Positions 1-54,910 of a stretch of DNA of 54,910 nucleotides are shown here, in pieces (position 1 is the first letter of the stretch; each line of letters begins with the position of its first letter). Position numbers and translations under genes: made by a program. The notes under the pieces were generated by a model. The model saw nothing but the letters and a program-made list of their open reading frames with translations, had not been told where the DNA came from and made no database searches. Source of the DNA: Chloroflexota bacterium (GTDB taxonomy: Bacteria > Chloroflexota > Anaerolineae > UBA1429); contig JAAYAW010000020.1 of the NCBI GenBank assembly GCA_012719135.1, positions 1 through 54,910 on the forward strand, in the 5' to 3' direction.

Positions 1-1
1 A

Positions 2-44
2 ATAAGGACGGCGCTCGTTCGCTTTCGAACGTTGCCGTCCTTAT
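2..44. terminator. strong hairpin, likely terminator
   Basis: An 11-bp perfect inverted repeat (ATAAGGACGGC at 2-12, matched at 34-44) encloses a further 5-bp stem (GTTCG 17-21 / CGAAC 26-30). It sits about 60 bases beyond the 3' end of the leftward tRNA-Leu gene, so it may end that transcript. It could equally belong to a gene outside the window. There is no long T-run. Confidence 0.55.
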
Positions 45-102
45 CTCTTCATTAACTCCAGAGCCTCTGCGAACGCTTGTAGTGCTGGGTGTGCGTGAAA
101 TA

Positions 103-185
103 TGCCCCTGACTGGACTCGAACCAGTACGCCCTAACGAGCACAGGCCCTCAACCTGCTGCGTATGCCAATTCCGCCACAGGGGC
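103..185 (-). tRNA. tRNA-Leu (anticodon GAG)
   Basis: On the minus strand the gene starts GCCCCTG and ends with CAGGGGC plus discriminator A, giving a 7-bp acceptor stem. The anticodon stem GCAGG/CCTGT encloses the loop TTGAGGG, so the anticodon is GAG and reads CUC/CUU leucine codons. A long variable arm marks a class II tRNA, as expected for leucine. The T-loop TTCGAGT is intact. No CCA is encoded. Confidence 0.95.
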
Positions 186-194
186 TATAGTGCG

Positions 195-222
195 AGTATA
201 TCCCATCGGCCGCAGTTGTCAA
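195..222 (-). promoter_or_regulatory. sigma70-type promoter of tRNA-Leu
   Basis: Read leftward, a perfect -35 TTGACA (217-222) is followed after 16 bp by -10 TATACT (195-200). The expected start near 188 lies about three bases before the tRNA 5' end. The -35 lies inside the palindrome AGTTGTCAACT and overlaps the -35 of the divergent plsX promoter. Confidence 0.7.
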
Positions 223-245
223 CTGGGCAGCGCAGAGGGTACAAT
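216..245 (+). promoter_or_regulatory. sigma70-type promoter of plsX
   Basis: The -35 TTGTCA (216-221) and -10 TACAAT (240-245) are separated by 18 bp. The transcript would start about 35 bases before the plsX ATG at 287. The -35 shares five bases with the leftward tRNA-Leu -35, so the two promoters probably exclude each other. Confidence 0.65.
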
Positions 246-286
246 GGCGGCTGATCGGCACCCCCCTCCATCATGAGGAGCCCAAC

Positions 287-1318
287 ATGCGAATTGCCCT
301 GGATGCCATGGGCAGCGACCATGCCCCCGGCGTGGACGTGCGCGGCGCCGTGCGCGCTGCCCGGCGGTTTGGATATGAGATCACACTTGTCGGCCGGGAG
401 CCGGAGATTCGCGCTACACTGGCGCAGGAGAACACCGAGGGCCTTGCCCTCTCGGTCGTGAACGCGTCCCAGGTCGTCGACATGGCCGAACACCCGGCAC
501 AGGCCGTGCGCGCCAAGAAGGACGCTTCGATCGTGGTGGCCATGGGCCTGATCCGCGATGGCGCGGCGGACGCACTCGTTTCAGCGGGGAACTCCGGCGG
601 CGTGCTCGCCGCATCGCTGGCAAGCGCGGGTCGCATCGGCCGTATTCAGGGCGTGCAGCGCCCGGCTATCTCCACCATCCTTCCGACTCTGCAGGGGCCA
701 GTGTTCATGCTGGATATTGGCGCGAACACGGACTGCAAACCGGAGTGGTTGGTCCAGTTCGCGATCATGGGAGCGGCCTATGCTGAGCACGTCCTCCGCA
801 TCGAGCGCCCGCGAGTCGCGCTCCTCTCTAATGGTGAGGAAAAGACCAAAGGCAGCGCCCTGGTGCAGGAGACCCACGAGCTTCTGGCTCGATTCTGTCC
901 CGACCTGAACCTGATCGGCAACGCTGAGGGCAAAGATATCACGCAGGGCCTTGCGGACGTGATTGTCACCGATGGCTTTACGGGAAATGTCGCCGTCAAG
1001 ACGGCCGAGGGCACGGCGAGCATGCTGCTGAAGGTTCTGAGCACAGAGATCAAGTCACGCCCGCTGGCCATGTTGGGCGGTCTGCTGGCCAAACCAGCCT
1101 TTCGCGCCGTTCGCAAACGGTTGGACTACCGCGAGTACGGCGGCGGCCTTCTCCTCGGCGTCAATGGTATCGTGGTCATTGCGCACGGACGCTCCGATGA
1201 ACTGGCGATCGAGAACGCCATCGGCGTAGCGGGCGCGGCCCACATGGCCAGTATCGTGCCCCTCATCGCCGAGCGCATCTCAGCCGTGCCGTCGGCTGAG
1301 GCCGCCGACGCCGGATGA
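287..1318 (+). CDS. plsX: phosphate acyltransferase PlsX
   Basis: PlsX makes acyl-phosphate from acyl-ACP and phosphate, feeding PlsY at the first step of phosphatidic acid synthesis; it is a peripheral membrane enzyme. The 343-residue protein has the family length. It opens with the diagnostic MRIALDAMGSDHAPG and has the SAGNSGG and DIGAN motifs of the isocitrate-dehydrogenase-like fold. A GAGGAG ribosome site precedes the ATG. Unusually it is not next to fabD/fabH/acpP; the next gene is a NERD-like membrane protein. It is functionally linked to the fatty-acid-kinase-like fusion at 9830, which would also yield acyl-phosphate. Confidence 0.95.
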   Translation: MRIALDAMGSDHAPGVDVRGAVRAARRFGYEITLVGREPEIRATLAQENTEGLALSVVNASQVVDMAEHPAQAVRAKKDASIVVAMGLIRDGAADALVSAGNSGGVLAASLASAGRIGRIQGVQRPAISTILPTLQGPVFMLDIGANTDCKPEWLVQFAIMGAAYAEHVLRIERPRVALLSNGEEKTKGSALVQETHELLARFCPDLNLIGNAEGKDITQGLADVIVTDGFTGNVAVKTAEGTASMLLKVLSTEIKSRPLAMLGGLLAKPAFRAVRKRLDYREYGGGLLLGVNGIVVIAHGRSDELAIENAIGVAGAAHMASIVPLIAERISAVPSAEAADAG

Positions 1319-1355
1319 GGCCCTCATTGCTCGAGACTATCCTCCGAGGTATAGC

Positions 1356-2045
1356 ATGGAAGCCGCTGTAAACAACGCTTTTCTAGAGAGCCGGCGCAAG
1401 CTGGCCAAATGGGGCAACTATATCGGGCTGGGCGCCCTGATCGCGGGGCTCTTTACCGTGGCCCGCTCTCCGGTACTATCCTCCACTCTCTTGCTCATCG
1501 GTGTGTGTGGCGCCAGCATCGGCGCCTATATGGCGAACCGATACATTCGCGAACCCCGCGTGGACCAGGTGCTCTCCCGGGCGCTGGACGGGCTGGACAA
1601 ACGCTACACGCTGTACTCCTATTACCTGCCAGCAGGCCAGGTGGTGCTCTCCCACTTTGGGTTCACTGTTCTGGAGGCACGGTCACAGGGGGGCCAGATC
1701 GCCTACTCCCGGGGTCGCTGGTCGCACAAGGCACGCCTGAATCTCCTCAAACAGATCCTGGGAGAGCCCTCTCTCGGCAGCCCGGACAAGGATCTGGCGA
1801 TACAGATCGAGCATCTCAGGAAGTGGATGGCCAGGCAGGGGCTGGACGATGTTCCTGTCAGCGGGGCGATCGTCTTCACCAACCAGGAAGCCGGGCTCGA
1901 GATCGAGGGGCTTGGCTTTCCGGCCGTTCGCCTGCGCGAACTGGCACCCCTCCTCAAGGGGGGCGTTTCCGATCAGGTGCCGCTAGCCACGAGCCAGCGT
2001 CGGGAGATTGAGAGCAAGCTGGATGAGCTGGTCCAGAAGGCTTGA
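1356..2045 (+). CDS. membrane protein with degenerate NERD-like domain
   Basis: A 229-residue protein. Two hydrophobic segments at about 20-65 form a probable membrane hairpin. The cytoplasmic remainder resembles the nuclease-related NERD pattern: a K-R-Y-T-L stretch, a strand ending in VLEAR near residue 110, a G-Q-I-A turn, and later GAIVFTNQEAGLEIEG before a leucine-rich helix. NERD proteins normally carry E-x-K at the catalytic strand; here it is E-A-R, so nuclease activity is doubtful. It lies 38 bases after plsX and overlaps the next gene, suggesting one transcript. The family assignment rests on pattern recall only. Confidence 0.6.
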   Translation: MEAAVNNAFLESRRKLAKWGNYIGLGALIAGLFTVARSPVLSSTLLLIGVCGASIGAYMANRYIREPRVDQVLSRALDGLDKRYTLYSYYLPAGQVVLSHFGFTVLEARSQGGQIAYSRGRWSHKARLNLLKQILGEPSLGSPDKDLAIQIEHLRKWMARQGLDDVPVSGAIVFTNQEAGLEIEGLGFPAVRLRELAPLLKGGVSDQVPLATSQRREIESKLDELVQKA

Positions 2046-4413
2046 GCCAGCGCTGGATCGTGCGCGCAGGCTGGCTCTGCCGGCGATCCTGCTGGTTGCA
2101 CTGGGGCTCCGTCTCTACCGGCTCGGTTCGGCCAACCTCTGGTGGGACGAAGCCCTTGCCGTATGGGCCGTTCGCAAGGGGTTGGTAGGCGCCACGCTCT
2201 GGACCGCCAGCGATGTCCATCCCCCTCTCTTTTTCTGGACACTCTGGGCCTGGGTGCAGGCCTTTGGCGAGACCGAGTTCGCCATGCGGTTGCTTCCCGC
2301 AGTCCTTGGCGTCTTCACCGTACTGGTCGTCCACGAGCTGGGCCGTATCGTGGGGGGGCCCGGCGTCGGTCTGTTCGCGGCTGCGCTCACAGCAGTCAGC
2401 CGCTTTCATGTATGGTGGTCTCAGGAGCTCCGCATGTACGTCATGGCGGGGTTGTTGGGCACGCTGTCTCTCGCGCTCTTGCTGCGATGGCTCAGGTCTA
2501 TGCGCCTGGAGAACCCGGAGAGCGAGAGCAGTTCTCTGCTCCTCGCGGGTAGCGCAGCGGCCATGCTGGGAGCCCTCTACACGGTATTCCTCAGCGCGGC
2601 TTGGGTCCTGGTCCAGAACCTGCTGGTCTTGGGCATCCTCGTGTGGGGGACCCGCTACCGCCGTGCAAAGATGCTCTGGCGCTGGACCGGCGCCCAGCTT
2701 GCGATTGCGGCCCTCGTTGGCCTGTGGCTGGGTTTGTCGTGGGGGAGGATGAGCACCTGGTCAGTTGCTGAGCCCGTCTCCCCCCTGTTTGTCGCCCGGC
2801 TGAACGCCACGCTCCTTGCGGTCGGGACTTCGGTCGAGATCGAACGCTACGCCTGGCTTGCTGTACTGCCGCTCGTCACGGCGGCCAGCGGAGGGCTGAT
2901 GCTCTTGCTGAACGCCTGGAGAGAGCGGGATACCGACTGTGCCATCTCGTACGCGCTTCTCACATTGAGCATCGTCATCCCCCCGACACTGGTCTACCTG
3001 TCCACACTGCCACGCAGCCTCTTTTACACGCCACATATCGAAGCGCGCTACCTGCTGCCCTTCGCTCCCGCCTTCTGGGTCCTGCTGGCCTGGTCTCTTT
3101 CCAGGATCCGCCTTCGCTGGCGCGCATTGGGCACAGCGGTAGGCCTCGGCCTTATGGCCATCGCACTCGTCATGTTGCCCGGCTATTACCGGGATCGCCA
3201 AATCCAGGATGACTATCAGACCATGGTACGCGCCATAGCGAGCCAGGCCGGACCGCGCGACGCGACGCTGCTTGATTCTGGCAGCCGCTACCCGCTGTTC
3301 CTCTATCAGTACGATCGTCTGCCGCATCAGCGTCCTCCATTCGAGACGGTCTCGCTGGCGCAAGAGCCGGTGACGCGGGAGATGGTCGATGCGTGGCTCG
3401 CACAGAATGCGGAGCGCTACGATCGCATCTGGCTGGCTGAGGTGGATGTGAACCTCGATGATCCGGACCGCCTCGTGCGCGAGGGTCTGGCCGAGCAGTA
3501 CACCCTAGCGTGGTCGGAAGGCTACGGGCACAATGCCCTTCTCCTTTTCTCCAACCGCGAGGACACGATCTCGATCTCCACGGACTACGTGCCCGACCAG
3601 TCCGCTCCGCCGGAGGCGAAAGCCCTCGGCCTGCGGGGTTGGGAACTGCCGGTCACAACGGGCGCCGCAGACGCACCGCTCTGGATAACGCTATACTGGG
3701 ACCGTGCACCGGAGGAGGCTTGTCAGATCGAGCTTGTGCCGGAGAGTCGCGCTATGGGGGGGTACACAGCACAGCGGCGATCCGTGGCAACGTCCCCGGC
3801 CGCTGTGCCATTCCGCGAGCGCATCGAGTTCCCGATCGTCGATGCGCTGCCTCCGGGCAGATACGCGGTGCAACTCACCCGCAAGCCTGGCGCGCCCGTC
3901 CACCTTGGTTCAGTATCGATCGTCGGGACGCCGAATCTGCCGTTGCCTGAAGGCCCGCTGGTCGCTCTGGATGCCCTGATTGACGATTCGATTCTGCTGC
4001 GCGGATACACAATCCAGGGAGCGCTCGAAGAGGAGGTATTCTCCGTGCGCCCAGGGGATTCGCTCGTTCTGGACGTATACTGGGAAGCCCTGCAGGCTCC
4101 CGGGCGCGACTGGACGGTCTTTACGCATCTCGCAGGAGAGACCTACAATCCCGCCACAGCGGGGCCCCTCTGGGCGCAATCTGACGGCGTACCGGGGAGA
4201 GGACAGTGGCCCACGAGTGATTGGCGTGAGGGCGACGGCGCGGTGGAACGATACATCATCGCCGTTGGCGAGGATACGCCGCCAGGCAACTACAGCCTAT
4301 CCTTTGGCCTTTATGATGCGGCAACGGGCGAGCGTGCGAGGATACGCCAGGGAGATGCGGAAGCAGTGGATCAAGTTGTGGCGTCGTCCGTCATCAATGT
4401 CCGTGGAGACTAG
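2023..4413 (+). CDS. GT39-like polyprenyl-phosphate-sugar glycosyltransferase
   Basis: A large integral-membrane glycosyltransferase of the ArnT/PMT (GT39) type, expected to move a sugar from a polyprenyl phosphate donor to a lipid, glycan or protein outside the membrane. The first extracytoplasmic loop has the acidic NLWWDEAL motif followed by DVHPPLFF, as in this superfamily. About ten or more hydrophobic helices fill residues 15-390. A roughly 400-residue extracytoplasmic C-terminal part ends in a beta-sandwich with repeated LDVYWEA / GNYSLSFGLYD patterns. ATG at 2023 overlaps the preceding gene by 23 bases; a TTG at 2008 is an alternative. The gene ends overlapping the convergent HNH gene by 4 bases. 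The acceptor is unknown. Confidence 0.85.
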   Translation: MSWSRRLEPALDRARRLALPAILLVALGLRLYRLGSANLWWDEALAVWAVRKGLVGATLWTASDVHPPLFFWTLWAWVQAFGETEFAMRLLPAVLGVFTVLVVHELGRIVGGPGVGLFAAALTAVSRFHVWWSQELRMYVMAGLLGTLSLALLLRWLRSMRLENPESESSSLLLAGSAAAMLGALYTVFLSAAWVLVQNLLVLGILVWGTRYRRAKMLWRWTGAQLAIAALVGLWLGLSWGRMSTWSVAEPVSPLFVARLNATLLAVGTSVEIERYAWLAVLPLVTAASGGLMLLLNAWRERDTDCAISYALLTLSIVIPPTLVYLSTLPRSLFYTPHIEARYLLPFAPAFWVLLAWSLSRIRLRWRALGTAVGLGLMAIALVMLPGYYRDRQIQDDYQTMVRAIASQAGPRDATLLDSGSRYPLFLYQYDRLPHQRPPFETVSLAQEPVTREMVDAWLAQNAERYDRIWLAEVDVNLDDPDRLVREGLAEQYTLAWSEGYGHNALLLFSNREDTISISTDYVPDQSAPPEAKALGLRGWELPVTTGAADAPLWITLYWDRAPEEACQIELVPESRAMGGYTAQRRSVATSPAAVPFRERIEFPIVDALPPGRYAVQLTRKPGAPVHLGSVSIVGTPNLPLPEGPLVALDALIDDSILLRGYTIQGALEEEVFSVRPGDSLVLDVYWEALQAPGRDWTVFTHLAGETYNPATAGPLWAQSDGVPGRGQWPTSDWREGDGAVERYIIAVGEDTPPGNYSLSFGLYDAATGERARIRQGDAEAVDQVVASSVINVRGD

Positions 4414-4934
4414 GCGATCGATCCGCCCGGCACCGGCTCGATGTACTTGGTCCAGGACTCGTGCACCGAAACGTGCGAAAGCAGAACGACGGCGCAGTAC
4501 TGAGGGCGGAAAGGGGGTCGCCTCAGCGGCATGTTCGCTTCCTCTGGCGTTCTGCTCCCCTTTCGGGTGTTACAGCGCTGGCAAGCGCAGACCACGTTTT
4601 CCCAATCGGTGATCCCGCCCTTTACCCGAGGAAGCACATGATCCACGGTCATCTCCGCGCGCGGAGGGCGAGCCCCACAATACTGGCAGACGCCGTCATC
4701 CCGAACGAAGACGGCACGTCGCGTCAGGGGGACCCCTGCCCGGTGGGGTACACGGACGAAATACACCAGGCGAATCACCAGAGGCATGGGAAGCGACATG
4801 CTTTCGGCACGAATCCGGCTCTGCGCCGCCTCGATAACCTCGGCCTTGTCCTTGAGCAATAGCACGATGGCCCGGCGCAAGCTGACCACGCTGAGAGGCT
4901 CATAGGTGGCATTCAGGACAAGTACGGCGCTCAT
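4410..4934 (-). CDS. HNH endonuclease family protein
   Basis: A 174-residue protein of the HNH family widespread in bacteria, opening with VLVLNATYEPLSVVSLRRAI. The zinc/nuclease core is C-Q-Y-C, then TVDHVLPRVKGG with the catalytic DH, then ENVVCACQRCN. The ATG at 4934 is preceded by GGAGAAG, which makes it the preferred start over an upstream in-frame extension. The gene converges on the glycosyltransferase and shares 4 bases with its stop. The cellular role of this family is unclear. Nothing nearby suggests restriction or a mobile intron. Confidence 0.85.
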   Translation of the reverse strand: MSAVLVLNATYEPLSVVSLRRAIVLLLKDKAEVIEAAQSRIRAESMSLPMPLVIRLVYFVRVPHRAGVPLTRRAVFVRDDGVCQYCGARPPRAEMTVDHVLPRVKGGITDWENVVCACQRCNTRKGSRTPEEANMPLRRPPFRPQYCAVVLLSHVSVHESWTKYIEPVPGGSIA

Positions 4935-5065
4935 GCCTTCTTCTCCAACTCTCTCTACCATGTCCGGCTGGCGGCGAGTGTAATCTGGCTTACGTGCGGC
5001 GTCAATCGGTAATGCGTCTAGCAGATGACGAGACCATTCGCGAACCACACAGGCGGTGACGTTCG

Positions 5066-5698
5066 GTGCGCGATCGTGCAGAGATCAAGGCCCTTCTCCT
5101 GGACAGGCTCTGGCGAGAACGGTTCCATACCGAGCCCGATGCGCTGGAGAACGTTCCTGAAAGGAATCGCCCCGCTCCAGGCTCGATTTGGGAGCCGGCG
5201 GAATGGATGCGATCCCGCATTGCGAGGCTCCCCGGCGGCCTCCTTCGCCTGTGGGCTGAGAGCGGGCGCGGACATATTCTGGTTGCCCGCCGGCCCTCTC
5301 AGTACGTGCCTGGCCGAGCGACCTGGCATGGCCAGGCGTTGGAGGGCCTCTGTGAGATTCGCGCAGCGGATGCCTTCACAAGTCGGGGCTTGGCTCTCGA
5401 GGCCCTCGCGGACCTGGTGGACCACCTCCTCGGAAGCCAAGCCCGAGAGGACGGTGCCTGGCTGGCGGACGGGCATGGATGTACGCCACAGTTGTCCTCG
5501 GTGGCCGCCCGCCTCGTCCGTATCCACGCTCTGGGCTATGCTACACCGCCTGGCGAGGTGGACGCGCCACGGCGCTACTTTGCCAGGACGCTAGCTCTCT
5601 ATCTGTCCGAGCCAGCTGAGCTGAACCACCTCGACCCGCTTTCACACCGTCTCTACAGTCAGACGCTGCTGAGCGAGCGCTGGTGGTCCGCGCAGTAG
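5066..5698 (+). CDS. uncharacterised 210-residue protein
   Basis: I do not recognise this protein. It starts at a GTG and has no signal peptide or membrane helix. It is rich in arginine and leucine, with several W residues (IWEPAEWM near 41-48) and an alpha-helical C-terminal half, ending RYFARTLALYLSEP... and SERWWSAQ. It is divergent from the HNH gene (131-base gap) and convergent with rimO (21-base gap). No close overlap with another gene ties it to a function. The base composition matches its neighbours, and the uninterrupted frame supports a real gene. Confidence 0.6.
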   Translation: MRDRAEIKALLLDRLWRERFHTEPDALENVPERNRPAPGSIWEPAEWMRSRIARLPGGLLRLWAESGRGHILVARRPSQYVPGRATWHGQALEGLCEIRAADAFTSRGLALEALADLVDHLLGSQAREDGAWLADGHGCTPQLSSVAARLVRIHALGYATPPGEVDAPRRYFARTLALYLSEPAELNHLDPLSHRLYSQTLLSERWWSAQ

Positions 5699-5719
5699 CA
5701 GCCACGGCCCGTCGCGACA

Positions 5720-7039
5720 TCAATCCACTGTCGGGATCACTCTGCCCAACAGATCGTACGGCCGAGCGCCGGTGATCTGGACCCGCACAAAGGTATCCGC
5801 GGGCGCATCTCCACTGATGATCACCGAGCCGTCGATCTCCGGGGCATCGCGATAGCTGCGCCCTCGCGCCTGACCCCGCGCGGTGTCCTCCACCAACACA
5901 CGCAATTCGCGACCAATCTGCTCCCGGTTACGGCTCAGCGAGATTTGCTGTTGCGCTTCCATGGCCGCGTTGTGGCGTTCCCGCGCAATCGCGGCCGGAA
6001 CCTGTCCCGGCATATCGGCGGCAGCGGTCCCCCTCTCGCGGGAGTAGGTGAACACACCCACATGATCGAAGGCGATCCTGCCGAGCAGGTCGAGCAGGGC
6101 CGCGAACTCGCGCTCCGTCTCTCCGGGGAAGCCCACGATGAACGTTGAACGCAGGGCGATATCGGGCATCGCGGCGCGGAGCGCGGCGATGCGATCATGG
6201 ACCATATCCACGTCGTGCGGCCGGCGCATACGCCGGAGCACGTCGGAATCGCCGTGCTGGAGGGGTAGATCGAGGTAATGGCAGATGCTCGGATGCGACG
6301 CCATCACCTGAACCAAGGCATCGCTGATGTGCTGCGGGTAAGCATACAGGATGCGAAGCCAGCCGTCCGCTGGCATTTCCTCCACCAGGTTCCCCAGCAG
6401 CCCAGGCAACCCGTCCTGCATGCCCAAGTCGCGCCCGTAAGCCGTCGTATCCTGGGCAATCAGCACGATCTCCCGGACGCCTTCCTGCACCAGCTCGCGG
6501 GCTTCGCGCAAAATCGTCTCCACTGGCTTGCTGACTTGCGGCCCTTTGATCAACGGAATCGCACAGTAGGCGCAGCCCGCGTCACAGCCATCGGCGATCT
6601 TGAGGTAGGCACTCCGCCCCGTGAGGGCCATCCTCCTGGTGGACGCCACCAGGTTGCCCTGCTCGCGCACATGCACACACACCCCGTGGCGCCGCTGCTG
6701 AAGCTCGTCAACGATCTGCACGATCTCGGACCAGGAGCGCGTTCCCAGAACCGCGTCGACCTCTGGTATCCGCCGACGGATGGAATCGCAATCGAGCTGG
6801 GCCAGGCATCCGGCGGCTATCAGAGCCTGGTCCGGACGCTTCGACCGCGCCAGAGCCTTCATCGCGGCATAGGATTCCTGGCGAGCGTCACGTATGAACC
6901 CGCAGGTGTTCACAATCAACAGGTCGGCTTCTGTGGCCTCCGCGGTAGCGCCATGCCCGGCCTCGACCAGCAACTGCGCCATCATCTCAGAATCCACGGT
7001 GTTTTTGGGACAGCCGAGTGTCATCAATAAGAACTTCAT
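5720..7039 (-). CDS. rimO: ribosomal protein S12 methylthiotransferase RimO
   Basis: RimO is a radical-SAM enzyme that methylthiolates an aspartate of ribosomal protein S12. The N-terminal UPF0004 domain carries the three cluster cysteines C10 (TLGCPKN), C46 (NTCGF) and C78 (AAGCLAQ). The radical-SAM motif is C152-x3-C156-x2-C159. A TRAM-type RNA-binding domain closes the protein after about residue 370. At 439 residues it has RimO length, and the MKFLLMTLGCPKNTVDSE start separates it from MiaB. It lies 67 bases downstream of the rodZ-like gene, probably on the same transcript. Confidence 0.93.
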   Translation of the reverse strand: MKFLLMTLGCPKNTVDSEMMAQLLVEAGHGATAEATEADLLIVNTCGFIRDARQESYAAMKALARSKRPDQALIAAGCLAQLDCDSIRRRIPEVDAVLGTRSWSEIVQIVDELQQRRHGVCVHVREQGNLVASTRRMALTGRSAYLKIADGCDAGCAYCAIPLIKGPQVSKPVETILREARELVQEGVREIVLIAQDTTAYGRDLGMQDGLPGLLGNLVEEMPADGWLRILYAYPQHISDALVQVMASHPSICHYLDLPLQHGDSDVLRRMRRPHDVDMVHDRIAALRAAMPDIALRSTFIVGFPGETEREFAALLDLLGRIAFDHVGVFTYSRERGTAAADMPGQVPAAIARERHNAAMEAQQQISLSRNREQIGRELRVLVEDTARGQARGRSYRDAPEIDGSVIISGDAPADTFVRVQITGARPYDLLGRVIPTVD

Positions 7040-7063
7040 CGCACTCCAGAGGGAGAAAAGAGA

Positions 7064-7087
7064 GGTCCAGGCCTTGTGACCTGGACC
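7064..7087 (-). terminator. hairpin between rodZ and rimO
   Basis: GGTCCAGG (7064-7071) pairs perfectly with CCTGGACC (7080-7087) around an 8-base loop. There is no T-run, so it may be a weak terminator or an mRNA-stabilising stem that sets different levels of rodZ and rimO message. Confidence 0.4.
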
Positions 7088-7106
7088 ATGCAGCCATCAG
7101 ATCGAA

Positions 7107-7970
7107 TTAGCGCCCCGGAAGGCTGTCCGCCGAGTACTCGACGGTGAGCACCTGACCACTGGCCCCCAAGGCCCCCACATCATATCCATTGACGACCAGT
7201 CGTATGCCGCCAGCATTCCCCACGCGCAAGGTGACCTGCTCGTCGGCTCGCCACTCGGCCGTCTCGCCAGGGCCGAGAATCCCGATATAGGCGGATTCGC
7301 CATCGAGGGTCACCTCGACGTAAGTGTCCGCCTCCACGAACGCCTGCACCAGAACGCCAGTCTCTGGAGTCGGGCTGGGCAGCTGCGCCGGCCGGGGTGT
7401 TGGCAGCTCGATCCGCGTCCAGGTGGGCTCAGGCGTAGGCTCTACGACCGCCTCCGGCTCCCCTTCGGCGGTAGGCTCTGCTGTCCGGGTCTCCTGAGGC
7501 CCCTCGGCCTCGGCGGTTTCGAGGGGAGGTGTCGCCTCCGGGCTCGGTGCAGGCTGGAACCAGAGACGAGGGAGCGGTGATCCCCCCGAGATGTAGGTGC
7601 TGTAGATGTACCAGCCCGCCACCAAGGCCACCGCGAGCAGGCCCAGGGCAAGCAGCCAGCCTCCGTATGCCCGGGGGGGCGCCAGAGGCTCGCTCAGCAT
7701 CTGCGGGACGACCATCTCCGGCCGACCTCCGCTGAGTTCGACAAACTCCTGGGAGGCCAACTGGGGATCCAGGCCGAGATAGCGCGCATAGTTGCGTACC
7801 AACCCGCGACCGTAGACGTCACCGGGAAGATCCTGGTAGCGGCCCTCCTCCAACGCAAACAGCAAGCTTCTGCGGATGTGAGTGACCTCCTCCGCTTGCT
7901 CGAGCGTGATCCCCTTCGTCTCGCGGGCCTGCCGGAGACGTGCTGCCAGATCGCCCATGGGCACCGCCAT
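7107..7970 (-). CDS. rodZ: RodZ-like helix-turn-helix membrane protein
   Basis: An N-terminal Xre/RodZ helix-turn-helix (residues about 8-75: LRQARETKGITLEQAEEVTHI...YGRGLVRNYA pattern) precedes one membrane segment at about 110-130. A Pro/Glu/Thr-rich linker follows (about 140-205), then a C-terminal beta domain of the DUF4115 type (about 208-287). RodZ links MreB filaments to the membrane in rod-shaped cells; mreB is not in the window, so a role in cell shape is inferred. A perfect-spacing promoter lies just upstream. The start at 7970 is used; MGDL at 7958 is an alternative. Confidence 0.8.
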   Translation of the reverse strand: MAVPMGDLAARLRQARETKGITLEQAEEVTHIRRSLLFALEEGRYQDLPGDVYGRGLVRNYARYLGLDPQLASQEFVELSGGRPEMVVPQMLSEPLAPPRAYGGWLLALGLLAVALVAGWYIYSTYISGGSPLPRLWFQPAPSPEATPPLETAEAEGPQETRTAEPTAEGEPEAVVEPTPEPTWTRIELPTPRPAQLPSPTPETGVLVQAFVEADTYVEVTLDGESAYIGILGPGETAEWRADEQVTLRVGNAGGIRLVVNGYDVGALGASGQVLTVEYSADSLPGR

Positions 7971-7996
7971 CGTGGATCCTGGGAAAGCCTCTGGTC

Positions 7997-8025
7997 ACTA
8001 TACACGGCGCTCCGGGGCGTGTCAA
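7997..8025 (-). promoter_or_regulatory. sigma70-type promoter of rodZ-rimO
   Basis: Leftward -35 TTGACA (8020-8025), 17-bp spacer, -10 TATAGT (7997-8002). The expected start near 7990 is about 20 bases before the rodZ start codon. Confidence 0.7.
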
Positions 8026-8225
8026 AGCCCCAGACGTCCAGACACTGTGCATTTGTTGACCTCCGGTATTGTGCCAGGCGTCCCGTGCGGCACGTCTGCC
8101 GGGGCGATATATCCTGCCGCACGCAGTGATCGCGCCGCACACATGATCATTGCCACACCCGGGAAGCGATGATAGAGTAGAGGAACAGGTAGCGCCCGCT
8201 GCCGAGCCCAGATGGAGCCAGAATC

Positions 8226-9449
8226 ATGGCGCACAATGTGCAAGTCAAGCTCACGGACATCGCCCACGGAGGAGACGCCGTGGGGAGGATCGACGGCCAG
8301 GTCGTGTTTGTCCCACTGGCCCTACCCGGAGAGACCGTGACGGTTTCCGTCGCGCCTTCGAGCTCCTCCTATCTGCGGGCGAGCCTGGTATCCGTGGATG
8401 CTCCTTCGCCCGATCGTGTCGAGCCCCCCTGCCCGGCATTTGGCCGATGCGGGGGTTGTCAGTGGCAGCACATCGCCTATCCGGAACAGCTTTGGCTCAA
8501 GCAGAGCATACTGCGGGCAGCCCTCTCCCGTATCGGGCACTTGACGGATCCGCAGGTGCAGCCTGTGCAGGGAATGCAGAACCCATGGCACTACCGAAAC
8601 CACGTCCAGTTGCGCGTTTCCACCGATGGCTGCGCCGGCTACTATGCTCTTCAGAGCCATGACGTGGTCCCCGTTGAGAAATGCTTGATCGCAGAGCCCT
8701 TGTTGCTCTCCATGTGGCAGGCGCACCGAGACACGCAAGTGCCCTCCCGAACGTTGACTTTGAGAGCAGGGGTCCATACCGGGGATCGCCTCGCGATCCT
8801 GTCCGGCCGTGGCGCCAGCCGCCGGGCGGCCGCAGGGCTGCCGTACAGTTGCCTGCAGGTCGATGCCGAGGGCCATCACCGGGTCCTCGCGGGCCGCGAC
8901 CACCTGTTTGAGAGAGTGGGCCGGCTTACTCTGCGGATCTCGGCGGATGCGTTCTTCCAGGTAAACGCCCGCCAGGCAGAACGCCTGGTGGAAGTGGCAG
9001 CCACACATCTGGAGCTAGAGCCCGGTGAGTCCTTGCTGGACGCCTATTGCGGCGGAGGTCTTCTCGGCCTCTCGCTCGCCGGCCCTCACAACCCCCTGTT
9101 TGGCATAGAATCGTCCGGGCCGTCGCTGAAGGACGCGCAGGCGAACGCCGGCGATCGGGGAGTGTTCTGGGAAGGTGATGTGGCCGAGGTCCTGAGGCGC
9201 GAGCGCCCGCGGGTCGATGCCATCGTGTTGGATCCGCCTCGCACCGGATGCAGGCCCGAGGCGATCGAGGCGCTCAGCCTTTGCGAAGCGCGACGCATCA
9301 TCTACGTCTCGTGTGATCCGGCGACCCTTGCCAGGGATGTGGCACGGTTTGCGGACCACGGCTATCGGTTTTCCTGCGCTAGCCCTGTCGATCTCTTTCC
9401 TCAGACGTATCACCTTGAGACCGTTGCTGTGTTGGAGCGCGTCGCTTGA
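8226..9449 (+). CDS. rlmD: RlmD/TrmA-type rRNA (uracil-C5) methyltransferase
   Basis: A SAM-dependent RNA methyltransferase making 5-methyluridine, probably in 23S rRNA. An N-terminal TRAM domain (about 1-60) is followed by an iron-sulfur motif with C69, C75 and C78 (CPAFGRCGGC) and a fourth cysteine in VPVEKC. The C-terminal Rossmann part has LLDAYCGGG (SAM site), VLDPPRTGC and the catalytic-cysteine motif YVSCDP. The 407-residue length is typical. Whether it acts as RlmD, RlmCD or on tRNA cannot be told from sequence alone. It has its own leader, divergent from rodZ. Confidence 0.85.
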   Translation: MAHNVQVKLTDIAHGGDAVGRIDGQVVFVPLALPGETVTVSVAPSSSSYLRASLVSVDAPSPDRVEPPCPAFGRCGGCQWQHIAYPEQLWLKQSILRAALSRIGHLTDPQVQPVQGMQNPWHYRNHVQLRVSTDGCAGYYALQSHDVVPVEKCLIAEPLLLSMWQAHRDTQVPSRTLTLRAGVHTGDRLAILSGRGASRRAAAGLPYSCLQVDAEGHHRVLAGRDHLFERVGRLTLRISADAFFQVNARQAERLVEVAATHLELEPGESLLDAYCGGGLLGLSLAGPHNPLFGIESSGPSLKDAQANAGDRGVFWEGDVAEVLRRERPRVDAIVLDPPRTGCRPEAIEALSLCEARRIIYVSCDPATLARDVARFADHGYRFSCASPVDLFPQTYHLETVAVLERVA

Positions 9450-9829
9450 TTCAGCGCTGGCCTTACCAGCTGGCCACTCGAGGGTAACTGAAGGTCGAGC
9501 CAGGAGCCGTTCGGCGGGTGATGCTGCACAGGCCAGATAGAGACGGTCCGCATCTTGGCCGTTGCTCCGCCGCGCTCGCCCTGGAGAAGCGTTGCTTCGT
9601 TCTGTCCAGCCCTCTCTAGCCGTACATGCGCCGCCGCCAGATTCATCCATCCATCTGTTCCTCAGGCTCCACACGGAAGCCGTGCTCTGTCACGCCTCCC
9701 GATCCGAGCCGCAGGCCACATTTGTGGTATAATCTTGTTATAGTAACAAAATTGTGAGGGGTCCGGTCACAGGTCTGGATCTCTTTTTGTGCCTGAGGGG
9801 ACCATCGTTATTGCCAGTGGAGAGCAAGT
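9450..9829 (+). other. 380-base intergenic region upstream of the Fak-like fusion
   Basis: No credible gene is seen. The left 270 bases have no recognised RNA or repeat. The right end holds the extended -10 promoter and palindrome described separately, followed by a leader of about 90 bases. Confidence 0.6.
9725..9749 (+). promoter_or_regulatory. extended -10 promoter with palindromic operator candidate
   Basis: TGGTATAAT (TGn at 9725-9727, TATAAT 9728-9733) is an extended -10 element; no good -35 lies 17 bp upstream. One base later the perfect inverted repeat TTGTTA-TAG-TAACAA (9735-9749) covers the expected start site, the usual place for a repressor operator. The regulator is not identified. 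Confidence 0.65.
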
Positions 9830-11656
9830 ATGGAACTGGAACGTTCGGCGCAGCGGATTGACGGAACGGATATCATCAACTGGTTTCGTTCAGGTTCCCA
9901 GGAGGTACAGCGCAGCCGTAGGCGACTGAACGCCATCAACGTATTCCCGGTTGCCGACGGAGATACCGGCACGAACCTGTCGACCACGCTGCGAGCGATG
10001 GTGGACCGTCCAACACAAGACCGGTCCTTCTCGGCCACCTTGCGTGCGCTCTCTGACCTGGGTCTATCCCATGCACGCGGCAACTCGGGCATCCTGTTCG
10101 CGACCTACATCAGCGGCATCGCGGCCGAGGGCGCGGCGCATGATTCGGTAACCGTTGAGGAGTTCGCCCAAATCGCGAACCGCGCGGTCAGCCACCTGTA
10201 CCATGCGGTGGAGCGCCCCGTTGAAGGGACGATGATCACCGTGATCCGCGAGTGGGCCAGCACCCTGGCGCGCCATGCCAGCCGCTTCCCCAGCTTTGGC
10301 GAACTGATGGCGGAAGGATACAGCGCCGCAGGGGCCGCACTGCAGAGAACGGCGAGCCAACTGGAAGTGCTCCGCAGAAACAACGTGGTGGATGCGGGCG
10401 CCGAGGGATTCGTGCGGTTCCTGGAGGGCATCAACCGGGCCCTATCGGGGGATGCCGAACGGGTGGACGCCGAGCCTGTACCGGAGCTGACCATCGCCCC
10501 CGAGAGCGAGATGGCGTCCGGATACCGTTACTGCACGGAGGTCCTGATAGAGACCCCGGAAGGGGCGCCTCTCCCGGACGAGATCGCGCTGGAGAGCACC
10601 CTCCAGAAGCAGTTGCATGGCTATGGGGATTCCCTCATCGTCAGTGCCCGGGCGTCCAGGACTCGTGTACACATCCATACCGATACGCCTGCGCGAGTAG
10701 TCGAGGATCTCACCGCCTACGGCTCTGTCCTCGAACAAAAGGTCGATGACATGCGGCTTCAGGCGAGCGTGCGGGAGCACCGGCTACATCCTGTCGGGCT
10801 GTTGACGGATTCGATCGCCGATCTTCCCGAGACCTTCAAGCTCGAGAACCAGATCCACACGCTCCCCCTCGGTTTGCTCCTCGATGGGACAGCCTATCTG
10901 GACAAGATAACGATCCAGCCGGGACAGCTAACGGAGGCGATCTCCCGCTCCGAAGCCTATCCGACGAGCTCGCTACCCGAGCCGGGACGCGTTCGGGCCT
11001 TCCTGGAAGGCCTAATCGATCTGTATGAATCGCTCATCTTTGTCACGGTTTCGTCCCAGATGAGTGGCACAAACCGGATCATCACGCAGGCGCTTCAGGA
11101 TATCGATCTTCAGGGCAAAAAGGTAGCCATCGTCGATAGCCTGACGAACTCGGGCGCGGAGGGTCTCCTGGTTCAATCGGCAGCGAATCTCCTCAATGAA
11201 GGGGCGAGCCACGATGAGGTCGTTGCGCGCCTTGGAGCACTGATCCCCAGGGCCAGGATATACGTGTGCCTGGACACGCTCGAGTACGCCGTGCGCTCGG
11301 GCAGGGTGCCCAATACAGTCGGCAAGCTAGGGATCAAGCTCGGGCTGCGTCCGATCATGAGTGTAGATCCCCATGGGCGCGGCACTGCATTCGGCGCCGC
11401 GTTCAGCCAGGGCGGCCTGACGAAAAAGATCCGCCGCCTCGTACGCCGGCACCTGGCCACAACCGGCGTTCTACGCTACGCCATCGTTCATGTCGGAAAC
11501 CCGGCACTGGCAGCCCAGTATGCCGCAGAGCTCGGAGAGATGATCGGGCGCCAACCGGAGTACATCACGGAGGTCTCTGCCGTGATCGGAATCCATTCGG
11601 GTCCAGGAAGCGTCGCGGTCTGTCTCATCGAAGGAGAGGAGGCTTCCGGTGCTTGA
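9830..11656 (+). CDS. DhaL-DegV fusion, FakA-FakB-like fatty acid kinase
   Basis: Residues about 12-205 are a DhaL/DAK2 kinase domain: [13 protein letters not shown] (38-49) for nucleotide/Mg binding and ARGNSG (82-87). Residues 225-315 match the middle region of FakA (VHIHTDTP at 280-287, then a KVDDM turn). Residues 320-608 are a complete DegV/FakB lipid-binding domain: [41 protein letters not shown] and a final GIHSGPG. In Firmicutes FakA phosphorylates a fatty acid held by a separate FakB; here both halves are one 608-residue chain, with DegV where FakA normally has its own C-terminal domain. The product would be acyl-phosphate. The ATG has a GGAG site. Substrate and activity are inferred. 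Confidence 0.85.
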
Positions 11657-12419
11657 TGCAGCCATCCTGATCGCCCTGTACTTTGCCTTCTTCTTCGTGC
11701 TGGGCACGTTCCTGCACAACAACTCCATCGTTGACATCGGCTGGGGCCTGGGGTTTGTGGTTGTTGCCGCCTACGTGATGCTCACGACGCAACCCACTTC
11801 AACCGCCATGTGTGCCGTAGCGCTCCTGGTAGCCATCTGGGGGCTGCGGCTCTTTTACCATCTCCTGCGCCGCAACCTGGGCAAACCGGAGGACTTTCGG
11901 TATGCCAACTGGCGCAAGGAATGGGGCAAGTGGGTCATCCCGAGGGCCTTCTTCCAGGTCTACATGCTGCAAGCCCTGTTCATGTACGTGGTGGCGCTGC
12001 CCATCACACTGACGGGCCAAGCCAGCGGATCGGGCGCTTCCAGTGCCCCGCTGTTTGTTTCTGGCGTTGTGGTGTGGATCACGGGATTCCTGTTCGAGGC
12101 CGTTGGCGATTCCCAGCTTCGACGGTTCGTCGCCCAGCCAGCGAATCGGGGCCAACTGATGACGTCGGGGCTTTGGCGGTACACACGCCATCCCAACTAC
12201 TTTGGAGAAGCGCTGATCTGGTGGGGCCTCTTCCTGGTATCGTTGAGTGGCGGGGCCTCGTGGCTGGGACTCGTTAGCCCCGTCGTGATCACCTATCTGC
12301 TTCGTTTTGTCTCGGGCGTGCCGATGCTGGAGCGCTCCATGAGCCGCAAGCCAGGCTGGGAGAGCTATGCTCAGAGAACCAGCATCTTTGTGCCCTGGTT
12401 CCCTAAGGAAGGCAACTGA
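11649..12419 (+). CDS. DUF1295 steroid-reductase-like membrane protein
   Basis: A 256-residue polytopic protein of the DUF1295 family, related to 3-oxo-5-alpha-steroid 4-dehydrogenases and isoprenylcysteine methyltransferases. About six or seven hydrophobic helices are visible. The conserved C-terminal motif is [15 protein letters not shown] (near residue 174), which in relatives contacts NADPH or SAM. The GTG start lies inside the last codons of the Fak-like fusion (8-base overlap) behind GGAGAGGAGG, so translation is coupled. Pairing with a DUF2177 gene recalls clusters tied to cyclopropane or furan fatty acids, which suggests a lipid substrate. Confidence 0.85.
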
Positions 12420-12438
12420 TGGACGTGGGAGGTTAGCC

Positions 12439-12855
12439 GTGTCTCAGATTTTGACCCTCGAGAATATCCGCAACTATGCCATCGCGCTGGCGATTTTCTT
12501 GGCCATCGACATGGTCTGGCTGAATGTAATCGCCAAGTCGCTCTACGCCCGTCATCTGGGCTACCTGATGACCTCGCGCGTCAACATTGCGGCCGCCTTT
12601 ATCTTCTACATGCTGTTCATCCTCGGCATTGTGGTGTTCGTGGTGAATCCCGCCCTGATGGCGCAAAGCTGGCAGATGGCCCTGGGCCTGGGCGTGCTGT
12701 TTGGTCTGGTATGCTATGCCACCTACGACCTGACCAACCTCGCCACTGTGCGTGATTGGCCCGCAGTCATCACTATCATCGATCTGGTCTGGGGCATGTT
12801 TGTCTCAGGCATCACTTCGTTGCTCAGCTACGTGGCGATCCGCCTGCTTGGGTGA
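12439..12855 (+). CDS. DUF2177 family membrane protein
   Basis: A 138-residue protein with four hydrophobic helices, starting VSQILTLENIRNYAIALAIF. DUF2177 features visible are the FLAIDMVWLNVIAKSLYARHLGYLM stretch near the N-terminus and CYATYDLTNLATVRDW in the third helix region. The GTG at 12439 follows a GGGAGG site and a 19-base gap from the DUF1295 gene. Function is unknown. The family is often found with DUF1295 and lipid-modification genes, consistent with this operon. Confidence 0.85.
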   Translation: MSQILTLENIRNYAIALAIFLAIDMVWLNVIAKSLYARHLGYLMTSRVNIAAAFIFYMLFILGIVVFVVNPALMAQSWQMALGLGVLFGLVCYATYDLTNLATVRDWPAVITIIDLVWGMFVSGITSLLSYVAIRLLG

Positions 12856-12878
12856 ACCGGCGCGATGCGTCCTGCCAG

Positions 12879-12908
12879 GAGGCCGGGAGTGTCCGATACC
12901 CCGGCCTC
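12879..12908 (+). terminator. terminator of the Fak-like/DUF1295/DUF2177 operon
   Basis: A 9-bp perfect stem GAGGCCGGG (12879-12887) / CCCGGCCTC (12900-12908) with a 12-base loop, followed by a T/C-rich TCTGCTTTCTT tail, 23 bases after the DUF2177 stop. Confidence 0.65.
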
Positions 12909-13105
12909 TCTGCTTTCTTGCACAAGAGCCCGATGAATTGCCTGGCCTGATGCCTTCCCTCCTGCTATCATAGGGCCGGCGAGCGTCCATGCGTCGGCCG
13001 GCCCGCGGTGGCACGCTCACCCGGATTGACGTGGCTATTCGCGAGCGCGCCCATCCCCGCCCAGGCGTTCACGCCCCGGGGCGCCATGCAGACACGGAGG
13101 CACCA

Positions 13106-13570
13106 GTGGACACCTTCAACGAGGCCCTTGACGAACTGGCCCGGATGTACGGGCACGATGTCGCCCTCTCTCTCGCCACAGTGGCTGGCGAGCGCCCTAA
13201 CCTCCGCATGGTCAATGCCTACTACAAAGGCAGAGCCTTCTACATTACCACCTATGCGTTGAGCCACAAGATGCAAGAGATCGCGCAGAACCCGCATGTG
13301 GCCCTGTGTCACGGTCTCTTCATCGCCCACGGCAGAGGAGTGAACCTCGGCAATCCTCTGGAGGCGGTCAATCGGGAGCTGCGCGAGGAGTTGAGAGAGG
13401 TCTTCTGCGCCTTCTACGCCCGGCACGTCAATGAGGACGACCCCCATACCTGTATCCTTCGTGTCGACCTCGATGATGCGATCCTGTGTACGGCGGATAC
13501 GCGCTACGTCATCGACTTTGCTCGGCAGAGCGCCACGCGGGAGCCCTTCATCAACGACATCATCTACTAG
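13106..13570 (+). CDS. pyridoxamine 5'-phosphate oxidase-fold protein
   Basis: A 154-residue protein of the split-barrel flavin-binding family. Pattern seen: LATVAGERPNLRMVNAYYKGRAFYITT, then KMQEIAQNPHVALC, as in general-stress flavoproteins and heme or F420-binding relatives. A C-terminal ILRVDLDDAILCTADTRYVIDF follows. The GTG at 13106 is chosen because GGAGG lies 7 bases upstream and homology begins there; an upstream in-frame ATG would add about 39 arginine-rich, non-conserved residues. The cofactor and substrate cannot be assigned. Confidence 0.8.
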   Translation: MDTFNEALDELARMYGHDVALSLATVAGERPNLRMVNAYYKGRAFYITTYALSHKMQEIAQNPHVALCHGLFIAHGRGVNLGNPLEAVNRELREELREVFCAFYARHVNEDDPHTCILRVDLDDAILCTADTRYVIDFARQSATREPFINDIIY

Positions 13571-13688
13571 GACAGAGGCATCCCGGCATGCGGGCATCGT
13601 GCGAGGCCGCTAACCGCGTCCTGCCCGTGCGTGCCTGGCCCCATCTGCAAACCCACAGGGTTTCATCAGCACATGGAGGCTCCCGTTA

Positions 13689-14672
13689 GTGATCCAGAGC
13701 GCGACAAAACAGCATCTCTCCCCTGAGACGATACATGCGCTGGCTGCCGAGGTTCACGCAGCCCCGTTATCGGACTCGCGGGAGCTGGGCAACGGATACT
13801 ACAACACCGCACTACGGCTATCCTACGCCGACGGCCTGGTCGTTGTGCTCAAGATTGCCCCACACCCCTCCACAAAGGTCTTGCGGCAGGAGGACGCCCT
13901 GCTTCAGACAGAGGTGGAGACGCTTCGCTACGTCTCCAGCCACTCGGACATCCCCGTGCCCCAGGTGCTGTCTCACTGTACATCCAGTCCGCACGTCGAG
14001 AGCCCTTATCTGGTGCTGGAGCACCTCGCGGGCGTGAGTCTCGATAGCCTGATGGAAGAGATGGATCCTCACCAACTGGAGCAGGCCTACGGTATTGTGG
14101 GGAAGTACGCTCGTGAGCTCCATGAGCTGCAGATGCCCTTCTTCGCCAGGCCAACTCATCGGGGCGACACATGGTGCCAGGCCTTTTCCGACATGATCAA
14201 CGACGTCCTGCTCGACGCAGAGGATGTCTGTGCTGATCTGGGCGTCCCCTCGGGCGAGATTCGTGACACAGTGGCCGCCTGCGCTCCCTCCCTGTGTGCC
14301 GTGAGCACGGCCAGCTTGCTGCATCGTGATCTCTGGCCTGGCAACGTCTTTTATGACGTGTCCTCGAGCCGGATCACGAGAATCATCGATTGGGAACGGG
14401 CCGTCTTTGGCGACCCCCTCATGGAGTTCGTCTGTGCGCTGCTCGAAGGGCTGTATGTGCTGGGTCCGCGGAGCGCATTCTACCGGTCGTATGGGCGGAC
14501 GGATACCTTCACCCTCGACGAGCGGGTTCGTCTGGATCTCTACACGGTGTACCTCGCCCTGTTGCTCAACGTGGAGGGATACTTCCGCGATTACCGAGAT
14601 CCCCGGCAGGAGAGCCAATTGCGCGCCACGGTGGCCTCCCTGATCACCCGCCTGCAGAACGATCGGACGTGA
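13689..14672 (+). CDS. aminoglycoside phosphotransferase (APH)-family kinase
   Basis: A 327-residue small-molecule kinase fold protein. Residues about 40-60 have the LVVVLKIAP strand with the ATP-binding lysine. The catalytic loop is LLHRDLWPGNVF (H-x-D...N) and the metal-binding motif is RIIDWERAVFGDP. In this superfamily substrates include choline, homoserine, fructosamine and antibiotics; none can be picked here. The GTG start has GGAGG 10 bases upstream. It overlaps the next kinase gene in a 4-base GTGA junction. Confidence 0.85.
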   Translation: MIQSATKQHLSPETIHALAAEVHAAPLSDSRELGNGYYNTALRLSYADGLVVVLKIAPHPSTKVLRQEDALLQTEVETLRYVSSHSDIPVPQVLSHCTSSPHVESPYLVLEHLAGVSLDSLMEEMDPHQLEQAYGIVGKYARELHELQMPFFARPTHRGDTWCQAFSDMINDVLLDAEDVCADLGVPSGEIRDTVAACAPSLCAVSTASLLHRDLWPGNVFYDVSSSRITRIIDWERAVFGDPLMEFVCALLEGLYVLGPRSAFYRSYGRTDTFTLDERVRLDLYTVYLALLLNVEGYFRDYRDPRQESQLRATVASLITRLQNDRT

Positions 14673-15553
14673 GCGGATCTGTCCATAATCACCGAGAACT
14701 GCGGCCGCTGGAGGCCGAGGTGCGGGCAGCTCTGGGCGAACGCCAGCCCTACTCCATGGTTCTCTTGCAGAGCCAAGACGGCCTCTGCGTATACCGGGTA
14801 TGGCTGGATGGCGAGCCAGCCATCCTCAAGTACATGTCAGACGTGCCGGAGCGGAGAGAGATCACCAACTATGCTCTGCTTCAATCCCTTGGCGTGCCCA
14901 TGGCGAAGGTTCTCGCAAAGGGCGAAAGCTATCTGCTGCTCGAGGATCTCTCCTGCAGTGATTCGCTCCGGTTGGGAATGCGTGACGATCTGGCCGATCC
15001 CACCGTCGCTGTCGCCCTGGCTGAGTGGTACCGCACGCTGCACAGAGCGGGCACCCGCGTGGCCGCCCTGGAGGGCCTGTGGGCCGAGTCCGACCTGATC
15101 AGTGCTGATGCCCTCATCGCGCTCCGCGAGAGGTTCCCGGAGGCCGTGATGACCTGGGACTATGTGCTTGACCACCTGGTAGAACTGCAAACCCGCGTTG
15201 CGGAGTTATCCAGGACGCTGACCTACAACGACTTTTCATGGACCAATCTGGCCGTGTCCCGTGATGGCCGGAGCGCCCTCATGTTCGACTATGGTCTGCT
15301 CGGGCGGGGATACCCCTATGCCGACTGGCGAAATGTGACCTTGGCTCTATCGGTCGAGGCCCGGGAGGCCTTTGCCTCCGCCTATGGGTCGTTCAGCGAA
15401 CGCGAAGCTATCACGGATAGTTGTGTGGCTCCCCTGGTCAACCTGATTTGCGCGAATCGCCTGCCCCGGTTCCCTTCCTGGGCAGATGCTTCTCTGCGCG
15501 CAGCGCGCGACGGAGATCTCTACACACAGGCCTCGCGCCTGCTAGAATCCTAG
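14669..15553 (+). CDS. second APH-family kinase, divergent
   Basis: A 294-residue kinase-fold protein starting at a GTG inside the preceding stop (GTGA overlap), so the two are translated together. It has EPAILKYMSD for the ATP lysine and LTYNDFSWTNLAVS as catalytic loop: the usual histidine is replaced, but the aspartate and the metal-binding asparagine remain. LMFDYGLLGRGYPYADWRN stands for the second metal motif. It is too different from its neighbour to be a recent duplicate. The pair may act on related substrates or as a heteromer. The longer in-frame extension upstream lies inside the first kinase gene and is not used. Confidence 0.8.
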   Translation: MSGSVHNHRELRPLEAEVRAALGERQPYSMVLLQSQDGLCVYRVWLDGEPAILKYMSDVPERREITNYALLQSLGVPMAKVLAKGESYLLLEDLSCSDSLRLGMRDDLADPTVAVALAEWYRTLHRAGTRVAALEGLWAESDLISADALIALRERFPEAVMTWDYVLDHLVELQTRVAELSRTLTYNDFSWTNLAVSRDGRSALMFDYGLLGRGYPYADWRNVTLALSVEAREAFASAYGSFSEREAITDSCVAPLVNLICANRLPRFPSWADASLRAARDGDLYTQASRLLES

Positions 15554-15649
15554 CCAGAAGCCAAAGAGCTTGAGGCGACGTGTCGCGCCAGCGCTTGAAG
15601 CCCCTCGCCTGCCAAGGTCCACGACTCGATGGTCGAGGCGGCCTCGGAT

Positions 15650-15678
15650 TTGCCTGGCAGGCCCACCTGTGCTATAAT
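15650..15678 (+). promoter_or_regulatory. promoter of rpsO
   Basis: -35 TTGCCT (15650-15655), 17-bp spacer, and extended -10 TGCTATAAT (TATAAT 15673-15678). Start expected near 15685, about 35 bases before the rpsO ATG. Confidence 0.75.
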
Positions 15679-15719
15679 CCTCGCCGTCAACCAATGACTG
15701 TGCAGGAAGGGAAAGCGAT

Positions 15720-15989
15720 ATGCCGTTGACAAAGGGCGAGAAGGATGAGATCGTAGATCAGTTTCATCGTCATCCTGAGGATACTGGCTCACCGGAAGTT
15801 CAGATTGCACTGCTCACCAAGCGAATCAATCGGCTGACGGAGCACCTGAGGGAGAATCGGGCTGACGTTCATTCTCGTCGTGGTTTGCTCAAGCTTGTCG
15901 GTCAACGGCGCCGTCACTTGAACTATCTGAGTCGTGAGGATGAGCCCAAGTACCGTGAGATGCTCGATCGTCTCGGCCTCAGGCGCTGA
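15720..15989 (+). CDS. rpsO: 30S ribosomal protein S15
   Basis: An 89-residue S15, full length. It binds 16S rRNA in the platform and starts 30S assembly. The conserved [16 protein letters not shown] and HxxDxHSRRGLL...RRRLLxYL patterns are present ([42 protein letters not shown]). AGGAAGGG precedes the ATG. It is followed by a terminator-like hairpin and pnp, the classic rpsO-pnp order. Confidence 0.97.
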
Positions 15990-16022
15990 TCTACACGCAA
16001 TCTGGGTGCGTTTTGCGATCAG

Positions 16023-16066
16023 GAGAGTAGTTCTCGGCCCGTTGGGTCCAGAGCTACTCTCTTTTC
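16023..16066 (+). terminator. terminator after rpsO
   Basis: GAGAGTAG (16023-16030) pairs with CTACTCTC (16054-16061) and runs directly into TTTT. It probably trims most transcripts before pnp. Confidence 0.7.
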
Positions 16067-16145
16067 GGTCATTGGATGAGAGCGCTACCCGAACGCGATC
16101 GGGTTGCTGTCACAGGGAGGGCAGAGCGGTTTTGCGCAGGAATTG

Positions 16146-16185
16146 GGGACTGCGCCCCACACGGTGGGACATACTCCCCAGTCCC
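16146..16185 (+). promoter_or_regulatory. two-part hairpin in the pnp leader
   Basis: Outer stem GGGACTG (16146-16152) / CAGTCCC (16179-16185) encloses an inner stem CCCAC (16156-16160) / GTGGG (16164-16168). It lies 48 bases before the pnp start codon. In enterobacteria a pnp leader stem is the target of RNase III and PNPase autoregulation; the same role here is inference. Confidence 0.5.
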
Positions 16186-16233
16186 TGGTCAATCCGCTCC
16201 GCCCGCCCGCCAGTAAAGAGGTGAGGAGCGGAC

Positions 16234-18399
16234 ATGGAAAGGGAGTTTACAGCAGGTTTCGGGCGCGAGCCCATCACGATCAGCACGGGCAAACTGGCGC
16301 AGCAGGCCGGTGGCTCGGTCCTGATGCGCTGGGGAGATACGGTTATCCTCGTCACGGCGACGGCCTCCAGCGAGCCCCGTCACGGCATCGATTTCTTCCC
16401 GCTGACGGTGGATCTGGAGGAGAGGCGCTATGCCGCAGGCAAGATCCCCGGCGGCTTTTTCAAGCGCGAGGGTCGGCCTTCCACTGAAGCCATCCTGACC
16501 GTTCGCAAGGTGGACCGCCCGCTGCGGCCCCTCTTCCCGGATGGCTACCGGAATGATGTCCAGATCGTCATCACCCCGCTCTCGGCGGATGAGGAACACT
16601 CGATCGACATTCTTTCGATCGTGGGCGCTTCGGCCGCGCTGATGATCTCGGATATCCCCTTCGAGACACCCGTGGGTGCCGTGCGAGTCGGCTACATCAA
16701 TGGCGAATACGTGCTGAACCCGGTGAACAGCGAGATCGCCGTCAGCGAACTCGATATGGCCCTCGCTGGCACGGCGGACTCGGTCAATATGATCGAGGTG
16801 GGCGCCAACGAACTCTCTGAGGAGATCATCGCCGAGGCCATCCGCATCGGTCACGAGGCCATGCAGAGCGTCATCGCGCTCCAAGTTGAGATGCGTGCGG
16901 CCATCGGCAAAGAGAAAAAGCCCGGACAGCGCTTTGGTGTGCCGGCCGAGGTTGCCGACTTGGCGCGCGAGTGCGTGCAGGCCAGGATCACAGAGCTGGT
17001 GTCGGGAGAGTTGCCGCGCGAGGAGCGCCACGCCGCAGAGGATGCCCTCCGCGCAGAGCTGCTCACTCATGCCAGTGAAGAACTGCCGGCCCCCCAGCTC
17101 GCAGAGGCCTTTGAAGCCCTTATGAAGAAGGCTATGCGAGATCGCATCATCGCCACCGGCAAGCGGATCGATGGCCGCGGACTGGATGAGATCCGCGAGC
17201 TCAAGGCTGAAGTCGGGCTTCTGCCGCGGGTACACGGCTCGGCCCTGTTCAGCCGTGGCGAGACTCAGGTTCTGAACATCGTCACGCTGGGCTCCGCCGA
17301 TGATGAGCAGCGCATCGAATGGCTCTCGGAAGATGGAACCAGGCGCTACATGCACCACTACAACTTCCCGCCATACTCCACCGGCGAAGCCTACCCCATG
17401 CGAGGCCCCCGGCGTCGCGAGATCGGGCATGGAGCCCTGGCAGAGAAGGCGGTACAGATCGTCCTCCCGCCAGCCGAGGAGTTCCCCTACACGATTCGAA
17501 CGGTGTCCGAAGCAGTGTCGTCCAATGGATCAACGTCCATGGCCAGCACCTGCGCCAGCAGCCTGGCTCTGTTCGATGCGGGTGTGCCCCTCCGAGCGGC
17601 AGTTGCCGGCATCGCCATCGGCCTTATCACGTCGGATGACAACTATGCCTTGCTCACCGATATCCAGGGCCTGGAAGACCATCTGGGCGATATGGACTTT
17701 AAGGTGACGGGGACGGCCAAGGGTATCACGGCCATTCAGCTCGACATCAAGATAACGGGCCTCGCCCACCACCTGATCGTGGAGGCATTGGCCAAGGCCA
17801 AGGTCGGGCGCATGCAGGTCCTCGATGTGATGAACGCGGCGCTAGCTGCGCCGAGGACGGACATGTCGCCCTTCGCTCCGCGGATCACAACCGTCACGAT
17901 CCCGGTCTCCAAGATCGGTGCCTTGATCGGGCCAGGCGGCAAGAACATCCGTGGGATCATCGATGAGACGGGTGTGAGCATCAACGTCGATGATGACGGA
18001 ATCGTGACCGTAGCCTCCAACAACGGCGAGGCCATGGCCGAGGCGATTTCTCGCATCACGGCCCTCACCGCAGAGCCAGAGGTGGGGCGGATCTACACGG
18101 GCAAGGTCGTGCGCACCACGGACTTTGGAGCCTTTGTGGAGTTCATGCCCGGCCACGACGGCCTGGTCCACATCTCCCAGCTGGCTGATTTCCGTGTGGC
18201 CAGTGTCGAGGATGTGGCGCAGGTAGGCGATGAGATCACCGTAATGGTGACCGATGTCGATGCTAACGGTCGTGTGCGCCTCTCGCGCCAGGCCGTTCTG
18301 GAAGGCTGGACGGCCGAGGAGGCTCGCGAGCGGGACCGAAAGCCGAGCGGAGGCGGTCGCAGCCGCGATCGTGACGGCGGCTCTCGCGGCCGGCGCTAG
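16234..18399 (+). CDS. pnp: polyribonucleotide nucleotidyltransferase (PNPase)
   Basis: PNPase degrades RNA 3' to 5' by phosphorolysis as a trimer. Domain order is complete: RNase PH 1 (about 12-145, FFKREGRPS), an alpha-helical linker (150-240), RNase PH 2 (320-545, with GSSD-equivalent [19 protein letters not shown]), KH (555-615, [15 protein letters not shown]) and S1 (620-690, [15 protein letters not shown]). The last 20 residues form an R/G/D/S-rich basic tail. At 721 residues it is normal length. AGAGGTGAGGAG precedes the ATG. Confidence 0.97.
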
Positions 18400-18406
18400 T
18401 CCGTGC

Positions 18407-18445
18407 GCCCCACACCGGCCTGAACCGGCCGGTGTGGGGCTTTGC
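18407..18445 (+). terminator. terminator of pnp
   Basis: A 14-bp perfect GC-rich stem (18407-18420 / 18427-18440) with a 6-base loop TGAACC, followed by TTTGCT, directly after the pnp stop. Confidence 0.85.
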
Positions 18446-18475
18446 TAAAACCCCATCTCCAGATGGTACGGTGAA

Positions 18476-19000
18476 ATGACAGATCAACCTCAGCGGGTTT
18501 CGTGGCTCCGCGAGATACTCGAGTCGGTGTTGCCGGCTCTGGTGATCGTTGTAGTGGTGAACCTGTTCATCGCGCAGGCCACCCGTGTGGAAGGCCAGAG
18601 CATGGAGCCCACGGTGTACAACGACGAGAGGCTGATCATCGAAAAGATCAGCTACAGACTACACGAGCCAGAACGAGGGGACATCGTCGTTCTGAGGCCT
18701 CAGCAGCGTGGAACGCTACCCCTCATCAAGAGAGTGGTCGGCCTCCCCGGCGAAGCGGTGGAGATCAGGCAAGCTCAGGTCTTTATCGACGGAGAGCCAC
18801 TGCAGGAGCCCTATCTCGATGAAACCATGCTCGGCGGCATGCCCACACAGATCGTCCCGGAGGGGCACCTGCTCGTCCTGGGAGACAACCGCAACGCTAG
18901 CAACGACTCGCGGTCCTTTGGTATGGTCCCGTATGAGGACATCATCGGTCGGGCGTGGTTCCGCTACTGGCCGATGCAGCATATCGGCCCGGTCCGTTAG
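18476..19000 (+). CDS. lepB: signal peptidase I
   Basis: LepB cleaves Sec and Tat signal peptides at the outer face of the membrane. The 174-residue protein has one N-terminal helix (about 17-35), the nucleophile motif VEGQSMEPT with S42, the general base K85 in LIKRVVGLPGE, and the box E signature GDNRNASNDSRSFG. It is the short single-helix form seen in many Gram-positive-type and Chloroflexota cells. It follows the pnp terminator, so it probably has its own promoter, which I could not fix. Confidence 0.95.
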   Translation: MTDQPQRVSWLREILESVLPALVIVVVVNLFIAQATRVEGQSMEPTVYNDERLIIEKISYRLHEPERGDIVVLRPQQRGTLPLIKRVVGLPGEAVEIRQAQVFIDGEPLQEPYLDETMLGGMPTQIVPEGHLLVLGDNRNASNDSRSFGMVPYEDIIGRAWFRYWPMQHIGPVR

Positions 19001-19056
19001 CCCGAACGAGCCTCTGCCCGGAGGCATCCTGGCTTTGACTATCAGAGGGGAGCGCC

Positions 19057-19404
19057 ATGGCCTACGACAAGACCTGCTACCTTCAGCACACGGCCTTTCG
19101 CGTCCGTGACATCCAGTGGCACACCGCCTTCTTCGCCGCACTGGGCATGCCCGTCCGCCGCATCGCCGGGGATCCGGACGATCCGCAGCAGGTGTGGACC
19201 GTGGGCGGCATTCAGCTCGTCTCTGACAAGAGCTTTGAGGGGCCGGAAGGCCGGATGGCGCATCTAGGCATCTACGCCGATGATCTGGAGGCCGCTCTGG
19301 AGGAAGCTTACCGGTGGGGCGTTCAGGAGATGCCGCAGGGGCATAACTGGATACGCCTGCCGGACGGGCTGGAAATCGAGATGATGCAGGCCCCCAGAGA
19401 CTAG
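19057..19404 (+). CDS. VOC (glyoxalase/dioxygenase) superfamily protein
   Basis: A 115-residue single VOC module with two beta-alpha-beta-beta-beta units: LQHTAFRVRDIQWHTAFFAALGMPVRR and MAHLGIYADDLEAALEEAYRWG...GLEIEMMQ. His 11 and the final Glu are plausible metal ligands. The family covers glyoxalase, extradiol dioxygenases and antibiotic-binding proteins, so no substrate is named. GAGGGGAG precedes the ATG. It converges on the secreted-protein gene. Confidence 0.8.
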   Translation: MAYDKTCYLQHTAFRVRDIQWHTAFFAALGMPVRRIAGDPDDPQQVWTVGGIQLVSDKSFEGPEGRMAHLGIYADDLEAALEEAYRWGVQEMPQGHNWIRLPDGLEIEMMQAPRD

Positions 19405-19427
19405 CGGCCCGTCTCGCTCTGGGCCGC
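19404..19427. terminator. weak hairpin between convergent genes
   Basis: GCGGCCC (19404-19410) / GGGCCGC (19421-19427) with a 10-base loop, starting at the VOC stop. There is no T-run. Confidence 0.4.
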
Positions 19428-19461
19428 GTCCTCGCCAAGCCAGGGCCCTGCCAGACTGTGA

Positions 19462-20409
19462 TCAATCCCCTTCTACTGGCCCGTGATCCAGCAGACGTTC
19501 CTGCTGCCTCTGATACCAGTCCTCCCCACTCACATCCAGGACAGGCAGTTGCTCCACGCTGGGTGCGACAAGACCCTGCCACCAGTCCTTGCGTGACCGG
19601 GGATCCATGAAGGACCCTGTATCCCGAATGGCCACGCCCAGCTCGTGGTCCGCTGCGCGTCCGATGGCTTGCCCGTATCGCAGACCAGGCAGGCTCCTGC
19701 GGCCGGCTGCTTCCAGCTGGTTGTAGAGCGCCACCAGCCTTGGTTCCACACATATACCCTCGATGTGTACGGTGTAGCCGGTGATGACGTGGTCTTCGCG
19801 CGTGTACTTGATCGTGATCCGATCGGGGGCTGCGTAGAGCACCATCGCGACATAGTGCTGATCGGCCACCGTGTCCCAAAAGATCTCGGGGCCACGGTAC
19901 GGAACGATGACCTTTTCTCCCGGTGTCGCCGCCAGGCCGATCAACGTCACCTCAGGGCTCGTAATCGGGTAAACTCCATACACCCCCGGCCAACGCCCAT
20001 CCCACTGATAGACCTGGTAGACGCGGTCGATGCTAGGATATCGGGAATCGGCAAAGATGGTCTGGAGCCTGGGAGCGTTAGGATCGGTGGCGCCGTTGAT
20101 CGCCACGAGGCTGCGCAATGCGGAGCTGTTCTCTCGGTAGCCCCGCAAGGCGAGGTTGAGATCCGGATGGGCAGAGCCGGGCACGCCGGGATCCGGTGAA
20201 AGGACCTCCACAGGGATCGCCGAGTACGATTCTTCCGGGATGGGCGCACAGGCCGGCCGCGTACTCGCAGCCGCGTACGGCAGATACAGGCACACCCCGT
20301 CGGGCTCGGCCAACGGTTCGGCCGAAAGACGGGGAGGCAGCAGCACAAGTACAAAGAGACAGAGCAGTAGCAGTCGGGGGGCAAGCCGTCTCCGGTCTTG
20401 GAGTCCCAC
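19462..20409 (-). CDS. secreted protein of unknown function
   Basis: A 315-residue protein starting at a GTG behind AAGGAGA. Residues about 10-30 form a clear Sec signal peptide (RRLAPRLLLLCLFVLVLL...RLSA). The mature part opens with CLYLPYAA, a stretch I associate with exported Chloroflexota proteins. Two cysteine pairs are possible. The mid-part is beta-rich (VYQVYQWDGRWPGVYGVYPI; DRITIKYTREDHVITGYTVHIEGICV), followed by an alpha-helical LYNQLEAAGRRSLPGLRYGQAIG segment. I do not recognise a catalytic motif. It stands alone on the minus strand. Confidence 0.65.
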   Translation of the reverse strand: MGLQDRRRLAPRLLLLCLFVLVLLPPRLSAEPLAEPDGVCLYLPYAAASTRPACAPIPEESYSAIPVEVLSPDPGVPGSAHPDLNLALRGYRENSSALRSLVAINGATDPNAPRLQTIFADSRYPSIDRVYQVYQWDGRWPGVYGVYPITSPEVTLIGLAATPGEKVIVPYRGPEIFWDTVADQHYVAMVLYAAPDRITIKYTREDHVITGYTVHIEGICVEPRLVALYNQLEAAGRRSLPGLRYGQAIGRAADHELGVAIRDTGSFMDPRSRKDWWQGLVAPSVEQLPVLDVSGEDWYQRQQERLLDHGPVEGD

Positions 20410-20545
20410 GGCAGTCTCCTTCTGTGAAGGGTAATGCCAGAATCTGTGCCCTGTATGTTACCAGAGCGTTCGGGAGGACTCCATTAGGCCAGCCTGCAGC
20501 CGGCGTGAAATCGCGGTAAGCTCAGGGGCTCCGCACGCTTCCGAT

Positions 20546-21730
20546 CTAGAGCGACCTCCCTGCACTGAGCCTTCGTGTGCCCACCAGCCCGATCAACAGG
20601 CTGGCTACCGCCGTAGCCACGAACATGGGCGACATCCCAAATCGATCGGCCAATACGCCACTGAGCGCGGGCCCGGCGAACATCCCGATCGCGTACACCG
20701 CCTGGTGAAAGCCCATGGCGGTTCCTCGCTGCGCCTCGTCCACATTCCGAATCGACATCCCCATCAACACGGGGTAGCCGATGCCATTGGAGAGCCCGAT
20801 GACGAACTGCAGAACAAACACAGCCACCATTGACCGTGCGATCGCCGCAGAGGCCGTGCCAAGCGCCAGCAGGACAAAGCTCAAATACACCATGTGGCGC
20901 GCCCCAATCCGGCACACCACTGCAGTGGCGATCAGGTTACCGAAAGTCACCACGGCGATGTTAAAGCTAAGCAAGGCGCTGAGCATGACGTCATCAGCAC
21001 CCAGCGCTCCCGCTAGAATTGGCACAAAAGAAAACGTCGTTGCCCAGTTCGCATACTGGTGGATCATGCTGAGCAACGATGGCAGCAGCACATCGCTGCG
21101 AGAGAGAAGGTGCGCGAGATCGCCGAGGGAGGGCGCTTTGGGCGGTTGAGGGTCTTCGCGCGCTGGCAGGATTGTCAGAACGGCAACTACAGCGGCGGCA
21201 GCAGCCAGGTAGAAGGCCAGCGAATACCCCATCCAGTTGTTGAGCGTCCCGGTGAGGGCCGTGGCGAGTATTCGCCCCACTCCGCCCACAAACGTGAGCA
21301 GCGCGCTGGCACGAACCGCGTCTTCCGGCGGGAACAGGCTGGAGAACATCACCACCAGAGGGACCCAGGTCCCCGCCGCAAGGCCGGTGACGGCCCTACC
21401 GATCAGTAAGCCGCTGGCGCTATCCGCAGAGGCAAGCAACAGCGCGCCGAGCGCGCCCAGCGACAGCCCGACGAGCACAAAGGGCTTGCGTCTGCCCACC
21501 CAATCCGCTACAAGGCCGAGAGGAAAACGGATGATCGCCTGCCACAGTCCATACATGGACAGAATGATCCCCACGGAAGATAACGAATCCACCTTGTTCT
21601 CCACGTACGTGGGCAACGTGGGCGCGTAGATGTACAGAGAGATCCAGTACATCAAGACGGCCACGCACAGGAGGATCGTCATCATCCGATGGTTGGTGGT
21701 ACCGGGCCGCGACACGGCAGATCTGCTCAT
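20546..21730 (-). CDS. MFS transporter
   Basis: About 12 hydrophobic helices in 394 residues. The loop 2-3 signature of the major facilitator superfamily is present as GLVADWVGRRKPFVL, with a second copy-like GVLADRFG near the C-terminal half. ATG at 21730 is chosen because AAGGAG lies six bases upstream; the longer frame would extend into non-conserved sequence. It is 45 bases downstream of the KduD-like gene, so the pair may import and oxidise a sugar acid. Drug efflux cannot be excluded. Confidence 0.85.
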   Translation of the reverse strand: MSRSAVSRPGTTNHRMMTILLCVAVLMYWISLYIYAPTLPTYVENKVDSLSSVGIILSMYGLWQAIIRFPLGLVADWVGRRKPFVLVGLSLGALGALLLASADSASGLLIGRAVTGLAAGTWVPLVVMFSSLFPPEDAVRASALLTFVGGVGRILATALTGTLNNWMGYSLAFYLAAAAAVVAVLTILPAREDPQPPKAPSLGDLAHLLSRSDVLLPSLLSMIHQYANWATTFSFVPILAGALGADDVMLSALLSFNIAVVTFGNLIATAVVCRIGARHMVYLSFVLLALGTASAAIARSMVAVFVLQFVIGLSNGIGYPVLMGMSIRNVDEAQRGTAMGFHQAVYAIGMFAGPALSGVLADRFGMSPMFVATAVASLLIGLVGTRRLSAGRSL

Positions 21731-21775
21731 TCGGCTCCTTCTAAAGGTCGTTCCTCTCAATCGCGTCACGCGGCG

Positions 21776-22540
21776 CTAGCGGGCAAGCCAGGCGCCATCC
21801 ACCGGAAGGACGATACCGTGGCAATACTCGGATGCGGCCGACGCAAGAAAGACCACGGCGCCCTTGAGGTCCGCGGGGGTGCCCCATCGGCCGGCAGGTA
21901 TGCGCGCCGTGATGGCTGGCTCACGCTCCGGATCCGCCGCCAGCCCGGCAGTCAGATCGGTCAGCATGTAGCCGGGAGAGATCGCATTCACATTGATGTG
22001 CTGCTCGGCCAGTTCGTTCGCCATCGCGCGGGTGACGCCGACGACACCGTGTTTGGAGGCTGCGTAAGGAGCAGAGAGGATGCCTCCCTGGAACGAGAGT
22101 GCGGAGGCGACATTGATGATCTTGCCTCCGCCATGAGCGAGCATATAGCGGGCCGCCGCCTGCGAAAGGAACATGAGGCTGCGCAGGTTCACCTGCATCA
22201 CCTGCTCCCAGGCCTCCGGCGAGCAGTCCAGCACCGGTTGGCGGATTGTGATCCCAGCCGCATTCACCAGGATGTCCAGACGGCCCCAGGCCCTGACCAC
22301 ACGGAACACGAGATCCTCAAGTTCCTGCGGAGTCGTCGTGGCCAAATCATGCTTGAGAAGCATAAAGCGTCGCCCCATCGTGGCGATGGCGGCTTCGGTC
22401 TGCCGGCAGTCGCCGCGCGAGACGCCCGCGATGTCCGCCCCCGCCTCCGCAAGCCCAAGCGCCATCGCCTGCCCCAATCCCCGGCTGGCTCCGCTGACCA
22501 ACGCCACCTTGCCAGAAAGGTCGAAGGAATCCAGTATCAT
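21776..22540 (-). CDS. kduD: SDR dehydrogenase, KduD-like
   Basis: A 254-residue short-chain dehydrogenase with SGASRGLGQAMALGLAEAGA (NAD(P) site), NAAG, the catalytic Ser and PYAASKHGVVGVTRAMANELA (Y-x3-K). The C-terminal pattern IPAGRWGTPADLKGAVVFLAS...VDGAWLAR matches 2-dehydro-3-deoxy-D-gluconate 5-dehydrogenase (KduD), which acts in pectin and uronate breakdown. The family also contains gluconate 5-dehydrogenases, so the substrate is probable rather than proven. GAGGAAGAAGC precedes the ATG. Confidence 0.8.
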   Translation of the reverse strand: MILDSFDLSGKVALVSGASRGLGQAMALGLAEAGADIAGVSRGDCRQTEAAIATMGRRFMLLKHDLATTTPQELEDLVFRVVRAWGRLDILVNAAGITIRQPVLDCSPEAWEQVMQVNLRSLMFLSQAAARYMLAHGGGKIINVASALSFQGGILSAPYAASKHGVVGVTRAMANELAEQHINVNAISPGYMLTDLTAGLAADPEREPAITARIPAGRWGTPADLKGAVVFLASAASEYCHGIVLPVDGAWLAR

Positions 22541-22596
22541 GCTTCTTCCTCATGTTCTTGCCTGCGAGCAGGCACAGCCCGCCTGCCCATAACAAA

Positions 22597-22640
22597 GACG
22601 AACCTGGATCGGGCACTGTACTCCCGGCCACAGGTTCGTC
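22597..22640 (-). terminator. terminator of the LCP gene
   Basis: A 10-bp perfect stem GACGAACCTG (22597-22606) / CAGGTTCGTC (22631-22640). Read leftward it is followed by TTTGTTA. It lies 40 bases past the LCP stop and before the KduD-like gene, separating the two units. Confidence 0.7.
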
Positions 22641-22679
22641 GCCAATCATTCGCCCAGAGACACGCGAGAAGCGCGCGAG

Positions 22680-24062
22680 CTAGGGCTGGCCTTCCTGCTC
22701 CCTCTGGTAATCCTGCCCCAGGATGATGGCGATGTCTATCGTTTCCCCGGGTTCGTCCTGGTAGATCACCGCCTCCGGTGCCACGCCAAGCTCCGCGCAC
22801 AGGGCGCTCACCGATGCCGGAGCATCGCGGTAGACCACGATGAGTGTCTGTTCATGGTCAAACCGATCCGCATTGCCGAAACCCTCCACCACAAAACCCC
22901 TGCTTTCCAACGCAGCAGCGGTTCGCTGGGCCAGGTCGGCAGAGAGGGTTCCGTTGTACACCGCAATGCGCGCACCCTCGGATGCCAAATCCACGGGCAC
23001 AGCGTTCTCGGCGGTGGGCGAAACCAGAGGTGTCGCTGGGAAGAGATCATCCACCAGCGCGCGCACCTTGGCCCAATCCGCCACTTCGACCATCCAGCCT
23101 TGAGGCGTGATGACTGTGGTGGTCATAGAGCCATCGATCACGCCACTCCGGAGGTTGGCGGGATCCACGTTACGGGCCGCGGACGCAAGCGCCATGATCT
23201 CCTGTAGCGTGAGATCTGTCTGTACGGATGATCCCAGGAGCTGCAGGATCATGGGGATGCGCGTCAGGGGAATGTCCAGGCGAAGAGCCTTGTCAAAGGC
23301 CGCGCGCAGCAACTGCTGCTGACGGGCCATCCGGGAGAAATCGCTCGACCCATGGCGTGTCCGTGCATACTGCAACGCGAGCTCCCCATCCATGTGCTGT
23401 GGGCCCGCAGGAATGTAAAGCTCCATGGTTCCATAGTCAGCGGTGGGGTACTTGGAATCGCGAATCTCCTCTGGCACTTCGATATCGAGGCCACCGATCG
23501 CGTCCACAAGCTCCTCAAAGCCCGCAAAGTTCACTCGCACATAGTTGTGAACCGGGACGCCCAGCGCATACCAGACCGTCTTCTTGGCCAGGGCAGGCCC
23601 TCCGCCCGGATAGTCCTGATCATCTCCGGTATAGTGCGCCGTGTTGATGCGGCTCTCGCCATAGCCCGGGATCGTGGTCCACAAGTCGCGCGGGATGGAT
23701 AGCATCGCGGCGGAGTTCGTCGCCGGATCGACGGACAAGAGGATCATGGTATCCGTGCGCCAGGGCCCACCCTCTCCCTCCCGCTGATCGATGCCCAGCA
23801 CCAGGACGTTCCGGCGTTCATCGAGGGCCGCGGCCTCCGGGAGGACGATTTCTTCGCCGTATGCCGAGCCCGCCTCCTCCGGGGCAGCCGGGTGGCTGCG
23901 CTGAACAGGCTCTGCCGGGCGACCGGCAAAGGGCAGGTCCATCTGCGCGACAACAGCCCGCACAGTCGAAAAGAAGAAAAAGCCCGAGTACAGCGCCCCT
24001 GCGGTGATGACGACCGTCAGAAAGGTGCTGACCGCGCGCTGCCAGGGCCGATCTCTGAACAT
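22680..24062 (-). CDS. LytR-CpsA-Psr (LCP) family protein
   Basis: LCP proteins transfer polyprenyl-phosphate-linked glycans to peptidoglycan or other wall polymers outside the membrane. One N-terminal membrane helix (about 10-35) precedes the LCP catalytic domain (about 85-270): NVLVLGIDQREGEGGPWRTDTMILLSVD with the DxR-type pyrophosphate ligands, MLSIPRDLW, INTAHYTG and QYARTRHGSSDFSRMARQQ. A C-terminal LytR_C domain follows (about 340-450, ARIAVYNGTL...). Presence of the gene implies a wall carrying secondary polymers. It has its own promoter and terminator. Confidence 0.9.
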   Translation of the reverse strand: MFRDRPWQRAVSTFLTVVITAGALYSGFFFFSTVRAVVAQMDLPFAGRPAEPVQRSHPAAPEEAGSAYGEEIVLPEAAALDERRNVLVLGIDQREGEGGPWRTDTMILLSVDPATNSAAMLSIPRDLWTTIPGYGESRINTAHYTGDDQDYPGGGPALAKKTVWYALGVPVHNYVRVNFAGFEELVDAIGGLDIEVPEEIRDSKYPTADYGTMELYIPAGPQHMDGELALQYARTRHGSSDFSRMARQQQLLRAAFDKALRLDIPLTRIPMILQLLGSSVQTDLTLQEIMALASAARNVDPANLRSGVIDGSMTTTVITPQGWMVEVADWAKVRALVDDLFPATPLVSPTAENAVPVDLASEGARIAVYNGTLSADLAQRTAAALESRGFVVEGFGNADRFDHEQTLIVVYRDAPASVSALCAELGVAPEAVIYQDEPGETIDIAIILGQDYQREQEGQP

Positions 24063-24102
24063 GGCCTATCCCTCTCGCCACAGTCCCAAGCGTAATGAGT
24101 CC

Positions 24103-24111
24103 AGTATAGCA
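24103..24111 (-). promoter_or_regulatory. extended -10 promoter of the LCP gene
   Basis: Leftward TGCTATACT: a TGn extension and TATACT (24103-24108). The start would lie about 35 bases before the ATG. No convincing -35 is seen. Confidence 0.5.
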
Positions 24112-24349
24112 TAGCCCCCGGGGCCGGCCAAAGCTCCGTGCTGGCGGACAGGTGCGTCGCAGTGTGCAACACCGGATGTATGCCCCATGTATGACGACGC
24201 TCAAGCGCGTTTCGTTCCCGCAGCCGTTCGGCAATCAGGATGCGCGGGCGCCTCTACCCACCGCGTGGACCGTGAGGGCGTTTGCGAGTATCATTGGCGG
24301 CACTCGGATCTGCCCCTGGCCTCACGCTACGGTCGGACTCTCATAACGT

Positions 24350-24382
24350 TTGACACTGTGGCGAGGGGCCCCTCCTGATAAT
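24350..24382 (+). promoter_or_regulatory. bshC promoter with long spacer and central palindrome
   Basis: -35 TTGACA (24350-24355) and -10 GATAAT (24377-24382) are 21 bp apart. The perfect palindrome GAGGGGCCCCTC (24363-24374) lies between them. Overlong spacers with a central dyad are typical of MerR-type promoters, but 21 bp exceeds the usual 19-20, so this is tentative. Confidence 0.4.
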
Positions 24383-24400
24383 AGAAGATAGAGGAGACGT

Positions 24401-25972
24401 ATGATCGATACGGTCAGTTGGCGCCAGGTACCGCAGATGGCTGGAAACCGGCTCTTTCTGGATTACGTCGAAGGCCGGCGCAGCGTGCTAGGCCACTACA
24501 GCCACGAGCCCCTTGACTATTCCGGCGCGCTCGCCGCGCGAAGAGGATACCCCTATCCTCGGGAGACCGTCTCGAAACAGATCGAGGCCTACGTCCGTCC
24601 GCTTGGCGCATCGGAGCGAACCCTGGAAAACACCGAGGCGTTGAAGGATCCGGATGTCTACTGCGTCGTGGGCGGTCAGCAGGCTGGCTTCCTGGGCGGC
24701 CCGGCCTACGTGGCCTACAAGATCGCGAGTACGATCCGGTTGGCGCGGATCCTCAGTTCCCGGCTCGGCATACGGGCGGTACCGGTCTTTTGGCTCGCGA
24801 GCGAAGACCATGACTTTGGCGAGATCAACCATACTCACTATCTGCAGCCCGATGGAGAGATCGGGCGAATCTCCTTCGATTGGGCAGGCAAGGGGCGGCC
24901 CATCTCAGACCTGCCGATGACGGAACAGGTGCTGGATGCCTGGGCAGCGTACTGGTCCGGCGCGCAGGCCGGCCCCTATGCAGAGTCAGCTCGGCAGATG
25001 ACCGAACCCCTGTCCGGGCGCTATTGTGACTGGATCGCGCGTCTATGGCTCCGGACGTTTGCCGATGAAGGCCTGATCGTGCTGGAGCCCGCAACGCTGC
25101 GCCCGGCTGCGGGAGGCTTTCTGCGCGCAGCGCTGCGTGACCGCGCCGAGATCGGCTCCCGACTCGCCTCCGCCGCGGCCGATCTGGAACGGGACGGCTA
25201 CACCGCTCTTCTCGATCCCCAGACGGCCGGAGTGCTGTACACCTTTTCCGACAGCGGACATCGCGTTCGAGTAGAGGAGGGAGGCATCTCGGCCGATCAG
25301 GCCGCAGACCACCCGGAGCGGTTCTCCACAGACGCGGCGCTGCGCCCGCTCCTGGCGGACGGCACCCTGCCCGTCATTGCCAGCACACTGGGAGCCGGGG
25401 AACTCGCATACCAAGGAATGCTTCGGCCCCTCTATGAGTTGTTCGGTATCCCCCAGCCGATCTGCTTCCCCAGGCAGAGCTTTACCATCGTATCGTCCGC
25501 CCAGAGAGAGCGCCTGGCAGCCTACGGACTCGGTCCGCGCGACATTCTCACGTCCGAGCTGGACATCGACGCCGTCATGAGGGCTCTGATGCCGGCCGAG
25601 GCCCTGGAACGCTTTGCGGCCGCGCGAGCGGGAGTAGAGAGCGCCCTCCTTCCCCTCAAAGACCATGTTGAGGGACTTGACCCTAACCTGGGCCGCTCCT
25701 GGGAACAGGCGTTGAGCACAGCGCATCGGAATATCGACAAACTGGAGGAGCGCGCCATCAACGTGACCTTGAGCCGCCAGGGCTATGCTCGGCGGGAGCT
25801 ACAGTCCTCGCGGAATCTCATCGTCCCGAGGGGGCGGTTGCAGGAAAGGGTCTTGCCCATCACACACTTTGTCCAGCACTATGGCCCCGCTTTTGTGAAT
25901 CGTCTGTGCCATCTGGGAGACGCCGAGATCTTTGAGCATGCCATCATCACAGTGGAGAGTGGCGATGGCTGA
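24401..25972 (+). CDS. bshC: putative cysteine ligase BshC
   Basis: BshC adds cysteine to glucosaminyl-malate in the last step of bacillithiol synthesis. The 523-residue protein has the family length and key stretches: VVGGQQAGFLGGPAYVAYKI (near 95), VPVFWLASEDHDFGEINH (near 130) and a C-terminal coiled-coil before the FVNRL end. AGAGGAG precedes the ATG. It leads a plus-strand operon bshC-bshB1-bshA-GNAT. Order and completeness support bacillithiol production in this organism. Confidence 0.9.
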   Translation: MIDTVSWRQVPQMAGNRLFLDYVEGRRSVLGHYSHEPLDYSGALAARRGYPYPRETVSKQIEAYVRPLGASERTLENTEALKDPDVYCVVGGQQAGFLGGPAYVAYKIASTIRLARILSSRLGIRAVPVFWLASEDHDFGEINHTHYLQPDGEIGRISFDWAGKGRPISDLPMTEQVLDAWAAYWSGAQAGPYAESARQMTEPLSGRYCDWIARLWLRTFADEGLIVLEPATLRPAAGGFLRAALRDRAEIGSRLASAAADLERDGYTALLDPQTAGVLYTFSDSGHRVRVEEGGISADQAADHPERFSTDAALRPLLADGTLPVIASTLGAGELAYQGMLRPLYELFGIPQPICFPRQSFTIVSSAQRERLAAYGLGPRDILTSELDIDAVMRALMPAEALERFAAARAGVESALLPLKDHVEGLDPNLGRSWEQALSTAHRNIDKLEERAINVTLSRQGYARRELQSSRNLIVPRGRLQERVLPITHFVQHYGPAFVNRLCHLGDAEIFEHAIITVESGDG

Positions 25973-26681
25973 AGCCGATGTGATGGCCTTTGGCGCGCAC
26001 CCGGATGATATCGAGCTGGGCTGTGGCGGCACGTTGATCAAAATGGGCGACGTCGGCCGTTCGGTCGTCCTGGTGGATCTGACGCGTGGGGAGATGTCCA
26101 CGCGCGGCACACCGGAAACGCGGGCAGTGGAGGCCGAAGCCGCCCGGACGATCCTCGGGGCCCAGTTACGGGTGAACCTTGGCTTGCAGGACGGGAATCT
26201 GACCAACTCTCCGGATGCCCGCTTCCGGATCGCTCGCGTCGTTCGACAGTATCGTCCCAGGCTCGTGCTCCTACCGTACCATCAGGACCGCCATCCGGAC
26301 CACTACCATGCGAGCGAGCTCATTTACGAGGGGGTGTTCTCGGCCGGGCTCGAAAGGCTCAGCACAGGTCAGCAGAGCTTCCGGCCACCACGGCTGATGT
26401 ACTATATGAGTTGGTACGAGTTTGAGCCTACCTTTGTCGTGGATATCTCCGCGCAATACGAGCGCAAGATGGAGGCTATCGAGGCCTATGGCTCTCAGTT
26501 TCGGGCGGATGATCCCTCCTTCCAGCAGACTCGGCTGACTTCGGACGCCTACCGGTGGCTGCTGCACAGCCGTATGGCCTACTACGGCGCTCAGATCGGG
26601 TGCCGGTACGGTGAGGCGTTTCTGATACGGGGCCGCATGGCCATCGGGGATCCAATGGACGTGTCGTTTTCCGCCTTTTAA
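25965..26681 (+). CDS. bshB1: bacillithiol biosynthesis deacetylase BshB1
   Basis: A 238-residue PIG-L/LmbE-type zinc deacetylase that removes acetate from GlcNAc-malate. The metal site motif is AFGAHPDDIELGCGGT, and the second motif is LPYHQDRHPDHYHAS. A C-terminal FLIRGRMAIGDP fits BshB1. ATG at 25965 lies inside the last codons of bshC (8-base overlap), indicating coupled translation; an upstream in-frame ATG would lengthen the overlap and lacks homology. Confidence 0.92.
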   Translation: MAEADVMAFGAHPDDIELGCGGTLIKMGDVGRSVVLVDLTRGEMSTRGTPETRAVEAEAARTILGAQLRVNLGLQDGNLTNSPDARFRIARVVRQYRPRLVLLPYHQDRHPDHYHASELIYEGVFSAGLERLSTGQQSFRPPRLMYYMSWYEFEPTFVVDISAQYERKMEAIEAYGSQFRADDPSFQQTRLTSDAYRWLLHSRMAYYGAQIGCRYGEAFLIRGRMAIGDPMDVSFSAF

Positions 26682-26710
26682 GCAAGCCCCCAAGGAGCGG
26701 CCACAAGACA

Positions 26711-27832
26711 ATGCGTATCGGCATCACCTGCTATCCCACCCATGGCGGAAGCGGCGTCGTGGCAACCGAACTGGGCAAGCACCTGGCGAGGGCGGGGCAC
26801 GAGGTCGCGTTCATCTCATACGCAGCGCTACTGCGGCTCTCTGAGATTCCAGAGAGAGTCAGCTTTCACGAGGTCGAAGGCTACAGCTATCCCCTGCTGC
26901 AGAACTACCCGCATGGCGTTGCTTTGGCCTCCAAAATCGTCTCGGTCGCTCGCATGAGGCATCTGCAGATCCTGCACGTTCACTACGCCATCCCCTTCGC
27001 GGCCTCGGCTCTCATGGCCAAGTATGCTGCCCCTGAGCTTGATCTGAAGGTCGTTACGACCTTGCACGGGACCGATATCACGCTCGTCGGGAGTGACCCC
27101 ACCTTCCGTCCGATCACGCGGTGGGCCATCGAGCAGTCCGATGCCGTCACTGCTGTCTCCCAGTGGCTGCACGACGAGGCGGTGAAAGAGTTCGCCATCC
27201 GCCGTCCCATCGACGTAGTCTACAACTTTATCGATCCCGAGCGACACGCCAGGCCGTGCCCGGGCTGTATCCCCCCCGTCAGTTGCTCTGGCGAAGTTAC
27301 GCTCATGCACATCTCCAACTTCCGCCCGGTAAAGCGCACCGAGGATGTGGTGCGCGTTTTTGCGCGCGTGCGGGAGCACCTGGAGGCGCGGCTGCTGATG
27401 GTGGGCGATGGCCCAGCGGCAGGCGCGGCGCAGCAGCTGGCCGTTGACCTGGGGGTCGCCGATCGCGTGTGCTTTGTCGGTATTGTGGAGCAGATCGAGC
27501 CGATTCTGCAGCAGGCCGATCTGCTTTTGCTTCCCAGTGAGACTGAAAGCTTTGGGCTTGTGGCCCTGGAGGCGATGGCGAGCGGCGTGCCCGTCGTGGC
27601 TACCCATGTCGGCGGGCTGCCTGAGGTCGTGTCGCACGGGGAAACGGGATTCCTGGCCCCCGTAGGCGATGTGGATGCCATGGCGGCCTATGCGTTGCAG
27701 ATCCTCGGGGACAGGGCTGTACACCGGCGCTTCGCCGATGCGTCCCGCGAGCGCGCACGTCTGTTCGACTACCGCGAAATCGTCGGGCAGTACGAGGCCA
27801 TCTACGAGCGTGTGCTGTGGCAGAGCCACTGA
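26711..27832 (+). CDS. bshA: GlcNAc-malate synthase BshA
   Basis: A GT4-family glycosyltransferase that joins UDP-GlcNAc and L-malate, the first bacillithiol step. The start MRIGITCYPTHGGSGVVATELGK is diagnostic. VHYAIPFAASALMAK, TTLHGTDITLVGSDP and the C-terminal LPSETESFGLVALEAMASGVPVVAT (E-x7-E nucleotide-sugar motif) are present. Length 373 is normal. It lies 29 bases after bshB1. A short insert near residues 180-195 (RPCPGCIPPVSC) adds two or three cysteines at the domain junction. Confidence 0.93.
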   Translation: MRIGITCYPTHGGSGVVATELGKHLARAGHEVAFISYAALLRLSEIPERVSFHEVEGYSYPLLQNYPHGVALASKIVSVARMRHLQILHVHYAIPFAASALMAKYAAPELDLKVVTTLHGTDITLVGSDPTFRPITRWAIEQSDAVTAVSQWLHDEAVKEFAIRRPIDVVYNFIDPERHARPCPGCIPPVSCSGEVTLMHISNFRPVKRTEDVVRVFARVREHLEARLLMVGDGPAAGAAQQLAVDLGVADRVCFVGIVEQIEPILQQADLLLLPSETESFGLVALEAMASGVPVVATHVGGLPEVVSHGETGFLAPVGDVDAMAAYALQILGDRAVHRRFADASRERARLFDYREIVGQYEAIYERVLWQSH

Positions 27833-28791
27833 ACACACTGAACACCGTCATAGCGGACATCCCAGGGAACCCGCTGGCAGCCCCAGTTGAGCGGGCCTCT
27901 CTCCGTGCCTGGCCAGCCATCGTAGAGATGTCTCTCGCCACGTGGCTGCTTCGCTTCTCCGATGGGTACACGCGGCGCGTGAACTGTGCCACCCCATACG
28001 GTCCGGCCACATCCTCCCTGGCCGATGAGGTTTTCGCTGCAGAGACGATTTCCCGCGAACACGGGCTCCCGCCCATCTTTCGGCTGGCCGAGCCATGGTC
28101 CGGACCAGAGATCGACTTCTTCCTGGAGCAGCGCTGCTATGAGCGAGCAGATCTCACTCACGTCCTTGCACTGGACCTGCTCAACCGAGCCGTAGCAGGA
28201 TCTCACGCGGAGATCTGGCAGGCGCGCGATCTCACACAATGGATGAGCGGCTACGCTCGGGCTGCGGGGCAGGAGCAGGAACACCAGTCCGCCCACCGCC
28301 GCATCGTCGAGGCGGCCACAGGGACCCGGCTTTATGTCTGCGCCGGACCGAAGGAAGATCCCGAGGGTTGTTGTCTCGGGATTCCGGATGGCGAGATGCT
28401 CGGGTTATTCGACCTTGCGGTCAGGCCACACAGGCGGCGGCAGGGCTTGGGAACGGCTCTGGTGTGCCAGCTATTGTATCTGGCGACCCATCGAGGCGCG
28501 CGCTACGCCTATCTCCAGGTCACCGACGGTAACTCTGCGGCGCGACGCCTCTACGATCGCATCGGGTTTAGGCCTCTGTACCGTTACTGGTACCGCCAGC
28601 ATGGCCGCGATCAGAGCACAGTGCTAGAGTCCCCCGTGGGAGGGCTCGAAGCCAACGCGACACAGCCCGGGTCGAGCGGAGATGAACGAGACGCAGGTGC
28701 GCATACTGAGGTTGATCGAAAAGGGCCGGGAGCTCCCTCCGGTAGCGACCGTGCGTCTGCACGAGATAACGGGTTAGGCCATCGCCACTGA
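27817..28791 (+). CDS. GNAT-family acetyltransferase coupled to bshA
   Basis: A GTG start inside the bshA 3' end (16-base overlap). The N-terminal half has the WLLRFSDGYTRRVNC pattern common to a large two-part GNAT family; the C-terminal half holds the acetyl-CoA site VRPHRRRQGLGTALV (about 205-220) and NSAARRLYDRIGFRPLYRY. The last ~45 residues are low-complexity (G/S/D/R-rich) and overlap the convergent kinase-like gene by 224 bases, so they may result from loss of an earlier stop. By position it may acylate the bacillithiol amine, like MshD in mycothiol synthesis. This is inference; the substrate is unproven. Confidence 0.75.
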   Translation: MAEPLNTLNTVIADIPGNPLAAPVERASLRAWPAIVEMSLATWLLRFSDGYTRRVNCATPYGPATSSLADEVFAAETISREHGLPPIFRLAEPWSGPEIDFFLEQRCYERADLTHVLALDLLNRAVAGSHAEIWQARDLTQWMSGYARAAGQEQEHQSAHRRIVEAATGTRLYVCAGPKEDPEGCCLGIPDGEMLGLFDLAVRPHRRRQGLGTALVCQLLYLATHRGARYAYLQVTDGNSAARRLYDRIGFRPLYRYWYRQHGRDQSTVLESPVGGLEANATQPGSSGDERDAGAHTEVDRKGPGAPSGSDRASARDNGLGHRH

Positions 28792-29185
28792 AGAGCGCCT
28801 CGCGTATGGTCTCACGATTGCCATTCCATAGCACCTGACGCCTGAGCACACGGCCAACGGTGCGTGAGATAACCCGCCACAGAGCCACTAACAGGGGCAT
28901 ATCCAGCCAGATCAGCGTATCGGCGCTCCCCCAGACCAGATCCCTCACCTGGCTGTAGTTGCCATCGGCTATCCACGCATCTCCGAGAGCTTGGGACACG
29001 CGAGACCGGAATTCCTCTCTTGGCGCCGGCTTCCAGCCGGTATCCCAATACAGAGCATCCAGTTCCACGGCAGGGATAGCCAACCGCCGGGATAGTTGCT
29101 CGGCCAGCGTGGTTTTGCCTGCCCCGGTCGTTCCGATGATGGCAATGCGCCGGGGGCCAGGTGAACCCCTGGGGAGTTGAGACAC
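28568..29185 (-). CDS. P-loop kinase-like ATPase (topology-modulation/adenylate-kinase type)
   Basis: A 205-residue NTPase with Walker A GTTGAGKTT near the N-terminus, then LAIPAVELDALYWDTGWKPAPREEF, WIADGNY and a DTLIWLDMP Walker B-like strand. This is the pattern of small AAA/adenylate-kinase-like proteins often named topology-modulation protein. GTG at 29185 is chosen because GGAGG lies five bases upstream; the frame before it has no homology. The C-terminal 70 residues overlap the GNAT gene on the other strand. Substrate unknown. Confidence 0.75.
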   Translation of the reverse strand: MSQLPRGSPGPRRIAIIGTTGAGKTTLAEQLSRRLAIPAVELDALYWDTGWKPAPREEFRSRVSQALGDAWIADGNYSQVRDLVWGSADTLIWLDMPLLVALWRVISRTVGRVLRRQVLWNGNRETIREALFSGDGLTRYLVQTHGRYRRELPALFDQPQYAHLRLVHLRSTRAVSRWLRALPRGTLALCSDRGHAGGTSNGTEA

Positions 29186-29228
29186 GCATACCTCCAAGGT
29201 CCGCGCGCCCTCGTTCGGACTCGCGATC

Positions 29229-29495
29229 TCAGGGGCCGGTGGTGTGAGCGAGCCGTAGCCCCTTGTCAGTGACGCTCCAGAGTCGCCTGCCGTCCATGAT
29301 AGCACACTGCGCTTCAGCAGCGCATCCCTCGCAGTGTCGCTGGCATTGCATCGGCACCACCGAGACATAGCCTCCCCGGCAAAGATCCCCGAGCATCTGC
29401 TCCAAGAGATCCCTCCCAATGCCGAGTTCGCCGGATACAGCCTCCAGCGTGCTCACCTCTGTCTCCACCAGGAATCGTAGTAGTCTTTCCAGCAT
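29229..29495 (-). CDS. feoC: FeoC-like small regulator
   Basis: An 88-residue winged-helix protein: LRFLVETEVSTLEAVSGELGIGRDLLEQMLGDLCRGGYV, then a cysteine cluster C-x3-C-x2-C-x5-C (CQRHCEGC...C) suited to an iron-sulfur cluster. FeoC modulates FeoB or its expression. ATG at 29495 is 10 bases after the feoB stop. It closes a feoA-feoB-feoC operon. Confidence 0.8.
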   Translation of the reverse strand: MLERLLRFLVETEVSTLEAVSGELGIGRDLLEQMLGDLCRGGYVSVVPMQCQRHCEGCAAEAQCAIMDGRRLWSVTDKGLRLAHTTGP

Positions 29496-29505
29496 CTTGG
29501 TTATC

Positions 29506-31524
29506 CTAAAGCCACAGGCTTGCCAGATGGTAGGCGACAACACCCCCCATAAAGGCGAGCAACCCCAGGAAGGCGACGTTCACCCACACCCACTTCCATG
29601 TCCCCGTCTCCTGGCGGATGACGGCCAGGGTCGAGACACAGGGGATAAAGAGCATCTCTACGACCAGAAAGGCGAGGGCAGAGGCGGGGCTGAACTCTGT
29701 ACCCATCAACGCGCTCAGCCCACCGGCATGCTCGCCCACACCGTATAGCACGCCCAGCGTAGCCACAGCATTCTCCTTCGCCACAAAGCTGCTGAGGATG
29801 GCCACCATGGGGCGCCAGCCCATCCCCATAAGCCTGCCTATCGGCTCAATCAGACGGCCGAGCATCGCCAGAAAACTGGACTCAATGGTATCCCCAGGAT
29901 AGGACACCAGCGCCCAGATGACGATCGACACCGCCAGGATCACGGTGCCCGCCTTCTTGAGGAAGGCAACAGTGCGCTGCCAGACCGTCAGCCCGATCGT
30001 CCGCCAGGAGGGCAGATGGTAGAGCGGCAGTTCCATGATAAAGGCGCTCTGCGCGTCTCGTAGAAAGACACCTCGCGCGATGAGCCCCGCCACGGCCAGA
30101 ACTATAAGCGGTAATGCCGTGAGTCCCCAGGTAACCGCCAGCGCGTTCTCCGGGAAGAAGGCCTGTGCCAGCACGGTGAGGACCGCCAGGCGGGCGGCAC
30201 AGGGCACCAGCGGCGCGAGCATGATGGTCAGGATTCTATCACGCGGGGAGTCCAGAATCCGCGCGCCCATGATGGCCGGCACGTTGCAGCCAAAGCCCAG
30301 AAAGAGCGGCATAAAGCTCTTGCCATGGAGGCCGATCCCATGCATAAAGCGATCCATCACATAGGCCGCCCGCGCCATGTAGCCGACGTCCTCCAGAAAA
30401 CCCATCCCGGCAAAGAAGAGGGCGAGAATCGGCAGAAAGGTCAGCATGGTGCCCACTCCGCCCATCACGCCCTCGATGATGAGCCCTCCAATCCAACCGG
30501 GAGTCCCGGCGAGCGCCTGTGCAAGCCACTCTGAGAGAGGCATCATCATTGCAGATTCGATCCATCCCTGTAGCGGGCCCCCCACAGCGTAGGTGAGCCC
30601 GAAAATCACGCCCATCACCAGGGCGAGCACGATGAGGCCCCAGAAGGGGTGCGTAGCATAGTCGTCGATTCTCTGCGTGATGGTCACGTGGCCGGCTCTG
30701 GGCCTGGTCATTGCCCTTTGGGCAACCTGCGATATCCACGCATACCGTCCGCTGGCCACGGCCACGATGGCGTCTTCATGCGCGCGCAGCACGCTCTGCA
30801 GGCCTTCCCAGGACGGAACGGGCAGCCGGCCGTGCATCAGCGCGGTGATCTCCTGATCGCCCTCGAGCAACTTGAGCGCCACCCAATCGGCAGGGTAACG
30901 GCCGGGCACAAAGCCGTCGATAAGCCCCTGCACCTGCACCAGTATCGCGCGGTGATCCTCGCGGATCTCCGGGCGATGCGCATCCTGAACGCCCCCGCTG
31001 CGGGCAACCTGAATCGCCTCGTCCAGCAGATCGTGCACACCCTCGCCTCGCGCCGCCGTCATCGGAACCACCGGAACGCCGATCGCCTCAGAGAGGTCTC
31101 TGGGGCGGATCGCGTAGCCTTCGCGGGCCGCCACATCCATCATATTCAGACCGATCACCAAAGGGCAGGATAGCGCCAGCAGTTCCGCCACAAGGTACAG
31201 GTTGCGCTCGAGGCTGGCGGCGTTGATCACAACCATCACCACATCTGGCTCTTCAGTCAGTATGTACTCGCGGGCCACGATCTCCTCCGGAGACGAGGCG
31301 GTGAGGCTGTATGTACCAGGGAGATCGACCACATCAATCGAAACCCCGTGGTGCTCCAGGCCTCCGGCCTTCATCTCCACCGTCTTTCCAGGCCAGTTGC
31401 CGACGTGTTGGTTCAGGCCGGTGAGCATGTTAAAGACGGTGCTCTTGCCCACATTGGGCTGCCCTGCGAGCGCGATCTTGAGTGTTCTGGTAGCCACCGC
31501 ACGGCTTTTCACGTCGATGGCCAT
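29506..31524 (-). CDS. feoB: ferrous iron transporter FeoB
   Basis: A 672-residue membrane GTPase that imports Fe(II). The cytoplasmic G-domain has G1 GQPNVGKST, G3 DLPGTYSLT and G4 NMMD, followed by the helical GDI region (to about 260). The membrane part contains two Gate domains, including a GFGCNVPAIMGAR segment and PCAARLAVLT, with about ten helices. It lies 3 bases after feoA. No unusual truncation is seen. Confidence 0.95.
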   Translation of the reverse strand: MAIDVKSRAVATRTLKIALAGQPNVGKSTVFNMLTGLNQHVGNWPGKTVEMKAGGLEHHGVSIDVVDLPGTYSLTASSPEEIVAREYILTEEPDVVMVVINAASLERNLYLVAELLALSCPLVIGLNMMDVAAREGYAIRPRDLSEAIGVPVVPMTAARGEGVHDLLDEAIQVARSGGVQDAHRPEIREDHRAILVQVQGLIDGFVPGRYPADWVALKLLEGDQEITALMHGRLPVPSWEGLQSVLRAHEDAIVAVASGRYAWISQVAQRAMTRPRAGHVTITQRIDDYATHPFWGLIVLALVMGVIFGLTYAVGGPLQGWIESAMMMPLSEWLAQALAGTPGWIGGLIIEGVMGGVGTMLTFLPILALFFAGMGFLEDVGYMARAAYVMDRFMHGIGLHGKSFMPLFLGFGCNVPAIMGARILDSPRDRILTIMLAPLVPCAARLAVLTVLAQAFFPENALAVTWGLTALPLIVLAVAGLIARGVFLRDAQSAFIMELPLYHLPSWRTIGLTVWQRTVAFLKKAGTVILAVSIVIWALVSYPGDTIESSFLAMLGRLIEPIGRLMGMGWRPMVAILSSFVAKENAVATLGVLYGVGEHAGGLSALMGTEFSPASALAFLVVEMLFIPCVSTLAVIRQETGTWKWVWVNVAFLGLLAFMGGVVAYHLASLWL

Positions 31525-31527
31525 GGG

Positions 31528-31770
31528 CTAGTCTCCTCCGAATCGCACCAGGATACACCGAGCCTGACCTCTCCCTAGGGCGATGCTCGTTTCGAGCACG
31601 GATGCGATGATCGGCCCACGCATGGAGTTGCGAACGACGCGAACCAGGGCACCTGGGGTGAAGCCGAGAGCGGCCAGCCGGGCATTGGCCCAGGGCCCAC
31701 CCTGCAGCGACACGATGGAGCCAACGCGACCTTGGGGAACTCGATCGAGAGGAACAACATCTTGGCTCAA
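31528..31770 (-). CDS. feoA: FeoA domain protein
   Basis: An 80-residue SH3-like FeoA protein, required with FeoB for ferrous iron uptake. VPQGRVGSIVSLQGG, NARLAALGFTPGALVRVVRNS and the final IALGRGQARCILV are typical. It is first in feoABC and its promoter carries a DtxR-like palindrome. Confidence 0.92.
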   Translation of the reverse strand: MSQDVVPLDRVPQGRVGSIVSLQGGPWANARLAALGFTPGALVRVVRNSMRGPIIASVLETSIALGRGQARCILVRFGGD

Positions 31771-31796
31771 GGCAGTTTCCCCTTCTGAAGACCAGG

Positions 31797-31845
31797 AGTT
31801 AGCACGTGCTAACTATCAGTCTACAGAACCAGGATTGCCTGTCAA
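31797..31845 (-). promoter_or_regulatory. feo promoter with DtxR-like operator
   Basis: Leftward -35 TTGACA (31840-31845), 16-bp spacer, -10 TAGACT (31818-31823), then the perfect 18-bp palindrome AGTTAGCACGTGCTAACT (31797-31814) over the expected start. It shares TTAGC...GCTAA arms with DtxR/IdeR/MntR operators. The -35 lies in the coding end of the upstream ligase gene and the -10 touches its stop codon. Confidence 0.75.
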
Positions 31846-34782
31846 ACGTGACCCTCCCATGCCGATGGCCGCCAGGGCAAAGGCCGCATAATACGCCAGC
31901 TCTGGAGCAAAGAGGGCGTTGTCGATCGAGCCATGAGCCAACATGGCAGCCACACCGCCCAGCAGGCCCGCCGGGACCCATCTGGCCTCTGCGCACATCT
32001 GGCTCCAGCGTCTGACCGTGGGTAAGATGGCAGAGATCATGGTGCCGGCGTAGAGCAAGAGACCCGGCAGCCCCGTTCTCAACCAGAGATCGAGGATGAT
32101 GTTGTGCGGGTGCGATAGCCACCGCTCGATCTCGGCACCCGGCCGGATGTAGTCACCGTAGTAGTAGAGGAAATTGTCCAGGCCCACACCGGTCCAGAGA
32201 TGATCGCGGACCATCTCCCAGCTGGAACGCCACAGCTGAAGCCGAAGGAAGGTCGTCCCCTCCTGCAGTTGCCAGAGCGAGGCAAGACGTTCCGTCTGCG
32301 AAAGAGGAATGAGCGCCAGCAACAGCAGGAGAGGTACCGCCAGCGCATATCGGCGCGGTCTCTTCCCCTGAAGCAGCGCCAGACAGAGCAACCCTGCGGG
32401 GATACCCAGCAGCCAGGCGCCGCGCGAGTAGGTGAGTCCAACGGCAAGGGAGATCAGCAGCGTGCCACCAAGCCAGGCCCAACGGCGCTTTCCCTGGCGC
32501 AGGGCCGCGAACCGAGCCACTCCGAGAGGCAGTAGCCTTTCGAGGAAGAGGGCCAGGTTATTAGGTGAGCCGTAGAACGCCCGAGCCCGGCGCACGCCTT
32601 CGGCCTCGATCACTCCCTGTGGTAGCGGATAGAGAACCAGGGCGTACACCGCTGTCCCCACTGCGGAGAAGAAGAATGCGCGTGTCAGTCGCTCCCACAG
32701 ATCCACGTCGTTCCCAATTAGCCTCAACAGAACGTACAGGACCGCAGGCTCTGCCAGCGCGGTCCGGAACTCCCTCAATGCCTCCCTCTGATACTCAGCC
32801 GAGAATGCACCGATGAACGACCAGAGTACGAACCCGGCAAAGAAGAGATCGGTCCACCCCAGCGCGGCTCGTCGCGCGGTCCGGAGAGGCTCTCCCCCCA
32901 GCACAGAGGCCCCCGCTCGCGCCAACGCTGCGCAGAGGATTGCGAGCTCTGTCACCGAAAAGCTGCCATATGGCAGCGGTACGTGTACCGGAGCGATAGG
33001 GACGGTGGCGACCGCAACCAGCAGGGCAGCGTCCGGGCGCAAGAGTGCCCCCGCTCCATAAAGCGCCAGGAGCGCCAGTCTGAGATAAGTGGCGCTCACC
33101 GACATAGAGAGGCCGAACACAACGGCCAAGGCAAAGATCGGGAGAGCATCTTTGCTGTTGGCCCGGGTTCGAGCCCAGCGGTATGGCTTGCGCCAGTCGA
33201 TGCAGGCCAGTCGCTGTTGTACACCAGCCGCCAACCAGGCCGCCAGAGCGAGGGCCGCCACCAGCCGACCCACCAGGCAAAGCGCAGCCGGTTGCATCCC
33301 GCTGTACACGCTCCGGATGGCGGCCAGGTCCGCAGCCGAACCCACGAGACTTACCGTATGTTCACCGGGCTGCTCACCACGGACCAGCCAATAGCGTTGT
33401 ACCTTACGCCCGCCGATGCCCAGCGCGATTGTGCGCGCCTGCGGGGCAATCACCTGAATGGTTCCCTCATCCCCGCTGGGTTCGACCTCGATAGCCAGCT
33501 CTGTCCCGTAGAAGGTGATCTCCAGGGTGTGCTCCTGCGAAGCAGGAACACCCGCCAGTGACAGCTGGGGCGACACCTGATGCCGGCCAGTGCTGTATAC
33601 GCCGTCAGCACCCAGCCCCATCCCCAGGTCACGCATCAGCGCTGTGGGCTCTCCCTCTGCGTCGAGCAAGGCCAGTCCCCAGATCGGATCCTCCTCCGCG
33701 GCAGCGGGCTGGAGATGCAGCGCACAGAATAGCGTCATCCACGGCCATTCGCGTTGAACGCGCCCGTAAGCATCTCGCAGACGTTGGGCCTGCAGCGTCG
33801 CCGAGTCGGTCCCCAGGGGGGAGGGCGCTCCACGCCACCCCTCGGGAAGAGCAACCCAGCCTCCTTCGAGTGCCCATAGCGGCTTTCCGGCATCGCCATG
33901 CCGGCGCATCTCCTCGCGGAGCAGGACGGCACGGGACAAGTTGAGGACATCGTCCGCGACTCTGCGATCGTACGGTCCGGACCAGAATCCGTACGCCTTG
34001 ACGCCAACCACATCAAACCATTCCGCAGCGCCCAGGCGATAGATCTCCTTGAGAAACCGCACGTCGCTCATGTTGCGCCCGGCTGATTCCGTGTTCGGCG
34101 CCATGCCACCGGCGACGATCAGGGCGTCGTCATCTACTGCGCGGATTGCCTCTGCTGCGGATTCCAGCAGCGCGACGTATCCCGCGGGATCAATCGCGCC
34201 CTTGCCCCAGTGCGGGTAGATGTTCGGTGCATCCCAGATCTGGTAGGCATAGAGGAGATCACCGTATCGAGAGGCCAGCGCCGCCGCAAAGCGGGCATAG
34301 TCCCCGGGGTCCTGTGGCGGCGCATCCGGGTTGTCGGCTTCATGGGTCGCACGAGACCACTCTGGAGCACCCTCCAGGATCGCGATCACGCGCAGACCCT
34401 GTTCGTGAACAAGCCTGAGAGCCTCATCCCAGAAACGCCATTCGAACTCGCCCCGAACGGGCTCAATGGTCGCCCAGTTGATGCGCTGCACCACGGCGCC
34501 GTATCCCATCTCCCGGACCGTCCTGAGGGCATCCAGGAGATCGAGATTGGTCTCGTACTGATCCAGGGCGATGCCGATGCCAAGGCGTGGCGCCTCCAGA
34601 GCGGGTTGTTCCTGAGCCGTACCGGACTCGCGACCTCTGCTATAGAGGCGATAGCGGGACACGTCCTGGGCGGTGACCAGGAGCAAGCCCAGAATGAGGC
34701 CCAGCCTGATCAGCACCGCAAGGACGAGGCGCACGGGCTCGCAAGCGCCTTTCGCCTGGCTCAATCGAGTCCGCAGAGTCAT
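31816..34782 (-). CDS. pseudo-glycosidase/O-antigen ligase fusion
   Basis: A 988-residue chimera. A membrane anchor (about 18-38) leads to an extracytoplasmic TIM-barrel-like domain (65-400) that resembles clan-A glycosidases. The acid/base motif reads W183-D-A-P-N187 instead of W-N-E-P-N, while the nucleophile-like E306 (PLWALEGGW) remains. A beta-rich region (400-490) follows. About ten helices (500-985) carry an O-antigen ligase/Wzy_C domain with YSRGAWL, GVGLDNFL and SHPHNIILDLWLRTGLPG. The ligase would join a lipid-linked glycan to an acceptor; the barrel may bind glycan rather than cut it. It overlaps mnmG by 4 bases. Confidence 0.85.
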   Translation of the reverse strand: MTLRTRLSQAKGACEPVRLVLAVLIRLGLILGLLLVTAQDVSRYRLYSRGRESGTAQEQPALEAPRLGIGIALDQYETNLDLLDALRTVREMGYGAVVQRINWATIEPVRGEFEWRFWDEALRLVHEQGLRVIAILEGAPEWSRATHEADNPDAPPQDPGDYARFAAALASRYGDLLYAYQIWDAPNIYPHWGKGAIDPAGYVALLESAAEAIRAVDDDALIVAGGMAPNTESAGRNMSDVRFLKEIYRLGAAEWFDVVGVKAYGFWSGPYDRRVADDVLNLSRAVLLREEMRRHGDAGKPLWALEGGWVALPEGWRGAPSPLGTDSATLQAQRLRDAYGRVQREWPWMTLFCALHLQPAAAEEDPIWGLALLDAEGEPTALMRDLGMGLGADGVYSTGRHQVSPQLSLAGVPASQEHTLEITFYGTELAIEVEPSGDEGTIQVIAPQARTIALGIGGRKVQRYWLVRGEQPGEHTVSLVGSAADLAAIRSVYSGMQPAALCLVGRLVAALALAAWLAAGVQQRLACIDWRKPYRWARTRANSKDALPIFALAVVFGLSMSVSATYLRLALLALYGAGALLRPDAALLVAVATVPIAPVHVPLPYGSFSVTELAILCAALARAGASVLGGEPLRTARRAALGWTDLFFAGFVLWSFIGAFSAEYQREALREFRTALAEPAVLYVLLRLIGNDVDLWERLTRAFFFSAVGTAVYALVLYPLPQGVIEAEGVRRARAFYGSPNNLALFLERLLPLGVARFAALRQGKRRWAWLGGTLLISLAVGLTYSRGAWLLGIPAGLLCLALLQGKRPRRYALAVPLLLLLALIPLSQTERLASLWQLQEGTTFLRLQLWRSSWEMVRDHLWTGVGLDNFLYYYGDYIRPGAEIERWLSHPHNIILDLWLRTGLPGLLLYAGTMISAILPTVRRWSQMCAEARWVPAGLLGGVAAMLAHGSIDNALFAPELAYYAAFALAAIGMGGSRLTGNPGSVD

Positions 34783-36716
34783 TCGGTTGCCTCCGAGCCA
34801 TCCACTCTGTGTCGTTCCAGGTGGACCAGAAGGACCGAGATGTCGGACGGACTGACGCCGGTGATCCGAGAAGCTTGCCCGACAGTGGTCGGGCGATGGC
34901 GCTCCAGTCGCTCGCGAGCCTCGAGCCGCATGCCATGCATGTCTCGGTAGACGAGGTCGTTGGGAATAAGGCGGTTCTCCAGCCGGCGGGCCCGATCCAC
35001 CTGCTGACGTTGCTTGTTCACATAGCCCTCATACTGAATCTCGATGACTGCCTGTTCCAGGACGTCCTCCGCGAGTTCGCGATCCGGAGGCGCATAGAGA
35101 CGCACCATCTCGACGCCCACGCCAGGCCGCTTGAGAACGTTGTATGCTGGCATGGCCTGTGCCAGTGGCTCCAGTCCGTTGCTCACCAGATAGGCGTTCA
35201 CCGCATCTGGAGCAAGGCTGGTGTGCTTTAGGCGCGCAATCTCCCATGCAATCGCCTCGCGCTTGCGCACAACTGATTGCCAGCGAGCATCGGTAATGAG
35301 TCCCACCGCGTGCGCCGCATCGGCCAGGCGCAGATCCGCATTGTCCTGGCGCAGGAGCAGACGATACTCCGCCCGCGAGGTCAGCATCCGGTACGGCTCA
35401 TCGATGTCACGCGTGACGAGATCGTCTACCAGAACGCCGAGGTACGCCTGATCCCGACCAATCAGGAGGGGAGGCTCTCCCCTGGCGTGCAGGGCGGCGT
35501 TAGCTCCGGCCAGCAAGCCCTGTGCAGCAGCCTCTTCATAGCCCGACGTGCCGTTGATCTGCCCGGCAAGGAACAGCCCGGCGATTTCCCTCGTCTCCAG
35601 AGAGGGGGACAGCTGAGAGGGCAGCACATAGTCATAGGCAATCGCATAGCCCGGCCGTACCAGGCGGGCCCGGGATAGCGCCGGGATCGAATGAAGAAGC
35701 TCCTCCTGCACCTGGGCGGGCAGCCCGGTGAAGCATCCCTGCACGTATACTTCGGTCGTCCGCCACCCCTCTGGCTCGAGAAAGAACTGGTGACTGTCCT
35801 TTTCCGCATAGCGGACGATTTTGTCTTCAATGGAAGGGCAGTAGCGCGGTCCCTTGGCCTCCTCCGCCTCCGTGGTGACGGGCGACAGGTGCAGGTTCTC
35901 GCGGATGATGTGGTGCGTACGCTCGTTCGTATGTATCAGGTAGCAGGGCATCTGCGGGCGCCATGAGGGCTGGTGATCGATCGGATACACGCGGTTTGCG
36001 GGCAGGATGACCGGCTCCTCACGGTACGGGGCCTGGGAAAAGTGCAGCGGGTTATCACTACCATACTGCGGCGTCGCCCGATCATAGTCGATCGTCCGAG
36101 CATCAATCCGAGGGGGTGTATTCGTCTGCAATCGACCCAGCTGCAAGCCCAGTTCCACGAGAGAGTCTGATAGCGCTGTCGCGGCCGGCTCGCCGCTCCG
36201 GCCTGCAGCCGTTCGATAGCTCCCGCTCATGATCTCGCCATTGAGGAACGTGCCGCTGGTGATCACCACGGACTTGCATGGGATATCCTGCCCTATCGCT
36301 AACCGCACGCCCAGGATCTGGCCCTTATCGGTCAGGAGGCCCGCAACGGTGGCCTGTAACAAGTCGAGCCTGTCTTCCCCCTCGAGTCGTTCCCTCATAC
36401 AGAGTGAATAGAGCCGCTTGTCCACCTGAGCGCGAAGCGACTGTACGGCGGGGCCCTTGGAGAGGTTCAGCATCCGAATCTGGATGAATGTGCGGTCGGT
36501 GTTCAGCGCCATCCCCCCGCCGAGAGCATCCACCTCACGTACAAGGTGCGCCTTGGCGGGGCCGCCGATGCTCGGATTGCAGGGCATGAGTGCGACCAGA
36601 TCGAGGTTCATGCTGATCAGCAGCGTGGTGCGGCCCATGCGTGCCGAAGCCAGGGCCGCCTCGCAACCGGCATGGCCCGCACCGACCACGATCACGTCGT
36701 ACTCCCTCGAACTCAT
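34779..36716 (-). CDS. mnmG: tRNA uridine-5-carboxymethylaminomethyl synthase MnmG
   Basis: MnmG (GidA) with MnmE modifies U34 of several tRNAs. FAD-binding GAGHAGCEAALASARMG opens the protein. CNPSIGGPAKAHLVREVDALGG and TGTFLNG-like SGTFLNGEIMSG are signature stretches. The C-terminal GidA-associated domain ends near TTVGQASRITGVSPSDISVLL. Length 645 is normal. It overlaps the NUDIX gene upstream and the ligase fusion downstream by 4 bases each. mnmE is not in the window. Confidence 0.95.
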   Translation of the reverse strand: MSSREYDVIVVGAGHAGCEAALASARMGRTTLLISMNLDLVALMPCNPSIGGPAKAHLVREVDALGGGMALNTDRTFIQIRMLNLSKGPAVQSLRAQVDKRLYSLCMRERLEGEDRLDLLQATVAGLLTDKGQILGVRLAIGQDIPCKSVVITSGTFLNGEIMSGSYRTAAGRSGEPAATALSDSLVELGLQLGRLQTNTPPRIDARTIDYDRATPQYGSDNPLHFSQAPYREEPVILPANRVYPIDHQPSWRPQMPCYLIHTNERTHHIIRENLHLSPVTTEAEEAKGPRYCPSIEDKIVRYAEKDSHQFFLEPEGWRTTEVYVQGCFTGLPAQVQEELLHSIPALSRARLVRPGYAIAYDYVLPSQLSPSLETREIAGLFLAGQINGTSGYEEAAAQGLLAGANAALHARGEPPLLIGRDQAYLGVLVDDLVTRDIDEPYRMLTSRAEYRLLLRQDNADLRLADAAHAVGLITDARWQSVVRKREAIAWEIARLKHTSLAPDAVNAYLVSNGLEPLAQAMPAYNVLKRPGVGVEMVRLYAPPDRELAEDVLEQAVIEIQYEGYVNKQRQQVDRARRLENRLIPNDLVYRDMHGMRLEARERLERHRPTTVGQASRITGVSPSDISVLLVHLERHRVDGSEATE

Positions 36717-37309
36717 CCGGCTGTTCTCCCTGCCAGTGCCTCGGCTGCGAGACGATGCGACACAGCCCGAAGGGCTCCCCAGTCAGCCCAATCGCCATCC
36801 AGGCATTCCAGCTGGCGCGCTACCTCTGGAAGGCTGGCCGCCGAAACCTCTCGGTAACCAGAGATGCCCTCCCCTTCATCCTCCGCACGCAGAGAACCGC
36901 CTTGATCCGCCAGCTCAAACAGGTAGCTGGTAAAGCAGAACTGCTCCCCATCGTGCGTGAGGCTTTGTCGCACAATGCCCACAAACCGCTCCAGACGGAG
37001 CTCAAGACTTGTTTCCTCACGCCCCTCTCGCATGGCCGCCCGAACCAAGTCTTCGCCGGCATGTATGCCCCCGGTCAGCAGACGGTAGGCGCCCTCTGGA
37101 TAGAAGGACTTGGTGTGAAGGAGATACCGTCCGTTCTGCCTGCGAACAAGCATGACGACCTCAGCGGTGCGACCGTCCTCCAGATTGCGCCAGTAATCGA
37201 GCGTCTCTTGCGACACCTGAATGATCGCGTCTCTTTCCTCGGGGCGCCCGTAGAGCTCTATCGCCTGCGCGATGCCGGTCGGGCCTCGGTCTCCCGCTGT
37301 GCCTGACAT
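36713..37309 (-). CDS. NUDIX hydrolase
   Basis: A 198-residue protein with one NUDIX box, GGIHAGEDLVRAAMREGREE (G-x5-E-x7-R-E-x2-E-E), which binds Mg and hydrolyses nucleoside diphosphates linked to another moiety. The N-terminal strand pair EVVMLVRRQNGRYLLHTKSFYPEG precedes it. Its stop overlaps the mnmG start (ATGA), so they are cotranslated. The substrate cannot be deduced. Confidence 0.88.
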   Translation of the reverse strand: MSGTAGDRGPTGIAQAIELYGRPEERDAIIQVSQETLDYWRNLEDGRTAEVVMLVRRQNGRYLLHTKSFYPEGAYRLLTGGIHAGEDLVRAAMREGREETSLELRLERFVGIVRQSLTHDGEQFCFTSYLFELADQGGSLRAEDEGEGISGYREVSAASLPEVARQLECLDGDWADWGALRAVSHRLAAEALAGRTAG

Positions 37310-37383
37310 GCTCCCTCCCCCTGTGGACTGCGTGGATTATAGCCCCGCGACGGTGTCGCGAAAACGAAGCCGGCCGTGGGCGC

Positions 37384-37410
37384 AAAAAAAGGGGCCCTCA
37401 AGGGGCCCCT
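37384..37410 (-). terminator. intrinsic terminator of the secreted glycosidase-like gene
   Basis: AGGGGCCC (37390-37397) pairs with GGGCCCCT (37403-37410). Read leftward it runs into seven T residues. It lies just past the stop at 37429. Confidence 0.85.
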
Positions 37411-37428
37411 GCCTACTCCCTGCAAACG

Positions 37429-38865
37429 CTAGCGCTTGGCGAGCATCATATCTCGGAACTCGCCCAGGCTGGACGTCACATCAAAGGACGCCCACTTGCC
37501 GGAGGAGTCTCCCGCGTTAAAGACGGCAAAGCCGATGACGTACGGATCGCGCCTCAGTTCGTCGTCATACCAGGATAGCTGGCCCACGTAATCTGCGAGG
37601 GCATACGCCGGATCTACTCCTGCGGCGAGTTCCCGCCAACCCCCGGATACCGTATCCGGGCCGCTCAGCACCCCGCCATCGAGACCGGCCTCGGTGATCA
37701 CCAACGGGACGATCGCCCCCGCTGGAGCCAGCTCGTACGTGTACCAGTAACGGTATCTGAGCGTCAGGCTCCCATAGCCCGCCTCGATCTCATGGCCTGG
37801 CACCCTGGCGCCGATACCGTCCTGCATTGTCGGTGCAGAATACTCATGGAGGGCCAGAACTCCGCCGTAGGTTTTCGCTGCAGCCACGGCCGGAACAAAG
37901 GCACTGAACTCGTCGGCCTCGGGCGTGCCCGTGGAGAAATTCCCCACGGCCACCCGCAGGCCAAGGCCCGCCATCAGCCTTGCCCGCTCGGCCTCGAAGG
38001 CCGCGTACCACTCCATCTGCCAGACGCTGTCGATAACGGGCTCATTCCAGCCCAACCAGTAGTCCACTCCGGGATTCGCCAGATAACGGGCTGCATGAGC
38101 GATGACAAACTGCTGCGCACGCACCCTTGGATCGCCAGTCAGGCTCTGATCAACCTCTTCGAACCGGCCCAGGGTGACCGTACCGGGAGACAACTCCTTA
38201 GCCTCCGTTAGCCAGCCCAGGTCACCCACGCCTACCAGTACCGCAGGCTGAGTCTCCTCGACAAACGCCATGATGTTCGGAGAGGAATTGCGGGTGACGT
38301 GAAGCCCCAGTTTGCTGTACCCCACAGGCGAATCGTACGAAAGGGGAACCTCGGGAATCTTGGCGTCCATATCCGCCGTCAGCGGTATGCTCCATATCGT
38401 CGTCCGGCTGTCCTCGCCCTGATCCACCAGAAAAGCGGTCCAGGCTCCCGACCAGTTCAGTTCCAGTTGATGGCTGTTCGCTGGCGGATCTCGTCCCTCA
38501 AACTGAAAGACCTGTGAGGCAGACTCGCCGGCGAGAAGTTCGGGCAATGCCCACTCATCGCTCTGCTCTTCTGGGGATTCGGGCGCAAAGAACCGGTCGA
38601 GCACATGGATCTCGCTCAGAGACCAGGGGCTCAGATTGCTTAGCGTGAGGACATAGCGAGGGGCATCGGCTGGCACATAGGTTCCCTGCACCAGCAGGAC
38701 TGCCTCTTGCACCGGGAGAGCCAAAGGCGCAGCCACGTGCGTGACCGCATCCACCACAGCAACGCCATCACCGCGCACCAACACGGCCGGTGCCATCGCC
38801 AGCACCAGCAGGATGGCGATTAATCTCATACGCAGCAGCCGGCGTCTGACCACGTACCTCTCCAT
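37429..38865 (-). CDS. secreted glycoside hydrolase-like protein
   Basis: A 478-residue exported protein. A signal peptide or anchor occupies about 12-32. A beta-rich domain (about 45-165, LTLSNLSPWSLSEIHVLDRF) precedes a TIM-barrel-like domain (180-478). The barrel keeps both expected acids: GWNEP with E275 and PLVITEAGLDG with E392, as in clan-A retaining glycosidases. It has its own terminator and lies upstream of the NUDIX-mnmG-ligase run on the same strand. It contrasts with the related but degenerate barrel in the ligase fusion. The substrate is unknown. Confidence 0.75.
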   Translation of the reverse strand: MERYVVRRRLLRMRLIAILLVLAMAPAVLVRGDGVAVVDAVTHVAAPLALPVQEAVLLVQGTYVPADAPRYVLTLSNLSPWSLSEIHVLDRFFAPESPEEQSDEWALPELLAGESASQVFQFEGRDPPANSHQLELNWSGAWTAFLVDQGEDSRTTIWSIPLTADMDAKIPEVPLSYDSPVGYSKLGLHVTRNSSPNIMAFVEETQPAVLVGVGDLGWLTEAKELSPGTVTLGRFEEVDQSLTGDPRVRAQQFVIAHAARYLANPGVDYWLGWNEPVIDSVWQMEWYAAFEAERARLMAGLGLRVAVGNFSTGTPEADEFSAFVPAVAAAKTYGGVLALHEYSAPTMQDGIGARVPGHEIEAGYGSLTLRYRYWYTYELAPAGAIVPLVITEAGLDGGVLSGPDTVSGGWRELAAGVDPAYALADYVGQLSWYDDELRRDPYVIGFAVFNAGDSSGKWASFDVTSSLGEFRDMMLAKR

Positions 38866-38942
38866 ACGATCAATGCACCGATAGCTCTTCTATCCCAATT
38901 ATACAGTTTCTTGTCCTCGAGTACAACCCTTTCCTGTACTCT

Positions 38943-39665
38943 TTACGGTGAATCCACGTTCCCTTTATCTTGTGCCACTCCCGGATCGGGGGCATAGGTC
39001 AAGGTCAGCCCCCAGATCTCCCCTGCGCCAGCCTCATGCAGGGCCGAGGCGCATGCGGACAGCGTGGCTCCCGTGGTCAGCACATCATCGATAAGAAGGA
39101 TCCGGTGGCCCCGGACGGTCGCACTACCGCAAGCAAAGGCCCCAGTAACATTCGTCAGGCGTGACTCCATCGGCAACCCCACCTGGGACCGGGTGTGCCT
39201 GATGCGCTCCAGTGCGCTCAGCTGAACCGGCAGACCCGTGTAATCCGCCAGAGCTCTAGAGATCAACTCGGACTGGTTGTAGCCCCGCTGACGTCGCTGC
39301 ACGGGGTGCAACGGCACGGGCACGATCACGTCGACCGCCCTCCCCCAGGCCTGCCAGCCGGCGGCGAGCAGCCTGGCCAGGGGATCGGCCAGAACCCGCA
39401 TCCCGCCGTACTTGAGGCCGTGCACCGCCTCACGGAGCGGAGGCACATGAGAGGAGAGCGAGAGTACCCCGCAGAGCGCGTTGCTCTGTGCGCGCAGCCG
39501 GCTGAGAACGACGAGCCTTCCAGCCCCGGGGATCGAGGCCGTGCACGCGGAGCAGAACCAGTGCCCGGCGCGCCCACAGGAGACACAGCGTGCCGGAAAG
39601 AGCACGCCCAACAGGGAGCCGAGAATTCCCGAGGGCTCGGCCCTGAGCCATTCCGGATAGGTCAT
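38943..39665 (-). CDS. comF: ComF family phosphoribosyltransferase-like protein
   Basis: A 240-residue ComF protein: N-terminal zinc motif C-V-S-C...C-S-A-C (residues about 27-41), then a type I phosphoribosyltransferase fold with VIVPVPLHPVQRRQRGYNQSELI and the PRPP loop ILLIDDVLTTGATLSAC. ComF acts in DNA uptake for transformation; comEC lies 3 kb away. ATG at 39665 has GAGG five bases upstream and is preferred over an in-frame start 15 bases earlier. Confidence 0.9.
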   Translation of the reverse strand: MTYPEWLRAEPSGILGSLLGVLFPARCVSCGRAGHWFCSACTASIPGAGRLVVLSRLRAQSNALCGVLSLSSHVPPLREAVHGLKYGGMRVLADPLARLLAAGWQAWGRAVDVIVPVPLHPVQRRQRGYNQSELISRALADYTGLPVQLSALERIRHTRSQVGLPMESRLTNVTGAFACGSATVRGHRILLIDDVLTTGATLSACASALHEAGAGEIWGLTLTYAPDPGVAQDKGNVDSP

Positions 39666-39919
39666 CCGATCCTCACGCAAACGGCCTCATGCCAAGGGGC
39701 AACCCGAGGCAGGGCTGATGGGTTGACCGCACCTACACGCCTGTCTATTCTAGCACCAGTGCTCGCTTGTTGATAGACCATCGGTTCGCCGCAGATCGGG
39801 TAGCCTCTCAAGGCAGAATGGTATCTCGTGATGCCACATTCGTGCCCATGTATCTCGCCGCCGCAAAGCCTGGCATGCGTCTTTACGTGAACCCGCATAG
39901 GTTTCGGGGAGGTTCGACG

Positions 39920-41008
39920 ATGAATCACGCTTCTATCGGCCTGAGCAAGTGGGAGATCGACACGCCGGCTCTCTGCCTGGATCTGGGTGCGCTCGATCGC
40001 AACATCGCGCGCATGGCAAGCAGCATGAGCGAGGGAACGGCACGTGTCCGCCCCCACGCCAAGACCCACAAATCCCCAGCGATCGCATGGAGACAGATTC
40101 GCGCTGGAGCGATCGGTATCACTTGCGCCAAGCTCGGGGAGGCAGAGGTGATGGCCCAGGCCGGCATTCGGGACATTCTCATTGCCAATCAGGTTATCGG
40201 CCGGCACAAGATCTCGCGATTAATGGGCCTCGCCGCCGATACGGATGTGATGGTCGCAGTAGAGGCGCTGGACAACGCCCAGGCGCTGTCCGAGGCCGCA
40301 CACTCGCTGGGCGTTCGTTTGCGCGTGCTGATTGAGGTAGATACCGGCATGGGCCGCTGTGGCGTCCTGCCCGGCGACGAGACGCTGGGCCTCGCACGCG
40401 CGGTGTCACGGCTCCCCGGCCTGCGGCTGGAGGGGTTGATGGGTTACGAGGGACATGCCGTGATGCTCACCGATCCCGAAAAGAGGAAGGCGGCAACGCA
40501 TCAAGCGCTGTCGAGGCTGATCGCCTCCAGGGACGCACTACTTCAGGACGGCATTCCCGTCCCCATCGTTTCCGCCGGCGGATCGGGCACCTACAGCATC
40601 ACGGGACGATACCCAGGCATCACTGAGGTTCAGGCGGGATCCTATGTCACCATGGACACGCGCTACCGGACGGTCATCCCCGAGTTCGAGCAGGCATTGA
40701 CCGTGGTGGCTCAGGTGATCAGCGTACGGGGAGACCGCGCTGTGATCGACGCCGGGCTCAAGACGCTGACGCCCGAGTTTGGCACCCCCGAGGTGTGTGT
40801 CCCAGAGGGCTGGTCATTGGATCACCAGTCAGAAGAGCACAGTACCCTCAGTCGGATGGGCGGCCACACGCTCAAGCCGGGCGATCGCGTTGAGATCGTG
40901 CCCTCGCATGGCTGCACCACGATCAACCTGCACGACGTCTACCACGTGATGGAGGGCGAGCGCCTGGTGGCCCTGTGGCCCATAGCCTGCAGGGGCAAAG
41001 TGCAGTAA
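39920..41008 (+). CDS. D-threonine aldolase/D-serine dehydratase-like PLP enzyme
   Basis: A 362-residue fold-type III PLP enzyme. The N-terminal barrel carries the PLP lysine in RPHAKTHK (44-51). EVDTGMGRCGV and SAGGSGTY are typical phosphate and substrate loops. The C-terminal PSHGCTTINLHD provides the His/Cys metal site of D-threonine aldolase and D-serine dehydratase (DSD1) families. ATG at 39920 follows GGGGAGG; earlier in-frame starts lack a ribosome site. Exact substrate is uncertain. Confidence 0.85.
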   Translation: MNHASIGLSKWEIDTPALCLDLGALDRNIARMASSMSEGTARVRPHAKTHKSPAIAWRQIRAGAIGITCAKLGEAEVMAQAGIRDILIANQVIGRHKISRLMGLAADTDVMVAVEALDNAQALSEAAHSLGVRLRVLIEVDTGMGRCGVLPGDETLGLARAVSRLPGLRLEGLMGYEGHAVMLTDPEKRKAATHQALSRLIASRDALLQDGIPVPIVSAGGSGTYSITGRYPGITEVQAGSYVTMDTRYRTVIPEFEQALTVVAQVISVRGDRAVIDAGLKTLTPEFGTPEVCVPEGWSLDHQSEEHSTLSRMGGHTLKPGDRVEIVPSHGCTTINLHDVYHVMEGERLVALWPIACRGKVQ

Positions 41009-41122
41009 GCCGAGCGGGGCGGAATCCCGGCATTGGAGTCCGGACGAGATCTATCGTCGACCGGAATCATCGGAGACGGTCACGCCCGTACACGGGACGG
41101 GGCAGGCCGGCTCTGCAGCTGG

Positions 41123-41431
41123 CTAATCACCGGCCTTCGCAGCGCCGAGCACCATGGCCGCGTTCAGTGCTATCGTGAAAAGCACGAGAATCGTGGCGGC
41201 GGCGGTCACGGCGCCTGTAGTGTCCATCAGCGCAGCCCAATCCTGAATCTTCACCAGATGCCGCGTGTAACATAGCTGCAGGAGCAGTGAGAGCGCGCAC
41301 GCGCTGAGGCTGGCAACGCTCTGTGTCGCCAGCCTGGAGCGATCCCGTCCGCTGTGCTCGATGAGCCTGGCGGCAGGCACAAGCCAAGCTACGAGACCCA
41401 GAGCCAGGCTTCCCAGGTTGAGCAGCCACAT
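41123..41431 (-). CDS. small conserved membrane protein
   Basis: 102 residues with three hydrophobic helices (about 2-20, 38-55, 72-98). LATQSVASLSACALSLLLQL and HLVKIQDWAALMDTTGAV resemble short membrane proteins I recall from Firmicutes, of unknown function. No signal for transport or enzyme activity. It stands alone, 114 bases from the convergent aldolase-like gene. Confidence 0.65.
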   Translation of the reverse strand: MWLLNLGSLALGLVAWLVPAARLIEHSGRDRSRLATQSVASLSACALSLLLQLCYTRHLVKIQDWAALMDTTGAVTAAATILVLFTIALNAAMVLGAAKAGD

Positions 41432-41706
41432 GGGCAGCGATCACTCCCCTCTTTGTTCGGAGAACGGCCCGGCGGGCTCCGGAGGTTCGTCCGAGCACCC
41501 CATCGCAGCGGGTGGCCGGCCGGTACTCCAAGGTGACGGAGATCATTCTGGGTTATGGGCGAGCCGCTTCAAGCTCCTACGGTGACCCTGTACAGAGGCG
41601 ACGGTCTCACCGGGGTTCGCGAAGAGCCTGTAAGGCGACGGGGGACTGCATAGCATAGGACGAAGTGATGTGCAAGGCCGCGTACCTCTTCACCCAGTTT
41701 CTCAAG

Positions 41707-41793
41707 CGGAGGAGGTGGGATTCGAACCCACGGTGAGGCAAGCCCCACAACGGTTTTCGAGACCGCCCCGATCAACCACTCCGGCACCCCTCC
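41707..41793 (-). tRNA. tRNA-Ser (anticodon CGA)
   Basis: On the minus strand GGAGGGG pairs with CTCCTCC, with discriminator G as usual for serine. The anticodon loop CTCGAAA gives CGA. A long variable arm and T-arm GTGGG/CCCAC with TTCGAAT are present. Its 5' end directly abuts the tadA stop codon at 41794, so the tRNA must be cut from the tadA transcript or rely on tadA transcription. Confidence 0.95.
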
Positions 41794-42267
41794 CTATTCA
41801 GTTTTGTCCCCGGCCCTCGCGCGCCTCAGTTCGGAAAAGTAGCCCTCCATGAGGGCCCCTATCTCCTCTGCCAGAACCCCGGATTCCACCACTAGACGGT
41901 GATTGAGCCAGGGCGAGCGCACGATATCATAGACGGAGCCAGCGGCCCCCGTCTTGGGGTCCCGCAGGCCATAAACCAACCGCTCGATCCGGGCATTGAC
42001 CATCGCCCCCGCACACATGACACAGGGCTCCAGTGTGCAGTAGAGCGTCGCACCGGTTAGCCGCCACACCCCACGGTTGACGGCCGCATCGCGCAGAGCG
42101 ACAATCTCTGCGTGTGCGGTGGGATCGCCAGCCGTCTCCTTGAGGTTATGGCCTCGCCCAAGGATCGCGCCCTGCCAGACGACCACCGCTCCTACAGGGA
42201 TCTCTCCCTTCGTCGCGGCAAGTCTGGCTTCAGTGAGCGCCTCCCGCATCCAACCATCATGATCCAT
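41794..42267 (-). CDS. tadA: tRNA-specific adenosine deaminase TadA
   Basis: TadA converts A34 to inosine in tRNA-Arg(ACG). The zinc site is HAE (TAHAEIVAL) plus P-C-V-M-C-A-G. The ~158-residue length is normal. ATG at 42267 is preferred over GTG at 42273 because the promoter -10 sits at 42278-42283, which puts the transcription start near 42271, making the GTG untranscribable. The mRNA would then have a leader of only about four bases. The gene ends directly at tRNA-Ser. Confidence 0.92.
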   Translation of the reverse strand: MDHDGWMREALTEARLAATKGEIPVGAVVVWQGAILGRGHNLKETAGDPTAHAEIVALRDAAVNRGVWRLTGATLYCTLEPCVMCAGAMVNARIERLVYGLRDPKTGAAGSVYDIVRSPWLNHRLVVESGVLAEEIGALMEGYFSELRRARAGDKTE

Positions 42268-42277
42268 GGCCACGCGG

Positions 42278-42286
42278 ATTATAGCA
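42278..42286 (-). promoter_or_regulatory. extended -10 promoter of tadA
   Basis: Leftward TGCTATAAT (TATAAT 42278-42283 with a TGC extension). The -35 region is weak. The close spacing to the start codon predicts a leaderless or near-leaderless tadA message. Confidence 0.6.
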
Positions 42287-42344
42287 TAGTGAGCAGGAGC
42301 AGCAAAAGCAGGGCACCATTCTCATTCTGCCCGGGGACCCGGCC

Positions 42345-44723
42345 ATGACGCTGATCTACCTGGCCATAGCCTGGGCCGCAGGTATGCTGCTCGCCGACCT
42401 GATCAACCCATCGTGGGCCGCGCTTGGCGTTGCGGGCCTGTGGGCTGTGTGCATTGCCCTCCTCGAGGGAGCCACTGCCTGGCGGCGGCGTGCCGCCCTC
42501 CTGTCCCTCGTCATCCTCGCCGGTGCCGTGCGCTGGCAGATCGCGCATCCCCCTCTAGCACCCGACGACCTGGCCTACTACAACGAATCTGGCCCCGTGA
42601 GCCTGGAGGGGTACGTCGCGTCGGATCCTCGTCCTCGGCAGACTCGCCAACAGGTGGTGATACACGCAGAGCACCTCACGACGCCCGATGGTCAGGTAGA
42701 CGTCTCTGGCTCCGTCTTGCTCACCACACCGCTCTACCCCCAGTACCTCCTGGGCGAACGAGTGTCTCTCTCGGGTTCCCTGGAGACGCCGGCGATCCTT
42801 GAGGGATTCGACTATCGAGAGTACCTGGCCTCACAGGGCATAGGCTCCACCATGCGGGGAGCGCGGGTACATGTCCTCCCCGGAAGTGGCGGCAGCCGCC
42901 TTGCCAGGGCGATCTCGCGGATGCGCGCAAGGCTAAGAGAGACCATAGAGCTGATCATGCCCCACCCCGAAGCCGGCTTGTTGGAGGGGATCATGCTGGG
43001 GACGGATCACTCGCTACCCGCCGAGTTGGAGGAGGCCTTCCGCACGGCGGGGTTGACGCATATCGTGGTGATATCGGGCTACAACGTGAGCATCCTGCTG
43101 CAGGCCTGGTTTCTGGGCTCTCGCCAGATGATGCACCGTTGGGCAGGGCTGATCGCGGGCATTGCTATGCTTTCGGTGTTCGTTCTGCTGGTAGGTCCTT
43201 CACCGCCAGTCATGCGTGCAGCGATCATGAGCGGCATGTCGGTGTTTGCCCTTCTGATGGGCCGGCGTGACTGGGCGCCCGCCAGCCTGGCGTTCTCCGC
43301 CCTGCTGATGACGGCTGCCAACCCCCTTCTGATACACAGCGTAAGCTTCCAGCTATCGATAACCGCTACGCTGTCTCTGATCGTTCTCCAGCCGCGACTG
43401 GCTGCCTGGCTTGATCGCCTGCTGAAGGGAGCCGGTTCATCCGCGGAGGGTCACTTGGCCTCGATCCTTGTTGAGAGCGTCGTGGCCACCTGTGCCGCTC
43501 AGCTCACTACCCTGCCCCTCGCGTGGGCGCATTTCGGGCAGGTATCGCTCCTTGCGGTGCTTGCCAATGCCCTGGTGTTGCCTGTCCAGAGCTTGATCCT
43601 GGTCCCCGGCGCCATTGCCGTCGTATTGGGAACGGTCGCGCCTGTGCTCGGCCGCGCTCTCGGCTACGCCTTATGGCTGCCGCTTCGCTGGACGATCACG
43701 GTCGCACGCACGGTACAGGCCATTCCCTGGGCCTCTCTTGCCGTTCCTCACCTTCCCCCCGTCGGAGCCTGGGCTCTGTACGGCCTCCTGCTGCTCTGGA
43801 TCTGGCGGCTGCCGGCGCGCCCGGCTCGTGATCCGAGCACCCCCTCCAGGATGAGCAGGGAGTCTTGGGTGGTGCTTGGCTGGCTGCTCTCCGTCGTCCT
43901 GCTGTGGACCGCTGCCCTCGCCCAGCCCGACGGCCGACTGCACGTCTATGCGCTGGATGTAGGCCAGGGAGATGCTCTCTTGGTGCGGACGCCCCGGGGA
44001 CGCGTGGTCTTGATCGACGGTGGGCCCGATCCACTCGTCCTCGGTAGCCGGCTCGGTGAGGCGTTACCCTTCTGGGAGCATAGTCTCGACCTTGTCCTGG
44101 TCACCCATGCAGACTCGGATCATACCGGTGGGCTAGCGCCTCTTTCCTCTCACTATCGCATAGCCGGTGCCATTCACGGCGGTTCGATGGAGGGCAACTC
44201 GGCGAGTCAGGCCTGGGAGCGCGAGCTCAAAGCGGCTGCCGTAACGCCGGTCCTGGTGAGCAGAGGAGATCGGATCCGAATCGGCGAGTGCCTGATGACG
44301 GTGTTGCATCCTGAGGCGCCTTTGGCCCATAATGATGCGCAGGACAACGATCGGTCGCTGGTGATCCTGCTCGAGTACGGCCAGTTCCGCATGCTACTGA
44401 CCGGCGATGCCGGACGGGCCGTGGAGGACGACCTGAGGAATGCCGGGACCTCGTTGCGCGCGGCGGTGCTGAAGGTGTCCCATCACGGCGCGGCCACAGC
44501 CACGAGTGCCGAGTTCATGGCCGCTGTCCACCCGCAGCTGGCCGTGATCAGCGTCGGCGCGGAGAACTGGTACGGGCACCCCGCGCCAGAGGTCCTCCAG
44601 CGCCTGGCGGAGGCCGATGTTACCGTTCTACGAACAGACGAGGTTGGGACGATTGCGATAGCGACTGACGGGGAACGTTTCTGGGTTGAGGCGGCTCGCC
44701 CGGCCGAGCCACTGACAGAGTAG
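42345..44723 (+). CDS. comEC: competence protein ComEC/Rec2
   Basis: A 792-residue DNA-uptake channel. N-terminal helices and an OB-like DUF4131 region (1-190) are followed by the Competence domain: LLEGIMLGTDHSLPAEL and LTHIVVISGYNVSIL (about 205-250), with about ten helices to residue 510. The C-terminal metallo-beta-lactamase domain has LDVGQGDALLV, THADSDHTGGL and KVSHHGA (about 530-780). All three domains are present. With comF nearby it suggests natural transformation ability, but pilus genes are not in the window. Confidence 0.95.
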   Translation: MTLIYLAIAWAAGMLLADLINPSWAALGVAGLWAVCIALLEGATAWRRRAALLSLVILAGAVRWQIAHPPLAPDDLAYYNESGPVSLEGYVASDPRPRQTRQQVVIHAEHLTTPDGQVDVSGSVLLTTPLYPQYLLGERVSLSGSLETPAILEGFDYREYLASQGIGSTMRGARVHVLPGSGGSRLARAISRMRARLRETIELIMPHPEAGLLEGIMLGTDHSLPAELEEAFRTAGLTHIVVISGYNVSILLQAWFLGSRQMMHRWAGLIAGIAMLSVFVLLVGPSPPVMRAAIMSGMSVFALLMGRRDWAPASLAFSALLMTAANPLLIHSVSFQLSITATLSLIVLQPRLAAWLDRLLKGAGSSAEGHLASILVESVVATCAAQLTTLPLAWAHFGQVSLLAVLANALVLPVQSLILVPGAIAVVLGTVAPVLGRALGYALWLPLRWTITVARTVQAIPWASLAVPHLPPVGAWALYGLLLLWIWRLPARPARDPSTPSRMSRESWVVLGWLLSVVLLWTAALAQPDGRLHVYALDVGQGDALLVRTPRGRVVLIDGGPDPLVLGSRLGEALPFWEHSLDLVLVTHADSDHTGGLAPLSSHYRIAGAIHGGSMEGNSASQAWERELKAAAVTPVLVSRGDRIRIGECLMTVLHPEAPLAHNDAQDNDRSLVILLEYGQFRMLLTGDAGRAVEDDLRNAGTSLRAAVLKVSHHGAATATSAEFMAAVHPQLAVISVGAENWYGHPAPEVLQRLAEADVTVLRTDEVGTIAIATDGERFWVEAARPAEPLTE

Positions 44724-44735
44724 AGGGGGACGACG

Positions 44736-45551
44736 ATGAGCACAGCAGTACAGATCACCTGGGGCTTGGCGCTGATCGTGATGATTCTGGGGCCGGTCGC
44801 ACTGGCGACCTGGTTCTGGCGCCGTTTCGGCGTCAAGCCCGGAGCTTTTCTTCTGGGCGCCCTGGTCTTTTTGGTCTCTCAGCTCATATTGCGCGCACCG
44901 ATTGTGGCACTGGTGCAGAGCCGATTGGGCGATGCCGTGAGCCAGGGTACTCCTCTGATTCTGTATCTCGCGGGCCTGGCCTTTTCGGCGGGCCTGTTCG
45001 AATCCTGCGGCAGATGGGCAGGCTATCGCTGGTTCTTTCGCCCCCGATTGCCCTATGACTGGGCTCACGCCGTAGCCTATGGCATCGGCCACGGAGGATT
45101 CGAATCGGCCGTATACGTAGGGGTTATGAGTGCCCTGAGCTTTGTCCAGGGCATCGCTCTCACCTCCATGACCCCGGAGCAACTGGCCAACAGCGCCTCT
45201 GGAGATACGCTCACTCAGGCTCTTCAAGCTAGGGAGATGTTTGCGCAGATGACGTGGGACCAGCCCTTGTTGGCCGCCGTGGAACGCATCGGCACGGTGC
45301 CGCTCCACATAGCCCTTTCCCTCGTCGTCCTGCAGGTCTTTACCCGCAAGCAGCCCATCTACCTGCTGTACGCCGTCCTGCTCCACGGGCTGGCCGATTC
45401 CACGGCCGTAATGCTGAACTATGTGCTCAAGGCCCCCAACTGGGTCACTGAGCTAGGCGTGCTGGCATGGGGCGCTGCCAGCGTGTGGTACATTTGCCAC
45501 CGCTACCGACAGGAGCAGAGTTCGCTGCTCACCACACAGGAAGCCGGCTGA
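44736..45551 (+). CDS. YhfC-family intramembrane protease-like protein
   Basis: 271 residues, about seven or eight helices. Motifs of the YhfC glutamic-type intramembrane protease family are visible: LFESCGRWAGYRW (E and R) and AYGIGHGGFESAVYVG (H and E), with a third LLHGLADSTAV. Such enzymes cut membrane or lipidated substrates; the substrate is unknown. It lies 12 bases after comEC and 2 bases before the dehydrogenase, suggesting one operon. Confidence 0.85.
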   Translation: MSTAVQITWGLALIVMILGPVALATWFWRRFGVKPGAFLLGALVFLVSQLILRAPIVALVQSRLGDAVSQGTPLILYLAGLAFSAGLFESCGRWAGYRWFFRPRLPYDWAHAVAYGIGHGGFESAVYVGVMSALSFVQGIALTSMTPEQLANSASGDTLTQALQAREMFAQMTWDQPLLAAVERIGTVPLHIALSLVVLQVFTRKQPIYLLYAVLLHGLADSTAVMLNYVLKAPNWVTELGVLAWGAASVWYICHRYRQEQSSLLTTQEAG

Positions 45552-45553
45552 CC

Positions 45554-46564
45554 ATGGGGGATCGAGATGCCTTTGGCGCGCACGTGGTTCTCGCCGATTT
45601 CGTGCGTCCTCTCTTCGAGCCCGTTGGCTTTGAGGCTGAGCGGATGGCCGCAGTCGGCGCGTCCTGGTCTCAACACGAGTGTCGCACGGAGGACCAGGTT
45701 CTGGAGGTCGCCCGCGATGCCACGGTTGTCGTCGTTCAGTCGGTCAGGCCTCTGCTGACACGAGCCGTGATCGCGCAACTCGACAGCTGCCGGTGCCTCA
45801 TCCGCGCCGGTGCCGGCTATGATAGCATCGATGTCGATGCCGCTACCGAGCGGGGCATCATGGTCTGCAACACGCCCAACTATTGTGTGGATGAGGTCGC
45901 GGACCATGCCATCGCCCTGCTGCTGGATTGCGTTCGGCACGTATCGCGCCTCGATCGCGCCCTTCACCAGAGAATACCGGCAGAGTCCATTCCCGGGCGT
46001 TCGCGACGTATCCGTGGCGCCACGCTGGGGATCATCGGCCTGGGGCCGATCGGTCGCCGTGTGGTGCAGAGCGTGTCTGGATGGGACCTCCGCGTGCTTG
46101 CCTACGACCCCTACCTCTCCCAGGAGCAGGCGGATTCCGTGGGGGTAAAGCTCGTCTCGCTGGAAGAGCTGCTCGGGCAGTCCGACTTTATCTCGATTCA
46201 CTGCCCCCTGACGCGTCAGACCCACCACCTGCTGAACCACGAGACTCTGGCGTTTGTCAAGCCAGGTTGCGTTCTGGTGAACGACTCGCGAGGGCCCGTT
46301 ATCGACGAGGGCGCCCTTATCGCCGCACTGGAGGATGGACGCCTATGGGCCGCGGGTCTGGACGTCACCGAAGAGGAGCCCCTACCGGAGGATTCGCCAC
46401 TCCGCAGCCTGGACAACGTCGTTTTGACGCCGCACGTAGCCGCCTACTCTCCCGAATCCCGGATTGATCTATACGAGGAGATCTGCGCCGTCTGCGCGGA
46501 TGTGATACAGGGGCGCATACCGCGGCCGCTCGTAAACCGCGCCGGCCTGGATCACTTGCGCTAG
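45554..46564 (+). CDS. D-isomer-specific 2-hydroxyacid dehydrogenase (CtBP-like)
   Basis: 336 residues. NAD site LGIIGLGPIGRRV, then LAYDPYLS; catalytic Arg in NDSRGPVIDEGAL, Glu in DVTEEEPLP and His in LTPHVAAYS. The pattern matches C-terminal-binding-protein-like dehydrogenases near phosphoglycerate and glycerate dehydrogenases. ATG at 45554 is two bases past the YhfC stop; an upstream in-frame start would overlap YhfC and lacks homology. Substrate unknown. Confidence 0.85.
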   Translation: MGDRDAFGAHVVLADFVRPLFEPVGFEAERMAAVGASWSQHECRTEDQVLEVARDATVVVVQSVRPLLTRAVIAQLDSCRCLIRAGAGYDSIDVDAATERGIMVCNTPNYCVDEVADHAIALLLDCVRHVSRLDRALHQRIPAESIPGRSRRIRGATLGIIGLGPIGRRVVQSVSGWDLRVLAYDPYLSQEQADSVGVKLVSLEELLGQSDFISIHCPLTRQTHHLLNHETLAFVKPGCVLVNDSRGPVIDEGALIAALEDGRLWAAGLDVTEEEPLPEDSPLRSLDNVVLTPHVAAYSPESRIDLYEEICAVCADVIQGRIPRPLVNRAGLDHLR

Positions 46565-46587
46565 ATTTCTTTCGATCAGGACACGTT

Positions 46588-46620
46588 CAGGCCCCCGTTC
46601 CTGCTGGGAACGGGGGCCTG
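46588..46620. terminator. bidirectional terminator-like hairpin
   Basis: A perfect 14-bp stem CAGGCCCCCGTTCC (46588-46601) / its complement (46607-46620) with a 5-base loop TGCTG, between the convergent dehydrogenase and clpC genes. No T-run on either side. Confidence 0.6.
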
Positions 46621-46638
46621 TGTGCTGCGAATCCGAGC

Positions 46639-49113
46639 TCAGGAGGGTTGATCTTCCGCTTGGTCAACGGGCTCCGCGTCGCTCTCAACCGCGGAAAAGT
46701 CAAGGCCCGTGCGTTCGGCGTTCAGATCAGCGCGGACCGCAGCGCCGGCCAGATCTCCGCGCAGCAGGCGTTGTGAGAGAGGGTTCTCCAGGGATCTCTG
46801 CAACGCCCTCCTCAAGGGCCGAGCCCCCAGGTTGCGATCGTATCCCTGATCCGCGAGCCAGGCCTTCACTTCCTCGGACACGTCCAGCGAAACGCCCTGC
46901 TCCGCCAGACGGGCCCGGATATCCTTCAGCTGTATGTCCACGATACGGACCATATCCTCCCGCGAAAGCACGTTAAAGACAATGGTCTCGTCGATACGGT
47001 TCAGGAACTCGGGACGGAAGGTGCGCTTGAGGCTCTCGGACACGCGATCCGTAAGGGCGTCATGCCCCTCCTCAGCCAGACCCAAGAACCCGAGAGTCCC
47101 AGCCTTCCGGTCCGCCAGGCTGGTGCCGATGTTGGACGTCATGATGACCACCGTGTTCCTAAAATCCACGGTTCGGCCGTGCCCATCGGTTAAGCGCCCC
47201 TCTTCGATGATCTGCAGCAAGGCGTTCCAGACCTCGGGATCGGCCTTTTCGATCTCATCAAAGAGCACCACGCGGTAAGGGCGCCGACGGACGGCCTCCG
47301 TCAGTTGCCCACCAGAGTCATAGCCCACATACCCGGGAGGGGCACCTACGAGACGTGAAACCGTATGCCGCTCACTGTACTCGCTCATGTCGACCTGGAT
47401 GAGCGCATCCTCGTCATCGAACAAGAAGGCTGCCAAGGCCTTGGCCAACTCTGTTTTACCCACACCTGTGGCGCCCAGGAAGATAAAGCTGCCGATCGGT
47501 CTCCGCGGATCCTTGAGCCCGGCCCGAGCCCGCCGGATCGCGTCGGACACGGCCACGATGGCCTCATCTTGACCCACGATGCGTTCTCGGAGGTATTCCT
47601 CCATGCCCAGCAACCGCTCCGTCTCGGCCTCCTGCATCCGTGTCACCGGAACGCCGGTCCACGTGGCGACGATCGCCGCGATCTCGTCAGCGCCGACAGA
47701 CTCATCCAGCCCCTTCTCCTGTTGCCATTTGGCCTTGCGGGTGGTGAACTCCACCTCAGTTTGCAGGCGCTCGCTCCGCAACTGCGCGGCAGCCTCGTAG
47801 TTGCGCTCCTGCCCCGCCTCCTCTTCTTTCTGCGCCAGGTCCATCAGAGAGGCGCGCATAGCCTTGAGATCGGGAGGGAGGCTGTGCATCGCGATACGCA
47901 ATCGAGAAGCCGCCTCATCGATCAGGTCGATGGCCTTATCCGGCAGACGTCTGTCTCGCACGTATCGATCGGACAGACGCGCGGCAGCCACGAGGGCGTC
48001 GTCGGTGATCTCGACGTGATGATGATCTTCGTAGCGCCCCTTGAGACCACGCAGCATGGCGATCGTGTCATCGACAGAGGGCTCTTCGACGAAGATCGGT
48101 GCAAAGCGGCGCTCCAGAGCGCTGTCGCGTTCGATATGCTGCGTGTACTCATCCAGCGTGGTAGCTCCTACGCACTGCAGCTCTCCCCGTGCCAGAGCGG
48201 GCTTCATCATGTTGGAGGCGTCGATCGCACCCTGAGCGGCCCCGGCGCCCACCACGGTGTGAAGCTCATCGATAAAGAGAATGATCTCTCCCCGGGCCTT
48301 TTCCACCTCTTCCAGTACACTCTTGAGCCGCTCCTCGAACTCGCCACGGAATCGTGCGCCGGCCACCATGGCGCCGAGATCCAGCGAGAGTATCTGCCGG
48401 TTCAGAAGCGTCTCCGGCACATCGCCAGCCACGATCTTTTGAGCCAGTCCCTCCACGATGGCCGTCTTCCCCACGCCGGCTTCCCCGATCAAAACAGGGT
48501 TGTTCTTTGTGCGGCGGGAGAGCACCTGCAGCACCCGCATGATCTCTTCGTCCCGGCCGATCACGGGATCCAGCCGGCCCTCCCGGGCGGCCTCCGTGAG
48601 GTTACGGCTGTACTTTTCCAGCGTCTTCCAGCTCGTCTTTCGAACAGGAGCGCTCGTCTCCCGTTTCCGCGCTTGCCCCAAGGCGTCCGAGAACGCCTTG
48701 TGCGTAACTCCGGCTTCGTTAAGGATGCGCACGGCGGCGCTGTCTCCGTCAGAGAGCACCGCCAGCATCAGGTGTTCGGTTGAGATGAACTCATCCGACA
48801 GGCTGACCGCCTCCTCATTGGAGCGATCCATCAACCGCTTGACGCGCGGCGTGATGTACACCTGCTGCGGTCGGAAGCCCCCGGGGGCGGCCGTTCGAGC
48901 GCCTGCCTTCAGAACATCCTCCAGGCGCTGCCTGAGCGTCTCGGCATCTACGCTCATCGCTTGCAGCACCGCGAGCACCGTACCGTCCTGCTCCAGCAGC
49001 GCCACCACAATGTGCTCGGTATCCAGCTGGGAGTGCTCGTGGCGCATCATGACCTCATAGGCGCGCGTCACGGCATCCTGTGCTTCATCAGTAAAACGGT
49101 CGAATCCTGGCAT
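46639..49113 (-). CDS. clpC: ATP-dependent Clp protease ATPase ClpC
   Basis: An 824-residue Hsp100 unfoldase that feeds ClpP. Two Clp_N repeats (about 5-150), AAA1 with GEAGVGKTA and [13 protein letters not shown], a short UVR-bearing middle region (about 415-450), AAA2 with GATGVGKTE, and a C-terminal D2-small domain. The short middle region separates it from ClpB. GAGGAG precedes the ATG. It is last in dnaJ-hspR-clpB-clpC. clpP is not in the window. Confidence 0.92.
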
Positions 49114-49186
49114 TTTTCTCCTCTACGACAACCCGCAAAGGCAGGCCGCCGATATCATGACGCTTCCCCAAAAGGTAGATAGCGCC

Positions 49187-51799
49187 TTACGGCTCCGCGA
49201 CAGGCTCTGCGGTTTCGTGCCGCACAAACCGATACGCATCGCGATCAAAATCCACATACACCGTGTCGCCGGAACGGAAGCCGCCCGAAAGGAGCTCCAG
49301 CGCTAGGGGATCCTGAATTCGTCTCTGTATGGTGCGTCGCAGCGGGCGTGCGCCGTACACCGGATCGAAGCCTTCATCCGCCAACGCCTCGCGGGCGCTC
49401 TGGCTAAAGGCCAGATCAAGCCCGCGATCGGCGAGCAGCGCGCGCAGATGGGAGAGCTGGATATCCACTATCCGGCCCAGATCCGCCCGCGTCAGGCTAT
49501 GGAAGATGATCGTCTCATCCACTCGGTTAAGGAACTCTGGACGGAACTGCTGCCGCAGAGCCTCCATAACCCTCCGTCGCATCTCCTGCTCCTGGTCCGC
49601 GCCAAGCTCACTAATCCATTGGCTGCCGATATTGGAGGTCATGATCACAACCGTGTTCTTAAAGTTCACGGTGCGTCCCTTGCCGTCCGTCAGACGTCCC
49701 TCATCCAGTATCTGCAGCAGCACGTTAAAGACCTCGCTGTGGGCCTTTTCGATCTCATCGAACAGAACCACCGCGTAAGGATGCCGGCGCACGGCCTCGG
49801 TCAACTGGCCGCCCTCATCGTAGCCCACATATCCTGGCGGGGCACCGATCATGCGCGCTACCGTGTGGCGCTCCTGATACTCGCTCATGTCCAGGCGGAT
49901 CATGGCGCGTTCGTCGTCGAAGAGAAACTCGGCAAGTGCACGAGCCAACTCGGTCTTGCCCACTCCGGTAGGCCCAAGAAAGATAAAGGCGCCGATGGGC
50001 CGGTTCGGATCCTGCAGACCAGATCGAGAGCGCCTGACGGCGTTGGATACGGCGGTGATGGCCTCATCCTGGCCCACGACCCGTTCGTGCAGCCGTTCCT
50101 CCATATGGATCAACTTCTCGATCTCGCTCTCAACAAGCCGCGTCACAGGGATGCCCGTCCAGCGCCCGACGATCTCCGCGATATCTTGCTCGGTTACCTC
50201 CTGTTGCAGCATCGCCTCTTCGTCCTGGCTGTTCGTCATATCCTGCTCCAGTGTCGCCAGCCGCTTCTCAAGATCTCGCATCTCCCCGTATCGAAGACGG
50301 GCAGCCCGTTCCAGATCACCCTCCCGTTCAGCTCGTTCAGCCTGGACGCGCAGGTCCTCGAGGCGAGCCTGGATCTCTTGCATGCCTTGAATCGCCTGGC
50401 GCTCGCGATCATAGCGAGCCCGGAGACCAACCAACTCCTCCTCCAGGTCCGCAATCTCCGCCGTGATCCGATCCCTGCGCTCACGTGAGGCGTCGTCCCG
50501 TTCTCTGGAGAGCGCCTGCTGCTCGATCTGCAACTGCACGAGCCGCCGCTCGCGTTCGTCGATCTCTCGAGGCGAGCTATCGATCTCCATTCGGAGGCGC
50601 GCAGCCGCTTCATCCACCAGGTCGATGGCCTTGTCCGGAAGGAACCGATCCGAGATATATCGATCGGAGAGCACAGCCGCCGCCACAAGCGCAGCATCCT
50701 GAATGCGAACGCCGTGGTGCACCTCGTAGCGTTCCTTCAGCCCCCGCAGGATGCTGATGGTATCCTCCACGGAAGGGGGCTCAACAAAGATCGGCTGGAA
50801 CCGCCGTTCCAGTGCCGGATCCTTTTCGATGTACTTGCGGTACTCATTGATGGTCGTCGCGCCGATCGCGTGGAGTTCCCCGCGAGCGAGCATCGGCTTG
50901 AGCATGTTAGAGGCGTCCATCGCACCCTCGGCGGCGCCTGCCCCCACCAGCGTGTGGAGCTCGTCGATGAACAGGATCACCTGCCCGTCGGACTCCTGCA
51001 CCTCCTTGAGTACGGCTTTGAGTCGCTCCTCGAACTCGCCGCGATACTTGGCGCCCGCGATGAGCGAACCGAGATCCAGCGCGATCACGCGCTTGTCACG
51101 CAGCCCCTTGGGCACATCTCCCTTGACGATCCGTTGCGCCAGGCCCTCCACAATCGCCGTCTTGCCAACGCCCGCCTCACCGACCAGAACCGGGTTGTTC
51201 TTTGTACGCCGCGACAGCACCTGGATGACTCTGCGGATCTCTTCATCGCGGCCAATTACCGGGTCCAGTTTGCCGCTGGAGGCTGAGGCCGTCACGTCAC
51301 GCGCGTATTTCTCGAGCGCCTGGTAGGTACCCTCCGGGTCCTGATCCATCACGCGCTGAGAGCCGCGAATGCCGCTGAGCGCCTGCAGAATCCGTTCCTC
51401 CTTGATGCCGGACGCAGTCAGTATCTGACTGGCCTTGCTCTTTGTCTCGATCAGAGCCATCAGCAGGTGCTCCGTCGAGATGTACTCATCGTGCATCTGC
51501 CGGGCCTTTGCCTCTGCGATGCCGAGAGCCTGACCCAACTCGGCTGAGAGATAACGCTGCACAGCACCAAAGGCCTTCGATCGAGCGGCAAGCGTTGTTC
51601 GCAGCTCGGCAATAACCTGGGCGGGTTGCACATTAAGCTTGAGGAGTATCTGTGGCACGACGCCATCGCGCTGCTCCAGCAACGCCAGCGCGAGATGTTC
51701 AGGCTCCACCTGGCTGTGATTCAGTTCCTCCGCCAACGCTTGAGCCTGCAGGACCGCCTCCTGCGCCTTGTTCGTGTATCTATTCATATTGGTCGTCAT
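49187..51799 (-). CDS. clpB: chaperone ClpB
   Basis: An 870-residue disaggregase that works with DnaK. Clp_N (1-150), AAA1 GEAGVGKTA and [14 protein letters not shown], the long coiled-coil middle domain (about 400-535, rich in E/R/L heptads) unique to ClpB, AAA2 GPTGVGKTE. The N-terminal [24 protein letters not shown] is typical. GAGG precedes the ATG; a second ATG lies four codons in. It follows hspR by 61 bases. Confidence 0.95.
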
Positions 51800-51860
51800 C
51801 GTTATAACCTCTGCGCCGGGAAATCTTGGCTATCATATGGAGCCTGCTCTGCCCCGGACC

Positions 51861-52418
51861 CTATCGAGATGAGCCTTCCGGCTCGCTGGGATCTCCGGTC
51901 ACAGTCGGCGGCGTTGACCGCCCCGCTCTAGGTAGGAGAGCCCGCGCACTCATGCCATCCGTCTCGTTGTCCATGTATGCATCTTCGGGCGTGACGTCTT
52001 TCACGGTCGCGTTCACCACGGGGGGAGGCTCGTCCGCGAGAGCATTAGCTCCACCGAGCCTCTCCTCCAGCTCCCGTATACGAACGAGCAGAGCCTCCAT
52101 CTTCCGTTGAGCCCGCTCTCGTTCGGTTTCCAGCTCATCCTGCAACTCGGCTACCCTCTGAGACATATTCAGTATGACCTCTACCCCGGCCAGGTTCACG
52201 CCCAGATCCTCAGTAAGCCGCGCGATCTTGCGGAGCATCTCGATGTTCCTTCTAGAGTACAGCCGGATGCGTCCCCCTGTGCGCGTCGGCTTGACCAAGC
52301 CCAGGCGCTCATAGTAGCGCAGCGTCTGAGGGTGCAGGCAGACGAGTTTGGCTGCTACGCTGATCACGTAGGCGGGCTCATCCATCGCCAGTTGTTCATC
52401 GAGTGGGTCATAGGTCAT
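51861..52418 (-). CDS. hspR: heat-shock repressor HspR
   Basis: A MerR-type repressor of chaperone genes. Residues about 17-85 hold the winged helix: YVISVAAKLVCLHPQTLRYYERLGLVKPTRTGGRIRLYS, the HspR signature. A coiled-coil (about 85-120) follows. The last 60 residues are Pro/Asp/Thr-rich and unlike the core, making it longer (185) than the usual 120-150. It would bind HAIR sites such as that at 53541-53561, and its position after dnaJ implies autoregulation. GAGG precedes the ATG. Confidence 0.9.
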   Translation of the reverse strand: MTYDPLDEQLAMDEPAYVISVAAKLVCLHPQTLRYYERLGLVKPTRTGGRIRLYSRRNIEMLRKIARLTEDLGVNLAGVEVILNMSQRVAELQDELETERERAQRKMEALLVRIRELEERLGGANALADEPPPVVNATVKDVTPEDAYMDNETDGMSARALLPRAGRSTPPTVTGDPSEPEGSSR

Positions 52419-52489
52419 CCGAACACCTCAGCTTCCTTGGGATACAGTCGCGCAAGACGCACGCCTCAGGTCTCTCCCGCAGATCAACA

Positions 52490-53443
52490 TCATTTCTCTT
52501 TTCGAATCGCCGAGAGCTCTCTATACAGTTCTCTCTCGCGCTCCGACAACTCAGACGGTATAACCGGTACGGCCTCCACAAAGAGATCCCCCGCAGACTC
52601 ACCCGACTTTAGGCTGGGCATCCCCTGGCCACGCAGACGGAACGACTGTCCGGTGCGCGTTCCGGGCGGAATACGTAGTGACACTCGGCCTTTGAGCGTG
52701 CTAACGACCACTTCGCCTCCCAACACCATCGTGTAGAGGTCCACGGGCAGCGATAGACGGAGGTTCTGCCCCTCTCTCTGAAAGCGTTCGTGGGGGAGCA
52801 CCCTGATCACCAGGTACAAGTTCCCTGTGCGCGCTCCCATGGCGCCCGGAGGGCCCTCGCCGGCTATACGAACCCGAGATCCGTTGTCCACTCCCGCAGG
52901 GATTTTGACTTCGAGCCGTCGGTCCCCCGTCTGCAGGATGCGCGTCGCACCGTGGAAGGCCTCGTCCAGTGTGATATCCACCGGGTACTCTGCGTCTCGT
53001 CCGGCTCCCGGGCGCTGAGCCGCCCCTGCGCCGCCCCCTGCCCGCGATCCAAAGATCGTCTGGAAAAAGTCAGAGAAACCACTCTGCCCAAAGAGGTCGT
53101 TGAGATCGCCGTACTCGGTATACGTACGTTGCGCACCAGGGCGCCCGCCCCCGGAGGAGAACCACTGGCTCCAGTCAAAGCCATGCGGATCGCCGCCGGC
53201 CTGTTGGTATCGCTGCCAGTTGCTGCCCAGCCGGTCGTACTTGCTGCGCTTCTCCGGATCCCGAAGCACCTCATAGGCCTCGTTGATCTCCTTAAAGCGT
53301 TCCTCGGCCTCCGGGTCATTCGGGTTGACGTCCGGATGATGCTTGCGAGCGAGCTTTCGGTACGCCTTCTTGATCTCATCGGACGTGGCGCTCTTTTCCA
53401 GGCCAAGCGCACGGTAGTAGTCCTTGTACTCCATCGGGTTCAT
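52490..53443 (-). CDS. cbpA: DnaJ-family co-chaperone, CbpA-like
   Basis: A 317-residue J-protein. J-domain (about 5-70) with the HPD motif in [13 protein letters not shown]-rich linker (75-140) lacks the four-repeat zinc finger, so it is CbpA rather than DnaJ type. Two C-terminal substrate-binding domains follow ([45 protein letters not shown]). ATG at 53443 follows AAGGGGGG; the frame upstream overlaps the promoter and is not used. It is first in the leftward heat-shock operon. Confidence 0.9.
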
Positions 53444-53506
53444 CGCCCCCCTTGTGGGCCTCATACGCACAGGGCTCGGCGCACGCCATGGCCCTAATCT
53501 GCTGCC

Positions 53507-53536
53507 AGTATAACGCATACCGGATGTCTTTGTCAA
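53507..53536 (-). promoter_or_regulatory. promoter of the cbpA-hspR-clpB-clpC operon
   Basis: Leftward -35 TTGACA (53531-53536), 18-bp spacer, -10 TATACT (53507-53512). The HAIR-like site lies four bases upstream of the -35. Confidence 0.75.
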
Positions 53537-53540
53537 CTAA

Positions 53541-53561
53541 CATGAGTCGGTAAGACTCAAG
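53541..53561 (-). promoter_or_regulatory. HAIR-like HspR operator
   Basis: Leftward CTTGAGT-N7-ACTCATG, which matches 13 of 14 fixed bases of the HspR consensus CTTGAGT-N7-ACTCAAG. It lies between the divergent cbpA and hsp20 promoters, next to an hspR gene. Confidence 0.8.
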
Positions 53562-53589
53562 TTTAGTTATAATCGCAGTTAAATGTATA

Positions 53590-53618
53590 TTGACAACATA
53601 TTCTAAACCTGCTAGAAT
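53590..53618 (+). promoter_or_regulatory. promoter of the hsp20 pair
   Basis: -35 TTGACA (53590-53595), 17-bp spacer, -10 TAGAAT (53613-53618). A second possible -10, TATAAT (53568-53573), lies closer to the HAIR site and may mark an HspR-regulated start. Confidence 0.75.
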
Positions 53619-53659
53619 AGGGCCGGAAGTGAGGACTGTGATGGTATGGAGGTTTGCAA

Positions 53660-54085
53660 ATGGATAGATACAGAGAAAGAAGGATGCGTTCGCCTCTTGC
53701 CGTTCTAGATGATCGAGCGGAAGACTTGGTTACAGCTCCCGGGCGGGGGGCCGCTCAAGATGGCTTCTTGTCCCTGGACATGTACGAGACCGATACTTCT
53801 TTCGTGATTCGCGCTGCGCTGCCCGGTCTTTCTGCAGAGGATCTCAAGATCACCCGCGAGGGGCGCACGCTGACTCTAGAAGGTGAGTTGGTGCTTCCTG
53901 AGCCAGATAGCGCAACCTACCTATTCAGGGAGCGTTGGCGAGGACACTTTTCGCGGACGTTGCCCCTGCCAGAGAGCGCCGCAGAAGAGGTCAATGCGAC
54001 GCTGGAATCCGGCGTTCTCTCCCTCGAGTTCGCCAAGCCCAGCCCGCGGACCCCTCGCACGATCAAGGTCAACACGGCGGGATAG
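53660..54085 (+). CDS. small heat-shock protein Hsp20 (first)
   Basis: A 141-residue alpha-crystallin-domain holdase. The domain spans about 32-135: FLSLDMYETDTSFVIRAALPGL, ITREGRTLTLEGEL, and the closing A-x-x-x-x-G-V-L pattern ATLESGVLSLEF. The C-terminal tail PRTIKVN provides an I-x-V-type contact. ATG at 53660 is preferred (GGAGG nine bases upstream) over TTG at 53654. It is 51 bases before a second hsp20 on the same transcript. Confidence 0.92.
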   Translation: MDRYRERRMRSPLAVLDDRAEDLVTAPGRGAAQDGFLSLDMYETDTSFVIRAALPGLSAEDLKITREGRTLTLEGELVLPEPDSATYLFRERWRGHFSRTLPLPESAAEEVNATLESGVLSLEFAKPSPRTPRTIKVNTAG

Positions 54086-54136
54086 CCGTGCAACATAGGA
54101 CGCACAACAAGATCATCTCGATGGAGGTATGATAAA

Positions 54137-54583
54137 GTGACGCTGACAAGATGGGAGCCCTTTAAGGATCTGATGACTCTTCGCGAGGCCATGGACCGCC
54201 TGTTCGAGGATAGCCTGGTGCCTACTGGCACTCGCTGGGTCAGTGGTAGAGGCGAGATGCGCTGTGAACTGCCGATGGACGTCTACACCACCGGCGAGGA
54301 GCTCGTCATCAACGCCGCGGTGCCTGGTATGGATCCGAAAGACGTCGAGATCACGATAGAGGGTGACACGCTCACCATACGAGGCGAGCTTCCCGCCCCT
54401 CTGGAGAACGTCAATTATATCGCGCAGGAACGCGCCTATGGCAAGTTCGTCCGTGTTCTTCGCCTGAACATCCCTCTGGATTCTGAGCGAGCGGAGGCGA
54501 CCTTTGACAAGGGCGTGCTCACGCTGGTCATTCCAAAGAAGGAAGAGATCAGACCAAAGACCATCCAGGTCAAGTCCAAGTAA
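54137..54583 (+). CDS. small heat-shock protein Hsp20 (second)
   Basis: A 148-residue alpha-crystallin protein starting at a GTG with GGAGG 10 bases upstream. The N-terminal RWEPFKDLMTLREAMDRLFEDS is the common bacterial class A form. The crystallin core (about 46-140) has MDVYTTGEELVINAAVPGM, ITIEGDTLTIRGEL and ATFDKGVLTLVIPK, ending KTIQVK with the I-x-V contact. It differs clearly from the first copy, so it is an old paralogue. A strong terminator follows. Confidence 0.93.
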   Translation: MTLTRWEPFKDLMTLREAMDRLFEDSLVPTGTRWVSGRGEMRCELPMDVYTTGEELVINAAVPGMDPKDVEITIEGDTLTIRGELPAPLENVNYIAQERAYGKFVRVLRLNIPLDSERAEATFDKGVLTLVIPKKEEIRPKTIQVKSK

Positions 54584-54598
54584 CGGTCACACGGACAG

Positions 54599-54635
54599 AG
54601 AGAGGCTCCCGGATGAATCCGGGAGCCTCTCTTTA
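54599..54635 (+). terminator. terminator of the hsp20 operon
   Basis: A 15-bp perfect stem (54599-54613 / 54618-54632) with loop TGAA, running into TTT. It lies between the convergent hsp20 and groEL genes. Confidence 0.85.
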
Positions 54636-54662
54636 TGACCAGGCTGTCGAACCAGACGGGAC

Positions 54663-54910
54663 CTAGTACATCCCACCCATATCGCCGCCGCCGCCAGCGG
54701 GTGCCGCGGGCTCTGGCTTGGGAATATCGGTGATCAGGGCTTCGGTGGACAGGATCATCGCCGCGATCGACGTCGCGTTCTCCACCGCCGACCGCGTCAC
54801 CTTGGCCGGATCGATGATCCCCGCCTCGAACATGTCGACGTACCGGTCTCCCATCACGTCGTAGGCGATCGCCACGTCGTTCGTCTCCGCCTGCCGGCGC
54901 CGGATCTCGG
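54663..54910 (-). CDS. groEL: chaperonin GroEL, C-terminal end (partial)
   Basis: Only the last 82 residues lie in the window; the gene continues past the right edge. [25 protein letters not shown], then [31 protein letters not shown] is the GroEL C-terminus, with P-E-P-A-A-P and a short [10 protein letters not shown] tail that lines the folding cavity. It is convergent with the hsp20 genes. Confidence 0.95.

Follow-up and report, generated by a model that had tools for sequence, protein, structure and literature searches.

A DhaL/FakA-middle/DegV fusion protein encoded beside DUF1295 in a Chloroflexota genome: a probable single-chain fatty acid kinase

The window analysed here is a stretch of 54,910 nucleotides from a Chloroflexota bacterium (class Anaerolineae, contig JAAYAW010000020.1), in which a single gene encodes a DhaL domain, a FakA-like middle domain and a DegV domain in one chain and is followed by genes for a DUF1295 and a DUF2177 membrane protein (Table 1). 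The reading frame of the fusion runs without interruption from its ATG to its stop codon over exactly the interval listed, and the existence of full-length homologues in dozens of genomes rules out both an assembly artefact and a chance read-through; a frameshift joining two genes is rejected on the same grounds. The first 8 bases of the DUF1295 gene are also the last 8 of the fusion gene. The DUF2177 gene probably starts further in than the first base of its listed frame. A promoter scan found no site upstream of the fusion. The palindrome TTGTTATAGTAACAA, which adjoins a possible -10 element, occurs once in the window and in none of 100 shuffles, and is a possible operator. A plsX gene is also found within the window.

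Table 1. Coordinates of features in the window
Feature	Position	Strand	Basis
plsX	287-1318		
Possible -10 TATAAT (9729-9734) and adjoining palindrome TTGTTATAGTAACAA (9735-9749)	9729-9749	+	Read from sequence
Single-chain DhaL/FakA-middle/DegV protein, 608 aa	9830-11656	+	ORF, Pfam, AlphaFold2 model
DhaL (Dak2) nucleotide-binding domain, residues 40-201	9947-10432	+	Pfam 2.6e-32; FakA_N structure match
FakA-like middle domain (FakA-like_M, PF21645), residues 232-312	10523-10765	+	Pfam 4.1e-20
DegV/FakB-type fatty-acid carrier domain (PF02645), residues 322-601	10793-11632	+	Pfam 1.3e-55
R492 codon, corresponding to FakB Arg170/173, on which catalysis depends	11303-11305	+	Arg in 83/83 fusions
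F525 codon, position of FakB Arg202/205	11402-11404	+	Phe/Leu in all fusions
DUF1295 integral-membrane protein, steroid/sterol-reductase fold (predicted)	11649-12419	+	PF06966 1.7e-74
DUF2177 small predicted membrane protein	12367-12855	+	PF09945 1e-43

Pfam reports only Dak2, FakA-like_M and DegV for the window protein. The DegV match is complete, spanning positions 2-279 of a profile of 280; FakA-like_C (PF13684) gave no match at E-values up to 0.001, and no DhaK (Dak1) domain was found. The original prediction of a FakA-like kinase fused to a FakB-like carrier, with a complete DegV domain in place of FakA's own C-terminal domain, is confirmed by these profiles (a search for Dak2 and PF02645 in one chain recovers both), by the intact frame and by the full-length homologues, and is well supported by the predicted folds and conserved catalytic residues. 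Among curated models the protein scores 208 bits against TIGR00762 (cut-off 99.7) and misses the FakA equivalog cut-off of 975, at 137 bits; no curated NCBIfam model spans the entire fusion, members of which match YloV and DegV separately. An AlphaFold2 model, for which 46 natural fusions served as input, has a mean pLDDT of 92 and a pTM of 0.90. Its N-terminal part resembles FakA_N of Staphylococcus aureus (Z about 33, 1.6-1.8 A). Lipid-binding DegV/FakB structures align in full with its C-terminal part (Z 30-35), whose resemblance to DhaK is limited to the broad fold (Z about 15), and the whole model gave no rigid superposition on FakA 7w7h. The linker between the middle domain and DegV has a constant length of 13-14 residues across 77 fusions. 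DhaL domains are common to dihydroxyacetone kinases, and weak NCBIfam matches to that family could be taken to mean that the fusion is a kinase of that kind, acting on a small molecule or another lipid and not on fatty acids; this is very unlikely given a FakA middle domain with its Cys-His-His triad, a FakB-type DegV domain, the missing Dak1 match and closest structures that are FakA_N and FakB.

The active-site residues of a fatty acid kinase are retained in both halves. Both the DhaL motif D43/D45/N49 and the middle-domain triad C235, H281 and H283 are invariant in 46 fusions, the catalytic triad of S. aureus FakA being Cys240, His282 and His284 (PMC9136124). In an alignment numbered on S. 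aureus FakB2, all 83 fusions retain the residues equivalent to FakB Ser93 and the catalytic Arg170. The docking position is different: FakB2 Arg202 (Arg205 in FakB1) is the residue that FakB needs in order to dock on FakA and the membrane (PMC9136124, PMC10146087), and the position is Arg in 21 of 22 free FakBs, whereas the 83 fusions have Phe (59) or Leu (24) and never Arg. The FakB His266 equivalent is Asn or Ser in most fusions, although the window protein keeps His. Loss of the docking arginine fits what a covalently tethered carrier would predict; the hydrophobic residue found there could also mean that membrane contact is altered rather than abolished.

Taken from conserved residues and predicted folds, formation of acyl-phosphate by the fusion is very probable. 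In the mechanism that we propose, the DegV half would hold one fatty acid in a FakB-type pocket, and the DhaL half together with the Cys-His-His middle domain would transfer the gamma-phosphate of ATP to the fatty-acid carboxyl to give acyl-phosphate, either within the chain or across a dimer. Tethering of the carrier would make the arginine wedge with which a free FakB docks on FakA superfluous. Kinase and carrier are in the same chain, so that the carrier of the fusions is not a free-standing, exchangeable FakB.

The C-terminal domain of FakA is itself a relative of FakB without a lipid pocket (PMC9136124), and the window's genome encodes a 564-residue FakA adjoining a FakB, with four free DegV genes in total. 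Both facts would suit a protein whose DegV half is only a FakA_C-like docking or structural domain, with separate FakBs bringing the fatty acids for phosphorylation. We regard this as unlikely, since the DegV half is full length and has kept the FakB lipid and catalytic residues in every one of the 83 fusions, fusions score no higher against a FakA_C profile than free FakBs do, and a FakA-sized kinase gene is already there in every carrier checked (a second Dak2 ORF of FakA length in 12/12 fusion-bearing genomes). With such a gene in the window's genome and in all 12 of these carriers, and with four free DegV genes in the former, the fusion supplements the ordinary Fak system and does not replace it. 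The real difference from FakA is that an intact carrier occupies the FakA_C position. A tree of DhaL and middle regions separates 28 fusions from 30 FakAs by one fully supported branch, 29 of the FakAs being from the window's class and the split not being datable from this tree. The idea of the fusion as an intermediate towards FakA_C was also considered and is unsupported by the profile scores.

It had further been predicted that a fused carrier might lose carrier exchange and so change how exogenous or recycled fatty acids enter lipid synthesis with PlsX/PlsY. That consequence is left unsupported: the separate FakA and free DegVs are kept, and the genome, which is 99% complete, yielded no PlsY (PF02660), an absence that counts against our preferred explanation. 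The operon partners point instead to a dedicated role with the DUF1295 reductase.

The window DUF1295 protein matches the Steroid_dh profile (1.8e-8; 35 bits against a cut-off of 22.6), and its model (pLDDT 94.5) is closest to sterol reductase 4quv (Z 15.5) and the steroid 5-alpha-reductase PbSRD5A 7c83 (Z 15.1), at 16-18% sequence identity, with a weaker match to the methyltransferase ICMT (Z 12.5). It would probably use NAD(P)H to reduce a C=C bond in a lipid; in the literature, neither DUF1295 nor DUF2177 was found to have an assigned reaction. Among the 73 loci with enough downstream sequence to test linkage, 69 have DUF1295 downstream of the fusion on the same strand (64 of these directly) and 49 have DUF2177. 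The scan that found these loci used the fusion sequence alone, and the DUF1295 linkage is thus not a selection effect. Functional coupling of the fusion to DUF1295 is likely. The linkage also bears on whether the fusion is simply a single-chain duplicate of the usual system for taking up exogenous fatty acids, with DUF1295 an incidental neighbour: the catalytic modules are indeed the same as in Fak, but a linkage that spans many Firmicutes families, and the occurrence elsewhere of unfused DegV-DUF1295 pairs, render this improbable.

Several variations on this gene order were observed. An unfused DegV gene directly adjoins DUF1295 in two other genomes of the host class (L141, 536-2229; L142, 1501-3682), and in a third it is a 4HBT thioesterase gene that does so (L139, 1501-2786). 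In four Halobacteroidaceae-type loci a gene of about 120 codons lies between fusion and DUF1295 (L054, 7009-7365; L059, 8258-8617; L079, 8292-8651; L101, 5127-5495); a LysM domain was confirmed in the first, which the other three resemble.

A scan of one genome per species gave 263 candidate loci related to the query region, and the best 80 of these, which were read, come nearly all from Firmicutes or Mollicutes, the few with other names being possibly misbinned. In the host phylum the window's genome is the only one of 400 in which the fusion was found, and none of the 14 further genomes of the host order has it, among them one of the same genus (89% complete). A tree of 83 fusions places the window copy among Clostridia; its nearest relatives are [Clostridium] fimetarium, Mobilitalea and metagenome-assembled genomes, and the sets of 9 to 11 rows that enclose it are starred. 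This nesting, together with the absence of the fusion from the rest of the 400 genomes, indicates probable lateral acquisition. The window DUF1295 likewise comes closest to those of the same Clostridia cassettes, at 61% identity, and shares 45-48% with the nearest DUF1295s from its own class, and the entire three-gene cassette was probably acquired in this way. Base composition reveals no recent foreign DNA, the GC3 of the cassette resembling that of its neighbours, and we infer that the transfer is old enough for composition to have adjusted. In an empty-site comparison, relatives retain the upstream TrmA-type gene and not the window neighbourhood, the same-genus genome gave no match, and no insertion site could be read.

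Genes for heliorhodopsin, photolyase or regulators combining a helix-turn-helix (HTH) with a B12-binding domain lie near 14 of the 80 cassettes as a raw count; for the other 66, no light gene falls within the stretch covered, which we count against a role in light. Heliorhodopsin (PF18761) is matched at E-values of 1e-82 to 1e-103 in the four proteins tested, and a fifth (L094) by sequence only. In L043 and L045, which are close relatives of the window copy, its gene is inside or adjoining the cassette, with a place between fusion and DUF1295 in Mobilitalea sibirica and immediately after DUF2177 in [Clostridium] fimetarium; in L052 and L097 it is near the cassette (coordinates: L043, 9347-10159; L045, 8152-8931; L052, 86-865; L097, 145-906; L094, 13054-13884). 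Regulators with HTH and B12-binding domains were Pfam-confirmed near six cassettes, of MerR type in L078 and HTH_3 type in L043, L083, L089, L096 and L110; more were assigned by sequence, and photolyases lie near other cassettes. Glutathione peroxidase (L046, 9345-9827, confirmed; L047, 5443-5916, similar in sequence) and the methionine sulfoxide reductase MsrA-MsrB (L050, 2960-3928) are also encoded near cassettes. A lipid-dependent sensor or regulator that had lost turnover is another reading, favoured by the regulator and heliorhodopsin genes that some relatives carry nearby; conservation of all the nucleotide, triad and Arg residues argues against this reading, to which we give very little credence. 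Since no photolyase, heliorhodopsin or B12-HTH gene was found in the window, and no photolyase in its genome, a role in light is weakest for the window copy.

Published work touches on the same families. In Chlamydomonas, DUF1295, DUF2177, DUF1365 and two cyclopropane fatty acid synthases need SAK1 for their induction by singlet oxygen (PMC4067076). Bulzu et al. linked heliorhodopsins to photolyases and glutathione peroxidase, in a main text that does not mention DegV, DUF1295 or DUF2177 (PMC8612252).

The best explanation as a whole, to which we assign a probability of roughly 0.65, is that the fusion is a dedicated single-chain fatty acid kinase with a DUF1295 partner and a role in light or oxidative stress. 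The kinase would work with the co-encoded DUF1295 membrane reductase and the small DUF2177 membrane protein, in a pathway that seems to be part of a light or oxidative-stress response salvaging or remodelling a particular acyl chain. The DUF1295 linkage and light-gene neighbours suggest dedicated repair or remodelling of membrane lipids and not ordinary fatty-acid uptake, although photo-oxidative lipid salvage as its purpose is doubtful. More speculatively, anaerobic and facultative Gram-positive bacteria may possess a light or oxidative-stress lipid pathway in which kinase and DUF1295 reduce and re-activate damaged or modified acyl chains and return them to phospholipid, alongside heliorhodopsin or B12-binding regulators in some species, and which has spread laterally beyond Firmicutes, as in the window. 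The fusion unites naturally, in one piece, an enzyme that otherwise has two components and whose active site, once assembled, has proved difficult to define; a structure of the fusion could reveal how the carrier comes together with DhaL and the Cys-His-His triad. Its tight linkage to DUF1295, and sometimes to heliorhodopsin, offers a handle on three families whose functions are poorly understood or unsettled: DUF1295, DUF2177 and heliorhodopsin.

The architecture itself is already annotated in Listeria. L. monocytogenes lmo0590 and L. innocua WP_207577344.1, named as DAK2/DegV or DegV family proteins, have the same architecture at about 35% identity, and the gene order in L. innocua is photolyase, DUF2177, fusion, DUF1295. 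lmo0590 has been listed as a "DAK2/DegV domain-containing protein" and stands with the photolyase lmo0588 in a mutant-screen table (PMC3091722). No biochemical or functional study of the architecture was found in the literature, and within the literature searched the DUF1295 cassette and docking-residue findings appear new, as does the proximity of light genes, which we count with them. With FakA (YloV) the fusion shares the DhaL domain, the middle domain with its Cys-His-His triad and the domain order, but FakA ends in FakA_C, which has no lipid tunnel and docks a separate FakB, whereas the fusion ends in an intact carrier and the fusions form a separate clade with full support. With FakB it shares the full-length fold and the equivalents of Ser93 and the catalytic Arg170/173, but its carrier is covalently joined to the kinase, Arg202/205 has become Phe or Leu, and His266 is mostly replaced. 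The DUF1295 partner, finally, has a predicted membrane reductase fold in common with the steroid 5-alpha-reductase and sterol reductase family (7c83, 4quv; Z 15).
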